Origin: Phytoseiulus persimilis
Lineage: Eukaryota > Arthropoda > Arachnida > Mesostigmata > Phytoseiidae
Reading direction: 5' to 3'
NCBI GenBank assembly: GCA_037576195.1
Contig: CM075103.1
Span: forward strand, 34,432,723-34,496,722
Length of the DNA: 64,000 nt
Of this stretch, positions 1 through 64,000 are shown in pieces; the first letter of the stretch is position 1, and every line of letters starts with the position of its first letter. The notes below the pieces were generated by a model, which saw only the letters and a list, made by a program, of their open reading frames with translations, did no database searches and had not been told where the DNA came from. The position numbers and the translations under genes are program-made.

Positions 1-570
1 GCAGTTCTTTTCGAGAAGTTTGTCAAGAGGACCGCGGTGATCTCGAAGACCTGGCATGAATGCAGCGTAGTAGTTTATCATTCCCAGTGGAGCTCTGAGC
101 TCGGACACGTTCTGTGGAGCGGGCATTCTCACCACTGCCTCAATCTTTGCTTTGTCCGGCCTTCTTCCTTCACTGGAAATCATCTGTCCCAAGAACTTGA
201 TCTCTGTCTTAAGGAGCGAGCATTTGGAGATTTGCACGAGCAGTGTATTCGTGTCTTCGAGCCCGAGTTCAGAATACTTTTTCGGAAGTATGTGGGCATC
301 GAACTTCTGGAAGCACTCTTGATCCAGCTTCTGTATGATGAGACGAACTTTGGCGGCATCATCTAGTGTTGCTCCTTCGACTTGAAGTACGTTCTCGTAC
401 CGGCTACACCACAGCTCGAAAGTCAGCCCTCCATCCGGATCATATTTGAAATTCGGAATCTGTTTCACCAGGGTAGTCGTAGCTGCTACTGCCGGTGCCA
501 TATTAGCGCCTTTACTGAACTGTTCGATGACACGCTTCAGCATCGCTTCTACTGCTGCTTCACTCAACAT
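1..570 (-). mobile_element. Gypsy-type LTR retrotransposon, gag joined to RT by internal deletion (partial)
   Basis: An open frame starts at the ATG at 570 and runs off the left edge. The first ~110 codons look like gag of Ty3/gypsy elements: a proline/phenylalanine step (KQIPNFKYDPDGG), then FELWCSRYENV, then DDAAKVRLIIQKLD and HILPKKYSELGLEDT. Without a stop the frame then continues into the reverse transcriptase 'KCS' block (KCSLLKTEIKFLGQMI), followed by the connection region ending in NYYAAFMPGLRDH. In intact elements gag zinc knuckle, protease and the RT palm with YxDD lie between these two parts; here they are missing. The leading sequence TGGCGACGAAGAT at about 577-589 on the minus strand resembles the gag-proximal leader of gypsy elements. 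So this is an internally deleted copy, although the frame is preserved. The family assignment is good; the exact clade is not known. Confidence 0.8.
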
Positions 571-1163
571 TTTCCAAAGATCTTCGTCGCCACTTGATAT
601 AACCGTCTATTTACGAGGCTGCTTTCGTTATTCACGTGATCTAGTGATCCGACATCTTCATTATATATTAATGTGATGGTGATGATGATCCGCTCAGGGA
701 AGCGGCGGAGCTCTCAGCCCGCAACTGGTTCTTCACCAGACCTCCTTTTCGGCCTCGATATCAGCAGGCTATCAGACAGTGAATGACGGTTCCACGCAAA
801 AATTATCGGACGCACCTACATATGTTTATTCAACGTTCTTGAATCATAAATCGAATTATTTCGGCGGGCGACGTTCAGGAAGGAGCTGGAGGATCGACGT
901 CAAGGAATCTGCGATCTCTGGAAATGTTGCGGAGATCTATGATGTTGAACTACCCTCTCATCGCCTCGACGCTGAGTTTGAGGAGATTATTCACTTCCGC
1001 GATGTTCTGGCAATCGGGTTGCTCGACCATTGAGCACAGTGCTGTACTAAGGACTCTGTCGGAGGACCTTTTTAGCATCACGAGTGCTGTCGCCATCGCC
1101 TTTGCGATATTTTCTCCATTCTGTCCTCGCGGGACGCCTTCTCGGACGTCTGTCGCTCCTGAC
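571..1163. other. No gene recognised; probable LTR/leader then coding remnant
   Basis: The part next to 570 should hold the leader and LTR of the gypsy copy, but no second LTR is inside the window to define it. On the minus strand, a frame of about 50 codons at roughly 944-1163, ending in a stop near 944, lines up with the coding-like frame on the far side of the MITE at 1164-1602. Confidence 0.3.
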
Positions 1164-1602
1164 TAGGCATGAATTTCCGAGACTCGGAACTCGGAAAATA
1201 ATTTCCGATTCGGAAATTATCATTTGACTCGGCAACGGAGATCCATCATCAACGGACGTTCCCAACCCACCGAAATCATCCAAGAAGTAGTTTCCGACTT
1301 AGTGAGTTAGTGAGTGTTTCTTGCTCAGGCGGGACGAGTCTCACACAACCTGGGTCCTCTTCCCAGGTGTCCGTGAATGGATTCCCCGGTCAGCAACTGG
1401 CCATGACACCTCGTTAGAAAAAAAAATCATCATATCCTCCTATAGATGCTCCGTTTCCCATGCCCAAGTCGGTAACTATTTCTTGGATGATTTCGGTGGG
1501 TTGGAAACGTCCGTTGGTGATGGATATCCGTTCCCGAGTCAAATAGTAATTTCCGAGTCGGAAATTATTTTCCGAGTTCCGAGTCTCGGAAATTCATGCC
1601 TA
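1164..1602. mobile_element. hAT-type MITE with 8-bp target site duplication
   Basis: About 135 bp at the left (1164-1300) reappears as the reverse complement at the right (1468-1602), both starting TAGGCATGAATTTCCGAGAC and continuing through a GGAAATTAT-containing segment to the CCACCGAAATCATCCAAGAA block. The element is bounded by CTCCTGAC at 1156-1163 and CTCCTGAC at 1603-1610, a perfect 8-bp direct repeat of the size made by hAT transposases. It encodes no transposase. The arms are about 93-95 percent alike by eye, and the perfect duplication suggests a fairly recent insertion. It splits a coding-like minus-strand frame. Confidence 0.92.
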
Positions 1603-1630
1603 CTCCTGACATGACGAGGATGTGGACTTG

Positions 1631-2311
1631 TCAGGTCCTTTCCTCGCTGAGGTACAGCTTTTCACGGTCACAGCAATCGGTGACGGTTTCCTGGCATGAC
1701 GACCACATTCCAAAGGCACCGATATCCCCTAGCTCTTCCCACATGCGGACGCCGTCCCTTAGTGGGGCTAGGGTCTTATCGCCAACGGCGATTATCGACT
1801 TCTGTGAGGGTTTTGCTTCCACCGTGGGAGGTGGTTCCGTCATCATAGGCTGCTCCTGCTGGCGCAGTATGACGACGTCTTCTTCCATCCTCTTGATTGT
1901 GGCTCTAGCATCTTTGAGATCTTTTTCAAGTTGGCTTCTGAGCCCATTCGCCTTCTCGAGTTTCTCTTCTAGCTGATCTGTTTTCTTCTGGCCTACCTCC
2001 TCGGCGGTTTCGAGAGCACGTGCTGCTAAGCTGTGGCTCGTCGATTCCAGTTCCGATTCGTTGACCCTGTCCCGTAGTTCGCTGACATACTTGTGGACCG
2101 ATCCGCAGGCACAGCAGTCTCCAATAATGAAGGTTCTGTTTGCTTCTGCGACGCACTTCAAGCATAGCGCGACCACCGGCTGGTGGTGTCGCGATGGTCT
2201 CGGGTGATCCCGCAATGTGCTATGTGGAAACTGTACAAAAAACACAAGAAACATAACACACACTGGGTTGTCACTTCCTGGGGCGCTTAACCTACTCCTT
2301 CTGGAGATCAC
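1631..2311 (-). CDS. Coiled-coil protein with N-terminal cysteine cluster (possibly transposon-derived)
   Basis: A 226-codon open frame. Residues 1-45 are low-complexity and hydrophobic and may be intronic: a good acceptor (TTTTTTGTACAG) on the minus strand would start an exon at 2230. After it comes a cysteine cluster, CLKC then CCACGSVHKY, with the spacing of a small zinc-binding module. A long charged heptad-like segment follows (LEEKLEKANGLRSQLEKDLK), surely a coiled coil, then a proline-rich stretch and a C-terminal part ending at 1631. Beyond the stop and the inserted MITE the same strand stays coding-like to about 944. The architecture (zinc module plus coiled coil) is seen both in cellular proteins and in ORF1/gag proteins of retroelements. 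I do not recognise the family. Confidence 0.45.
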   Translation of the reverse strand: MISRRSRLSAPGSDNPVCVMFLVFFVQFPHSTLRDHPRPSRHHQPVVALCLKCVAEANRTFIIGDCCACGSVHKYVSELRDRVNESELESTSHSLAARALETAEEVGQKKTDQLEEKLEKANGLRSQLEKDLKDARATIKRMEEDVVILRQQEQPMMTEPPPTVEAKPSQKSIIAVGDKTLAPLRDGVRMWEELGDIGAFGMWSSCQETVTDCCDREKLYLSEERT

Positions 2312-4362
2312 TGGTGATTTTCACCGGAAACCGCACTAGTTTCGCGAGGAAAGAACGCTTTTTCCCCCAGTCGAGTTGAGATCCGACTGTTGTCGTCTGC
2401 TAGCTGACGACAACATTTGCATTTTCTCCAAAAACATGACCGTATCACAGTCCCGGCGATCAGCTAATGAATGCATTCCTGCAGACGGAAACTGAGCGCG
2501 CTGAATCCGAATTTCGGAGGGTTCTGTGAGACACCCACTCATTCGCCGAGTGTCGCCATGATATTCATACCGGGAGTCAAATTACGAGGACGAAATTCAT
2601 CCGCGGGCCACGAATGGAAATTGGATGCCTCCGTCCTATGTTTCGGAGACTTTCTACACCGCTAAATCCCTTGGAGACCCGAATCTGACGAAATACTGAG
2701 GAACTTGGGAGTTTGGGCCCCGTTTCAGACACTCGATTTGCCCCGCCTGCGAATTTGCTGCATCTCGGTTGCATTCGAGTGTGAAAGCCGTGACGTCGGG
2801 AGAAAGGCGCGCCGAGAGCTGCCTCATCCTTGTAGGCGAGGAATACAAGCAAGCTCCCCTCAATGAGAACCGGCCGCTCGCCGCCAAGCGTCCATCAGCC
2901 TGGACTGTGAGTCTGGCCCACGCGGACTTTTTGTCGAATGGGATTCATGGAATATCTGGGGTAAAGAGTACGGGAGTCCTTTCGAACGTGAAAATTCCGT
3001 CAGCGAGCGCCAAGACAACTCGAAGACCTGGATCGTTCCTTGGAGAGTGACTTCACTCGTTGGACGCCGGAGTCGAGCGTGTTGTGAACGGAAAGCTGGG
3101 AACAGCATTTGTACTTCGAAAGTTGGCGAAGTCTAACAATTTTCATCGATTTCGCTCTATCCTGAATAGAATAGGAAGAGAAACATTTGTACTCGGACTT
3201 CGAGATTGTGGTAGCTTGACGGAAACTGCAGGTAGAGAGTGATCTTCCTGTTTCATGGCAGCTCGAATTATAACTCAGTCCGCCGGATGGAAATGATCTA
3301 TATCGCGGTCACTGGAAGGCATTTCTATCAGGGGCAGAAGCTTTCTTTCTCCATGCTCAGTTCGGATTTCAGATCATACGGAAAAAGAAGCCTCCAGAGC
3401 GCCTCGAATTTCTCTGCTCAGGACAGATGGCTGCAACCTACTGCTGATATGGCTCAGCTAGGTGTACGAACATCTTCTTCGTCATTGCTCGGAATGAGTT
3501 TCTCGTGGCGCTTCCCTCTTGAGTATTGCATTTTGACTTGATAGAGAATTAGAGATTAGAGTAAAGATAAAGACAGTTGAAGACATAGAATCAGGACATG
3601 CAGAAGAGTGGACCCAAGCGGAACAAACGGACCGCGGAGGAAAGCATTGGATTCGAGTCTGTAGAGTGGAACTTCCTTGCTTGCCGCCTAGAGAATACCT
3701 GTCTGAGCTATCCGTTCACCAGGGCCTGGCAAGCGTCATGCCTCCCGCCTAGGAACTATATGTCTGAACTTTCGGCTAACTTAGGCCCAGCAAGCGCCTG
3801 GCTTGCCGCTCAGAAACTGCTTATCCAGAATGAAGAAGAGGAAAAGCTCCGGAGAACGAAGAAGCTCTAATGACCAGGAAGATCCCCAGAAAGACCAGGG
3901 ATAGGACTGAAGAGTAGGGAAAATAAGCAATGAAGCTCAACTCATGAAATGTCGCAAGGGACTCACTAGAAACGCTGCTCTCGGAGATCGCACACAAGAG
4001 AAACTGTCTCAAAGCGCGCGTAAAGGAACCGTTAGCCACGGTGGCTGCCCTTCCCCTTCAAGTTAGCGTTGCACTTCGATCGGTGAATTCCCATCTACTC
4101 GCGGGAAAAGGCGACCGAATCTCATTGCGAAAAAGGCTGCGCTGATGCTCGGTGTAACGAGACATTTGTGTGTCTGTTTGCGAGTACTTCGACGGGCCCG
4201 TAGGCGCTTAGCCGAAGTACTCTGCCTGCCCCGAAGGTGCCTGGCCGGTCCGTACTACAGAACCGTCGGAATTCATAGCTGGCGCGCTCTCTCCCTCCCA
4301 AAAGAATGCGTCCATCAGCCTTGCTCCGGGACTGTGATCGTCAATCGTCACCCCGTTCAACG
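2312..4362. other. No gene recognised; short diverged tandem repeat
   Basis: Only short frames without recognisable domains. Around 3675-3830 a unit of about 65 bp containing the pattern 'TTGCCGCCTAG..A' occurs roughly 2.5 times (CTTGCTTGCCGCCTAG, CATGCCTCCCGCCTAG, GGCTTGCCGCTCAG), which creates a 90-codon frame at 3598-3870 that I regard as repeat-derived. Confidence 0.3.
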
Positions 4363-6892
4363 GGTATAGGAACTTTGCCCGCAGTGTTTACTATATGAAC
4401 GCGTTTTCAGAGAGAGCGGCCTCCGCCAGCTTGGCGGTCTGCTACGGGAACGCCGAGAGCTGTTGCTGGGAGACCGCGACGACAGCGGGGAGTCTAGCGG
4501 GGCTACCGAGCATTTCAAGCAAGATCCAGGCGCGGAACAGCGAGGAGAGCTGGGATGGTTCGCCGGGGAATGATGAAATTTCCAAAGATTCCATGGTTTA
4601 CACATGATCCATCGTCAACAATGTCAGTTCAGATGGCGAGGAGTCGATACGCAAGGTGAACGGCAGAACATTGGGCCAGGCTCAATACAAGGAGAAGAAG
4701 TCCACAGCGAGACGCATTTAGTGATTCTCATCTCGGACAGGACACAGTGGGATGAAACTCCCCGGAACCTCTGGTCTTCGGCGGTTGAAGACCTAAGAAC
4801 TCCGTGGCCGTGAGGCCTCCTCGGCACTGAAGCGGATGCGCCATGTGCAGAGTAATGACTCAGTCGGTTTTTCGCGTCTCCCTCTGAAACGTTCCTCCAA
4901 TCGTTGCGCTTCGCCGTCGCCCCTCCATCATCGCATCGGAACTCACTCGGCACTCATGTGCTCGGCACAGAAAACCTGGAAGTTGGGGAGTGCGAATACA
5001 CTCTCAAAATCGGTTCTGTGCAATGCTGAAGAGGAGACCCGTTTCGGCCCGCGGGCCGCACCAAGTTGCCCACTCCTGGAATGAATACTTGCTTGCCAAT
5101 CCTCTCTTCAAGTCTCGACGTCGTTGTCCTGATCCTATCCCGAGACACTTCATTGGCGCAGTCGGCGCAATTGCAATCGTTGGCGCAATCGTAATTCTTG
5201 AAACTGCGCGAGGATTTCGGGAACGAGAATCCGACTTCAAAGCTCCCGATCGGCGGAATGGTTGCCGAACGATCATGATTTGTTCCTGGAAGTGAGCCGG
5301 CGTGCGGGCGAGCGGCGGACCAAGGGAGTCGTCTGCGAGTTTTACAAAACGATGACTCCAGAAATGAGTCGATGCCTCCATTTTTGAGTTTTTGGCCGCG
5401 TGAGCTTCATCGACATGCTGATGTGAGCTCGGGCGGAGTAGTTTGTTGAAGGTACCGCGCGCTTACGATCCCAGCCTCACTTTCCTGCCGAAAACCTCGT
5501 GTGCCCCGGCACGTAATGGTCATATTGGTCTCGGAATCACCCCTCCAGCTTTTGAAAAGTATGGTCAGATTGGACCCGGAATCACTCCTCCAGAGTTGAA
5601 AAGTAATGGTCAGATTGGTCTCAGAATCACCCCTCCGGAGTTGGAAAGTAATGGCCAGATTGGTCTCGGAGAGATAGCGCGCTTTGAATAGGGAGTATAC
5701 CACGGCCGCCACAAGTGAGCCGCAACCTATCGTGCGAGTCCCGTTCGCACACTCGCAATAATGACGTTTGGTTGCTGCATGACTCATTCCAGGCACATAC
5801 TCAATGTAGAAACGTGTCCAGCAATCAGAGCCAGAAACCGCTTCTTGGACGGAAAGTGTCTTGGATGAACTCTCCCGGAATTCGAAAGTGCGTGTCATAC
5901 ACTGCCTACCGACCCCTAATCATCTTCTCCCTCTGAGACCTAGAGACGAACCTCCTCATTACCAACCCTCATCCCTTGTGAAAGTACACGGATTCTCAAT
6001 TGTGATTCGCCCCGCTGTCGTCGCGGTCTCCCAGCAACAGCTCTCACCGTGCCAGTAGCAGACCGCTAAGCTGGCGGAGGCCGCTCTCTCTGAAAATGCG
6101 TTCATATAGTAAACACTGCGGGCAAAGTTCCTATACCCCTTAGGGGTACGGTGAGAGCTGTTGCTGGGACACCGCGACGACAGCGGGGAGTCTAGCGGGG
6201 CCACCGAGCATTTCAAGCAAGATCCAGGCGCGGAACAGCGAGGAGAGCTGGGATGGTTCGCCGGGGAATGATGAAATTTCCAAAGATTCCATGGTTCACA
6301 CATGATCCTTCGTCAACAATGTCAGTTCAGATGGCGAGGAGTCGATACGCAAGGTGAACAGCAGAACATTGGGTCAGGCTCAATACAAGGAGAAGAAGTC
6401 CACAGCGAGACGCATTGAGTGATTCTCATCTCGGACAGGACACAGTGGGATGAAACTCCACGGAACCTCTGGTCTTCGGCGGTTGAAGACCGAAGAACTC
6501 CGTGGCCGTGAGGCCTCCTCGGCACTGAAGCGGATCCGCCATGTGCAGAGTAGTGACTCAGTCGGTTTTTCGCGTCTCCCTCGGAAACGTTCGCTTCCTG
6601 GACGGAAAGTGTCTTGGATGAACTCTCCCGGAATTCGAAAATGCGTGTCATACACTGCCTACCGACCCCTAATCATCTTCTCCCTCTGAAACCTAGAGCC
6701 GAACCTCCTCATTACCAACCCTCATCCCTTGTGAAAGTACACGGATTCTCAATTGTGTTTCGCCCCGCTGTCGTCGCGGTCTCCCAGCAACAGCTCTCAC
6801 CGTGCCAGTAGCAGACCGCCAAGCTGGCGGAGGCCGCTCTCTCTGAAAATGCGTTCATATAGTAAACACTGCGGGCAAAGTTCCTATACCCC
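4363..6892. mobile_element. Composite inverted-repeat (foldback-like) element with internal duplication and 45-bp repeats
   Basis: The left end GGGTATAGGAACTTTGCCCG (from 4362) and about 125 bp after it are inverted at 6009-6139 and again at 6765-6892. Two modules are repeated directly: a block at about 4451-4894 recurs at 6151-6592, and a block at 5838-6139 recurs at 6593-6892, each copy nearly identical. The order is therefore B - unique - A - B' - A'. The unique part (4895-5837) contains four copies of the 45-bp repeat of the large arrays (5519-5678). No transposase is visible. The near-identity of the copies says the duplication is recent; whether the whole is one element or a nested insertion is not settled. 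Confidence 0.75.
5519..5678 (+). repeat. Four diverged copies of the 45-bp repeat inside the inverted-repeat element
   Basis: Each copy carries GGAATCACCCCTCCAG-like and AGTAATGGCCAGATTGG-like blocks at 45-bp spacing, in the same orientation as the main arrays at 17.8-23.9 and 38.0-40.0 kb. Confidence 0.9.
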
Positions 6893-7100
6893 AGGCTAAG
6901 AGGAGCAGACGCATCCCGCTGCCTCTCTGTCGGGGTTTTGAGTCCTTTATGGAGGTAGAACCAAAATAAAATAAAAATTGTTTCTTCTAAGCTTGAGGTC
7001 GTTGTGTTCATTAACTCGAGATATAACGTCATGGTCAGAGAACTTAGGATGTGATTATATCTGTTGTTCAGGATTGAGGGTACCCAGCATGTTTTTACAT
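6893..7100. other. Spacer without recognised feature
   Basis: Lies between the inverted-repeat element and the coiled-coil frame; no reading frame or repeat stands out. Confidence 0.2.
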
Positions 7101-7112
7101 CGTCGAAGGGGT

Positions 7113-7850
7113 TCAGAAAGAACCGCTGTGACTGCTAGAACTGGACTCCGGCCAGTCGAGTGGTTGAGCGCGTTTCAGCTCAATTCTTGTTTTGAGGAGC
7201 TGTGTTTTCAGCTCGTAATTCTCGTTGAGGAGATCGAGTATTCGTTGTCGATCTTTGGAGTTACTTTCGGATTGTATTTTGTTGAGGGTCTCGAGTTGCT
7301 CAATGTGATCAGTGTGATCACACAAGTATTTGGAGGCTGTGATTCCTCTAGCTCGTTTTCGAGGCGGGCAATTTTCTTCTCATAGAATGCGCGTCCGTCA
7401 TGCCAGTTTCCTCTGTCTCGATCACAGAGGCGCTGTTTAGCTTCTGATTCAGCGCGAAGATCGTGGATCTTTTGTTTGAGCACGCGGATCTCTGTCTCAG
7501 CGAGCTCAAGTTGACGAGCTTCTTCTGACACAACGGGGTCATCCGCACCGGTCGGGATGGACGGACTGTAGACTTCCTAGTCTAGATAGTCGGTATTTGT
7601 TGATGCAGGCCGCGCGTCGTTGGGCGCAGGCTCTTTGGAAATTTCCCCTGGAAAAGTTTGCAGTTGTCGTTGCAGGCATTCGATTTTGCGTTCGAGATCA
7701 GAGATTCTGCTCTGATTCGCGGCGAACTCCACAAGTAGTGTTTCGGCATATTCTGCTGATCCAAGTGTGGGAGCCGCCAGCCTAGCGCGGCGTGCCGCGT
7801 TGTGGAGTAATTTAGCTTCCCCGTTGAAGCTAGGCGCGATTGCCTTGTCT
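7113..7850 (-). pseudogene. Degenerate coiled-coil protein gene (gag-like?)
   Basis: Translated on the minus strand from about 7850, one frame reads through AETLLVEFAANQSRISDLER and LQRQLQTFPGEISKEP to a TAG near 7577, then continues in the same frame through EEARQLELAETEIRVLKQKI to KIARLENELEE. Near 7340 the coding-like frame shifts and continues as DHIEQLETLNKIQSESNSKD and LKTQLLKTRIELKRAQ to the stop at 7113. The whole is strongly heptad-like. One stop and one frame change over some 240 codons point to a decayed gene or, less likely, to a gene with tiny introns. Coiled-coil N-termini of this kind occur in retrotransposon gag/ORF1 proteins; no zinc knuckle is visible. Confidence 0.5.
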
Positions 7851-8753
7851 ATAGTAGAACCTGGACTGCTCGTCCATTAGGGGCCAGAGCCGGTCTTACG
7901 CCTTCTGAGAAACATCGCGTGGGACACGATGTAAATCTTGGAGTTCTAGTACGTGAATCCAGAACGGTGACTGTTTGGGCATAGTGCAGGTTAGCTGGGA
8001 TTGGGAAGCCAAGCGAAGGAATGCGAGCGGGCGATGTGAACTGCGTCCAAGGAACCAAGGGAAAACACGAGAGACCTGAAGGTGTACATAAGGTTAATAC
8101 TGTGATATGATCCCATGTTGAAGGGAATCATGCGGGAGAAGTGGAAGAAGTGAACACAGGCGAAAGAAGTGCTCCGAGAAACAGAGAGAGAGGAAAGATG
8201 CGTATCACCCACGCACAGCACAACTAGGTGCTTCCTGTTTGGATACGTCGCAGATTCGAATGGTCGAAAACCGATCAGTGTTCGGAGACGCTCGAAGATT
8301 GCTTAGTGGCGCGGGTTCGTCAGACCGTCACTGAGATTCTCTGTCGTCGGAATATATCGATATTCGACTTGTTTACGTTCGTGTAGTTGACGAATGAAGA
8401 AAAATCTCGTGGGCATGTGTTTCGTACGCTTGTGGAATACTGGATTCTTCTGTGAGCTATATCGCTCCAATATTGTCCACGAAGATCACTGGACGAACAG
8501 CGAAATTCTTGGAAGAGTTATCCAAGCCAGAGAACGCACTTTGATCAGTCGGTGACCGCTATGAACTCACTCTCCGTGGAGGACAATTAGACTGAGCATT
8601 GCTCCTGGGATGACCTTAGAAGTGGACCGTCGGCAAGTGTGACAAGTGAGCCACTTACCAAGCGTCGGGTCCGTTTACAAGCAGCGAAGTCGGCGTCCGA
8701 ATTGAGTTTAGGCGTTTCATCTAGCGGAGTGGAAGAGCTTCCGGAGTAAACGA
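7851..8753. other. No feature recognised
   Basis: Short frames only, none with a recognisable motif on either strand. Confidence 0.2.
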
Positions 8754-9080
8754 TTAACAGGTTGGGTGTTCTGTCTCGGGGGTAAAGCTTCGTTCTGAAT
8801 CGTTTTCATGGAAGATAGCTAAGAAATCCATGCAACAGACATCCGGTCGCTTACAGATGAATAAGAGCATAAGGACGCCAAGGAATCGGCGATGAGGTCG
8901 ATGTTGTGCGGGAGTGTCAGCTGTAGTCTCAATGTCGTATGCTGCCGAGTCTGCAGGTATAGGAATAGGACGACAGTTCTCAAGGTTGAACCTTTTCAGA
9001 ATAGTTTGATGTACTCGTACTGGTCTGGCCAGATGTCTTCCAACGTCGCTAGTGTTATCGACGCCAATGAAAGACGACAC
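8754..9080 (-). mobile_element. Ty1/copia reverse transcriptase fragment
   Basis: The 108-codon frame contains VHQTILKRFNLENCRPIPIP, matching the conserved copia step 'ILxRFxMxNCKPVxTP', and, after a diverged stretch, FLGVLMLLFICKRPDV, matching 'xxGxLMYLxxxTRPDI'. These are the C-terminal RT/connection motifs of Ty1/copia polyproteins. The upstream catalytic YVDD is not in this frame. On the same strand at 9114-9491 a further frame contains DPVKDHW and LVDSAGD, possibly the RNase H boundary of a second or rearranged copy, though it is much weaker. Confidence 0.7.
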
Positions 9081-9113
9081 GCGGCGATCGCTGCTATCTT
9101 ACCTCGCCCAAAG

Positions 9114-10044
9114 CTATGCAAAAACAGCGATAGGTCTCGTCAACAAGGTTATGCAAAGACTTCTGAGTTGTGAGGAACATCGACGATAGAGACACGTCAG
9201 GGATACAAGTGGATTCGAGAAAGAAGTGTGGATGATTAGTAGAGTGCGAATGTTCATGCAAAATGCAAATTTGGTATAATATTGCATATCTCCGGCGGAG
9301 TCAACCAAAAACGAATATTCCGGCCATCGAAGCAAAATCTCGCATAAGTAGCTCGCGAATCGTTCTTCGACGTTCGTGCAAACGCTGATCAACAGTACCC
9401 AGTGATCCTTCACTGGGTCTCCAGACCTCCCGTTGAACGCAGCGACCTCTCGAATAACCGTTTCGATCGCCGCGCCCGGCTTGAGCCACAATGAGTTGCC
9501 GCAGTCTCAAAGAGGCGACCTTCAGTAGGTGAAAACGCCGTTTTATAGTCAGAGGGTTAGGATTCGTGACATTCGGGGGAATAATCCGACCAAAATGTTT
9601 CTCCGAGTTCTAAGCTGTCGAAACTGAAATGCTTCCCGGTGGAAACGATGATCATTTGGTCCAATCGAACGAACACTAAAAAAATAGAAACTTCGGGCTT
9701 CGAAGATCATTTATTGGCCCTCGTGCGTTGCCGCCCGGCTAACGGCGCCAACTTCGAACTACAGTTACGGTTGGCCATCTCGGACCTTCCAAACTCCCAA
9801 CCAATCGTCACCCCTCTAACTGTGCAGAAAAGCCGTGACTCCCTCGTCGAAACCACGAGCTCCGAAGTTCTTCTCGTCGCAGGAAAGTTTCACGGAGATT
9901 CTGTTAAGATCACCCGCCTAACCACCCCTCACCGAGGAGACGCGCTAACCACTCAGCGGCCGTTGCTGAACCGTCAAGCTCAGTCGGAGAAACAAATATC
10001 TTCACAGTCATCGAAGACGCTGTCAATTTCCTCTCAACATCAGG
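9114..10044. other. Unassigned frames, possible further copia remnant
   Basis: The minus-strand frame 9114-9491 is weakly copia-like. The plus-strand frame 9639-10070 (143 codons, polar, serine/threonine-rich) has no recognisable motif and leads into the hAT transposase region. Confidence 0.25.
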
Positions 10045-11480
10045 GTGCCGAAAATGAAATCATCGATTAGCTTGGAGCTGGACCGTTCTGTGAGTGCTTT
10101 CGGGAATGATGTGTTCTTCTACGATGGAAACGTACTGTTCTGTAAGATCTGTACGAAAGAAGTTACGGCTGACACGAAGTTCTTGATATTGCAACATGCC
10201 AACGGTGTTCGACATAAATTTCTGTTGAGTAGAAAAAGCCAGTCCGTTACGTCCAATGTTGTGCAGCTGGTTCCGTTCCTACAAGCGTCGGGGAAAATTC
10301 GCAATTCGCCCTCGAGCTCTGCGATACTCTGCTGTGCAGCTACGTACAACCCCGGAAAGTTGACTACGAGAAATTTAGCACTTTCTCCGAGAAGTGGACA
10401 AAGCAGCCTTTCCTTTCTCAGCCACACTGCGGTTGAGTTACATCAAAAACGTGCACGAAAGCGAGCTCGAATTCATCCGGAAATGCGTGGAAGACAAACC
10501 AGTTCGGATCTCCAGCGACCAGTCTACCGATGTCGCGGGTCGATTCGTCGCGAACGTAGTGATCGGAACACTGGAAAATACTGAAGGCAGACGCTTCCTC
10601 CTCAACGTAGGGTGCCTGGAGAAAACGAACAGCTCGACGATATCGCAAGTGTTCATGAACTCGTTGACGATCTTCTGGCCAAGTGGGATTCAACATGATC
10701 AAGTGCTGTGGCTCGTTTCGGACGGCACAGGTATATATAATCTGGTTCTGCTTCAAAGGTGATATTCCCCCGAAGGCTCCATATCGCCTGCGCAGCTCAT
10801 GCGCTTCATCGTATGGCAAAAGAAGTGAGGGCGATGTTCCCCCTGGTAGGCAGACTCGTTTCAAATGGGGAGTGAGTTTTTCTCAAGTCAGCATCGCGAG
10901 CAACAGTGTTCCGTGAGATCGCTCCAAATATCTCTCCCGCCTCAGTTGTGTCTGACAAAATGTAGTCCATACTTGGTTAACGGCGGCCCTTTACTACGCC
11001 GAGCATTTCGATGCGTTCTCGTCTGGCGTCGTTTCACCCGATGAAGCTGATGCTGTGAGTATCCAGGCAGCTCAAGAAGTAATCGCAACCGACTTTCTTC
11101 GTGGAAATCTCGCATTCATTGAGGCATATTTTGGGAATGTGCCAAATGTGATCGAGCAACTCGAAAAAGAGAGCTCTCTCCGTACTGATTCCACGAATCT
11201 TTCCGAAGGAGCCCTGTGGGCCCTCGTTAACATCTCAGGTTCGTGTGGGGAGAAGTCACTACAGAAGAGTCAGTTCTTACACTCCCGAAATCCGGATTAT
11301 GACCGCGTGGGAGCGATCGCGAATGTCCTACGCGGTGCACCATCTATCGTGCACCATCTATCTAGCCTCGAGGAACTCACTCGTTCCAAGTACGCGCCTA
11401 TTACTTCGACTGACGCTGAAATGACTTTCTCGAAGTTGAAGAAACATGCTGAGCGACCGAAGGCACAACTTCACGTTCGA
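10045..11480 (+). pseudogene. hAT-like transposase, broken by frame changes
   Basis: Parts of one protein appear in order on the plus strand in changing frames. First a BED-like finger (GNVLFCKICTKEV ... QHANGVRHK, 10118-10230). Then the segment ESELEFIRKCVEDKPVRISS with the DQSTDVAGRFVANVVIG block (10456-10565), which carries the first aspartate region, and CLEKTNSSTISQVF. Then CAAHALHRMAKEV in another frame at about 10790-10830. Then HTWLTAALYYAEHFDAFSSG at 10965-11030, and the long helical region of frame 11055. The C-terminal dimerisation block APITSTDAEMTFSKLKKHAE is at 11395-11455. The order and spacing match the arthropod hAT-like family related to CGBP1 proteins. At least three frame changes show it is not functional. 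Confidence 0.8.
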
Positions 11481-12118
11481 AAACCTGAAGATGTCCCTTG
11501 TTGCAACCATGTATGTTGCGTACTGCAACCATGTATGATGACGCTTTCAGTTCGATCCTCAATGAATACAAAATTCTTGTTTCCGTTGCATATTTGCATG
11601 CATATTCCAGGTTTTTCAGTGCATGAACATTCGCACTTTGATGAAAAGTCAGGATTGACTGTTGGTCGCGAATCCAGCACTCAGATCCTGCTTGCTGGAG
11701 GTCCGTGCAGACAAAAAAAGGATGGTACCCGGCAAGGACAGAGGATGAAGACGAGGGATGCACGTATAATTTGAGATGTAGAGGCGTCTCGATGCTCATA
11801 GCACGCGCCTGAGAGCTCATGAAAGCCAGATCGCATCAAGGCTCGGATAGCCCACTGTGTCTCCCAGTAGTACTACGGATACCAAGATTATCGAGAAACT
11901 CGGCAGTTAGAACCCACAGGTAGACGTACCTGCCAGCCTAGAGGATAATAGGAACGCAACTCATACGCAGGAAATGAATTGTTAGCAGCGATGGCTTGGG
12001 ACAAAGTCCATCTCCGCCGAGGAGCAGTCTCGACTAACTCAGGTAGATGGGTGCACCGTGTCTATCAGTCACTCAGTCTATGGAACAGCAAATAGGCTAG
12101 TCAAGAAACTCGGAGCGC
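11481..12118. other. No gene recognised
   Basis: Flanks the hAT remnant; contains the probable 3' end of that element, but no terminal inverted repeat could be paired with confidence. Confidence 0.2.
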
Positions 12119-12268
12119 GTCAACCCGGCCCCGGCGTCAACCCGGCCCCAGTGTCAACCCGGCCCCGGCGTCAGCCCGGCCCCAGCGTCAACCCGGCCCC
12201 AGCGTCAACCCGGCCCCGGCGTCAGCCCGGCCCCAGCGTCAGCCCGGCCCCAGCGTCAACTCGGCCCC
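12119..12268 (+). repeat. 17-bp minisatellite, about nine units
   Basis: Unit GTCAACCCGGCCCCAGC with few variants (AGC/GGC/AGT endings, AAC/AGC). It is far richer in GC than its surroundings. The same unit is present in the opposite orientation at 12901-13051. Confidence 0.95.
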
Positions 12269-12900
12269 GAGGGCCGGATTATGCTGATTCAAATGAGCGG
12301 AGCATCTGATTGAGCGTAGCGAATCCATCTGGTCTTTCGTTCGGTATCATAAACGTGACACATCAGCAGAGGGGAGCTCATGGTTCCCTGATGTCATTCC
12401 CAGCTGCATTCAGATGCTGGCTCAGGTACAGTGAAACTAACGGGGAGACAATCTTGTCCCCGAGTTTGCGAGCAGAAAGACTTTGGATCTCAATTACGCG
12501 CCCATGGTTTTTCGGAGTATGAGACAACGAACTCTCGGAGGATGCCTCTCAAGTCGCCTCCTCCTATTCGGCCAAAGAGTTACCAACTCTCGAATGGTGC
12601 CCGCTATACGATAGGGAGTCCTAAGAAACAAATAAAATACCTTAACACGGCCTGTTTTTGAAGAACTTGATCAGGCTACCTTCTGCGATGCATCTTCCGC
12701 TTATCTGACAGTGCTGCGTCAGATTTTGGAACCATGGGCTGACAATCATCTAAGATTGATGCCAGTTGATCAGTACTTCTACAATGAAATGACACGACTG
12801 CGAGATTCCCATGCGAGATCAAGGGGATCCGCCACCGATAAAAACCAACTTTCGTTTATTCGTTCGCTTTGATCAGCTACTTTTCCGAGAAAGCGGCTCC
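12269..12900. other. Spacer between inverted minisatellites, partly mirrored
   Basis: The sequence just inside each array is similar when one is reverse-complemented (for example GCTGATTCAAATGAGCG at 12281 and GCTGATCAAAGCGAACG on the minus strand near 12870). The two arrays are therefore the outer parts of one long, diverged inverted repeat. No gene recognised. Confidence 0.4.
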
Positions 12901-13051
12901 CGGGGCGGGGTTGACGCTGGGGCCGGGTTGACGCTGGGGCCGAGTTGACTCCAGGGCCGGGTTGACGCTGGGGCCGAGTTGACTCCAGGGCCGGGTTGAC
13001 GCCAGGGCCGGGTTGACGCCAGGGCCGGGTTGACGCCGGGGCCGGGTTGAC
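12901..13051 (-). repeat. Inverted 17-bp minisatellite array
   Basis: Unit GGGTTGACGCTGGGGCC, the reverse complement of the unit at 12119-12268, about nine units with variants such as GAGTTGACTCCAGGGCC. Confidence 0.95.
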
Positions 13052-13754
13052 GTGCACCGCAAGAAACTGAAGCACTTCAATGAAGGCAACGAGTAACGCT
13101 CTGATGAGTTTGAGAACTGTGAAGAGACAGGGAACGTCTAGGACCCTTATCTGTCCTTCTCGAGTCCCCCTGATAGAGTTTTGCGTCCACGCACTATCAT
13201 TCGATCAACTCAAGCAATGGCGATTGTCACTACATCAGTATACATTGTAATGCAGAGCCCAGCCTGAATATCATCCCTCAGTATATGATGGGATCTCGGC
13301 CACCTCGGCTGCAACCAGCCACTCATGGTGCCCAATGCCGATGTAGGATTGTCCCGCCGTTCATCCAGGGACAGCCATTGAGCCAATAGGCGTCCAAATC
13401 TTTTGTCTCCCGTTCCTCTCTCTCGAGAACCTCACCAACCTGAGCAATCAGAGTACTGATGAGGGAGTCGGGACCACCCATAGTCTCGAATACAAACGGA
13501 CAAAAGTGATACTCGCTCTACAGCGCGGCATATTCGTTGAGCTCCGCCACTTCCACCCTCGCAAGGGCAGACTCTGCGCGGGACGCACGAGTTCCCTACC
13601 CCTAATGGCAAATGTTTGAGGACACACTCGAAAAACTCCAGAAAATGTCTCCGGACCAAGATAGGATACGGATCAATTAGACCTGGTTCAAAGCTGAGAT
13701 TTTCGAATGCAGACGGATGGCAGTCTAAAACGTGTTCCCGGCTCTTCCCGATGT
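13052..13754. other. No clear gene; possibly transposase remnant on minus strand
   Basis: Minus-strand frames (e.g. 13432-13659) follow the BED-finger remnant and could be its decayed continuation, but no hAT core motif is clear. Confidence 0.2.
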
Positions 13755-13893
13755 CGCAAAGTGTTTCCGGTTCTTCTCGATGTCACGTTCGGACCTGCAT
13801 TTGAGGATGTGTTGTTCCCGTTTTGAAGCATTGCCAGCGTATTGGAGCCCGTTAAGTTAGCACCGATCGCAAGCGAGCATAAAACTACTGGGT
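13755..13893 (-). pseudogene. BED-type zinc finger remnant
   Basis: One frame reads FMLACDRC, a TAA stop, then GLQYAGNASKREQHILKCRS. The C-x2-C ... H-x3-C pattern with 'REQHILKC' is typical of BED fingers at the N-terminus of hAT transposases. The in-frame stop inside the finger shows decay. Confidence 0.5.
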
Positions 13894-15787
13894 TTCCTCT
13901 CAAGATATTCAGATTAAACTGAATGTCATCTGTGGAGTGCAGTCTTCCCCCGCTACCTTGCGGTTCGAACATCGCGATTTCACTCTATTGCGATTATCCC
14001 GACACTGACCGGATTCGGTCATCAAAACTGGGAACAGGCTGTTTGTCGGACGGAACTCCTGAAACTATATCGAATGTGGGGTCCCCAGATCAGACGACTA
14101 CTCTAACACGGATTGGGCTGATTGCAAACGAGCGAGGAGAGAGTTTTAGTGGCGCGTCGGTAACGTTCGGTGGCGCCGCCGCAATCGGGTCAACGCGACT
14201 CGGAAGTTGCGAAATTCCCAGAAGCATGGGAAGTCTAGTGGTTACCCACGGTGAAATCAGCTGACCGATGACGCTCAAGTTTTGTGGACACAATTAGCTG
14301 TTCACAAGGATCCAGGTAACAAATTATAGAAAGCCTATTGAGACCAGCCGATTTCCAGTCCTACGGAAAATATGGATGTTAATGAATTCGAGGTCCAATA
14401 CAATATCCCATCTACAAGGATATTCCATTGCAAGAGACTCACAAAGCTTGCTCTCAGAAACAAACAGGACTTATGGATCATGATACCAAATATCCGTTGA
14501 TTGAAAGAGCAGCCACGCTCTTCAGTTAGGCTCTGAGTGTGTACCATCTTGAATCAATGGGAAACTCCCGTCAGGAGAAGGAGGAACTCCCTCAGAATCA
14601 ATTTCCCAGTAAATTGTCCCTCGGCTGGCACCACGTGTAGAGAGAGAACGTCAACAGGGATAACGTTCTCGCTGTCGAGAGGAACCTGTTTAGGCAAAGA
14701 TGATGGACAGATTGCATATCAGATACAATCGTCTGATCACCGATAACTATTCCATTCATGGAACAAACTTTCCCCAACACCATGCTGCGCTTGTAAGCAG
14801 TTTGTGTTGCAAATCAAAAAAATCCTGTGATCACGGATATGATTATGGTTGCAATCATAATCATAGTCCCTGAGGGTCATTATCATAATCACAATCATGA
14901 TCATGATTTTGGGCTACGTTGTTGGGATCAAGCTTTTTGACGTAAGATACGTCTTACCAGACGCAGTCTATGAAGCTCCGGAACGGAAGTTGTCTGTCCG
15001 TATATGACGTCACTCTCAGACTATGCCGAATTGAAAAATCGGATACGATCGGTGTGTTAGGCGCTGTGCTCGCAGTTTCTACGAAGTCTCAAGATCTTGA
15101 GACGTGCATTCACAGTGGACAAAATCCAAGCCAAGTGATGAGTAGGGGATGATTGAATTTCACGCCATCTGAAGCACGAAGCTTTGCTGCCTCTACACAA
15201 CATCGCTGATCAAACAACGAATTCCCGACCCTTAGGTACGCCCCAGGCGAAGCGTTTACCTGAAAGCTTGGGGGCCAACTCGATCAAGATTTCCGAGAAT
15301 TGCTCCTGACATCTGGCTCTCGACATCATAATTTTTTGACAGAATTCTCATGATTGAAACAAACATCATGACTTGTCCAACGAGATAAACATAGCAAATA
15401 CTACACGTTTTCTCGAAAACCAAGCGGTAGTACGTGATACTACCAACCAGAGTTTTTCAACGAACACGAACCACTCAAACCATAAACTTCCGAACGCAAT
15501 CGATCACTCGCGGCCATGTCTGCACAGTTACAGAAAGAACTCAACAAGATATGCATTTTTCATCTACTGATTTCTTGAAAACCTTTGGACAATCTGAGCG
15601 TGGGACGCCGGCAAATCAACCTGTCGGAAGTTTTCGTGACGCGGAATCATGTTCCCTTCAAATCAGTACAATGACTTCCGACGCAACCCAAAGGTTGGCG
15701 TGCTTAATGGTGCCAACGTTTGCAGTAACAGACCTCAGTCCTGCTCGATTCCAATGTTCAGAGCTCAAGTGCTCATCAACAGTGTTC
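13894..15787. other. No gene recognised
   Basis: Short frames only. Around 14820-14910 there is an AT-rich stretch with several small palindromes (ATGATTATGGTTGCAATCAT and TCATGATCATGA). Nothing else stands out. Confidence 0.2.
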
Positions 15788-16219
15788 GATGACTGACTCG
15801 GTTCTAATGAGAGCGAACGTCACGTATTTGACAGAGACCTGGTTGGGAAACGACGCGCTCATTCACCTCTATGATAACTAACGGGTGGTTAAGAGCAAAC
15901 GACCTAAACGAGGTCGCCATATATCAGAAGCAGTTCCCAACCATTCCATGTTCAGCTCCTGTTTTGTATGATGACCATTCTGGTGAAATTTGTGCAGCTG
16001 ATGTTCTGCCCTTGGACGCGTGACAAATATTGCAATGGTGTACATCCACCCCAGTACTTCTTCCCAACAAATCGAACAATTTTTACGTAAACATGCGATC
16101 TTGATGGAGCCATCGGTGTTGATGAACGGCCAGCGGGGACCACTCGTTTGCGGTGATTTCAACATCAATCTCAAACTTCAGTCAAACTCTACAGCTATAG
16201 CTCAAAGTCAAAGTCTATA
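15788..16219 (+). mobile_element. Non-LTR (LINE) endonuclease domain remnant
   Basis: VTYLTETWLGND at about 15820-15855 matches the 'LLTETWL' block of apurinic-like LINE endonucleases. After stop-interrupted sequence, the frame 16020-16219 gives MVYIHPSTSSQQIEQFL and then GPLVCGDFNINLK, matching the conserved 'VYxPPxSS' and 'GDFN' catalytic blocks. The order and spacing are right for the N-terminal third of a LINE ORF2. The reverse transcriptase does not follow within the next kilobase, so the copy is truncated and decayed. Confidence 0.7.
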
Positions 16220-17596
16220 GCTTCGATAACCGGAATGATACTTGCGACGTATCCTTTGTTTGAGAGTTAACGGTCGTAGACCGTAACGGACTCCGATTTT
16301 TTTTCGTCGATTTTCTGTAATGAAGTATCCCGACGCCGGGAAGGGAGAGTGTTCATTCTCTCACTGAGGTCTCGATCGATTCCAGGTTTCATGAAATTCC
16401 TTTTGAACCGAAGAGTTGATTTATGGAGGGTTATTCGAACTACTAGTGAATAATCACATAGACGTCGAGCTTTGACCCATTAACTTTCTATCATTCAGCC
16501 ACAATCCCACAACACACACTGCTCTACGGACCGCGGAGTGTCATGTGCCCGGAACAGGAGCGCGAGAGCTGCGACAACCTGCGTCGAGGAGCGAGTCAGT
16601 ATGAACGACTGGCTGCGAACATCGGAAACGATGGCGAGAACGGCAGGAAGCTCACTGCGAATGCTCGGGAAGCATGCGAATCGAGTTATTCAGCGCCGCA
16701 GAAAGGCCGTCCGCGATCGTCGTCGAAGGGGTGATTAACAGGAATTCACATCGAACCCGCTCAGCTCTGTGACGAGAACTGTGGTCATTGAAATTCGCAT
16801 GGAGCACGATGACGATTTCAGCTTCTCTGGTCATCCTCTGGGCAGAGGTTACTCTATAAAGTGGCAAACAGGAGCATAATGAAGCGACGGTATGTGTGAA
16901 ATCCTCCAAACGGGTTCAGTGCTAAGCGACTGCAAAAGGCGGGCCGGGTAAACTAGTATCAGACGATAGAGTCAGAGCGATCGCAGCTTCTCTGGCGGCG
17001 AAGACGCAGGAGTCTTTGGAAGATGCTGTCCATTGCTCCACAGACGCGGAATTACGACCAATTCGTTGAACAAAGGTTTCTGCCCCCGGCAGGACCGTTT
17101 CACGAGAAGTCCAAAGAAGCAGATCCACGCGTTCTCTTACGAAGTTACACTAGCATACGTTAACAACATCCCCGAACACCGCGCGAATAACGTGAACCCA
17201 CTCTGGAAAATTGTTCCGTGGGCGACCAATCGAGCTGTGATCGGTATATGTATCTTCACACGATTGTTTGAGCAAGACTTTCGAGGAGAGGTGTTAGGAT
17301 GCTTGTGTCTGTTTCTATCCGAATCCGAGCTGCTGGAACTGTCGATGATTGTGGATAATGTCGCGTATAAAGGAAGAGTTCATCTGCCTATTCCTTAGAC
17401 CCACGAGAGCACACGACCGTGTCGATCGTTAGGAACAGTGGCGGCAATAGCCCGCTCGATGACGTGCGAAGCTGTTCTGTTCCAATCAACAAAGAGGTTT
17501 TTGTAGATTATTTCTACTTGCCACGTTCGCTCGCCTGTCGAACAATGATTCTTCCGCGGTCATCATCAGGCTGCGCCCTGCCTCCTGACAGACGGA
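16220..17596. other. No gene recognised
   Basis: The plus-strand frame at 17033-17398 (121 codons) and two overlapping frames at 16538-16738 show no motif, signal or splice support that I could defend. Confidence 0.2.
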
Positions 17597-17690
17597 GTCC
17601 CGAGTCGGCTCGTTGGCCGTGTGGCATAAACCAACGCCTTGGGTGCCACGCTAAGCTAGCAATCGCGGGTTCGATCCCCGGCCGGGACAA
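17597..17690 (+). ncRNA. tRNA-like sequence with A-box and B-box (SINE head or tRNA pseudogene)
   Basis: TGGCCGTGTGG at 17614-17624 fits a Pol III A-box and GGTTCGATCCC at 17668-17678 an excellent B-box, 43 bp apart. GTCCCG at 17597 can pair with CGGGAC at 17683, but the gap between that stem and the A-box is too long for a normal tRNA. The middle folds as an unusual nested stem (GTGGCA with TGCCAC, CCAA with TTGG) in place of a clear anticodon arm. So it is tRNA-derived rather than a functional tRNA. It lies about 90 bp upstream of the leader of the large 45-bp array. Confidence 0.55.
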
Positions 17691-17779
17691 CAAATTTCTT
17701 ATGTGGTAAAAAGACCTTACATGTAGTGTCATGAGACCTTCGGGAGTGGCTACCGATTCTCGACAGGGTTCTGACCTGG

Positions 17780-17822
17780 AATCGAGGCACTTTCCTCTTC
17801 CTTCACTTGGCCAGCATCATGG
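17780..17822 (+). repeat. Leader of 45-bp array 1, shared with array 2
   Basis: ATCGAGGCACTTT followed by CTTCACTTGGCCAGCATCATGG, about 80 percent identical by eye to 37924-37968 ahead of the second array. After it, both arrays begin with a similar diverged monomer. Confidence 0.75.
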
Positions 17823-20800
17823 TTTCGAGAAGTATGGTCAGATTGGTCCCGGAATCACCCCTCCAGGTTTTGAAAAGTGTGGTTAGACATTTCTCGATCA
17901 CCCCTCCAGACTTGGAAAGTGATAGTCAGATTGGTCTCGGGATCACCCCTCCAGACTTGGAAAAGTATGTTCAGATTGGTCCCGGTATCACTCCTCCAAA
18001 CTCGGAAAGTAATGGTCAGATTGGAGACGGAATCACCCCTCCAGGTTTTGGAAAGTACGGTCAGATTCGTCTAGGAAGCACCCCTCCGGACTCAGAAAAG
18101 TAGTCAGATTGGTCCTGGAATCAGCCCTCCCCCCCCCCCCCCAGAGTAGGAGAGTAATGGCCAGATCGGTCTCGTAATCACCCCTCCAGAGTTGGAAGCT
18201 AATGGCCAGATTGGTCTCGGAATCATCCCCCTCCAGAGTTGGAAAGTAATGGCCAGATTGGTCTCGGAATCACCCCTCCAGAGTTGGAAAGTAATGGCCA
18301 GATTGGTCTCGGAATCACCCCTCCAGAGTTGGAAAGTAATGGCCAGATTGGTCTCGGAATCACCCCTCCAGAGTTGGAAAGTAATGGCCAGATTGGTCTC
18401 GGAATCACCCCTCCAGAGTTGGGAAGTAATGGCCAGATTGGTTCGGAATCACCCCTCCAGAGTTGGAAAGTAATGGCCAGATTGGTCTCGGAATCACCCC
18501 TCCAGAGTTGGAAAGTAATGGCCAGATGGTCTCGGAATCACCCCTCCAGAGTTGAAAAGTAATGGTCAGATTGGTCTCGGAATCACCCCTCCAGAGTTGG
18601 AAAGTAATGGCCAGATTGGTCTCGGAATCACCCCTCCAGAGTTGGAAAGTAATGGCCAGATTGGTCCCGGAATCACCCCTCCAGAGTTGGAAAGTAATGG
18701 CCAGATTGGTACCGGAATCACCCCTCCAGAGTTGGAAACTAATGGCCAGATTGTCACCGGAATCACCCCTCCAGAGTTGAAAAGTAATGGCCAGATTGGT
18801 CTCGGAATCACCCCTCCAGAGTTGGAAAGTAATGGCCAGATTGGTCTCGGAATCCCCCTCCAGAGTTGGAAAGTAATAATGGCCAGATTGGTCCCGGAAT
18901 CACCCCTCCAGAGTTGGAAACTAATGGCCAGATTGGTACCGGAATCACCCCTCCAGAGTTGGAAAGTAATGGCCAGATTGGTCTCGGAATCACCCCTCCA
19001 GAGTTGGAAAGTAATGGCCAGATTGGTCCGGAATCACCCCTCCAGAGTTGGAAAGTAATGGCCAGATTGGTACCGGAATCACCCCTCCACCCCTCCAGAG
19101 TTGGAAATGGCCAGATTGGTAATGGCCAGATTGGTCACCGGAATCACCCCTCCAGAGTTGGGAAGTAATGGCCAGATTGGTCCGGAATCACCCCTCCAGA
19201 GTTGGAAAGTAATGGCCAGATTGGTCTCGGAATCACCCCTCCAGAGTTGGAAAGTAATGGCCAGATTGGTCCGGAATCACCCCTCCAGAGTTGGAAAGTA
19301 ATGGCCAGATTGGTCCGGAATCACCCCTCCAGAGTTGGAAAGTAATGGCCAGATTGGTCTCGGAATCACCCCTCCAGAGTTGGAAAGTAATGGCCAGATT
19401 GGTCTCCGGAATCACCCCTCCAGAGTTGGAAAGTAATGGCCAGATTGGTCTCGGAATCACCCCTCCAGAGTTGGAAAGTAATGGCCAGATTGGTCCGGAA
19501 TCACCCCTCCAGAGTTGGAAAGTAATGGCCAGATTGGTCTCGGAATCACCCCTCCAGAGTTGGAAAGTAATGGCCAGATTGGTCCCGGAATCACCCCTCC
19601 AGAGTTGGAAAGTAATGGCCAGATTGGTCTCGGAATCACCCCTCCAGAGTTGGAAAGTAATGGCCAGATTGGTCTCGGAATCACCCCTCCAGAGTTGGAA
19701 AGTAATGGCCAGATTGGTCTCGGAATCACCCCTCCAGAGTTGGAAAGTAATGGCCAGATTGGTCTCGGAATCACCCCTCCAGAGTTGGAAAGTAATGGCC
19801 AGATTGGTCTCCGGAATCACCCCTCCAGAGTTGGAAAGTAATGGCCAGATTGGTCTCGGAATCACCCCTCCAGAGTTGGAAAGTAATGGCCAGATTGGTC
19901 TCGGAATCACCCCTCCAGAGTTGGAAAGTAATGGCCAGATTGGTCCGGAATCACCCCTCCAGAGTTGGAAAGTAATGGCCAGATTGGTCTCGGAATCACC
20001 CCTCCAGAGTTGGAAAGTAATGGCCAGATTGGTCTCGGAATCACCCCTCCAGAGTTGGAAAGTAATGGCCAGATTGGTCTCGAATCACCCCTCCAGAGTT
20101 GGAAAGTAGGCCAGATTGGTCTCGGAATCACCCCTCCAGAGTTGGAAAGTAATGGCCAGATTGGTCTCGAAAATCACCCCCCAGAAAGTAATGGCCAGAT
20201 TTTGGAAGAGTAATGGAGATTGGTCCGGATCCAGAGTTGGAAAGTAATGGGAATCACCCCTCCAGAGTGGGAAAGTAATGGCCAGATTGGCTCATAACCC
20301 CTCCAGGTTGGCGGTAATGGCCAGATTATCGTCAGAATCACCCCTTGGATGGAAAGTAATGCCAGATGGAGGGAATCACCCCTCCAGAGTTGGGTAATGG
20401 CCAGATTGGTCTCGGAATCACCCCTCCAGAGTTGGAAAGTAATGGCCAGATTGGTGGCCGGAATCCCCCTCCAGAGTTGGAAAGCCCTAATGGCCAGATT
20501 GGTCCTCGGAATCCCCCTCCAGAGTTGGAAAGTAATGGCCAGACAAACTCGGAATCACCCCTCCAGAGTTTGAAAGTAATGGCCAGATTGGTCTCGGAAT
20601 CACCCCTCCAGAGTTGGAAAGTAATGGCCAGATTGGTCTCGGAATCACCCCTCCAGAGTTTGAAAAAGTATGGCCAGATTGGTCTCACCGGAATCACCCC
20701 TCCAGAGTTGGAAAGTAATGGCCAGATTGGTCTCGGAATCACCCCTCCAGAGTTTGGAAAGTAATGGCCAGATTGGTCTCGGAATCACCCCTCCAGAGTT

Positions 20801-21780
20801 GGAAAGTAATGGCGAGATGGTCTCGGAATCACCCCTCCAGAGTTGGAAAGTAATGGCCAGATTGGTCTCGGAATCACCCCTCCAGAGTTGGAAAGTAATG
20901 GCCAGATTGGTCTCGGAATCATCACCCCCCTCCAGAGTTGGAAAGTAATGGCCAGATTGGTCTCGGAATCACCCCTCCAGAGTTGGAAAGTAATGGCCAG
21001 ATTGGTACCGGAATCACCCCTCCAGAGTTGGAAACTAATGGCCAGATTGGTCCGGAATCACCCCTCCAGAGTTGGAAAGTAATGGCCAGATTGGCACTCG
21101 GAATCACCCCTCCAGAGTTGAAAACTAATGGCCAGATTGGTCTCGGAATCACCCCTCGAGTTGGAAACTAATGGCCATTGGTCCGGAATCACCCCTCCAG
21201 AGTTGGAAAGTAATGGCCAGATTGGTCTCGGAATCACCCCTCCAGAGTTGGAAAGTAATGGCCAGATTGGTCTCCGGAATCACCCCTCCAGAGTTGGAAA
21301 GTAATGGCCAGATTGGTCTCGGAATCACCCCTCCAGAGTTGGAAAGTAATGGCCAGATTGGTCTCGGAATCACCCCTCCAGAGTTGGAAAGTAATGGCCA
21401 GATTGGTCTCGGAATCACCCCTCCAGAGTTGGAAAGTAATGGCCAGATTGGTCTCGGAATCACCCCTCCAGAGTTGGGAAAGTAATGGCCAGATTGGTCT
21501 CGGAATCACCCCTCCAGAGTTGGAAAGTAATGGCCAGATTGGTCCGGAATCACCCCTCCAGAGTTGGAAAGTAATGGCCAGATTGGTCTCGGAATCACCC
21601 CTCCAGAGTTGGAAAGTAATGGCCAGATTGGTCGGAATCACCCCTCCAGAGTTGGAAAAGTAATGGCCAGATTGGTCTCGGAATCACCCCTCCAGAGTTG
21701 GAAAGTAATGGCCAGATTGGTCTCGGAATCACCCCTCCAGAGTTGGAAAGTAATGGCCAGATTGGTCTCGAAATCACCCC
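17823..21780 (+). repeat. 45-bp minisatellite array 1, first block
   Basis: Tandem 45-bp unit with blocks GGAATCACCCCTCCAGAG, TTGGAAAGTAATGGCC and AGATTGGTCTC. Monomers at the left edge (17823-18120) are diverged; those after 18150 are almost identical. The main variants are at the junction (GGTCTCGG, GGTACCGG, GGTCCCGG, GGTCCGG) and AAAGTAATGG versus AAACTAATGG. The 1-2 bp shorter GGTCCGG units shift the reading frame. A homopolymer C run (18128-18141) and degraded units (20160-20350) interrupt it. Because 45 is a multiple of three and most units have no stop in four of six frames, the array shows long spurious reading frames on both strands. I do not annotate any of them as genes. Confidence 0.97.
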
Positions 21781-22108
21781 TCCAGATTTTTATGAAGATT
21801 TTTAATGGCCAGATATAGGAGAGGAGGTGGGAATCACCCCTCCGAGACGATGAAAATAATGGCCAGATTGGTCTGGCCGTCAAACTCCAGGCGTTGACCT
21901 AATATCGTCAGATTGGATGCGGAATCACAGTATGGAGGGGGTCAAAGTTGGGGAAAATCGCGAGGGGGGGAGGGAGGGGAATCCCCCAGGGGGGGGGGGG
22001 GAAGGTAATGGTGGGTCCGGAATGTCCCTCCTCCAGAGTTGGAAAGTAATGCCAGTTGTGTTCGAAATCATCCCTCAATACCGGAGGAGCCTATTGAGGA
22101 CAAACAGG
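21781..22108 (+). repeat. 3' module of array 1, copy 1
   Basis: A non-repeat module: ATTTTTATGAAGATTTTT, AGGAGAGGAGGTGGG, CAGTATGGAGGGGGTC, a G-rich run at 21962-22010, then CAATACCGGAGGAGCC and TATTGAGGACAAACA. The same module in the same order ends the second block at 23866-24170. Confidence 0.85.
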
Positions 22109-23865
22109 AGAGTTGGTAATGGCCAGATTGGTCTCGGAATCACCCCTCCAGAGTTGGAAATAATAAGGTCAGATTGGTCTCGGAATCACCCCTCCAGAGT
22201 TGGAAAGTAATGGCCAGATTGGTCTCGGAATCACCCCTCCAGAGAGTTGGAAAGTAATGGCCAGATTGGTCTCGGAATCACCCCTCCAGAGTTGGAAAGT
22301 AATGGCCAGATTGGTCTCGGAATCCCCCCCTCCAGAGTTGGAAAGTAATGGCCAGATTGGTACCGGAATCACCCCTCCAGAGTTGGAAAGTAATGGCCAG
22401 ATTGATACCGGAATCACCCCTCCAGAGTTGGAAAGTAATGGCCAGATTGGTCACCGGAATCACCCCTCCAGAGTTGGAAACTAATGGCCAGATTGGTCTC
22501 GGAATCACCCCTCCAGAGTTGGAAAGTAATGGCCAGATTGGTCTCGGAATCACCCCTCCAGAGTTGGAAAGTAATGGCCAGATTGGTCCGGAATCACCCC
22601 TCCAGAGTTGGAAAGTAATGGCCAGATTGGTCTCGGAATCACCCCTCCAGAGTTGGAAAGTAATGGCCAGATTGGTCTCGGAATCACCCCTCCAGAGTTG
22701 GAAAGTAATGGCCAGATTGGTACCGGAATCACCCCTCCAGAGTTGGAAAGTAATGGCCAGATTGGTACCGGAATCACCCCTCCAGAGTTGGAAAGTAATG
22801 GCCAGATTGGTCCGGAATCACCCCTCCAGAGTTGGAAAGTAATGGCCAGATTGGTACCGGAATCACCCCTCCAGAGTTGGAAAGTAATGGCCAGATTGGT
22901 CCCGGAATCACCCCTCCAGAGTTGGAAAGTAATGGCCAGATTGGTACCGGAATCACCCCTCCAGAGTTGGAAAGTAATGGCCAGATTGGTCCGGAATCAC
23001 CCCTCCAGAGTTGGAAAGTAATGGCCAGATTGGTCTCGGAATCACCCCTCCAGAGTTGGAAAGTAATGGCCAGATTGGGAAACCAGATTGGTCTCGGAAT
23101 CACCCCTCCAGAGTTGGAAAGTAATGGCCAGATTGGTCCGGAATCACCCCTCCAGAGTTGGAAAGTAATGGCCAGATGTCTCCGGAATCACCCCTCCAGA
23201 GTTGGAAAACTAATGGCCAGATTGGTCTCGGAATCACCCCTCCAGAGTTGGAAAGTAATGGCCAGATGGCACCGGAATCACCCCTCCAGAGTTGGAAAGT
23301 AATGGCCAGATTGGTCTCGGAATCACCCCTCCAGAGTTGGAAAGTAATGGCCAGATTGGTCTCGGAATCACCCCTCCAGAGTTGGAAACTAATGGCCAGA
23401 TTGGTCTCGGAATCACCCCTCCAGAGTTGGAAAGTAATGGCCAGATTGGTCTCGGAATCACCCCTCCAGAGTTGGAAAGTAATGGGCCAGATTGGTCTCG
23501 GAATCACCCCTCCAGAGTTGGAAAGTAATGGCCAGATTGGTCTCGGAATCACCCCTCCAGAGTTGGAAAGTAATGGCCAGATTGGTCTCGGAATCACCCC
23601 TCCAGAGTTGGAAAGTAATGGCCAGATTGGCACGGAATCACCCCTCCAGAGTTGGAAAGTAATGGTCGGATTGGTCGGAATCACCCCTCCAAGTTGGAAA
23701 GTAATGTCCAGATTGGTCTCGAATCACCCCTCCAGAGTTAGAAACTAATGGCCAGATTGGTCTCGTAATCACCCCTCCAGAGTTGGAAACTAATGGCCAG
23801 ATTGGTCTCGGAATCACCCCCCTCCAGAGTTGGGAAGTAATGGCTTATTGGTCTCGAAATCACCC
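22109..23865 (+). repeat. 45-bp minisatellite array 1, second block
   Basis: About 39 further units by length, same consensus as the first block. The last units (23630-23860) become irregular, with deletions and substitutions. Confidence 0.97.
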
Positions 23866-24212
23866 CTCCAGGATTTTTATGATAGATTTTTATGATAGAT
23901 GTATAGGAGAGGAGGTGGGGAAGGATATCCGATGACGATGGGATGAGTCTGGCTGGCGTCATAACGGGGCGGTGCACCTTATCGTCAGAATTTGGATGCG
24001 GGTGACAGTATGGAGGGGGTCAAAGTTGGGGTAAATCGCGAGGGGGGGAGGAGGGGGAGGGGGAGGGGGGAAGGGGTGGGTGGCCTATGTCCTTCCCGTG
24101 AGCCGCCCTACATTATGCAGCAGTTTGTTCCAAGTCGATCCGATCAATACCGGAGGAGCCTATTGAGGACAAACAAAACAGACAAACAAACAAACAAACA
24201 AACAAACAAACA
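23866..24212 (+). repeat. 3' module of array 1, copy 2, with (CAAA)n tail
   Basis: Repeats the module of 21781-22108 including CAATACCGGAGGAGCC and TATTGAGGACAAACA. It is followed by AACAGACAAACAAACAAAC, a (CAAA)n-type simple tail to 24212. The inverted hexamers TCAATA and TATTGA flank CCGGAGGAGCC just before the tail. A second array ends with a similar GGACAAACAGACAAAC sequence at 40053. Confidence 0.8.
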
Positions 24213-24920
24213 AAGCCCAATCTGAGCTTAATTCCCGCGGCGGGAGAGTTCAGAGTCAGAGCTTTATCCAACCGAATCGGAAGCTCGCAGTGTGGAGAAC
24301 AATCATCCCTCGATCCAAAGAATGTCTCGAGCTCTCTTCGTCATGGATTTGCCCGTCGAAGGCTTGCGGTTGCCTGAGGTCTCGAGCCTCTTCCGAAGCC
24401 CAGTTGTCTTACCATCAGCCAGGCGACGATTCATAAAATATGCGCTGTTGGGGAAACTCGGCGGTTTTGTACCTTTCCATCTTGTTCCAATGCTTCGCTC
24501 GAGCAAGCTTCATTGATTTCCCTCGAATTTCTGATAGATTCCTGGGCGAATCCGGTTTCCATGGAAATCTCGAGGTGCGCGACAATAAGATCTAAAAGCG
24601 CAGTCGATGAAGCCGCAAGCTTTCAAGGCTGAGTCGAATTCGTTTCGGCTCCTGCGTGGACTACGAGAGAACTTCGAATCTCTAGCTACCGTGACCCGAA
24701 ACGCTCCTGCCTTTCCAGGCTTTCAGAGAGCCGTGATACGAGATCTCGTCGCAGTTTCCACAAACAGTTTGCTCAGGTTTAGCAGCGATCGCATCCCAGG
24801 AGCGACACTCATAGGAAAGGACCCATCCTCCGCCGAGAATCATCCTGACGGGCTCCGTAATGGAAATGCTTCACACAGTCTGGCGCAAGCGTAACCTCCT
24901 CGGATGCGGCGCTTTGTTTC
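24213..24920. other. No gene recognised
   Basis: A plus frame (24292-24516) and an opposing basic minus frame (24303-24506) overlap; neither has a recognisable motif. The plus frame 24607-24894 runs toward the receptor-like frame but in a different phase and could hold its 5' part. Confidence 0.25.
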
Positions 24921-26601
24921 TTGTCAGCGATCTTCCTGTTCCACACGGATTTGGATCGAGTGGATGAGGGAGCTACGAACTCTGAACCTCGAGAAGACTA
25001 TCTCTCACTGCACAGCTACTTCAAATCAACTTACCAAGCGTCTGGAAATGAGGACAAAATCGTTTCTCATGTCATGAGCGGAGTCGACAAGTTCATGAAG
25101 AAGGGAGACGTCCAGGTGGAACTCGTTGGTTGCCACCTCCGGCATTGGTTCAAAACGTCGCGGCACTCAGTTCTGACCAGAAGTGTGCGGAGCCTAGCAG
25201 AAGATGATGGTTTCGCTCAAGGTGTCACGATTCTACGCAAGAAGAGAGTGGTTTTCTTATGCTACAGTCGCACCGGAATCTTCGATGCGGATCTCGACGC
25301 ACTCGCTCATCAAACTGAATCGAACTTTCCGCGACGAGTGGATGCGGACGGCTTGTTAGTTGTGGTCACTGGGGACAATCTATCCAGACATACTTTCTCG
25401 AAGCAGCTTGGAAGTTTCCCGGCTCATTTCAAGGAGATAGTTCATGTAGATGCTTCGCTCGAGACGAAGCGATATCCGCCGCTCCTCTGTATCAACCAAT
25501 TCTACGTTAAAATGTCGTTCGGATTCGTCTTGAGCATCGAACATTATGGACGACCGCGTTCGATCACTGAGTGTCTCTCTGATTGGAATTCAATCGATGA
25601 GAGGAAGCATTGTCCTCAACGTTTGTCGAAGACTCAAGAACTCAAGAGGATGAAGTTTTCGAGGATGCAAAAAACCCAGTATAAGGAGTAGCTCCTCGAG
25701 CAACGTTGAACCGTGCTTCAACATGACTCTAGTATACAATCCTCATACGCTCCATTTCGCGAAGTCCTCCAGAATACCGCTCGTCGTCGACAACGATTTG
25801 ACCGCTAATGCTTTTGATCGGCTCCTCCCCTCATCCGCGGTTCGGGGAGACGTGCTCAACATGACCGTGTTGAGTATCATGGCCCTCCTCGGCGTTTCAC
25901 TCTGGCTGCTGAGTGACGTAACATCCGCTGACACGTTCATCGCTCTGCTCTGCACAGTGTCGAGCTCTGGAGGACGCTCGGAGACACTGGAAAAGAAATT
26001 CGCCCCCGCGGCGTTCGCATGGATTCTCGGGAATCTATTCTTCTCGCTCATTCTCGTCGAAGACATGACTTCGAGTATAGCTGTGCCCGATAACTCGCGG
26101 ATCCCGGTGCTCCAAGAGTGTGCGGTAGGCAAAGATGTCTCATTCTCCGGGCGAAAATATCGCAGTATCCTCCCGAGGAGCTTCTTCATCTCAATTCTGG
26201 AAGCGACAACACAGACAGACGGGAGAGACCCGATAATTTGCGCCTTATCTTTTGAGGCCGAGGAGATAGGCCGCTTTTTCGATCTTCGGAACCTCTATCG
26301 GATAAAGCTGAGAGAATCTGGGCAGCATATGTTCTGGTCCCCACCCTATCTTAGCGAGATCCCTTGTCAATCGGACAGTTCTCAAGTGCGTTGCAGAGCT
26401 ATCAATTCTTTTGTGGATATTTCCGACTGGAACGACTACGCTACAATCGTGTCACGTTTCGGTCTCCTCAACTATCCAATGCGGGAAACAGGGAGACTTT
26501 CATTGGACGCATTAAGAGACGATGTGGAGAGAACGCATGGATGCTGCAAGAATAGGGAGCAAAATGAGCGCTCAACTCGCGCGCTTCCTCTCGAGCTTTG
26601 A
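24921..26601 (+). pseudogene. Possible divergent ionotropic receptor, interrupted
   Basis: Two consecutive frames, 24921-25691 (256 codons) and 25723-26601 (292 codons), together have the size and layout of an arthropod ionotropic receptor. The first has alternating strand/helix character (VVFLCYSRTGIFDADLDA, GLLVVVTGDNLSRHTF), like an extracellular ligand-binding lobe. The second has a hydrophobic segment MTVLSIMALLGVSLWLL, a short pore-like stretch FIALLCTVSSSGG, then a second hydrophobic segment FAWILGNLFFSLILVEDMTS, followed by a hydrophilic region that would be lobe S2. This matches TM1-pore-TM2-S2, but I see no final transmembrane helix. The frames differ in phase with a stop between them, and I found no convincing intron, so a frameshift is likely. 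The call rests on topology, not on a diagnostic motif. Confidence 0.42.
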
Positions 26602-27158
26602 GCCGACGCGACTTGATTTGAACAAGTCACTGGACGAAATTCAGGGTATATTCATTGTCGTGGGTGCGGCGGCATCGCGGTGATATTCTGCTCCATAGAG
26701 CTCTTGATTCCTTCGATCGGTCTCCTTTGGTCAGAACGGACGGGAGAACTCTCGTTCCCGTTGCGTCCCTCTCCCAAACCCACGTCATGGCCGCTTCACA
26801 GTCGAGTGGCTCCATCACTGAAGCTCAGTGAAACTCGGCGATGATCGATCCCGCAACACTGAGGGAGGGAACGGGCGTGATCACGGCGCGGCGTGCAACC
26901 CTCGCTCCATCACTCCCAAGAACCATTTCGAGGTGCGTTCGATCTTTGGTCAGAAGCAGCTCATGATCATTCCTATATGCCCAACGATCAGTATTGAAAT
27001 GATATCGGCACTTTTTTTCACGATGAGTTTGGATACCTTCGAAATGAGGCTTGAGGAACTCCGAAGTGGAGGCTTTCAACCCAGATCCCGGAGGTTGACC
27101 ACTTTCTAGTTTATACCATACTATGCCCCCTTCCCTGGCGCAAACACGATGCGATACA
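26602..27158. other. No gene recognised
   Basis: The minus-strand frame from 27211 to 26825 (128 codons) crosses into the MITE at its start. Its inner part, from about 27100 down, could be an exon, but no splice sites or motif support it. Confidence 0.2.
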
Positions 27159-27160
27159 TA

Positions 27161-27567
27161 CAGGGCGGTCATCGTAAGTCGGGAATTTTTACTCTCTATC
27201 CTGCTGCTCAAATATCAGTGAAAAGTTATCCGATTCTGTATTTTCTTTTCGCGTTCGATAGCTGTGAGGATGTCGCATCTTTTTCTCCTCGATTTCCGCA
27301 AATCGGCTCAAAGATTGCCTTTTTTTCTATTCAACTCTTCTCAAAAAATCAGTCAACAAACTTCTGAAGTCGATCTATCGAAGTCGAAAGTGCCAAGGTG
27401 GACGCAGGATAGGATGCTGTTCAAACGGCCGGCAACTCCGAATTTCTAGCTAAGGATCTGTGAGAAGGACGGAGATAGCGAAAAGAAAATCCAGATTCGG
27501 ATAATCCTTCACCGATATGTGAGCAAAAGAAGAGTAAGAGAATTCCCGACTTACGATGATCACCCTG
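27161..27567. mobile_element. MITE with CAGGGYG termini and TA target duplication
   Basis: The left arm (27161-27262: CAGGGCGGTCATCGTAAGTC, then GGGAATT) and right arm (27456-27567, reverse complement CAGGGTGATCATCGTAAGTC) match over about 100 bp and include ATTTTCTTTTCGC. TA lies immediately outside each end (27159-27160 and 27568-27569), as expected of Tc1/mariner-pogo type insertion. There is no coding capacity. Confidence 0.88.
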
Positions 27568-27569
27568 TA

Positions 27570-28059
27570 AATCGGAAGAGTGTTCGGGGGGTCAAGGCTA
27601 CAAAATAGGAATGCTGTCGCAGGCCATGTTGGATCCATCGAATTTCATGCACAAACTCCAGAATAATGGACGGTGACCGGCCCCGAGCCAGAGAAGAACA
27701 TGTTCTGAGCCGAGCCTCACTCGGGGGGAATTGAGCTTGAGCACAAAAAACACGTTCGGTGGTCTCAGACGGTTTTGGTGTATTCTGCTTCTCGAGTGTT
27801 GGTCCCATCTACCGAAGAGTCCTGAGATCGAACTCCCGTGATTCCGGAATCACCTAACCAGACCCCAAGAATATAACCAGATCGACCCTCAAAGTGAGGT
27901 TGTCTCGGAGGAGAGCTTCGATCCACTGTGAGCGATCATGATAGTAATTGTGTAGTTGCCCAAGATGAGATAGGTAGACATCCTCTCTATGAGCTCCGAA
28001 ACCAAACCAAGTGGATTTTGATGACAACGATCTGATTTCAGATTCGTGTCTTCGTGTAA
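27570..28059. other. No gene; one diverged 45-bp repeat monomer
   Basis: At about 27838-27890, CCGGAATCACCTAACCAGAC and ATAACCAGATCGACC form a single stray unit of the 45-bp family. Nothing else recognised. Confidence 0.4.
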
Positions 28060-28880
28060 CTATGTTATCTTTCCGATCTTCCCGTATTCTCCCTCCCGAG
28101 AGGTGCGAACGCAGGCCGTGCTCGGTTCACATTGAGTATTCGGATGTTGATCTTTTTTGTGGCTTACGTGTGAGAGTTGTGTCCTACTTCCTCCCCCACT
28201 GTGGTCCGTCCTTCGTCTGTTCTGTTTGGTCTTTCGGCAGCCAGTGTAGCTCTCGACCGCTCTCTGTTCTTGTTTGAAGCGTCGATTTGTAAGTCGGTCG
28301 GGCTGATGAGTTTGCGGTGCGTCCTCCTGCGACGCAGCTCGTGCATTTTTTTCGCACTTTCTTCGGTCGAGAATTTTGGAGCATTTCTTTTCTCCGATGA
28401 CAACAGCTGTACAAGTGATCGATTTGTGACCTGATTCCTGACACTTGCAGCAGACTGGCACCATGCGCTATTCCCTCACGTGGCATGTTTGACAGCCTAT
28501 TCAGATGGAGCCAATTCTCAGGAGCTTGTCCGCGTCTTGTCTTGAGAGATGGACAAGTCAGGATCTCTCTCTCGGGTTTCTGCTGGGAATTGCTCCTAAT
28601 TTCAAGGCTTCTTCTTTCAGGTTGATCTCTTCACTGACTGCTTCTTCTACTTCTTGCTTATCAGGGCCAACCGGAATATGCGGATCGTGACCAGGTGAGG
28701 AGGCCTTTTGACTTGAGTTCCCATCTTCATTTCTACGAAGATGGATTTGGATAGTCGTTGTTGAGCAACTTTACTCTTCTCCTCGACCTGCAGTGTCAGT
28801 CCTTCGTTCGCTAGACGCACTCCCCGTATATCTTCGCCGAGCTCCCGCGGTTTGTATCTGCTCCTCAGATTCTTGAACAT
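28060..28880 (-). pseudogene. LINE ORF1-like protein with CCHC zinc knuckle, broken
   Basis: The minus strand holds a gag-like protein in pieces. The frame from 28880 gives LANEGLTLQVEEKSKVAQQR, with the overlapping phase continuing as PVGPDKQEVEEAVSEEINLK and ALKLGAIPSRNPRERS. At about 28490-28430 there is a knuckle CCKCQESGHKSITC, which is C-x2-C-x4-H-x4-C, and one knuckle half just upstream (CQTC) in another phase. A basic tail follows to 28060. This is the usual C-terminal order of ORF1 in jockey/R1-type LINEs. Similar decayed glutamate/lysine-rich sequence extends to about 29300. The frame changes mark it as dead. Confidence 0.6.
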
Positions 28881-31800
28881 GATTGCGTGGGAGACTCCCT
28901 CCGAAGCGGTGGCAACGGCGTCCTTGTTTCGTTCCTTAGCTACCCTCTGGGCATTCAGACCTCTGCATTTGACTGATGCTCATTCGTAATGCAGATTTCC
29001 GCTTCGCTGATTCCAGATTCTGTAGATGCTACAGGTGGGGTCCGACTGTCCCATCTCGTTCATTCCATTCGCTACTAGGCCCAGGATGCCCTGTTAGATT
29101 TTGACGACATTCGTTTTAAGCCTTGTCTCGTCATCTCTTCGACTTCCTTCGCCGTGTACTGCACTTCACACGCTGCAAGCTCAACGATATTTTCCCTAAT
29201 CTACTCTTTGATGATTCTGGAGATTTCAGTCTCTAGAGATGTGACTTGACTCGCTTCGCTGCTTCAGTTTCGGTCGAGCCTGGCCTTTGCCTCTTCGGCT
29301 CTATCTGGAATTGGCTTAGCAGCTGTATTGTTTTCAATTCAAATAGTACTCTTCAGTGGTACCAGCAGCTACAGTATCGCTTGCTGTGTGCCGCGTTCTT
29401 TGCCGTCTGAGCTGCTTTACCTCCTAGCTCCAGATAGTTTCGTTCCCATCGCTGAGGTGAGCCATCTCTCCGTGAGACCTTCGGTGACAGTTGGCTCAGT
29501 CCACTGGTTTCGTGCCACGAGCTAGCCTGACCCTCTTAATGAGAAGTAGCCATTTCTGGGTCTCGGTCGCTAAATCCATTCCAGTACCGGATTCTCCTTC
29601 TTCTGTTGATGCAGTGTTTGTCTCGGACGCACGCATGTCTACAGCGAACCAAAATGGGAGAAAACGGGTCCAGACATATTTGCCGAGAAGCTCCGGTCCA
29701 CTTCAGTGTTCATTCAACGGTCAACGGGGGGTCAGATGTCCCGTGTGTCGGCCATACTCCGTCAGGCCCTACACAGCCGGGAGTGGTGCGAGCTCGCTTC
29801 ATTTTCGGCTGTGAGTGAGTTTCCGGAATCGGATGATTGAACGGGAACAGCAGCTGTCTACGATGAGTTCTCACTCTCAACGATCGGGGATATTGAGCTC
29901 GCTCTATTTGATGAGGGCGACCGCTCGGCTCCCAAGGGCTCTTGTTTAGTTATCCGTGGTCACGTATCAAAACCGTTAGCGTCATGCGGAAGATGGAGAC
30001 CGAGCTTTTCGATGGATTTCCAGCCGAAGTCACGGAGATGCTCATCTAATGATGGCCGGGAATATTCGCTTAAATGACTGACAAGATTCTCCTAACAGCC
30101 TTTTTCCCGCTGGTTCCCCTTCCCGAACCAGATAAGCCGGGCAGTTTACGGAGATAGGCCAACACATGATCAATGCGGCTCTCGACCTTGATGATCGAAT
30201 CCGTCCGCAGTATAGAGAGTAATCATCACCTCATTGGGACGTCAGCCGCGAAAATGAAAAGCAGTGCGATGGCCGTTCCAGAAAACTAAACGTGTCGGGT
30301 ACACGTCACCTGTAACACGTGGAGCTACCAGCGCGTTGGTAACAGGATCGACAAGAAGGTCAACGGACATCCGTCATTGCTCCGACGTTTCTCAACACAG
30401 TTTGATTATTATTCATGCTCACTCCAAGCCGCGACCATGAAACCACAACCTAACAAATAAAATATTAGTCTGCAGCCTGCTGGTACGCAGAGCACTCGGC
30501 TCCTGAGCAAACACCAGTGTCTTTCTTTTTTTATTTCACCACACAACATTTTTATAGTGATCACCAATAATGAAACATCTATAACACATCTATAGAGAAC
30601 GAAGAAGTCAACGCCACTCAATATAGAAAATGTTGGATTCTAGTCCTTCTCGACGCTAGGAACGCCTCCAGGTCGATGCAGTGGAATGCCGTTCTGGAAG
30701 TTGGCCCGTCCATCGTTGGGTTCATTATGAGCGGCATTTCAGGGTGTCTAAGATTGAGAAGGGTGTCAAGTTGTCTCCAATTCTTTCGAAACTGATCTCT
30801 GAGCTCGGTTGTCGGCTAAATCGGTCGGTTCCCAAGGAAAGTCTTCACCTCTCACGACGGTTAAATCAACACAAGTGCTCTCTCCAATAAAAGTGCTCCC
30901 TCGAATAGAAGTGTTCACGATCGCGAAACTGATTTTGGTGGTTCAGCTCCGCGTTGTACGGACGGAAAACTCCTGAGCCTGAGATCCGGAGCACTTACAG
31001 CTTGCGTTGAATCGACAGCTTCGTAATTCAAACAGACGAAAGAAACCACCGGCGAAGAATCGACACATCATTGTCGGAGAGTTAACAATAAAAGTGTTGC
31101 ACTTGTATTCGAGAGAATACGATATTCACCAGTGTCGACCCAGCTATACAATCGACAAGAACATGTTTGGCGCTGAGTCCCTTGCCGCGTGGGGGCCGGA
31201 GTTCGTGAATTGGACGCCGTGATCGGTACTTCATGGGCATGGTATGAAAGTATGCTTACTCATGAAATGTTCCGAGTTCAATGAAAAGCTTTCTCCAGCT
31301 GTTCAATGAAAGTTGTCTCTAGCTGTTTCTTTCCAGTGTCGAGCTTCCGTCCTCTCATCAATAGGGCCAGAGACTTTGTGCACTGACTGTTTTGACCCAC
31401 TCCGAAGAACATGCAAGCTCTGTGAGACAAGTACAGGGAGAATCCATGAAAATTCTCGCTCCCAAGGCGAGTCTTTTCCTCGGATGTCTCCCATGTTTCC
31501 CAACAGATCTCGCATGTTCGTCTTCTTCGAAACTTTGGAATCGCCGTTTTCCTCAGGTCTTATGGAGTGGAGTGGCGTCTGCCGGCCCTCGCCATCGCGA
31601 GACCGTTGTACCGTCAATCTTGACTCGTATTTATCTTGAGAGATTCGAGAAGTTCCAGTTTCCGTGGAGCCATATGCGGATTCTTCATTCTGAGATGTTC
31701 CTCGAGAGGACCGAGTTTCGTCGATTCATTCGTCAAACTTTGGTAAAACTTCGAGCAAAAAAGGGCTGTCTCTTCATTCTCGACGAAAATGAGCCCGAAC

Positions 31801-31998
31801 TCCACCCAGGAAGTTCGGGATGACAACCACTCATCAACGGAGCTTCCAGATATCCGTGTCCAATAGTTGACAAATAAAGGTTGGAATCCGAGCTCCGAAC
31901 TAAGGAATTTACTTGACCGCCGTATCTTTCGGTGAGAACTGTGAGCTCTTATTTTCCAAGCGAACAAAAACATGATCATCTGGAGATCTATCACCAGA
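28881..31998. other. Decayed LINE ORF1 5' part, then no gene recognised
   Basis: To about 29300 the minus strand is still ORF1-like with stops. From 29300 to 31998 there are only isolated frames, such as a hydrophobic minus frame at 30409-30621 and a pair of opposed frames at 31303-31823. AATAAA signals occur at 30457, 30888 and 31085 on the plus strand, but I could not attach a gene to them. Confidence 0.25.
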
Positions 31999-32362
31999 TC
32001 TATCCAGGAATCACCCTACCAGACTTGGGAAAGTATGCTCAGATCGTTCCCGGAGTCACCCCTGACCATACTGACTCACTGACCATACTTCTGGGGGGTC
32101 TATGGGGGTGATTCCGGAACCAATCTGAGCGTACTTTTCCAAGTCTGGTAGGGTGCTTCCGGGATCGATCTGTTGAATTCTTGGCCCCACAAACTCGCAT
32201 CGGGAAGAATTAGACAATGAATACGGGTAACCCTCGAGAAGAGTTTCACAATGTTTCTTTCTATCCGCGCTGTAGCTCCACTGGTTCTCGATATATGAGC
32301 ATTCCAAGTTTCCCAAAATCGTTTTTCTTTGGTAGGGCTCTTATCCCGGCAGGCCCTTCGAG
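31999..32362. mobile_element. Damaged inverted-repeat element with 45-bp units in both orientations
   Basis: At 32008-32062 one unit is in plus orientation (GGAATCACCCTACCAGACTT). After the centre TGACCATACTGACTCACTGA (32066) the unit follows inverted (to 32165). From 32170 to 32362 comes a diverged copy of the arm of the element at 46876-47880, including CCGCGCTGTAGCTCCACTGG and CGGCAGGCCCTT. Only the right arm is present, so the copy is truncated or eroded on its left. Confidence 0.7.
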
Positions 32363-33344
32363 AACAGGAGACATCGTCATTTTCACGGTGAGGAAAGGAG
32401 ACGGGAAGCGGAGAACGAAGAACCAAAATTTCCCACTCTACAGCTCGCGAAGCCTTAACTACCACTTCCTCGCTATGGTATGGCTAGAATCGCAAGTGAG
32501 CTCCTTCTTGTCATGCGATCTTCAACCCAAATCAATTAGATACCATTGTATAAGAGCATGAGTTTCGGTTGAAATATTGAATGAAGACAGGCAGAGAGAC
32601 ATGGAGAAGTCTGGAAGAGAACATTGAAAGTCAAAAGATGGGCAGCAGCTGCTGGGAAGCAAGGCGACCATAAGAAGGTGAGGGGTCTCAATAATTGGAA
32701 GAAACGAGCGGGAGTCACGGTGTCATGATCTTCAAAGAAAATGTCGATACGTAGAAGCAGCGAGAAGTTGATTTGTCGCGAACATAGAGAACACCATAAG
32801 CTGGCAAGGTTAATGTACCAGCTGGAAGCGCGGTGAGAATGCGCGGAGGAGATGGAACAGGCGCTATTCGGGATGAGGGCTCATGCGTCACCGGAGATTC
32901 TCACGGTGAAATCCGCATTCTTCCGAACAATCAGCCCCGTTTGGCTCAAAAGATGTCTTGATTGCATTCCGAGCGTCAGGTTAGTCCGACAAACAGATGA
33001 GGATCAATCCAATCTGACACTCCGAGTGGAGACCCGGCTGCGGGGAATGTTTCCCTATTACTGTCGATCGCTAGATAGAATGTTCCTCGCGTCCAGATTC
33101 ACGAAAACAACAGTACTGCAGTTAAATAAAACTTTACTGAAGGGGGTCGATGATTACTCGTGTTCCTGACATCCATGGTAGAGTATTCCTAACATGGACC
33201 CTGTGGTGACTTTCCCACCGGTCGTTCCACGCCAGGATCAGCGGAGGTTGAGTCCGTAAACTCGGGCGGCGAGGTGAACTCCCAGCAATCCACTGTGGAT
33301 GGACAAATTTGTGGCTTCATAGCGGGAAAGCTCATGGAAGTGTA
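32363..33344. other. No gene recognised
   Basis: The plus frame 32852-33169 (105 codons) is followed closely by an AATAAA (33126), so a terminal exon is conceivable. No motif was recognised. Confidence 0.2.
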
Positions 33345-33947
33345 CAGGTTGGCATTTTTAATCAAAAATCAAGGACTCCTGGATTAAGGATTCCGAGGCG
33401 GTCATTGCGATTCTTCCCTTGAGTGGATATGATTGAAGAATTGCGGCCAGAAGACGGTTTTGAAAGTGACCATTTTTTTTCGAGGTAGCCCTCAAAGTTA
33501 TCAAGAGGACGACACATTTCATCGGGTCGGACTCGTGGGGGTCGCATCCGACGCGCAAATGGAAGCCGGTCATTCGTCAGAGAACCGATTGAAGTTATGT
33601 CGTTTCCTCGAAAAATGGCAACCGATCGTATCAAGAATTTCTTTGGTGTCACGGCTGATTTTGGCGACCGAAGGTGGGAAACCGGGTGAGGGTGATTTCC
33701 GGTGGGAATCAAAAAGTCGATGAATCGACCTGGCAGCTCAATATTCGAATGGTTCACTCATTTCTGAGTGATTTCCACCCGAGCTGCAACCCTGGCTGCA
33801 ACTCTGATCATATCCATTTGAAAAAAAGGCCCCGGAATCCTCTATCGATCACTTTTTGATTTTTGAAAAAAAAAAATCAAGAATTGACAATGTTATGGTC
33901 AGAACAAAATCGGGTTCGAGAATTCCCAACTGAAATATGGCACCCTG
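33345..33947. mobile_element. 603-bp MITE with CAGG termini and TA duplication
   Basis: TA at 33343-33344 and 33948-33949 bound an element whose left end (CAGGTTGGCATTTTTAATCA, GGATTCCGAGGC) mirrors its right end (reverse complement CAGGGTGCCATATTTCAGTT, GGATTCCGGGGC). It shares the end CAGGGTG and GGGAATT with the element at 27161-27567, so the two probably use related transposases. The 96-131 codon frames inside it (33362-33757 and 33433-33723) are opposed and show no motif. Confidence 0.7.
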
Positions 33948-33949
33948 TA

Positions 33950-34173
33950 GGGTAGACATGATGACTAAAAACATTGTCGGGTCGAAGGAAGTTTCTCAGA
34001 TCTCACCTTCGGCACTCACACTGGCAGTCACATCTCAGACGGCTGCATAACGGTGAGTATAGAGTTGATTTTTCGCGACAGCATTCAAATTCAACGCAGA
34101 ATTCTGGAAGGAAGTCTCGTCAATGATCTGGACCGAGCTTGAACCTGTAATATATCCTCGAGTAGCTATTCAC
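33950..34173. other. No feature recognised
   Basis: Probable intron or intergenic sequence 3' of the acidic exon on the minus strand. Confidence 0.2.
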
Positions 34174-34347
34174 CTCCCTGGCGTTCGAAGCCTCCTGCTC
34201 GGGATCGCAGTCTTCGCAGTCGCTATCCTCGGTCGATTCAGTAGATTCTTCGTGAGAGTTGTCGGTCGACCCAGTATATTCGCCGCATTCATCGCAGTCC
34301 CCGTCTGTGAATTTAAGATCAATCGATGATCCAGAGCCCAGAGACTC
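34174..34347 (-). CDS. Acidic Ser/Thr/Glu/Asp-rich internal exon of an unknown gene
   Basis: A phase-0 to phase-0 exon of 58 codons on the minus strand. A strong acceptor (CTTCCTCATTCCTCGCAG) precedes 34347 and the donor is GAG followed by GTGAAT at 34173. It encodes an acidic linker with paired cysteines, e.g. FTDGDCDECGEYTGSTDN and STEDSDCEDCDPEQEASNA. Both the composition and the splice sites argue for real coding sequence, but no family is recognisable. Possible further exons of the same gene lie upstream at 34723-35134, where minus frames include DIVYDTKIQSQDNLFKSRLV, but I could not join them with confidence. Confidence 0.42.
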
Positions 34348-35151
34348 CTGCGAGGAATGAGGAAGGCTTCAGAGATTGCAGCCTACAAAAGACCAAAAGT
34401 CGCCGTGTCGGATTTGTTCGCGCTTGCACGAATCACGCGACGGCCGGAAATAAATCCAGCTTCCTTGCAACACTGAACACTTGCGCTCATTCAATACCGG
34501 CTTCGACGTGCAGCCCACGCCCCCCTATCCCGACACGGAGGAAGATTGAGCTTAGGTTTATTCAGCAACGCGCTTGAGGAGGCTTCAGTTTCTTACGACA
34601 GAACATCTCCCAGCCATTAGAATCGGGCTTGGCAATTCCGACATGGCTGTTCCGGTGAGCGCTTGACCTCAAGTTGTAATCATCCTCGTTGCGATCCTTG
34701 ACCGACACTTCATGTATATATCTCAATGAGTCTGCTCCACAAAAATAGCAAAGGAGCAGTTCCGTCGTTCCGCGAGGGCTGCCTCAGACGGCTCGGAATT
34801 CTCAGCGGAACCTGTCCCAGCTGAGGAGTTCACCTCAACGATTTTTTTCCTGACGAGTCTTGACTTGAACAAGTTATCTTGAGATTGGATCTTCGTATCA
34901 TAGACGATATCGAAAACGAGATAGAGAAGTTCCTGCCCTGGCGAAGCGGAGCTGCCCGAGGGCATCGCTCCATTCTCTCCAAGGCAACCAAAAAGTCGAG
35001 ACAGTGGCACAGTGACTCAGTGGAGATGGAAGTATTTCTTTGAGCAGCGCTCCCGAGCCCGGGAAGCGATTCAGTCGAGCGATTCTCTCACAACCCTGGG
35101 CTATCTGCTGGAGCACCATGATTATTTTTCGCAAGCTTCTTTGGATTAGCT
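34348..35151 (-). other. Possible exons of the acidic-exon gene
   Basis: Two overlapping minus frames (34723-35010 and 34898-35134) contain plausible coding segments (SRLVRKKIVEVNSSAGTGSA), but the reading phase and splice sites are undetermined. Confidence 0.25.
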
Positions 35152-35632
35152 CTACGCCGACAGGAAGACAGGCTTATCCCCGCTGCGATTGAAATTACCT
35201 GGGGGTTGCGCTGTGGTCCTTATGGAACAATCACATTTGACGTAGAAGCATTCGGGGTATGATGTACCCGACATGCCGCAGCACACCGTGCAGTTCACAC
35301 CTGAGGAGGGAATGAGAATACCTCCGTAAATTGAAGTCACCGATGAGCGGAGGAATTGCTGAGAAAGGTGGGTTGTAATAAGGATCATATGGTGGTGATG
35401 AGTTACTTGTTTATCGATCGAAAGCAAGTCTCCATCAAGGTATTTTGCTGCGGGAGCACAACTGTACAGCGAGTACATGAACCCAAATCCTGCTCCGGAG
35501 CTAGGTCGCTTCATTCCGGAGAATGATCTATGATCTGTGCGAAACTGGGCTTGTGCTCAACTCACCGAGCGCCGAACAGGAATGCAAAACTGTGGACGCG
35601 ATGCAGACCACCGAGAAAATCTGGCGAATCAT
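35152..35632 (-). CDS. Small secreted cysteine-rich protein, spliced
   Basis: Exon with ATG at 35632-35630 encodes a signal peptide of about 21 residues (MIRQIFSVVCIASTVLHSCS) and ends at 35566 with a GTGAGT donor, phase 1. An acceptor (CATTCCCTCCTCAG) opens an exon at 35300, also compatible with phase 1, ending in a TAG at 35152. This gives a protein of 71 residues with six cysteines clustered near the mature N-terminus in the pattern C-x2-C-C-x9-C-x4-C-x-C. A possible middle exon, 35407-35500, has good sites but changes phase, so the last exon would be read in another frame, giving four mature cysteines and an early stop. An upstream non-coding or alternative exon with a GTAAGT donor lies at about 35731-35852. 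The function is unknown; the design is that of a disulfide-rich secreted peptide. Confidence 0.6.
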
Positions 35633-35652
35633 TCCGAAGTCTCCTGTGTAGC

Positions 35653-35852
35653 GCAGGGGACACGTCAGATCAGGACACGGTTTTTGAACTTTGCTCCTCT
35701 CTTCGCCACGAATTTATGAGACTTACCACCGTATGTGATTCTTGCTTGCGATGCATTACTCCGAGAGCAGGCGTGCATCGGGCTTCAAATAACTCAATGC
35801 GTCCAGAACCACCGTCCTTGGATGTAACTCGGGGCACGTCATAGTAAATCAC
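35653..35852 (-). other. Probable 5' exon of the cysteine-rich gene
   Basis: A minus frame starting MIYYDVPRVTSKDG reaches a canonical donor (ACGGTG then GTAAGT) near 35731. The next acceptor (GCGCTACACAG) is the one that opens the signal-peptide exon at 35643. Confidence 0.4.
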
Positions 35853-36310
35853 ATCGACTTCCTCTCAGATTTCATGCCGGTAGTCTTGAGGTGTGCTCAG
35901 CCAATGATTTCGCTGGTTCATGCCGGAGTCTCCATCGTTGCCTCCCTGCGAAAGCGGCTCGGCTGGAAATCCGAAGGAAAAGCTGTTATTTTTTTCAGCT
36001 TGAATCGAGCGATTTGTGAGTCTTCCATGTACCGGGGGATCAAAGTTATACGTTTTCAGGAACATCCTCGCGAAACCTCAGAGTTCCATCGGAGGGTCGG
36101 TGATCCTAAAAAACCAACCTAATATTGTTGGGGAGACGCTGCTCTGATGGGCGGGCTTCCTCACGGAGGGTAGCAGTATGACGAGGTGGATAAGCGTGAA
36201 TTCCGGTCCACCCGGACATGTCGATCGAACGGTTTGGTGAGTCACCGGTGAGAGATGAGGTTATCATCGCCATTAGAGACTGGTCACCGTCAGCCTTGTG
36301 AAAACATAAT
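35853..36310. other. Intergenic between the two secreted-protein genes
   Basis: No frame with a recognisable motif. It would contain the promoter of the gene at 35152-35852 and lies 3' of the gene at 36455-36736. Confidence 0.3.
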
Positions 36311-36316
36311 TTTATT
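36311..36316 (-). terminator. AATAAA polyadenylation signal of the 36455-36736 gene
   Basis: TTTATT on the plus strand (AATAAA on the minus), about 140 bp past the stop codon. Confidence 0.6.
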
Positions 36317-36454
36317 ATGATCGACAGGATCGCAGAGTGTCTGCATGAATCCAAACGACAACGGATCGTCGCATCGCACGGAGTAGGGGGCTTTGAGGTC
36401 AACAGCAAAGTTCTTGCAGCAGCCGAATCCAACTTGAAGGGGTGCCAGCATCAC

Positions 36455-36736
36455 TTAACGCCCGGCCGGCATCAGCTTCGACAGGCATTCCATCAGAGGT
36501 CCGCTCTTGCCAGGGTCAGTGCCCTCGACAGCGTTCTTGGCTTCTTCAAGTTTGGCTTTGACGACTTCCATCGATGGCTGATTTTCTTGTTTCAATGGCT
36601 TCATTATCTCAACGAACTTCCCGACGCCGGCCTCGCTTATACTCAAGTCCGTAAAACACTTCTTCACATCTTCCGGATTAGGGTCTGCGAGAGCCAGGGA
36701 CGCCAACGAGAACAGAAGGAAGAGCGACGTGTTCAT
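36455..36736 (-). CDS. Small secreted protein, single exon
   Basis: A 93-residue protein. The start is the ATG at 36736, chosen over the longer upstream frame because the next residues form a clear signal peptide (MNTSLFLLFSLASLALA) with a likely cut before DPNPEDV. The mature part, about 76 residues, is helical and charged (VGKFVEIMKPLKQENQPSME, VKAKLEEAKNAVEG) with two cysteines, KKCFTDL and MECLSKLM, which could form one disulfide. It has a TATA-like box 50 bp upstream and an AATAAA downstream, so the gene is compact and intronless in its coding part. I do not recognise the family; small helical secreted proteins of this kind are common in arthropod salivary or haemolymph proteomes, which is only an analogy. 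Confidence 0.75.
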   Translation of the reverse strand: MNTSLFLLFSLASLALADPNPEDVKKCFTDLSISEAGVGKFVEIMKPLKQENQPSMEVVKAKLEEAKNAVEGTDPGKSGPLMECLSKLMPAGR

Positions 36737-36785
36737 GTCGATGCGACGTTTCCGATCGAATGTCGAAGATGATTCTTGAGTGAGG

Positions 36786-36793
36786 CTTATATC
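36786..36793 (-). promoter_or_regulatory. TATA-like box for the secreted protein gene
   Basis: GATATAAG on the minus strand about 50 bp upstream of the ATG at 36736, leaving about 20-25 bp for a 5' UTR after a start site 30 bp downstream. Confidence 0.55.
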
Positions 36794-37247
36794 GTTCGGC
36801 TTCGAGCCGCGATTCGAAAAAAGAGGCTGTTCTGCTTTTGTAGAGGTGCGAGTCACGCGAGTTTGGCCAATGATGGAGTGTAAATTACGAACGATCAAAT
36901 TGCGTGCTTTGATAACACCTTGCTACTGTTTGCACACTGTTGCGGCTTTGAACACTCTTCAGAATGTTTCTAGTGAGCTAGCGGGCTCGAGAACGGCTCA
37001 ATCCGTCAGTGTCACCAAAGTAGCAATTTCCGAATGCGGTCCGAGCTTCAAACTTTGGAAGTAAACGTCGCTGCAAATCCGAGTCGAGTATCCACTTCAG
37101 ACGCCCGCTCCGCCATTGTGAACTCGTCGAGACAATTACGAGACACCAACTCTCCGATCCCTGGTCTCCGTGATAGCCTGAGATCGGGTTGCCGAGCCTC
37201 TCATCGAGTGCAGTTCGTCTGACCTTAATGTTCTGTGAGTAACAAGC

Positions 37248-37832
37248 TTAGTGATTCAACATTCGCCGGGATTGAAAAACTTCCGAATCACTAAAAGCCC
37301 CAGGAGCTGTAGGAAGGGTTTTTGCAAACCCGGAAAAGCTCATTCCAGTTGGATGGATATTCATTGGTCGTCCCATCTCGATCTTTACACGGCAAATATA
37401 GCGGAGGGAGTCCCACATTGAGGGTAGGAGTAAGCTGATCTCGCAGCTTCGTTGAACCTGATTCGCAGGTGGGTAGCAGATGGGTTCCTGCACTCTTCTA
37501 AGGTTTTCTTCGCGTCGGATAACATCTTCAATGTGCTGTCGCCAATATGTCCACGTTTCTTTCAGGTCACTTTCTCCGGTTTTGTCTCCTGCATTGTAGA
37601 CGTTCCTGATCAAGAGATCGTTCTTCTGCGCCGCAGAGGGGCACGGGGCCCGGGCGCAGAGCTGATGGGACGCGAAGCTCGGGGCAAAAGCTCGAAGGCG
37701 TGAGACGTTCGTTGCCGGATTCGGAGTTCTGTGAATCTCCTTCACTGCAACAGGAATTCGATCCGAACCGAGAACTAAATCGCGACCCAAAAAGCTGAGC
37801 GGGCGCAGAATTGGAGTTCCAGCTCGATCCAT
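37248..37832 (-). CDS. Unassigned 194-codon open frame
   Basis: The longest non-repeat frame in this part of the window. The middle is charged and helix-like (LKETWTYWRQHIEDVIRREE) and the rest has no transmembrane segment or signal peptide. The start at 37832 has ATATAATG 20-30 bp upstream, but this could be chance. No motif is recognised, and no related frame is seen elsewhere in the window. It may be a single-exon gene, a retroelement piece, or chance. Confidence 0.35.
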   Translation of the reverse strand: MDRAGTPILRPLSFLGRDLVLGSDRIPVAVKEIHRTPNPATNVSRLRAFAPSFASHQLCARAPCPSAAQKNDLLIRNVYNAGDKTGESDLKETWTYWRQHIEDVIRREENLRRVQEPICYPPANQVQRSCEISLLLPSMWDSLRYICRVKIEMGRPMNIHPTGMSFSGFAKTLPTAPGAFSDSEVFQSRRMLNH

Positions 37833-37861
37833 CGGAGAGACTTCATTTCATTATATGTTAC

Positions 37862-37892
37862 CAGCCGGCCCTTGGCCGACTCCAGGAGTCGG
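37862..37892. other. Perfect hairpin ahead of array 2
   Basis: GGCCGACTCC and GGAGTCGGCC flank a single A at about 37872-37892, a 10-bp perfect stem 35 bp before the array leader. Confidence 0.7.
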
Positions 37893-37923
37893 CCGCGCTG
37901 TGAGCGGTTGGACGGCGTTCCGT

Positions 37924-37968
37924 GGCATCGAAGCACTTTTCACTCTCTTCACTGGGTCAGCATCATGG
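37924..37968 (+). repeat. Leader of 45-bp array 2, shared with array 1
   Basis: GGCATCGAAGCACTTTTCAC then CTTCACTGGGTCAGCATCAT; the counterpart of 17780-17822. Confidence 0.75.
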
Positions 37969-40052
37969 TTTTGAAAAGTATGGTTAGATTGGTCTCGTGA
38001 TCAACCCTACAGATTCGGAGAAATATGTTCAGATTGGTCCCGGAATCACCTCTCCAGATTTGGGAAGTAATGGTCAGATTGGTCCCGGAATGACTCCTCC
38101 AGAGTTGGAAAGTAATGCTCAGATTGGTCCCAGAATCACCCCTCCAGAGTTTGAAAGTAATGCTCAGATTGGTCCCAGAATCACCCCTCCCGAGTTGGGA
38201 AGTAATGGCCAGATTGGTCCCGGGATCACCCCTCCAGACTTGGGAAGTAGTGTTCAGATTTGTCCCGGAATCACCCCTCTAGACTTGGGAAGTAGTGTTT
38301 AGATTGGTCCCGGAATCACCCCTCCAGAGTTGAGAAGTAATGCTCAGATTGGTCGACGAATCACCCCTCCAGGGTTGGAAAGTATGGGTCAGATTGGTCC
38401 CGGAATCACCCCTCCAGGCTTGGGAGGTAATGGTCAGATTGGTCTCGGAATCACCCCTCCAGGCTTGGGAGGTAACGGTCAGATTGGTCTCGGAATCACC
38501 CCTCCAGACTTGGGAAGTAGTGTTTAGATTGGTCCCGGAATCAGCCCTCCAGAGTTGAGAAGTAATGCTCAGATTGGTCCCGGAATCACCTCTCCAGACT
38601 TGGAAAGTAATGGTCAGATTGGTCCCGGAATCAGCCCTCCAGACTTGGGAAGTAGTGTTTAGATTGGTCCCGGAATCACCCCTCCAGAGTTGAGAAGTAA
38701 TGCTCAGATTGGTCGACGAATCACCCCTCCAGGGTTGGAAAGTATGGGTCAGATTGGTCCCGGAATCACCCCTCCAGGCTTGGGAGGTAATGGTCAGATT
38801 GGTCTCGGAATCACCCCTCCAGGCTTGGGAGGTAACGGTCAGATTGGTCTCGGAATCACCCCTCCAGACTTGGGAAGTAGTGTTTAGATTGGTCCCGGAA
38901 TCAGCCCTCCAGAGTTGAGAAGTAATGCTCAGATTGGTCCCGGAATCACCTCTCCAGACTTGGAAAGTAATGGTCACCCGGAATCACCCCTCCAGAGTTG
39001 AGAAGTAATGCTCAGATTGCTCCCGGAATCACCCCTCCAGAGTTGGAAAGTAATGCTCAGATTGGTCCCGGAATCACCCCTCCAGAGTTGGAAAGTAATG
39101 GTCAGATTGGTCTCGGAATCACCCCTCCAGACTTGGGAAGTAGTGTTTAGATTGGTCCCGGAATCAGCCCTCCAGAGTTGGAAAGTAATGGTCAGATTGG
39201 TCTCGGAATCACCCCTCCAGACTTGGGAAGTAGTGTTTAGATTGGTCCCGGAATCACCCCTCCAGAGTTGGAAAGTAATGGTCAGATTGGTCTCGGAATC
39301 ACCCCTCCAGACTTGGGAAGTAGTGTTTAGATTGGTCCCGGAATCACCCCTCCAGAGTTGAGAAGTAATGCTCAGATTGCTCCCGGAATCACCCCTCCAG
39401 AGTTGGAAAGTAATGCTCAGATTGGTCTCGGAATCACCCCTCCAGAGTTGGAAAGTAATGGTCAGATTGGTCTCGGAATCACCCCTCCAGACTTGGGAAG
39501 TAGTGTTTAGATTGGTCCCGGAATCAGCCCTCCAGAGTTGAGAAGTAATGCTCAGATTGGTCCCGGAATCACCTCTCCAGACTTGGAAAGTAATGGTCAG
39601 ATTGCTCCCGGAATCACCCCTCCAGAGTTGGAAAGTAATGCTCAGATTGGTCCCGGAATCACCCCTCCAGGCTCGGGAAGCAATGGTCAGATTGGTCTCG
39701 GAATCACCTCTCCAGGCTCGGGAAGTAATGGTCAGATTGGTCTCGGAATCACCCCTCCAGACTTGGGACGTAATGCTCAGATTGGTCCCGGAATCACCTC
39801 TCCAGACTCGGGAAGTAATGGTCAGATTGGTCTCGGAATCACCCCTCCAGAGTTGGGAAGTAATGGCCAGATTGGTCCCGGAATGACTCCTCCAGGCTTG
39901 GGAAGTAGTGTTCAGACTGGTCCCGGAATCACCCCTCCAGCTTTTGAAAAGTATAGTCAGACTCGTACCGGAATCACCTCTCCAGACTCGGGAGAGTATG
40001 TTCAGATTGGTCCCGGAATCACCTCCATATGCTCCAGAAAAAGTGCGGACAA
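37969..40052 (+). repeat. 45-bp minisatellite array 2
   Basis: About 46 units of the same 45-bp family as array 1, in the same orientation, but with different common variants (AGACTTGGGAAGTAGTG and GCTCAGATTGGTCCCGG). The 335 bp at 38281-38615 is identical to 38641-38975, i.e. a higher-order repeat of eight units (360 bp). The minus strand is open for 364 codons (38974-40068) for the same arithmetical reason as in array 1. Confidence 0.97.
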
Positions 40053-40098
40053 ACAGACAAACTGACAAACTTACGAACTGACAAACTTACAGACGAAG
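40053..40098 (+). repeat. ACAAAC-type tail of array 2
   Basis: GGACAAACAGACAAACTGAC followed by further ACAAACT repeats. It corresponds to the tail of array 1 at 24162-24212. Confidence 0.75.
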
Positions 40099-40158
40099 CC
40101 GATTATGTACAGTAAGGATTATACTTCATAATCAACTTCATCATAATTAAGCAGAGCC

Positions 40159-40292
40159 GTTCTGACGGAATCGTCACTCGCGCATGCTACCGGGCACGGA
40201 CCGAAACTTTACAGTCATTCATCTCGTCATAAGCGACTGTGGAATGTTGGTCCGTGCCAGGTGGCATGCGCGAGTGGCGATTTCGTCAGAAC
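40159..40292. mobile_element. 134-bp foldback (inverted repeat) element
   Basis: The left half GTTCTGACGGAATCGTCACT and GGGCACGGACC mirror the right half, whose reverse complement is GTTCTGACGAAATCGCCACT and TGGCACGGACC. The centre pairs too (ACAGTC with GACTGT), so the whole sequence can form one hairpin. Confidence 0.85.
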
Positions 40293-40447
40293 TCCTAAGC
40301 TACATGATCCAACACGTTGATGAGAGCATGTTTCCGGACCCGCGCGTTGCCATGCAAACTCTTCGTACCATCACCGTTACAATATCTAACTGTGAGGGGT
40401 CTTTCAACGAATTGAAGGGGATCATGAGTCCTCATCATAATCGGTGA
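40287..40447 (+). pseudogene. hAT transposase C-terminal dimerisation fragment
   Basis: LLSYMIQHVDESMFPDPRVA followed by MQTLRTITVTISNCEGSFNE matches the hAT C-terminal block 'FPNLxxAxxIxLTxPVTVAxxERSFSKLKxIK'. The rest of the transposase is not adjacent. The foldback element at 40159-40292 abuts it and even supplies the first codons of the frame. Confidence 0.7.
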
Positions 40448-41430
40448 AGAAAGACGAAGCATGCGGAGAGACGGACGCAACAAGAAAAGTTTTGCCGCTG
40501 TGAAGGCCCATCGTGCGCGAGTCAGGCGAACGCCAGCCACCTGGAAAATCATTGGATATCGACCACAAGCTTTGAAAAAGCTATTTCCGCCTGAAGAGCT
40601 GAGTCCTGAATAAATTCGAACAAGGACGAGCCAACGGATCTCTCAAGCAGCTCACGCATGGAAGATGATTCAAAATGGATTCTCAACAAGTTTATCATGA
40701 TGTCAAAGTTTGTCTCGCCGTTGGAAAAGCCTAGAAACAGTAGGAGTACGTACGAACGTGAAACAGGTCGAAGGCAAACTGGAGACGAGACCCGTGAACG
40801 AAGAATGGATGATCGCGATATCTACCGGCTGCCAATCGCCATTAATCAGGGGTTACTCTGCAGAGTGACCTCGTTGTCATAGATGCTCACGGAAATCTTC
40901 GTGAATAGCGAGCTCAACCCGCTTCTCCGCGGAATCAACGTCGAAATTATTGATCTACCAAGCGTGGGATAAAGCCGAGATATATTTGTGCGGCATCTTC
41001 TACAAAAGTACTGATATCGCTGTGGGAGAGCCTAATCGTTTAGTTGGTTTAGGCGGTATGTGCCGCTTCCGAAGGCTCCATATTTTGTGAGCCTACTGTT
41101 GATCAAATTTTCCACGGCTGCTTGGATCCTCCAACGAAACACACTTGAACTGCGGAGCCCTCCGCACCTATCTCGCGGTAGACTCTGCGCTCGTGGCTCG
41201 TGGACCAATCAGAGAAATTCATCGGAACTACTCTGAGTTGAAGGCACAATGGATCATTGCAATGGTGGATGGTTTCCCCTTTTTGTTGACCCCGGGCCAT
41301 AGCATGCAGGCCTGCTACTGCAATTTCGTCATCTGAGAGGCTTGTCGTTTGGAGGATTCCAAGGTATCTGGGACAATGATACTCTGGAACAACTCCAGTG
41401 AACTCCAAAAATCACCCCCACTGACCGCCA
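40448..41430. other. No gene recognised
   Basis: Short frames on both strands (40658-40882, 41103-41408); no motif. Confidence 0.2.
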
Positions 41431-41680
41431 GGAATACGGTCAAGTCGACCTCGGAATCACCTCCATGGACTTCGAAAAGTATGGTCAGATCGACCTCGGC
41501 GTCAACTACAAGGACCCTCAAAAGTATGGTCAGATCGATCCCGGAATAACCTTCACGGACCCCCAAAAATATAGTCAGATCAATCCCATAATCACCTTCA
41601 CGGACCCCCAGAAATACGGTCAGATCGATCCCGAAATCACCTTCACGGACCCCCAAGAGTATGGTCAGATCGACCTTTGT
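41431..41680 (+). repeat. Five or six diverged 45-bp units
   Basis: Units built from GTATGGTCAGATCGAYC, CGGAATCACCT and GACCCCCA, 45 bp apart, a diverged subfamily that also occurs at 48787-49070. It also creates a 138-codon minus frame. Confidence 0.85.
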
Positions 41681-41770
41681 GATGCTCGCGGCTTCGTGTT
41701 TCCTCCAACGATGCTCATTTTGAGTTTTCATTCAGATCATACAGGCCTGCTACTTGAAGTCCGTTTTCTA

Positions 41771-41850
41771 AGGGGTCCGTTATCTGAAGGGTCCGTTATC
41801 TGAGGGGTCCGTTATCTGAGGGGTCCGTTATCTGAAGGGTCCGTTATACG
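41771..41850 (+). repeat. 17-bp tandem repeat, five units
   Basis: GGGTCCGTTATCTGAAG repeated with AAG/AGG alternation at the junction. Confidence 0.93.
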
Positions 41851-41929
41851 CGGGATTTTAGGGTAGGTCATTCTCGAAATCACCACCTAGAAGCAATCCA
41901 CTCTAACAAAGAATCGCACTGAAGAACTC

Positions 41930-42033
41930 GATCGACCGCTTCCGAATTTCGAAGAAAAAAAAAACAAGGATTGACAAAGTCACGGCCAAACCAAAATCGG
42001 GCTGTAAAATTCCCGACTTGAAAACACCGCTCT
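41930..42033. mobile_element. Right end of a MITE related to 33345-33947
   Basis: AAAAAAAAAACAAGGATTGAC, CAAAATCGGGCT, AATTCCCGACTTGAAAACAC and CGCTCTGTA line up in order with 33866-33949. No matching left end is evident. Confidence 0.5.
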
Positions 42034-42825
42034 GTACAACAACCTTCGAAGAGATACCGATTGATAGGTTACTGCACCGAGGTCAACACCGAATGAGTTC
42101 CTATCCGTTCCAATTCAAATGATGTTCCGATCCCGACATATACATTGGGAGCCCCGTAAACGTAGGGTTATGCGAACGAGCTGTTCCCAATGCGAGGAAG
42201 CATCTCTCGATTTCGGGGTCCCCGATACGCATGAGGTGAGATGGCTGATCACCGAGGCGACCACTCGTAAGCAGCGATAATAATGGATCGCTTATCATCC
42301 TATGGCTACATATTGTCTACAAGCAATACAGAGCTTGGAAGATCATTCAAGCCAAGAGAATAGCTCAAGATATCTCACAACAAGAGCAGTGTCTAACATG
42401 CGACTGCCAGGGTTCGGAAACATTCAGCACGCGAACCGTGTGCAGACCCTGCAGACCGCAAAGATCAGCTTACGTTGATTGCGACGACGAAATCTGCGGA
42501 GCTGGGTCTCGCCCAGAGTGCTCTCCCCCTCCCCTAAAGAGAATGGGGACCATTGAAACAATGCTTTTTCTCTAGGTTGAACGGCTCAGCCCGGCAGACA
42601 AGCCTCAGGAATCGAAATCACCACCGGCTCGATGATCCTCGAGCATCGAGACTGTGGTGACCAAGAGTCGGCTTGCTCCATAGCGTCGCCATTCCAGGTA
42701 TGCCCGTCCGGTGCACACTGCGCCTCCCTCTCAGCTACCTTGTTCGCTAATAGATCAAGTGTCACCACAGTTTTGGAGCACTGGTTTCCCCATTATCGAG
42801 ACTCCGCCTCATGGAGAGGGACCGC
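42034..42825. other. No gene recognised
   Basis: A frame leading into the LINE RT begins at 42632 but its first part has no RT motif. Confidence 0.2.
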
Positions 42826-43615
42826 GAAGCGCAACTTCCTCAGCAAACTTCTATCATACCTGATGAGCGAGAGATTGATTGAATTCAAAAACGGCATTCC
42901 CGGGGAACAATTCGGATTCGGGCACGGTAGATCGACTTTAACAGTCTACAGCAAAGTGCTGGAGAAAGCAGAGTGGCCGTCAAGAAGGGCAAAGCACCGT
43001 TGTACGCAATATTTGTTGACTACAAGGCTGCTTTTGACCTTGCATCAAGAACAATCATCCTCGAAAAGATGGCGTGGGCTGGTTTTCCGACCAAAATTAA
43101 TCAACGAGTTGGGAAGCAACCAGGCTTCCACTAGACGACCGGCCTCGCACAAGGGGACAATTCCCCCCCCCCCCCTCCCCCCCTCCCCCCGGCCTTTTTG
43201 ATCCTCCTAAAGGCTCTCCCCGAAACGATTGCCGAAATACATGACCTGGGCTCCTGTACCTTGTATGTGGACGACGTGGTCCTAGATTCACGCTCGAGAA
43301 CCCAACTTCAGAGAGCAATGAAGACTCTGAACAGCTACTCGGAAGCAAATGGACTTGTCATAAATGTATCAAAGACGAAACTCGCAAAATGTGGAAGAGC
43401 AGGCCCAAAAGCCGAGGCAGACGTATTCAAGCTTGGGAATGCCACCATTGAAAAAGAGAGGAGTTCCTGCTTCCTCGGAACCGAGCTGCCAAGAGACGGA
43501 GGGAACTTCGCTGGCCACGTCAAACAGAGGCTGAGGAGGCGAAGATAGCATTAAGCTCAATCCCGCGCCTGAACGAGCTGTCGCTTCAGACCGCCCTCGC
43601 CCTCTCTGAGCTGAA
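42826..43615 (+). pseudogene. LINE reverse transcriptase, broken
   Basis: Successive phases give LMSERLIEFKNGIPGEQFGF, GHGRSTLTVYSKVLEKA, then in another phase APLYAIFVDYKAAFDLASRT (RT block with the first catalytic aspartate), ILEKMAWAGFPTKI, then a GLAQGD block running into a C-rich tract at 43163-43187. Frame 43198-43548 then gives LYVDDVVLDSRS (the catalytic YxDD motif) and ANGLVINVSKTKLAKCGR (the following 'GLxINxxKTK' block). After 43548 the phase changes again and LSSIPRLNELSLQTALALSE ends the recognisable part. Several frame changes and the homopolymer tract make it non-functional. Confidence 0.8.
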
Positions 43616-43639
43616 CATATCACCGATCGCATCATCGCC

Positions 43640-43965
43640 GATGTTCAACTGTCGATATCTCGGCCCCGCAAACTCGGATCGGGATGAAACTTGCCCTGCG
43701 AGTAGACGATGGATAGGAGTACTTTTAGCGATATCTGAGAAAGTGGTCAGCCTTCTCCTCCCGGGTAAACCAACCAATTTTTTCATTTTCCTCGACTAGA
43801 AAAGTGGTTTCCGGGACCCGTCCGATAGTCCTTGAAAAGAGCTTCACAACGGGTTTTTTATCGGCGCTGTAGCTCCACTGGTTCTCGAGATATGAGCATT
43901 TCAAGTTTTCAAAAATCGATTTTTTTTCGTGGGGCTCTTACCCGGCAGGCCCTTTCACAGAGTTG
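43640..43965 (-). mobile_element. Solo arm of the 46876-47880 inverted-repeat family
   Basis: Nearly the whole arm of that element is present: GCCGATGTTCAACTGTCGAT at the inner side, TGAGAAAGTGGTCAGCCTTC, GCGCTGTAGCTCCACTGGTT and CGGCAGGCCCTTTCAC at the outer end. It lies directly behind the LINE remnant, without 45-bp units and without a second arm. Confidence 0.8.
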
Positions 43966-46568
43966 TTGGAATATCTCTCTGACGACATCAGGGGCATCTT
44001 CGATCTCGGAAGACTGATCGGAGGGTAGTCAAGTAAGGTCGGGAATTTCTTCGGTTTCACCTTCTGCTCATCTATCTGTAAAAATACTTGGATTCGGGAC
44101 TGCATCTTCGTGATCGATGCTTGGGATGATGGCTCGTATTTTGGCATCCATTCCTCGATAAGTAGAGGATTGCGCCTCCTGGAGCGGCTCAAAAATTACC
44201 CTCTTCCTTCTTAGATCTATCCTTCCAACGATCTTGGAAACTCCAGAACTCAATTGGGTAATCCATACCCAATAATCGCTGCAGCGCGATGCCGACAACG
44301 GGCCCTCGTGATATCGGAATCATTGACGACCGCCGATGCACTGTTTCGTCTGCAAGGGAAGAGTCGCCGGTGATTTCCGTTATCCACCCGCTGTTCGGTT
44401 GACACATGAGATTGATTAAGATGAATATGAGGTTGACTTGTCACTCGCCGATCGGAGGCGGTGGTCCACCAAGTTCGTGAAGCGCAGCTTTCTACCCTGG
44501 TCTTGTGGGGAAGTCTATGCACTGCATGCAGCTTCGTCATATCTGAGATCTTGAACATGACTAGGTCGTGAAATCAATCTCAGCTCTCGATGGCCTCAGT
44601 GCGGCAGTCAGAACTTTTCCAGGAATCGTTGAAAACGTTACGTCGGGAATATTTCAGATGAATACATTGTTCTCCTCGATCTGAGCGCAGGATACATTTG
44701 CTCGAGCTCGATTTGATTGGCATTGAAGTCTCTACGCGAGTCTCGAGATGAATTGGCTCGCACCCCGAATATAGTGCGCTCTGGCTGGTCGTGGCAGCGA
44801 AGCGAACTGCCGGCATGCCCGGAATGATGGGCCGAAGTATCGGAATGAACGTTTCGCTAGTTTGGAATCAGCTCTTCTAATCGAAAAATCTCACCTACCA
44901 CGAAACGTACCACTCGCCATCCATGTTACGAGATTCGTACTTAGGTGTAGATCGAGTGACTCAGGTGTGCTCGCGCACGATCAGTCGCGAAATGATCTCT
45001 GAGGACAGATCGGCATTCGAAATTGAAAGGTGCTGAAAAAATCCAGCGGAAGGAAATTCGCAGCTTTGGTGATTATCCACGTCTTCAGTGAGAGCTTGGA
45101 ATCTAAGATAACGGAACCCCTGAGACTAAGTGCCTCCGGATCTCCACGAGAAAATCAGTTCATCAGAAGCCATCGTTCATGTGGAGTCCAGCGTCTGGCC
45201 CACCTGATTTCTTGGACACCGCAAGAAACGCGGGAAGTTGATTGCGAACAGATCAGTTTCACGATGGCCTTACGGCATGTCCTCCAATGCGATGCTCATG
45301 AGAGGAGGTTTACGAAAATATTCCGAGATCAGAAACCGTCTCCGGGCTGCCTCATTGTGAACATCGTTAAGAATCGCTAATCAGGAAGCCTAACCCAATT
45401 TCTCTGGGGAGAACTTGCGATCTCCTGAGGGACCGGGCTCTAGTTCAGCAGCTTCCCCAAGAATCTGATCGCGTCCCCGAAGGCTGGTCCCAGTTTCAGC
45501 GTTCACCTCCCACTCGACAAAAAGGAATGCTATGGGGTCGGAGCCCCTTATATCATTCAGCGAATAGGAACGTCGCATCGGATCCTATGTTTCGACATTG
45601 CTCACGGCGATGCCTCCTTAGAGAATAACACGTTATAACAAGCAATACCGATCAATCGCAGGCACACATACTAGGTAAACGTGAATTTCTGAGGATCGAC
45701 CATGGAAACTTCACTGGGAATCCAACATGTTTGGGAAATGTTACTGAAGTGATCAACGAGGATCGTCCCTCATCGATCGATGGAAGCGAACTATGGAATT
45801 ATTGGCCGAGTGTGGGCCGAATATGGAGAAGTAGTAAGTTTCGACAATCCTGCAGCACGTTCTGTAAGCTCAGCAACCGACCTCGAAGATCCAATCATTA
45901 GGTTCCAAGAGTTCGTGCGGGGTTATATCTATCATTCACAACAGCAAAAGATTATGCAGCTTGCATTGCAAAAATGCGACTCACACACTCGATATGTTTT
46001 TGATGGCTAGAGCCTGCCATCCCTGGAGACTCGCGAGAGAGAAGGGAGCGAGTGAGAGAGAGTGGAAAAAATCACCCGTATATTCGCTCACATCCGTACA
46101 TGGAGAAAAGTAGCCAAGTGAGCGAATTGCAATCTAGCATGAGATTCACATTCATCAATCCGCTTCTCAACCACACTCGTTGCTCCTACGGTCTCATATA
46201 ACTCTAGAATCGGCCCCAAAATAATCATTTCCGCGGGAGCATAGTAACCTGCTTTATGTCTGCTCTCATCACAAGCTTCAGTTGCTACGATACCCAGAGA
46301 ATACATTCTGAGCCGTGTTAATATCTGACGCGACTCTTCCGCCGACAAAACCGCAACGATCAGCATGTGACTCCGGAACAAGTTTGATAGGAGCTGGATC
46401 AAGCTGAATGAGCAGTTGAGTCGTCCAGAGACCCCGATTCCAAGGACGTGACTCATCGGATCATGAGGCGAGGGATGCTTCCGAGGAATACGTGACTTTG
46501 AATTATTTATTGAAAGCATCTGTTTACCAGTTTGTCTGGTGTTTTGAGGTGTGTGATTGAGATCTATT
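43966..46568. other. No gene recognised
   Basis: Several 70-140 codon frames on both strands (for example 45030-45380 plus, 46088-46519 minus) without motifs, signals or clear splice sites. The minus frame at 46088-46519 is the longest (143 codons). Confidence 0.2.
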
Positions 46569-46846
46569 CTATGCCCGAATCTTTTCGTATCTCATGACTT
46601 TCCCAGTCAAATATTTCGAGCATCTTTCGCTACGAAGTGTTAATATACAAGTTCCGTCCGGCTCGTATCTGGTCTTTTTGTTGCATTTGACGTGGTGGGA
46701 GCAGTGTGCCGCTCCTCTGGTGAGGCGATGTCTCTTCTTGAAGTTCGGCAATTTCCAACAATCTAATGTCAATGCGGGGCAGGAGTATGACGCTGTATCG
46801 ATGGCTTCTCTTCTCCGCTTGCAGCTCTCGACATGTTCTCGGTATG
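46569..46846 (-). CDS. Cysteine-containing terminal exon of an unknown gene
   Basis: A minus-strand exon after the acceptor CCCCTGACCACAG (ends 46847) opens in phase 1 and stays open for 92 codons to a stop at 46569. It has six or seven cysteines and is strongly basic: YREHVESCKRRREA, YSCPALTLDCWKLPNFKKR, AHCSHHVKCNKKTRYEPDG, and LRSERCSKYLTGKVM. This could be the C-terminal exon of a secreted disulfide-rich protein, but the upstream exon would have to lie beyond the inverted-repeat element at 46876-47880, and none was identified. Family unknown. Confidence 0.35.
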
Positions 46847-46875
46847 CTGTGGTCAGGGGTAGATCAAAGAGCCTG

Positions 46876-47880
46876 CGGGGATAAGCGCCCCACCGAAAAA
46901 AATCTATTTTTGAAAACTTAAAATGCTCATATCTCGAGAACCAGTGGAGCTACAGCGCCGACAAAAAAAACCGTTGTGAAGCTCTTTTCAAGGGCTGTCG
47001 AACGTAAGCAACGGGTCCCGAAAACCTTTTCTAGTCGAGAAAAATGAAAAAGTTGGTTGGTTTACCCGGAAGGAGAAGGCTGACCACTTTCTCAGGTATC
47101 GCTAAAAGTACTCCTATCCATCGTCTACTCGCAGGGCAAGTTTCATCCCGATCCGAGTTTGCGGGGCCGAGATATCGACAGTTGAACATAGGCGATGAAG
47201 CGGTTTTCCCCCCAGAACTCGCTTGAAACCCAGCATAAAAATGGATGGAAGTAGAATCTTTCTGGAAATCATGGTCAGATCGATCGAAATGACCCTCCCA
47301 GACTCGTCAAAGTATGCTCAGATCGGTCCCAGGATCACCCTTCCAGACATGGAAAAGTGTGCTCAGATTGGTCCCAGCATCACCTTACCAGACTTGGAGA
47401 AGTCTGATCAGATTGGTCCCGAAATCACTCCGATCGACCCTTAGAAGTATGGTCAGTGAGTCAGTTCGGTCAGGGACCAATCTGAGCATACTTTCCCGAG
47501 TCTGGGGGGGGTGATGCCGGGAACGATCTGGGGAAAAACCGCTTCATCGCCGATGTTCAACTGTTGATATCTCGGCCCCGAAAACTCGGTTCGGGATGAA
47601 GCTTGCCCTGCGAGTAGACAATGGATGGGAGTACCTTCAGCGATATCTGAGAAAGTGGTCAGCCTTCTCCATCCGGGTTAATCAACCAACTTTTTCATTT
47701 TCCTCGACAGTGGACCCGCTGCCTACAGCGTTCGATAGCCCTTGAAAAGAGCTTCACAACGTTTTTTCATTATCGGCGCTGTAGCTCCACTGGTTCTCGA
47801 GATATCAGCATTTTAAGTTTCCAAAAATCGATTTTTTTTTGGTGGGGCCGATTCCCTCCATGTTATCCCCGCAGGCCCTT
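46876..47880. mobile_element. 1-kb foldback element with ~340-bp arms around 45-bp repeats
   Basis: The left arm (about 46876-47223) and right arm (about 47528-47880) are reverse complements over some 340 bp: outer CCTGCGGGGATAA, then GAGAACCAGTGGAGCTACAG, GGAGAAGGCTGACCACTTTC, CGCAGGGCAAGTTTCATCCC, and inner CATCGGCGATGAAGCGG-like ends. The loop (47268-47527) holds about three plus-oriented 45-bp units, the centre TATGGTCAGTGAGTCAGT, and one inverted unit. There is no coding capacity. A solo arm at 43640-43965 and a damaged relative at 31999-32362 show it is a family. Confidence 0.92.
47268..47527. repeat. 45-bp units in both orientations in the loop of the foldback element
   Basis: Plus units from 47268 to 47445 (GATCACCCTTCCAGACATGG), then after the centre at 47452 one minus unit ending GTGATGCCGGGAACGATC. 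Confidence 0.88.
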
Positions 47881-47930
47881 TACTGATGAAAGTGCGACAC
47901 AAAGATGAAAACAACGGGTATGCACTCCAA

Positions 47931-48672
47931 TCAACGCTCCGTTTGGAACAATGCGGGTATGGCCGGCTCGTCATGGCGAGTCTCGTCTGAATCGCCTACT
48001 TGGCTGCCTGTCCTGTCAGATTCCTCAGACAAATCGGAATCACCCAGGTCTTTGGTCTCCTCTCGGCTTTCAGAGCATTCATCGTCTGCGCTCGCATTCT
48101 CCCCGTCTCCAACACTACTATGATAATCTGATGGGGAGTCGGAATCCAGCCTGAGGGCCTTCCGGAAACTATTGACTACAGTTTCGACTGATATCGCCTC
48201 GGAAGTGTCTTTGACGAGTCTCGCGATTTCGGCGTAGCTCATGCGTTCACGGCGACCTGTCTTCGTCTATCCGACTCCTCGCTCGACATCCAAGTCTCCC
48301 ACAGCATTCGCAAGTTGTCTTCGGAAACTTTGTTGACCCTCACATCGAGCGGCTGGCAGTACTTCGTGAGTCCCCTTGGAACAATTCCTACCTTGGAATG
48401 CAATCGCAGCTCTTGTTTCACTCGATCAGTGCTGTGACACAGGTCCGAGTCCATCACGAGTAGGGACTTGGTTGGGTCGACCTCGTGGGAGAGCCTTTCC
48501 TGCCAAATTTCATACACCCATTTTCATTGACTTTAATTACAACACCCGGAGGGAGCTCCTCTCCCGGCATACGTTTGTTCCCGAAGATCAACATTGGCAA
48601 TAACTTTTCTCCAGCTACGGTGGCGCCCGAAACAACCGTCAGGTTGCTCTCCTCTCTGAATAACCATTGCAA
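47931..48672 (-). pseudogene. pogo/Tigger-type (DDE_1) transposase fragment
   Basis: The minus strand gives, in order and in three phases: TVVSGATVAGEKLLPMLIFG and MPGEELPPGVVIKVNENG (the DDE_1 block after the first catalytic residue), then SLLVMDSDLCHSTDRVKQEL with the second catalytic aspartate, IVPRGLTKYCQPLDVRVNK with the third, LRMLWETWMSSEE, then MSYAEIARLVKDTSEAIS and ETVVNSFRKALRLDSD with an acidic tail ending at 47931. The order is exactly that of the C-terminal half of pogo/Tigger (jerky-related) proteins. The N-terminal CENP-B-like DNA-binding part and the first aspartate are missing, and two phase changes occur. Confidence 0.85.
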
Positions 48673-48786
48673 AGCCTAGTCTGGACCACGGAAAGAGCAT
48701 CGACATGGTAGAAAGCCTTGTATCTCATGGATGACCGAGCTGAGCGCAAGCTTTCGTAGTTCGAAGTTCGTGATCTGAATTTTCAT
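48673..48786. other. Short spacer
   Basis: Nothing recognised between the transposase fragment and the 45-bp units. Confidence 0.3.
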
Positions 48787-49070
48787 GCCCCCAAAGAATA
48801 TGGTGAGATTCGAAATCACCTCCGTAGAGCCTCAAAAGTATGGTCAGATGGATCGCGGAATTACCTCTCCAGACTCAGGAAAGTATGGTCAGATCGATGC
48901 CGGAATCACCTGCTAAGACCCAGAAAAGTATGGCCTGATCGATCCCGGAATCGCCTCCATAAACCCTCAAAAGTATGGTCGAATCGATCACGGAATCGCC
49001 TTTATAGACCCCCGAAATTGTGAACAGATTGATCCCGGAATCGTTCTCATAGACCCCCAAAATTACTCAC
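48787..49070 (+). repeat. Six diverged 45-bp units
   Basis: Units with AAAGTATGGTCAGATCGAT, CCGGAATCACCT or CCGGAATCGCC, and ATAGACCC; the same diverged subfamily as 41431-41680. Confidence 0.85.
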
Positions 49071-49856
49071 TGAAAAGTGCCCCTAACACCACGGAAAATC
49101 TTGATGCGAGAGCTTGCCATCTCACGAGAAGTCAGGATGACTCCAATAGGTTCTCTGGCTCGTGACCATCGAACGCGTGTCCGGCGAGTCCCAGAAATGA
49201 CACCTTGTAGAAACCTGTTAAAAACCAAAAGGGTGTAGCCGGTTAGGTGCCCCATCTCGACGGATTCTCCTAAAAATAGCAGGAACGTGTTCCCGATGTG
49301 AAAGAACGGGTTCCTGAAATTTTCAGCGTTTTCCGTCACCTGGATCCAAATCTATTGACATTAATCAAAAATAGTTCATTTAAATCCGCATGGTCAAGAG
49401 CAAACTTCAAATCATTATATGTCGAAAACCGCTAGGCGTGCAGCGTCGAACAACAACTTTTTGGGAAGCTCTCTTCGAGGGCCATCTTTCCATATAGCCA
49501 GTGATCAGATCGCATGATATCGAAGGCATCAAAAATCGAGAGGTCGATATAGATGGTTCATACCTTCTCCGTGACCGGCCGAGAATCGGCGAGGACCAGA
49601 ATGTAGCCCCGAGTGCCCTTTTCCCACTCAAGAAGTTTCATCCGAATCGAAGCTCGGCCTTCGGAGTTATCGCTCCGAGTAGGCAACCGACCAGAGCCCT
49701 CTTTGACTTTGGAGTTCCGAAGTTCGACCCAAACGCGCTTGAAACGATCAAAAGACTGCGAAAATCGCTGAGCGGTATCCGGGAGTTTTCTGTCCTCCTT
49801 CATTCCCTCTCCTGACGGGTCCTCAACCCTCGAGATCGCTTTCTTCCGCTCTTTAC

Positions 49857-50222
49857 TTGGGATCGGCAAACGATGCGACGATCGTGAGGGCTGTCATGAG
49901 GAACCCCGCTCTCTTGTCCCTCCGGAGACCGAACGACGCTCTGGTCGTCGACCGTGGATTCAGAGACTCTGTGGACTCCATGCAAAGTCTCGTGTTGAAA
50001 GTTTTCGTGCCAGCCATGAAAGGGAAAAGGGAGCAGTTGCCACAGAGCGAAGCCAACGCCTCCCGGTTGGTGACGAAGATCCGGTGGATTGTTGAAGCAG
50101 TACACGGCCGCATCGCTGAACGGTACAACGGTATGTCTAGATACACAAGGATTCGGCTGATGGTTTGGACTTCTGGGCGCATCTTGTTGTCGACAGAGTT
50201 GTGTAGGAGTTTCCACCGTTGA
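49857..50222 (+). pseudogene. PIF/Harbinger (ISL2EU-like) transposase fragment, left arm
   Basis: SANDATIVRAVMRNPAL and DALVVDRGFRDSVDSMQSL contain the DRGFRD block typical of DDE_4-type endonucleases (second catalytic aspartate), followed by AMKGKREQLPQSEANASRLV and TKIRWIVEAVHGRIAE, which carries the catalytic glutamate. After HGRIAERY the frame leaves the family because the arm ends. Confidence 0.82.
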
Positions 50223-50486
50223 GAGATTCGGCCGTGTTCTGCTTCAACAATCCACCGGATCTTCGTCAACAAGCGGGAGGCGTTGGCTTCGTTCTGCGGC
50301 AACTGCTCCCTTTTCCCTTTCATGTTTGGTATGCGAACTTGGAATCCGAGACTTTGCATGGAGTCCACAGCGTCTCTGAATCCTCGGTCGACCACCAGAG
50401 CGTCGTTCGGTCTCAGGAGGGTCGAGGGAGCAGGGTTCCTCGAGACAGCCCTAACGATCGTCGCATCGTTTGCCGATCTCGAGTAA
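50133..50486 (-). pseudogene. PIF/Harbinger (ISL2EU-like) transposase fragment, right arm
   Basis: The same protein as the left arm but on the minus strand and longer at its end: DALVVDRGFRDAVDSM, MKGKREQLPQNEANASRLL, TKIRWIVEAEHGRISQRW, then KLLHNSVDNKMRPEVQTISR, which the left arm lacks. Neither arm retains the N-terminal part (THAP or first aspartate). Confidence 0.82.
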
Positions 50487-50545
50487 AGATCGGAAGAAAG
50501 CGATCTCGAGGGTTGAGGACCCCCCAGGAGAGAGAATGAAGGAGG

Positions 50546-51000
50546 AAAAAAACTCCCGGATGTGGCTTAGCGATTTTCGCATTCTTTCGAACGTTAGCCC
50601 CGAAGGCTAAGCTTGGATTTGGATGAAACTTCTTGAGCGGGTAGAGGGCAGTCGGGGCTACATTCTGCTCCTCGCAGATTCCTGATCGGCCACGGGAAAG
50701 GTATAAACCATCTAAATTGAGAAACTCTCGATTTTTATTGCTTTTGAAATCATGCGATCTGATCACTAGCTATAGGAAAAAAACTCCCGGATGTGGCTTA
50801 GCGATTTTCGCATTCTTTCGAGCGATAACCCCGAAGGCTAAGCTTCGATTTGGATGAAACTTCTTGAGCGGGTAGAGGGCAGTCGGGGCTACATTCTGCT
50901 CCTCGCAGATTCCTGATCGGCCACGGGAAAGGTATAAACCATCTAAATTGAGAAACTCTCGATTTTTATTGCCTTTGAAATCATGCGATCTGATCACTGG
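50546..51000. repeat. Tandem duplication of ~225 bp in the right arm
   Basis: AAAAAAACTCCCGGATGTGG starts both copies, and both end at GATCTGATCACTAGCTATAGG or GATCACTGGCTATAGG. They differ at only a few positions. Confidence 0.93.
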
Positions 51001-51283
51001 CTATAGGGAAATAGATAGCCCTCAAAGAGAGCTCCCCAAAAAGTTGTCGTTCGACGCTGGAACGCCCCGCGGTTCCGAGATATGATGATTTTAAGTTTGC
51101 TCGTGACCATGCGAATTTGAATAGACTATTTCTAATTAATGTTGAAAGATTCGGATCTAGGTAACGGAAAAGGCTGAAAACTTCGGGAATACGTTTTTTC
51201 ACATAGGGAACACGATCCTGCTGTCTTTAGGAAGATCCGTTGAGCTGGGGCACCTAACCCTACCTTATCCGGCTAGACCCTTT

Positions 51284-51337
51284 CCCAGGTCTGCAACTTT
51301 GAAGAAAATCCAGTTTCATAGTTGCAGACCTGGTATT
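51284..51337. other. Hairpin next to the palindromic element
   Basis: CCAGGTCTGCAACT and AGTTGCAGACCTGG form a perfect 14-bp stem with a 20-odd base loop, immediately outside the right end of the 49229-51280 element. Confidence 0.9.
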
Positions 51338-54300
51338 ATCGTACGAATTTTCATATGCTGCCGCTCGGGGTCTGATGCTGTGAAGTTGACAGCATTCGAC
51401 CGACCTCAAAAACCTTGTGAGGGACTCGCCCCCACTGAAACCTCTGCTTACTCCGCGAGTGGGACCCGAAACACCTGAGCCCCACAACACCAGTTCACAG
51501 GACTGACGTACGAGACGTTGACGTCCCGATCCCGTGAAGGAAGGACCGGACTAGGGGTCGCAGACTCGGAGTCGGCCTCGCGAGTCCGATGAGCCCAGAC
51601 TCGTGAGTCCGAGTCCGACGAGTCCAGGTTGGGGCGCTAAATCCTGTACTTGAATCGGCACCGCTTCGAATGATTCCGCCCGATTTAAGCGTAGGTCCGA
51701 TTCGAGCAGAGGTGTGGTTCGAACTTATTTCACTCCGCTCTCGCGCGCGGAGAGGTTTTCGTCGATGCCAGAAGCAGTTCTTCGTTCGAACGAAGAGCAG
51801 ATCGGCGGGAATGCATCTCATCCCTATCATTCATTTCGTCCGCGAGAGCTCTTCTTCAGTCATTATCGCCACCAAAAGGTGCCGCGACCCAACCCCAGCG
51901 CGAGCCACAGTACCACAGCTGCTGTTGGCTTCCGCTCGAAACGGATCTTTGCCCAAATCGGATCCCTGCCAAAATCTGGCCACCACTCGAATCGCTCGCC
52001 ACTTCGCTCTAACCTGACCTTCGCTCAAGTTGGGCGGAACCATCTGGAGCCAGATTCATTCCTCGGTACATGCGTGAAACTCGGCGTTGTGGTGATAGTT
52101 CCGGAAGTATTCGGAGATACTCCCCGAGACTCTTGGACTCGGACTCGTAGATTTTCGTGACCCGCAGACCTGACTTTCCTATGACCTGTGGAGGTTGCAC
52201 AATATGGTGGTACATGTCGCTGACAGGGATCTCGGGTCACTCCGAAATGACGGGAATCAGGCTCCATGTCTGTCTTCGGTCCGTTGTACACCACATATTC
52301 TGTCCGTCGTTAACAATGTTCTCCTCGTTTCCCATGGTGTCGGATGCGTTCAACGTGAGTCAGCGCCCCTCGTCAGGAGACCCCACGATCGATGCATTTC
52401 CACAGCCAGCTTTCTGAGCCTGCAGCAGAAGATGTCGGTTTTACTGCGTCTTCGCAAAAGTCTCGCAATGTCGCTCGAGACCACTGCAGCGGGGGTTTGC
52501 TTATTAATCATTCCGTCGATTCAAGAGAACCCTGAGGTAACGAACGCTGCAGGGATATCCCGATGTGACGATATTCAGAGCTACACAGAGGCTTGACAAT
52601 GCTCTGAATCGGAAAGATCGCTTTGCTTTTCAGGCGGCTACTAGTGTTTGCCTAGGCACATCCAGAACTCAATGGCATCACTGACGTCGTCTGCGGAGGC
52701 TCTGAATCCGGGCCCCTCCATTAGGATTGGGTGAGCTCTGCTTCCACTGCCGTTCACGGACGGATTTGTAGGAAAGACGCTCGTTGGCTCCCTCAAGTCA
52801 CTAGGTAGACCGAAATGTCGAAGTTTTCCCCCTCGACTATTTTTCCTTGAGGAAAATAGACGGATGCAGGCAGCTGAAATGCTGTTCTTCCTTTCTTCGC
52901 GGAGCATGGCCAGCTTGATTGACTTGAGGCCTATCGAGCCCTTTTCTGTTCACATACGAACATGTCCAGAGGCGGGAAAGCGCCGTCAGAATTATACGGA
53001 TCATTTTTTGCTCCGAAGACAGATCGCCGAGAAACTTTAAAAACGCTATCGAACGCGTCATCCAGATCACCTAGAAGATCCGTTCAGTAACATAATACAT
53101 CACAAACTTAACGGGGCCTCTTGTGACGTTGAGGGCCATGTGAACTCCAACAAGATTGGAACCGTACAGAACACTTATGAGCCGAAATCGACTTCCTTTC
53201 GGGCTGTTTCAGTGACGAGGCTCCCCTAAACTGTGCTCATGATTCATCCATGATTCAACCGAAACGTTCTGGACAACCTGTCAGCACAGAGTTTCTTTCA
53301 TGGGCGGCAGATAATGCTCGGGAATCGTGCGGGCAAACGACGAATGACGTAAGGAGAATGTTAAGAACATTTTATTGGAGATCCAAATTATCTGACTCTT
53401 ATTTCCTGGTCGTGGAAAACTATACAGAAACGTATGTCTCCGGATAATATCACAGGGAAACCAAATTCATCACCAAAGTCGTTGCCATTCATTCTCTTGC
53501 ACTAAAAAATTACTTGCATTTGAAAATATATCCACATGTCTTCACTCGTGAGAAGTCAACAGAGAAGACTTCCTGTCGTGATCCGATCACAATCATTTGG
53601 AGGGAGTCTGAGTGCGTTCCCTATTTATGCCGTTCGTGAATCCGCGGGAGCTCCATTCTGATCCGCGCTTCTTTTCTACCCAACTGTACGGAAGAGATCG
53701 CCGCAGAGATTGTGAAGATCACATTGGGGAAATGGATCATATTGTGCTGGGAAGCTCTCCGATAAAGTTCAGATCCCCTCCCGTCTGCGAATTCTCGTGG
53801 ATGATGCGGATGGTGGTGAACCGTAAGTGCAGTCGGAGTGGAGAATCGTGGAACACTCATCATCAGAGAAAACTACGGGATTCCGGGCTCGATCTCATCG
53901 GATCCTTAGAAACCTCTCTCCGCCACAGAGGAACCCCTCCAGTAAATCCAGAGAGCCTTCATTGAATATCGCGTCCATTCGCTTCGCTGCTTCATTTGAT
54001 TCTCTCTTTCCCCCAGGATTCCGGAATGAAATCGCGCCTAGACCTTTCCGTTTGCGATTTGATGCTCGGAATCGACGGAAAGATCCGAAGGTATACATGA
54101 TTCAGGATTCGTCGTTTTAGCTGCGGTAATTGCGGTTTGATGGTGCATGGCTTATTGCGTTCCAACTATCACAATCAATAAACGATTCTCAACTTCTGGA
54201 CATAGCGAAGTGCCCACATCCTTCATGTCTGAACGAGGCTGAGTGCAAATTCAACGACGATATCTCTATGCGTATCCTGCTCTGGCGGTCTTGTATGGTA

Positions 54301-54805
54301 TTTATGCCATGCCCTGAAAGATTACGATTCTATCAATCCACTCTCTCACGATTGAAATCCGGGATCCAACTCCAGCTCATTCAGGTGTTAACATGGACTC
54401 ACCTGACAGATAGCGTTTGTCACATCTGATATTTGTCAAAGACGGCAGAATTTGAGCCAAATAGTTCAAGCCTTCGTCGGTGACTGCGGTCTGGAATCGC
54501 AAGCATGTCCACTTCATTCGATTGAAGTCCTACTAAAAAACTTTGTTTCCTTCTAGCGAAGAAAGTTCCAACCCGACCCTAGTTCAATAAAATTCTTAAG
54601 AAGTTTTGGAGGGGTTCGCGGTTGACTTCCGTGAGGTAGGGTAATCGGGAACAGAATACCGGACTCACTTGTATTATGCACAGAGATGAGAGGTGCGTGA
54701 AACTTCTTTCCGGCAGTGACAGGACCACCGTATCATTCAGTGATGTGCACCCAATGAAGAGGAATCTGGAAATTTAATCAACGGTAATAAAGGTCTCCCC
54801 GTAGC
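51338..54805. other. No gene recognised
   Basis: Frames up to 148 codons (51714-52160, 52195-52596 plus) overlap opposed frames and have no recognisable domain. On the minus strand, 53895-54098 is basic and codon-like (NPGGKRESNEAAKRMDAIF) and might be an exon, but no splice context supports it. Confidence 0.2.
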
Positions 54806-56664
54806 CTAAGTTTCTCGGTGTAATCTTGGAAGCATCACATTATGGAAGCATTGCCAAGAGACATCAAATAACCTCCATGCTCTCATCTCAATGCGCAGAT
54901 GACCGACGACATGGCTGGGAGTTCTGCTCCACGCATAGTCGCTATCTCTAACGGAAACTCAGTCGGATGAATTTCTCATTCTCATCCTCGATTTGGGCTC
55001 AATCGTGGAAGGACTATTTTCACTGGCTCGTGGTGCTATCAACTCATCGAAGATCTTGAACAATCGAATTTCATCGAGAACGAAAATTTGTTGAGCTCAC
55101 CTCAGGTAGGGACAATGTCGAGCAATGATTGTGAACGCGTGGTCCACGATATAGGTCCCTTCGACGTCGAGCAGGGTAAGTTGAGGACATTTTGTGAGAA
55201 GATCTGTGAGATATTGCTGCGTATCGATGAACGGACATCCCTAGAAACAACCAAAAGAATAATCCAATGCGCTTAGATGACTAGGTGCGGCCCCCTGATG
55301 GATGACGGCCTCCCACAGAAGTTGGTTACCTCCAAGTACAGCTCTTGAAGCTGGGGTAGTCTCGGGAACGGTTTCACCTCGGCGTCGGCCACGAAAAAGC
55401 ATCTGCCAATATCGAGCACCTTGAGTTGTTCTAGAGCGATGGCATGTTCGGACTTCACTTTGAAGAAAGCGCAACGACCTGTAGAAACCAAATGATGCGC
55501 ATTCGGTCAAATGTCCATCTTGTTTCTTTCTTCTTGATACGACGACTTACCAATGATGGAACCCCTGAGAGACAAGACTTCAAGGGTGGACGGAAAGTCA
55601 ACGAGACGGACACATTTGTCTTTTGACGACGAACGGAATGAGAAATTCTCTATCTTCAGACATCTGGGGAAGTGAATTATCAGAGAAACTCGAACGAACA
55701 TTCAGATAGGAGTCGGAAGGCTCGAATGAGAAAAGAAGAGACCCTTCTCATGACGGAAGCCAACCTGAGTCTCGGGCAGCGTTTGCTGATTTTGGCGAGT
55801 GCCCTCGGGGAAATGTTTTTCAACCAAAGGCAGCCGTGATTGCCGAATACCGTGAGTTTCTCCACGGATGGCATCGTCTCAACATGCAAGAGCAGCTCGA
55901 GTTGTTTCGGAGTCAGTTCCAAAGAACTCAAGTCCACTTGCTTATGTAGCGTGAAGTCCCGGCTCAGAGAGTACCATCTCCGACACACACTGGAGCAAAA
56001 ATATTGGGAAATGAGATTTTCGGATCAGATTGAGGAGATACGATCTTCGTATGGATCTTGGAAGATGAGAACTTCATATCGGACGAGAGCAGAAAAATCT
56101 CCCCATCGAACGAGGAAAGAAAGATCTTCATATCGAACGGAAGAGAAAAAAATATCCTCATATGAAACTTGCAAATAGGACTCCTGGAAACGCCTGTAAA
56201 GCATCGCAAACGTTGGCTCCATGCAGGTCCAAGTAATGGATACTTGAGCGGGTTTTCAGCATTTGAAACACCAATCTGATCCAAAAAATAGGATCTATTG
56301 ATGCTTCAAGCCCATGGTAATAACTTCCACGAACGAATCTTGGAGGAACTTTGGAAGAATAATTTTCAGATACTCACAGCCCTGCTATGCACAAATCCAA
56401 GAAATCGAGATGAGAGAATATTTGTAGGAGAACGTAGTCTGGCAGATCGGAGATCTTTGTCTGGAACCTCCTGTTATGCACTGAAAAATCGAAGACTTGA
56501 TAAATCATACTTCGAGCTATCTCGAAGAAGGATTTGAGATCACAGGGTGAACTTGGCTCACAGGGTTCTGCCTTGGGAAAAGGACACCCACCTCTGGATC
56601 CGAGTTGGAAGAACGAGACTTCACTGACAGCATCTGTGGAATTGGAACAGCAGGCAGCTCCCAT
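54806..56664 (-). CDS. F-box/LRR protein resembling FBXL12, five to six exons
   Basis: Exon a (at most 56664, ends 56378) carries the F-box ISDLPDYVLLQIFSHLDFLD. A GTGAGT donor splices to 55989 (acceptor TTTTGCTCCAG), restoring LVCRRWYSLSRDF in frame. That exon ends at 55765 and joins 55663, giving CPRLRCLKIENFSFR. It continues to 55551 (GTAAGT) with FPSTLEVLSLRGSIIG. Exon 55478-55330 gives LEQLKVLDIG and LPQLQELYLE. Exon 55240 to 55085 gives GCPFIDTQQYLTDLLTKCPQ, LTLLDVEGTYIVD and HCPYLR, then GTGAGC. Each junction keeps phase and the leucine-rich repeats run across them. A likely last exon is 54947-54806. FBXL12 proteins have the same F-box plus short LRR plan and act as substrate receptors of SCF ubiquitin ligases; the orthology is inference. 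The true first exon may lie further upstream, because an acceptor (CGATTTTTCAG) sits just before the F-box. Confidence 0.78.
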
Positions 56665-59600
56665 AATAGGCCTAGAAACGTGATAACTTGGTTACAGTGT
56701 GGCTGTTCACATCACAGCTTTTCCGACTTCGGTCATTATGCAACCGGTGCGCGCACCCGCAAGGGAATCGAGAGCGAGAATCATCCACCTCGACGAATGA
56801 TACGTCGACTCAAATCGGCTTCCTGCTGCTTGGATGGATCCTTCGAATGTTTGATGAGCTAGTGTCGGTTCTGATGGAATACGTAGTGAATAGGACTCTG
56901 AACCAGAAGATACGTCATTGAGGGGAGTGAAAGCTTGGCCACAATAGCTACACGAGACACAATTAGCCCAGCCATCCAATGGGGATAACGTTCTCCATCA
57001 TCCAGCTCGCGACTCTACCACTGTTTATGCCCGAATCCACACTGTTTTACAAGCTCCAGAGCTCGCATGAAACACATCGAGCGGGGCTCTCAAATTGTTG
57101 GCGGACGGCACATTCCCGGAACGACTTCAACAGCCGATTCGGCAGAGCCCGGAGATTTGGTTGGGCCAAGAACGAAGACTCTCTCCAACTCGATATTTCC
57201 GAGAATTCACCATAATCAAACTAAGAGACTCTTATGAGTTCCTGCAGCCCTTCTCGACAAGAAACAGAATCAGGCAATCGATCGCTACTATCCAATTGGA
57301 TGGAGTATTGAAATGTAGAGTGGCGATCGGAAGGCCAATCCCTTATGATTTTGCTAAGAATTCTCCAAATCAGAAGGAGTAGGTGCCTCCGGGACTGCAG
57401 TTGACAGCGTCATAAGCTTGGGCTCAAACTCGTTCAGGCTAGAGCGAATATAACCATGATATCGTGATCGGACATCTGTCGGTCGTAACTAAGATCACGG
57501 AGTGGGTTGACCCTTGGAGGGAACAACTTAGCCCTGGGCTGAGTCATAAACTGGGAAATCGGAGTATTGATCTGAGCTTTCGAATGAAGCTAGATCGGAC
57601 TGTGATAAGGATTATTATCACATGAGAACTCTCGGAACTTGAGACTCCGTCCAATATCAATCGGAAGAAAACTCCCAAACGAGAATCCCTGCGAACAGAT
57701 GGTTCTCCACAGCTGACAGCTCTTGCCGCGCAGTCTTCCGGTCCGCGTTCGAGGCGAGCAGAGAAAGTCACACACTCAGTTCTGTGAACTCACCGATCAA
57801 TGTTCCGAGCCCCGCTCACCGAGTACAATTTTGGAATATCACATACAATCTAGGCCACGTCCATCCGACCTGGGGCCGCTCTCCAGGGCCCAGCAAACCG
57901 TGCCCGATGCTACAGCCAGTGTTCAGCTCTTCATGTGTGTCGAAGCTCGGAGTGTGTTCGTGTCTAGGTTTGCTGGTGCTGCCGTTACGATTCGAAAATG
58001 TCAATAACGGGGTGTGTGTGGGATATCTAATCAGATCCGCGCGCTGGAGTCGGGTGGATTCCCGATCCTGGATGATTCCCATATCAGGGCTCAACAGGAG
58101 TATGAGGGATGATGGCCGTAAGGGAAATAGGTCATCTGACGCGCTGCAACCTGAGCTCGATCCTTCGAGAGGGTCCGAGTCTTAGGGGAACGCTGTAAGT
58201 GCCTTACGGTGCAGAGTGGTTACAAATTCGCCCCGATATGGATATCGTTAACTATGAGAAATCACAACGTCGATCGTCTCGGTTCCAATGGCTCGAGGAG
58301 CGGAAGGCAGCCTGAGAACAGCAGCGAGGAAAGGAAAATAGAGTTCAGAGAGTTCTCGAGAGTGGTCGAGCTCCGCCTCCTACCCATGTCCATTAAAACA
58401 AGCGTACGAGACTCAAATGTTTCCGTCATCCTCCGAATCTACGTGCTATCCAAAATTATACAGAAGGGATAAGACAGCTAGCGGAATGATTGCCGCTCAC
58501 CCCAATCACACGCTCTGTGAACCCGAAGCCGATCGCTTTGCTTCCAGAGATTGCCGTGCCAATCGTGCTCCCCTAATTCGTGAATATAGTTTAACTACGG
58601 ACAGCCTCGCAATCAGGATCGGCCTCGCCTCTGTTTTGTGAGTATATTCTGCTAGAATTGTGACATTTTAATATAGGAGAAAGGCGAAAGAATCTCTCCG
58701 GCCGCGCTGTCAAGTCTCAGATCAGAATCGTTGGTGCTGCGTTCACATCCGGCAACTCCTCGAACTGGCAAGGAATTCAAACTTCGCATAATTCGAGTTC
58801 CGAATTATCGCGGAGAAACCTGAGCAAAACACTCCCACCGGCTCCGAGAGAGAACAGGAGACTATCCCATATTCTGGAATGATAGACATCGGTTGGTCAA
58901 TCCGGCTCGCGTCAGGCAGTTGAGGCTCCGCCTGCTCATCCTCATTCTGGAATGCTGTCCCGTAGAACGCTTCGACACAAGGAACAAGATCGGCTTGTCG
59001 GGCGAAATCGCCATGGTGGAGTCCAATTTATTTCACTGGCCCACCAAACGCGTCTCGAGCCAAGTGGGCACCTGTCTGGAAGTCGGTCCCTACTTCCTCG
59101 AGAAATCTCTTGCATTCCCTGAGAGAGCTTCCGCGAGCTCTGTCAGCGACAACCGCTGAGGCCCCAACGTCATCTACGATTCTAATCTAGTCAGATGATT
59201 TTTCAAGCAGTGCACAACGGGAGGGATAAGGTCGCTTCAACGCTCTTCGGATTCCGCACTTCTGCATGTTATATGACGAAGTTTCAAAGAGCTGGATTAC
59301 GACGCGGAAGAATTCCCTCCTATCTCGTCGATTCGATTCGTCTCGGCCGGTGAGTCATGATACGTTGGCGGGAAAAGCACTAGATTTCTTCGGAAAGCTG
59401 AAATTCAGGATGGGGAGCGCGCGCCCTCGCGCTCGGCCGGCAGATAGCGTGACCCATCTCTCATCGGAAAATCATCCGAAAGATCTCGCTGGCCATGCCA
59501 ATGCCAACCGGCCATGCTCCGGTTCTCAAGAAAGAGATCTGCTTCCTCTGTTGGCGGAGTCCGTGTTCGAAGCCCCGAATGCTTTTCCCAAAATGGCGCA

Positions 59601-59689
59601 TCGAATATGCTCAGCTCACCCCCACAAGAAGTTGTTACAGGATTAATCTTGACCGAAGCGTGTGGATTAGAGGAAGACGTTCGAGGCGC
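56665..59689. other. No gene recognised
   Basis: Many short frames. The minus frame 56707-56979 has CVSCSYCGQAF near its start and may hold a 5' exon of the F-box gene. 57784-58185 (133 codons plus) overlaps an opposed 92-codon frame. No motif decided either way. Confidence 0.2.
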
Positions 59690-60392
59690 AATTGGCATTG
59701 CCGTGGCACAACACTGGGATCTGTAGCAACTTTGTATCGATGGCGTCGTGCGCTGGTCCGTCGAAAACGGCATTGATCTCTCGGTGCCGAAATGCGCCAT
59801 TCTTAAGACGAGGCCGGATGACCACTCCTATGTTCTTCTTGACAAACTCGTTCCGTTGGTCGATTGTATCCGAGACCTCGGGGTTATTGTGTCTCCCGAT
59901 CTCAGATTCAGGTGACATGTATCACAGGTCGCCGCCTGCGCCGCCACGGTTTGCAATCTGAGCCTGAGGTGTTCCTCCATCTCGCGTCCGGACTACTATG
60001 TAAACTTGTGCAAAGCCTTAGTCATTCCTAAACTTCTGTATTGTAGCACGATTTGGGCTCCCTTTCTGGCGCGTGATTTCCGCCTTCTTGACTCCGTCCG
60101 AGACAAATTTGTTAGACGCGTTGCCAGACGGTGTGGTGTCTCTCCAGACTCCATCGACCTACCTCGAATTATGAATCTTCATGAAAACGCTGACATCAAC
60201 ATGCTCAAGAAAATCATACGCACCGATAAACTTTACCAATATCTTGAAGTTACGTCAAACAACCGGAGATCGGGTACACACCCAAAGTCAAAGTGTATCG
60301 CACGCTCCGATACAGTCATTAACCTCCACTCATGGCGTATTTCAAGAGAGCCAGACTTGTATAAACCTCTATTCATGAATAAAGAGATCTGA
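59690..60392 (+). pseudogene. LINE reverse transcriptase C-terminal part, with stops
   Basis: One phase runs from about 59690 to the stop at 60390 with TAG near 59727 and TGA near 59911. It reads RWSVENGIDLSVPKCAILKT (thumb 'KC' block), DCIRDLGVIVSPDLRF (the 'DLGVxxDxxLxF' block), then NLCKALVIPKLLYCSTIWAP (the 'VRPxLEYxxxVW' block) and KFVRRVARRCGV. It ends with HSWRISREPDLYKPLFM. This is the typical C-terminal end of the RT ORF in CR1/jockey-like LINEs. The part before 59690 is too decayed to read. Confidence 0.82.
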
Positions 60393-62832
60393 AACTGAAA
60401 CTTCATGGAAAACTCCAACTCGTGTAGCCCGAGCTCGCCATTATCACCGGAGCTATGCCAACTGTGTCGATGTGATATTGGAAATAGTTTTTGTCACAAA
60501 TTTCGAGGTGCTTCGATGGAATATCGGCACAACGGCTAAAAGTCTGCGAGATGTTGGGCGCCAGACGATTTCGGTTTTGATCGACCATGTGACGTCATTT
60601 GTAGGCCAGCAGACGACAGCTTCGTCGATGCCGGGCGGGCAGTTCACAGCGACCCCTGTCGGATTTTTCCGGCGGCTTTTCTGTCTGCCAACCAGCCATC
60701 GCTGTGCTCTCTTGCCGTCGTCGTATTCGTGGTTGATTGTTGGTCCCTGCGTTCTCGTCGTTCGACGATCGTCCTGTGTTGGTGCAAGAGCAGACAGACA
60801 GTGCTGCCAGTCAGCCAGCCTGCCTGCCACTGTTTCTGGATTTTTGTTAACAACATTGGACAAACATCCGCCGCAAAATGTTGAAATGGTTCGCTGATAA
60901 CTGCGGTTTGCTGTAGATCGGAGTCCGGCAACTGACGAGGTGAGAACTGTTCCCTCCGTGGAGGATTCTCGGACGAATTTTCCTCTGTGGAGCGCTTTTC
61001 TCGTGGGAGTTTGTTCGCCTAGTGGGGCGGTTCCATGAGTCATTGAGTTTTGCCTGATACTCCTTCCGAGAATCTAAAAAGCTCCGATTCTCAGCTCTCC
61101 ATGAATTCGCAACTTGACCTGTGGTAGCTGAAGAAGTCGAACTTGAGGGATTCGGGTGCTCCGATCAGCTACCTGTCGTAGTCAGAGAGAGAAGTAATTC
61201 ACTCAAGTCGTCGAACACTTCGATTGTCAACGGCCTGCTATGATAGAGGAGAGCGTAGAAAAACCGTACCACCGAGGTCGAACCGCTGGACAATGAGACA
61301 GCGATCTCTTTCCTATAGTGAGAAGCATATACGCCTATGTCTCTCGGATCGCGAAGTTGAGAAACTGGATGCGATTTCGCTGAACGTCAACAGTTCGGGG
61401 GTTGTTACCGGCTGGGGGCAACAGCCGTGGTCGTCGCTGATTAGACAACGTCCCGGTAGAACCATTCGCCGTTGACAGTTCTCCGGTTAAATCTCTGATG
61501 GGCTTGCTCTCCCGTTCCATGCGTGTTTGACGAATCGCCGAATACCGCTGACAGCCGAAGGATTCGCCGCTCGGAAGCGCATAAACCATACGAAGTGGAA
61601 ACATGTCAAAGAACATTTTCCATGTGAATCTGTCCAATGTCACTCTGATCATACCATGATCGTCTCTCGGATCTGCAGTCATCGAGTAGTTTCCGATGAG
61701 CTTGTGTCGCCCGACTGCTCCGAATTCTGAAATTCAGCCGTCACGGGATTTTTCGTGCGTGCTCTTGCGAAAAATTCTCGGGCCTTCGGGAAATTTCACC
61801 GGTTCCTCGTCTGAGGCCATTCCATGACGCCAGGTTGTACATTGATGAGTTCTCGAGCGTTTGATACCTGAACCTCCAGGTTCAAGAGAGTGGTAGGCGT
61901 CGTTCTTTTCTGCAACATTCGTCATCATCGTTGCCGATGTCATCCTATCCTGATCTGATTATGAAATGCGGCAGTCAATCACAGGCTGCTGTTCTGTGCT
62001 GTGTTGCTGAATTTCTCGAGACTGTTCCAAAACAATCGAAGTCAGATTGGAACTGGTCGCATCCGAATACGGAAGTATCGATGAGCTGTGAACCACGATA
62101 GGCTCTCTAGCTGCCCGAGTCCGTGACGAGCTCGCTGCTAGCGACATCGATATTGTTGATCCTAGTGGCGCTTGTTAGGGAGCTATGGCCAGAACTTTAT
62201 GTCGAGCCAGTCGACCTTCTGATAGATTCGCTCGGAATCTGTAATCGAATCGGGGAACGGCCGTACTTCATGGTGTCGGCTCGCCGTTCGATTCGGGGAC
62301 GCGTCATTCGCGAAGGATTGGGTGGAGTTGCGCTCTTTGAGGGGTGTCTGTACGTCTTCTCAACGGTGGCTGGAGTCCTAGCTCGTCAACGGAGGAGGCC
62401 ACTAGGAATCTCTCCGTAATGAGCATGGACGTTGTCATCGACACGCGCAACTCGCGACTCCAGTTTCATACTCGACCCCCAGTGACGCGCAGCAATAACA
62501 GGTTTCGGAGGGCGCACTGACCGTTTCAAAGTTGGCGCCCCCTTGGCCGATCTCGATCGAAGTGCGCGCGCAGCCCTCTGCGCAACTCCAAGTGTGGCTC
62601 TCAGAAGGGAATCGTCCACGACTTTTCCCTTGCTAATTCAAATCGTACTCCCTGAACATCAGAACTTTACAGGCAACTAGTAAACCACGACACACAAGAT
62701 TATCTGACTACGAAGTGAACAGCAACTCATCGCGAGCGCATTTGCCCTTGGCCCCCAGGCTCGGACCGCAGAGGGCCATTTCCAATCCGAACATCCACTC
62801 GTCTGCCGAGGAGAGTCATCTCTGAGGCGAAC
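60393..62832. other. Upstream region of dynamin; no gene recognised
   Basis: Opposed frames of 141-196 codons at 60453-61043 contradict each other. A minus-strand serine-rich pair (61959-62147, 61734-61943) and a plus frame with a hydrophobic N-terminus (62123-62419, SLLATSILLILVALV) cannot be judged. The dynamin promoter and 5' UTR should lie in the last few hundred bases, but no clear TATA box was found. Confidence 0.2.
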
Positions 62833-63913
62833 ATGTCGAACTGGAATTCTGGCATGGAGGGGCTTATCCCCATCGTCAACAGACTACAAGACGCCTTCGC
62901 CAGCCTGGGCGTATCTCTGGCATTGGATCTCCCACAAATCGCTGTGGTCGGAGGCCAATCTGCTGGGAAAAGCTCTGTGCTAGAAAACTTTGTTGGAAGG
63001 TAAGTCACACCGTAACAACGAGTTTGAGCACATTCATCATTAGAAGACCCCGTCCAGCTCGAATCGCGGCCAATACATACCTTGGGTCTGCTTTGCGATA
63101 GAACGGTCGAGATCAGAGCAGAGATTAGTTCCTAGAGGGATCGTGAATTGGGTTCTCTCCGAGGTATCGAAGCAACGTCGTTGGGATCAGCATTCGGTGC
63201 TCCTTCGTGAGCTCGGTATTTCGAGCCGGCGCCCTTTTATCGGACTCGAAAGTGTCTCTAACGGATTAGGGTTGACGTGGCGCAACGCCGCAAGGCGCTA
63301 GGGTTCAAGGAACACCAGTCTTCCAACAAACGGGTCACTGATTCCTCGGTGCGCTGACGTGATCCGATCGAGTTGCTCGCAGCCTTCCGTGTAACACAAC
63401 CACTTGAAAGTTTTTTGAAGTTGTTTCTGGCGGTACAGTTCTCCCTTCCTCATCGTTCGGAGCCGCCACCGTAGTCGCTCAGGAACGCTCAGAAACGAAT
63501 GATTGAATCATACAATGTGGAGCTGCTCTCGTGAATTTAGGTTTCTTTCAGGGATTTCCTTCCTCGAGGATCGGGTATCGTCACTCGCAGACCCCTCGTC
63601 CTCCAACTGATCCATTCCCCCACCGAATATGCGGAGTTCCTCCACTGCCGCGGGAAGAAGTTTGTTAACTTCGACGAGGTAAAGCGATCCCAATCGAGAA
63701 CAGCGAGTTCTTCCATCTTCTGTCATCGATCAATGATATTTTACTGGATGTAGAACATACTGCTCCTTGATAAAGAATCCCACCCGACAGCCGATCGTCA
63801 CCCCTCTATCTTCCAGGTCCGCAAAGAAATCGAGGATGAAACTGATCGGGTTACGGGAGCCAATAAGAACATCTCTCCCGTCCCCATAAACCTGAGAGTA
63901 TACTCCCCGCACG
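62833..63913 (+). CDS. Dynamin GTPase, first three coding exons (continues beyond window)
   Basis: Dynamin pinches off coated vesicles during endocytosis. Exon 1, 62833-62999, starts [18 protein letters not shown]; the second ATG (62854) corresponds to the start used in other animals. It contains the P-loop GGQSAGKSS and ends SVLENFVGR at a GTAAGT donor in phase 2. Exon 2, 63552-63678 (acceptor TTTCTTTCAG, donor GTAAAG), reads [19 protein letters not shown] with the switch I threonine (VTRRPL). Exon 3, 63817-63913 (acceptor ATCTTCCAG, donor GTGAGT), reads [20 protein letters not shown] and ends in VYSP, leaving phase 1. The rest of the GTPase, with DxxG and the later domains, lies past the right edge. 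The reading frame is intact and closely conserved with animal dynamins, so this is a functional gene. Confidence 0.95.
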
Positions 63914-64000
63914 GTGAGTCAAGGCTAAGCTGTGTGGCGAGCACGAGCATAAGTGCATAATCCGCCCTGGCTTCGGTTTAGCTTCGCTTAGGTGCTTCAA

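What the first reader, a model, noticed from the sequence alone, without database searches (positions are those of the whole stretch)
17780..24212. A 45-bp minisatellite with a leader and a tail: probably part of a mobile element, not a passive satellite
Two arrays 20 kb apart (17.8-24.2 and 37.9-40.1 kb) begin with an about 80 percent identical 43-bp leader containing CAGCATCATGGTTT and end in a GGACAAACA-type simple tail. In array 1 the 3' module with CCGGAGGAGCC-TATTGAGGACAAACA occurs twice, after each of two blocks. A shared beginning and end around a variable number of internal units is what is seen when a mobile element carries an internal minisatellite. A plain satellite that grew by unequal exchange would have unrelated edges. 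I know of no named family with this plan, so it may be undescribed.
Basis: partly seen in the sequence, partly recalled or inferred. Interest (0 to 1): 0.8.

Follow-up and report, generated by a model that had tools for sequence, protein, structure and literature searches.

The report
Helitron transposon carrying a minisatellite
The repeat arrays are the cargo of a rolling-circle jumping gene (a Helitron) present in hundreds of copies in this genome, which carries long strings of a 45-letter repeat from place to place.

Summary
On the minus strand it is a canonical Helitron: A^TCTATATATATAAAAATCC...(TTGT)n...45-bp array...leader...GGCCGAAGGCCGG-CTAG^T. Genome-wide there are 285 exact leaders, 366 modules, 452 CTAG ends, 356 TC ends and 30,322 exact unit cores, each with 0 reversed-control hits. 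An empty site shows exact insertion between A and T without duplication. After the 3' end, 43 of 43 usable flanks begin with T. Window array 2 is a complete copy (37861-40118, minus). Array 1 lacks both true ends. Two open RepHel transposase genes in this genome share the 3' termini, so a mobiliser is plausible. Minisatellite-bearing Helitrons are already described in C. elegans and Drosophila and, as Helentrons, in oysters, so this is a new family of a known kind. Less usual: a second, internal 5' end that appears to be used, gapless CTRR|TC joints between different families (20 of 66 ends examined), and four RepHel neighbourhoods sharing one nucleotide-exact joint to a minisatellite-Helitron end.

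The parts
37861..40118 (-). Complete minisatellite Helitron, subfamily 2 (2258 bp): 5' TCCTTACTGTACATAATCGG ... CTGG 3', flanked by A (complement of T40119) and T (complement of A37860)
   Evidence: genome copies of its two ends:
37861..37894 (-). 3' terminus: hairpin GGCCGACTCC/GGAGTCGGCC, about 9 nt spacer, CTGG
   Evidence: 43-nt strand: -13.1 kcal/mol, z -2.65; aligned with the 3' end of RepHel locus L081
40096..40118 (-). 5' terminus TCCTTACTGTACATAATCGG, then a (TTTGTCAG)-type simple repeat
   Evidence: 12 of 12 distinct fetched copies of this end are preceded by A
37976..40023 (-). 45-bp array 2, 46 units, with duplicated multi-unit blocks
17715..24213 (-). Minisatellite Helitron, subfamily 1, without its true ends: broken off on the leader side after CCTTACATG and on the simple-tail side inside (ACAA)n
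   Evidence: comparison with intact copies
17830..21786 (-). 45-bp array 1, block 1 (85 fuzzy units)
22116..23871 (-). 45-bp array 1, block 2 (39 fuzzy units)
21787..22115 (-). Internal, degenerate copy of the 5' module
23872..24213 (-). 5' module with simple tail; carries at 23872-23900 the internal second 5' end (TCTATCATAAAAATC twice, after TATACA)
17784..17831 (-). Leader of array 1, reads AAACCATGATGCTG on the element strand
37930..37977 (-). Leader of array 2

Best explanation
Both arrays are the internal minisatellite of non-autonomous canonical Helitrons, read on the minus strand. A RepHel (HUH nuclease plus PIF1-like helicase) transposase supplied in trans by autonomous Helitrons of the same genome would nick at the 5' TC end, peel off or replicate one strand through module, simple repeat, 45-bp array and leader, stop at the GC-rich hairpin just before CTAG/CTGG, and join the strand between A and T of a site with an ATAAA-like motif shortly downstream. 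Shown by sequence: termini, A^T insertion without duplication, hundreds of dispersed copies, intact RepHel genes with matching 3' termini, array length varying between otherwise near-identical copies. Inferred: which transposase moves which subfamily, that movement is current, and that array length changes by slippage, unequal exchange or rolling-circle replication.
For: Termini dispersed: 452 CTAG ends, 356 TC ends, 366 modules, 285 leaders, 0 reversed-control hits each; subfamily 2 ends 236 and 286, also 0 control hits (the count may overlap that). Order: 33 of 40 listed C1 TC ends paired, random mean 0.27. Empty site: in L029 the element sits in one arm of an inverted repeat; the other arm reads GATTTTTATGATACA^TACATGGGC without it, nothing gained or lost. 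The base outside the CTAG end is that of an A^T target in 25 of 25 copies with both ends fetched; 43 of 43 usable 3' flanks start with T (after dropping L022, one base short of a CTAG|TC joint, an inner hairpin in L089, and L039, a duplicate of the L033 site). Subfamily 2 TC ends follow A in 12 of 12; subfamily 1 TC ends follow A in 35 of 46, CTRR in 6, something else in 5. Target motif WTAWA within 17 bp after the T in 29 of 43 against 10 of 423 windows further out. The genome has 101 Helitron_like_N matches. L080 and L081 have 1682 and 1951 aa open frames with Helitron_like_N, PIF1 and Pif1_2B, GLPHAH/GLPHCH and YxxxY motifs, and 3' ends that match the two subfamilies better than any of 300 shuffles (63 vs at most 46; 83 vs at most 56). 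Copies whose ends are 97.7 to 100 percent identical carry 50, 63 and 75 units.
Against: Only one empty site was found. Five of 46 subfamily 1 TC ends follow neither A nor CTRR. The subfamily 1 hairpin folds weakly as a 38-mer (z -0.98, 33 of 200 shuffles fold as well) and abuts CTAG instead of standing about 10 nt away. Sharing with the RepHel copies is strong at the 3' end only; the 5' module is not shared with L080. No transposition was observed.
Confidence: 0.95

Rival explanations
1. A SINE/LINE-like retroelement: the simple tail is a 3' tail and insertion is by target-primed reverse transcription.
For: Simple (ACAA)n tail of variable length, a copy truncated on the leader side (window array 1), and a TTTAT-like motif beside the insertion.
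Against: No duplication at the empty site and none seen by eye in the 25 two-sided copies; both termini are fixed and end in TC and CTRR beyond the simple tail; the neighbouring enzymes with matching ends are RepHel, not reverse transcriptase.
Confidence: 0.01
2. A plain satellite spread by segmental duplication or unequal exchange, the shared edges being copies of one locus.
For: Some copies are segmental: L033 and L039 share 240 bp of flank at 100 percent; internal block duplications exist.
Against: The flanks of most of the 25 two-sided copies match nothing else fetched; the boundary is sharp, at the same base, with fixed A and T outside; one exact empty site.
Confidence: 0.02
3. A Helentron/HINE (the oyster pearl-type plan): subterminal inverted repeats, T^T insertion, central repeats plus microsatellite.
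For: Central repeats plus short microsatellite is the HINE plan (passages of PMC7492417).
Against: Ends are TC and CTRR and the target is A^T, not TT; RepHel copies show no endonuclease domain in Pfam. Subterminal inverted repeats were not searched for.
Confidence: 0.02

Closest known systems
C. elegans Helitron1_CE / HelitronY1A_CE / HelitronY4_CE with internal satellites (PMC9918286, PMC4039745; passages seen)
   Same: Helitrons whose autonomous and non-autonomous copies carry 15-, 31-40-bp tandem repeats, spread through the genome
   Different: Repeat unit, host and copy structure differ; here a second internal 5' end and gapless joints between families
Helraiser / Helibat, bat Helitrons (PMC4778049; passages seen)
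   Same: 5'-TC, CTAG-3', palindrome near the 3' end, A^T target, AT-rich flank stronger on the 3' side, head-to-tail TC-CTAG joints and circles, bypass of the 3' end
   Different: No long internal minisatellite described in the passages seen
Cg_HINE Helentrons of oyster (PMC7492417; passages seen)
   Same: Non-autonomous rolling-circle element = left flank + microsatellite + central tandem repeats + right flank with palindrome; no TSD
   Different: Helentron, TT target, subterminal inverted repeats; no autonomous partner could be linked there
Drosophila virilis Helitron-2 with 154-bp repeats (PMC3833285; passages seen)
   Same: Tandem repeat inside a Helitron, thousands of clusters
   Different: Longer unit, few units per element
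Adjacent head-to-tail maize Helitrons (PMC2267711; passages seen)
   Same: CTAG|TC joint, G/T instead of A/T
   Different: A single case there; here 20 of 66 ends examined

Membership tests
Canonical Helitron (non-autonomous) | 5' end TC | tested here: met
   TCTATATATATAAAAATCC (subfamily 1) and TCCTTACT (subfamily 2)
Canonical Helitron (non-autonomous) | 3' end CTRR | tested here: met
   CTAG and CTGG
Canonical Helitron (non-autonomous) | hairpin shortly before the 3' end | tested here: met
   clear for subfamily 2 and both RepHel ends (z -2.65, -1.82, -2.71), weak for subfamily 1 (z -0.98), where it abuts CTAG
Canonical Helitron (non-autonomous) | insertion between A and T without target-site duplication | tested here: met
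   one empty site; 25 of 25 and 43 of 43 flank bases; exceptions: 5 of 46 TC ends
Canonical Helitron (non-autonomous) | shares termini with a RepHel-encoding element in the same genome | tested here: met
   3' ends shared; the 5' end is only loosely alike: TCATAAAAAT against the internal TCTATCATAAAAATC
Canonical Helitron (non-autonomous) | transposition by the RepHel enzyme | not testable with these tools
   needs a cell or cleavage assay
Helentron / HINE | T^T target | tested here: not met
   A^T
Helentron / HINE | subterminal inverted repeats | not tested
   no search made
SINE/LINE retroelement | target-site duplication | tested here: not met
   empty site

The most novel reading that the evidence does not exclude
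The minisatellite is part of a nested, multi-ended Helitron system. A 5' module with its own TC end was added ahead of an older TC end, both 5' ends and two classes of CTRR ends are used, resident CTRR|T ends act as preferred landing sites so that different Helitron families fuse without a gap, and one such fusion (minisatellite Helitron joined to the RepHel element at CTGG|TCATAAAAATACAG) now spreads as one composite of about 9 kb, making the satellite a standing passenger of its own transposase.
Probability: 0.3. Interest if true: 0.55.

Novelty: new member of a known kind. Interest (0 to 1): 0.36.

Why it matters
It explains how a satellite-like repeat (roughly 64,000 units, about 2.9 Mb or 1.6 percent of the assembly by a rough scaling) came to be dispersed through a 181-Mb genome, with an open RepHel gene, an exact empty site and near-identical copies of different array length in one assembly. 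That makes the old question, whether rolling-circle transposition itself lengthens internal arrays, open to test. The gapless joints between families give material for how Helitrons gain new ends.

Tried and rejected
Retroelement reading (from the simple tail and TTTAT beside the insertion): dropped after the empty site and the reverse-complement reading. tRNA or Rfam origin of the ends: window gave no tRNA and no Rfam match at gathering score; the ends themselves were not searched at a looser threshold. Coding reading: the 45-bp unit is a multiple of 3, so open frames on both strands of the arrays follow from the period; no database search of them was made. Organism: not identified. An ORF of the window found one unnamed metagenomic protein; a cytochrome oxidase search did not complete. 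The nearest named relatives of the L080 transposase are from scorpion, pseudoscorpion and insects, but transposons move between hosts. Composite test: 4 of 4 sites tested, chosen because the listed 3'-end variant lay near a Rep match, show the same joint; of three predicted 3' ends, L087 and L088 were not found and L089 was a recombinant end, so the composite is not proven. First classification of joints miscounted L041, L063 and L089; recounted. Literature: no paper was found on this family, by the searches only, without knowing the species.

Full report
What was claimed and what is there. The two 45-bp arrays, the shared leader, the doubled module and the simple tails are all present at the stated places. 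Leader and module are not local: the genome (181 Mb, 127 contigs; the window is contig C3:34432723-34496722) holds 285 exact copies of the leader 14-mer and 366 of the module with up to 2 mismatches; reversed controls give 0. The exact 18-base unit core occurs 30,322 times. Scaling by the ratio of fuzzy to exact matches in the window and twenty 10-kb loci (1595 to 753) gives about 64,000 units or 2.9 Mb; this is rough, since those loci were chosen for the leader.

Finding the true ends. In twenty fetched 10-kb loci similarity runs past the leader for roughly 160-170 bp and stops sharply at CTAGCCGGCCTTCGGCCG; on the other side it runs past the simple tail to CCCTGGATTTTTATATATATAGA. These two ends have 452 and 356 places in the genome, control 0 (up to 3 and 2 mismatches). 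On C1, 33 of the 40 listed exact tail-side ends have a listed leader-side end in the right order and strand within 12 kb; random placement gives a mean of 0.27 and at most 3 in 2000 trials.

Empty site and target. For 25 copies both flanks were compared; no target-site duplication was seen by eye. In L029 the element sits in one arm of an inverted repeat whose other arm is empty. Filled...GATTTTTATGATACA[CTAG...TAGA]TACATGGGC...; empty...GATTTTTATGATACATACATGGGC.... Insertion is exact between A and T.

Reading the other strand. Reverse-complemented, the element is A^[TCTATATATATAAAAATCCAGGGTCTG(TTGT)n - module - 45-bp array - AAACCATGATGCTG leader - GCGTAGTCGGCCGAAGGCCGGCTAG]^T, which is the canonical Helitron plan (TC, CTRR, hairpin, A^T), as described in the passages seen of PMC4778049. 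Subfamily 2 ends in TCCTTACT... and CTGG; window array 2 is a complete copy at 37861-40118. Of 66 three-prime hairpin ends in the window and L019-L089, 46 are followed by flank and 20 directly by another TC end. Of the 46, 44 begin with T; dropping L039 (a duplicate of the L033 site) leaves 43 of 43; the two that do not begin with T are L022, one base short of a CTAG|TC joint, and an inner hairpin in L089. Subfamily 1 TC ends follow A in 35 of 46 distinct cases, CTRR in 6 and other bases in 5; subfamily 2 TC ends follow A in 12 of 12. A WTAWA motif lies within 17 bp after the T in 29 of 43 against 10 of 423 windows further out, in line with the AT-rich 3' flank reported for Helraiser. The 3' hairpin folds well for subfamily 2 and for both RepHel ends, weakly for subfamily 1.

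The enzyme. The genome has 101 Helitron_like_N matches. Of three loci fetched around such matches, L080 has a 1682-aa and L081 a 1951-aa open frame with Helitron_like_N, PIF1 and Pif1_2B domains and HUH (GLPHAH, GLPHCH) and YxxxY motifs; L079 has only broken frames. The last 70 bp of L081 and of window array 2 align at 83, shuffles at most 56; L080 and subfamily 1 at 63, shuffles at most 46. The L080 protein's best named relatives are in scorpion, pseudoscorpion and insects, 64-77 percent identical in the top rows (only 120 of 2343 hits listed).

Variation. Copies with ends 97.7 to 100 percent identical carry 50, 63 and 75 units. Array 2 holds repeated multi-unit blocks. So the array is the fastest-changing part; how it changes is inferred, not shown.

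Unusual points. (a) A second 5' end. Just inside the module the sequence TATACA^TCTATCATAAAAATC resembles the outer TC end, and 8 of 66 three-prime ends are followed directly by this internal start (three of the eight are a 500-bp repeat in L032). Modules are also stacked two or three deep (L027, L031, L032). (b) Gapless CTRR|TC joints: 20 of 66 (8 to the outer start, 8 to the internal start, 4 to the RepHel start); leaving out loci chosen for RepHel, 12 of 54, or 13 with L022. L080 shows four element parts in a row: subfamily 2 end | RepHel | minisatellite Helitron | next. Joints between different families cannot come from one circle; landing at a resident CTRR^T end is my inference. (c) Composite: four sites beside Rep matches on C3 and C4 share the joint CTGG|TCATAAAAATACAG to the base; left ends differ (L085 lies in a diverged 45-bp array, L086 follows a CTAG), which fits a mobile composite, but two of three predicted right ends were not found and the third is recombinant. 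(d) In L079 an element with the same ends carries other DNA instead of the array; one frame on its opposite strand gives HTH_38 at 3.4e-05, below the family cut-off, and it looks to me by eye like a mariner piece.

Known or new. Helitrons with internal satellites are in print for C. elegans, with complete and incomplete copies (passages of PMC9918286; PMC4039745), for D. virilis (passages of PMC3833285) and, as Helentrons, for oyster (passages of PMC7492417). CTAG|TC neighbours are in print for maize and bat (passages of PMC2267711; PMC4778049).

Noticed in passing
5513-5670, 31900-32300, 41410-41675, 47292-47420, 48834-49065: Short, more diverged 45-bp arrays of the same sequence family, some on the other strand and none with recognisable Helitron ends in the fetched letters: probably older generations.
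   Followed up: partly
12117-12268 and 12900-13052: A 17-bp minisatellite (GCGTCAACCCGGCCCCA) and its reverse complement, about nine copies each, about 630 bp apart: inverted arrays.
   Followed up: no
50543-51011: A 231-bp unit in two tandem copies, 97 percent alike.
   Followed up: no
17604-17633 (in about 17600-17690): 30 bp identical to stretches in L031 and L037 beside a tRNA-like B-box sequence; looks like a dispersed SINE-type repeat by eye.
   Followed up: no
L029:3473-3830 and 4887-5241: A 358-bp inverted repeat, 97 percent alike, into one arm of which a Helitron inserted; perhaps a foldback element.
   Followed up: no
L049/L050 and L053/L054: Two Helitron insertions whose 3' side flanks are 79 percent alike over about 220 bp, apparently at the same site of a diverged repeat: possible independent hits on one target.
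   Followed up: partly
L030 and L081 (3' ends): CTGG ends followed by TTATATATAGTRAGGA, the reverse complement of a subfamily 2 TC end: insertions into another Helitron's 5' end in opposite orientation.
   Followed up: no
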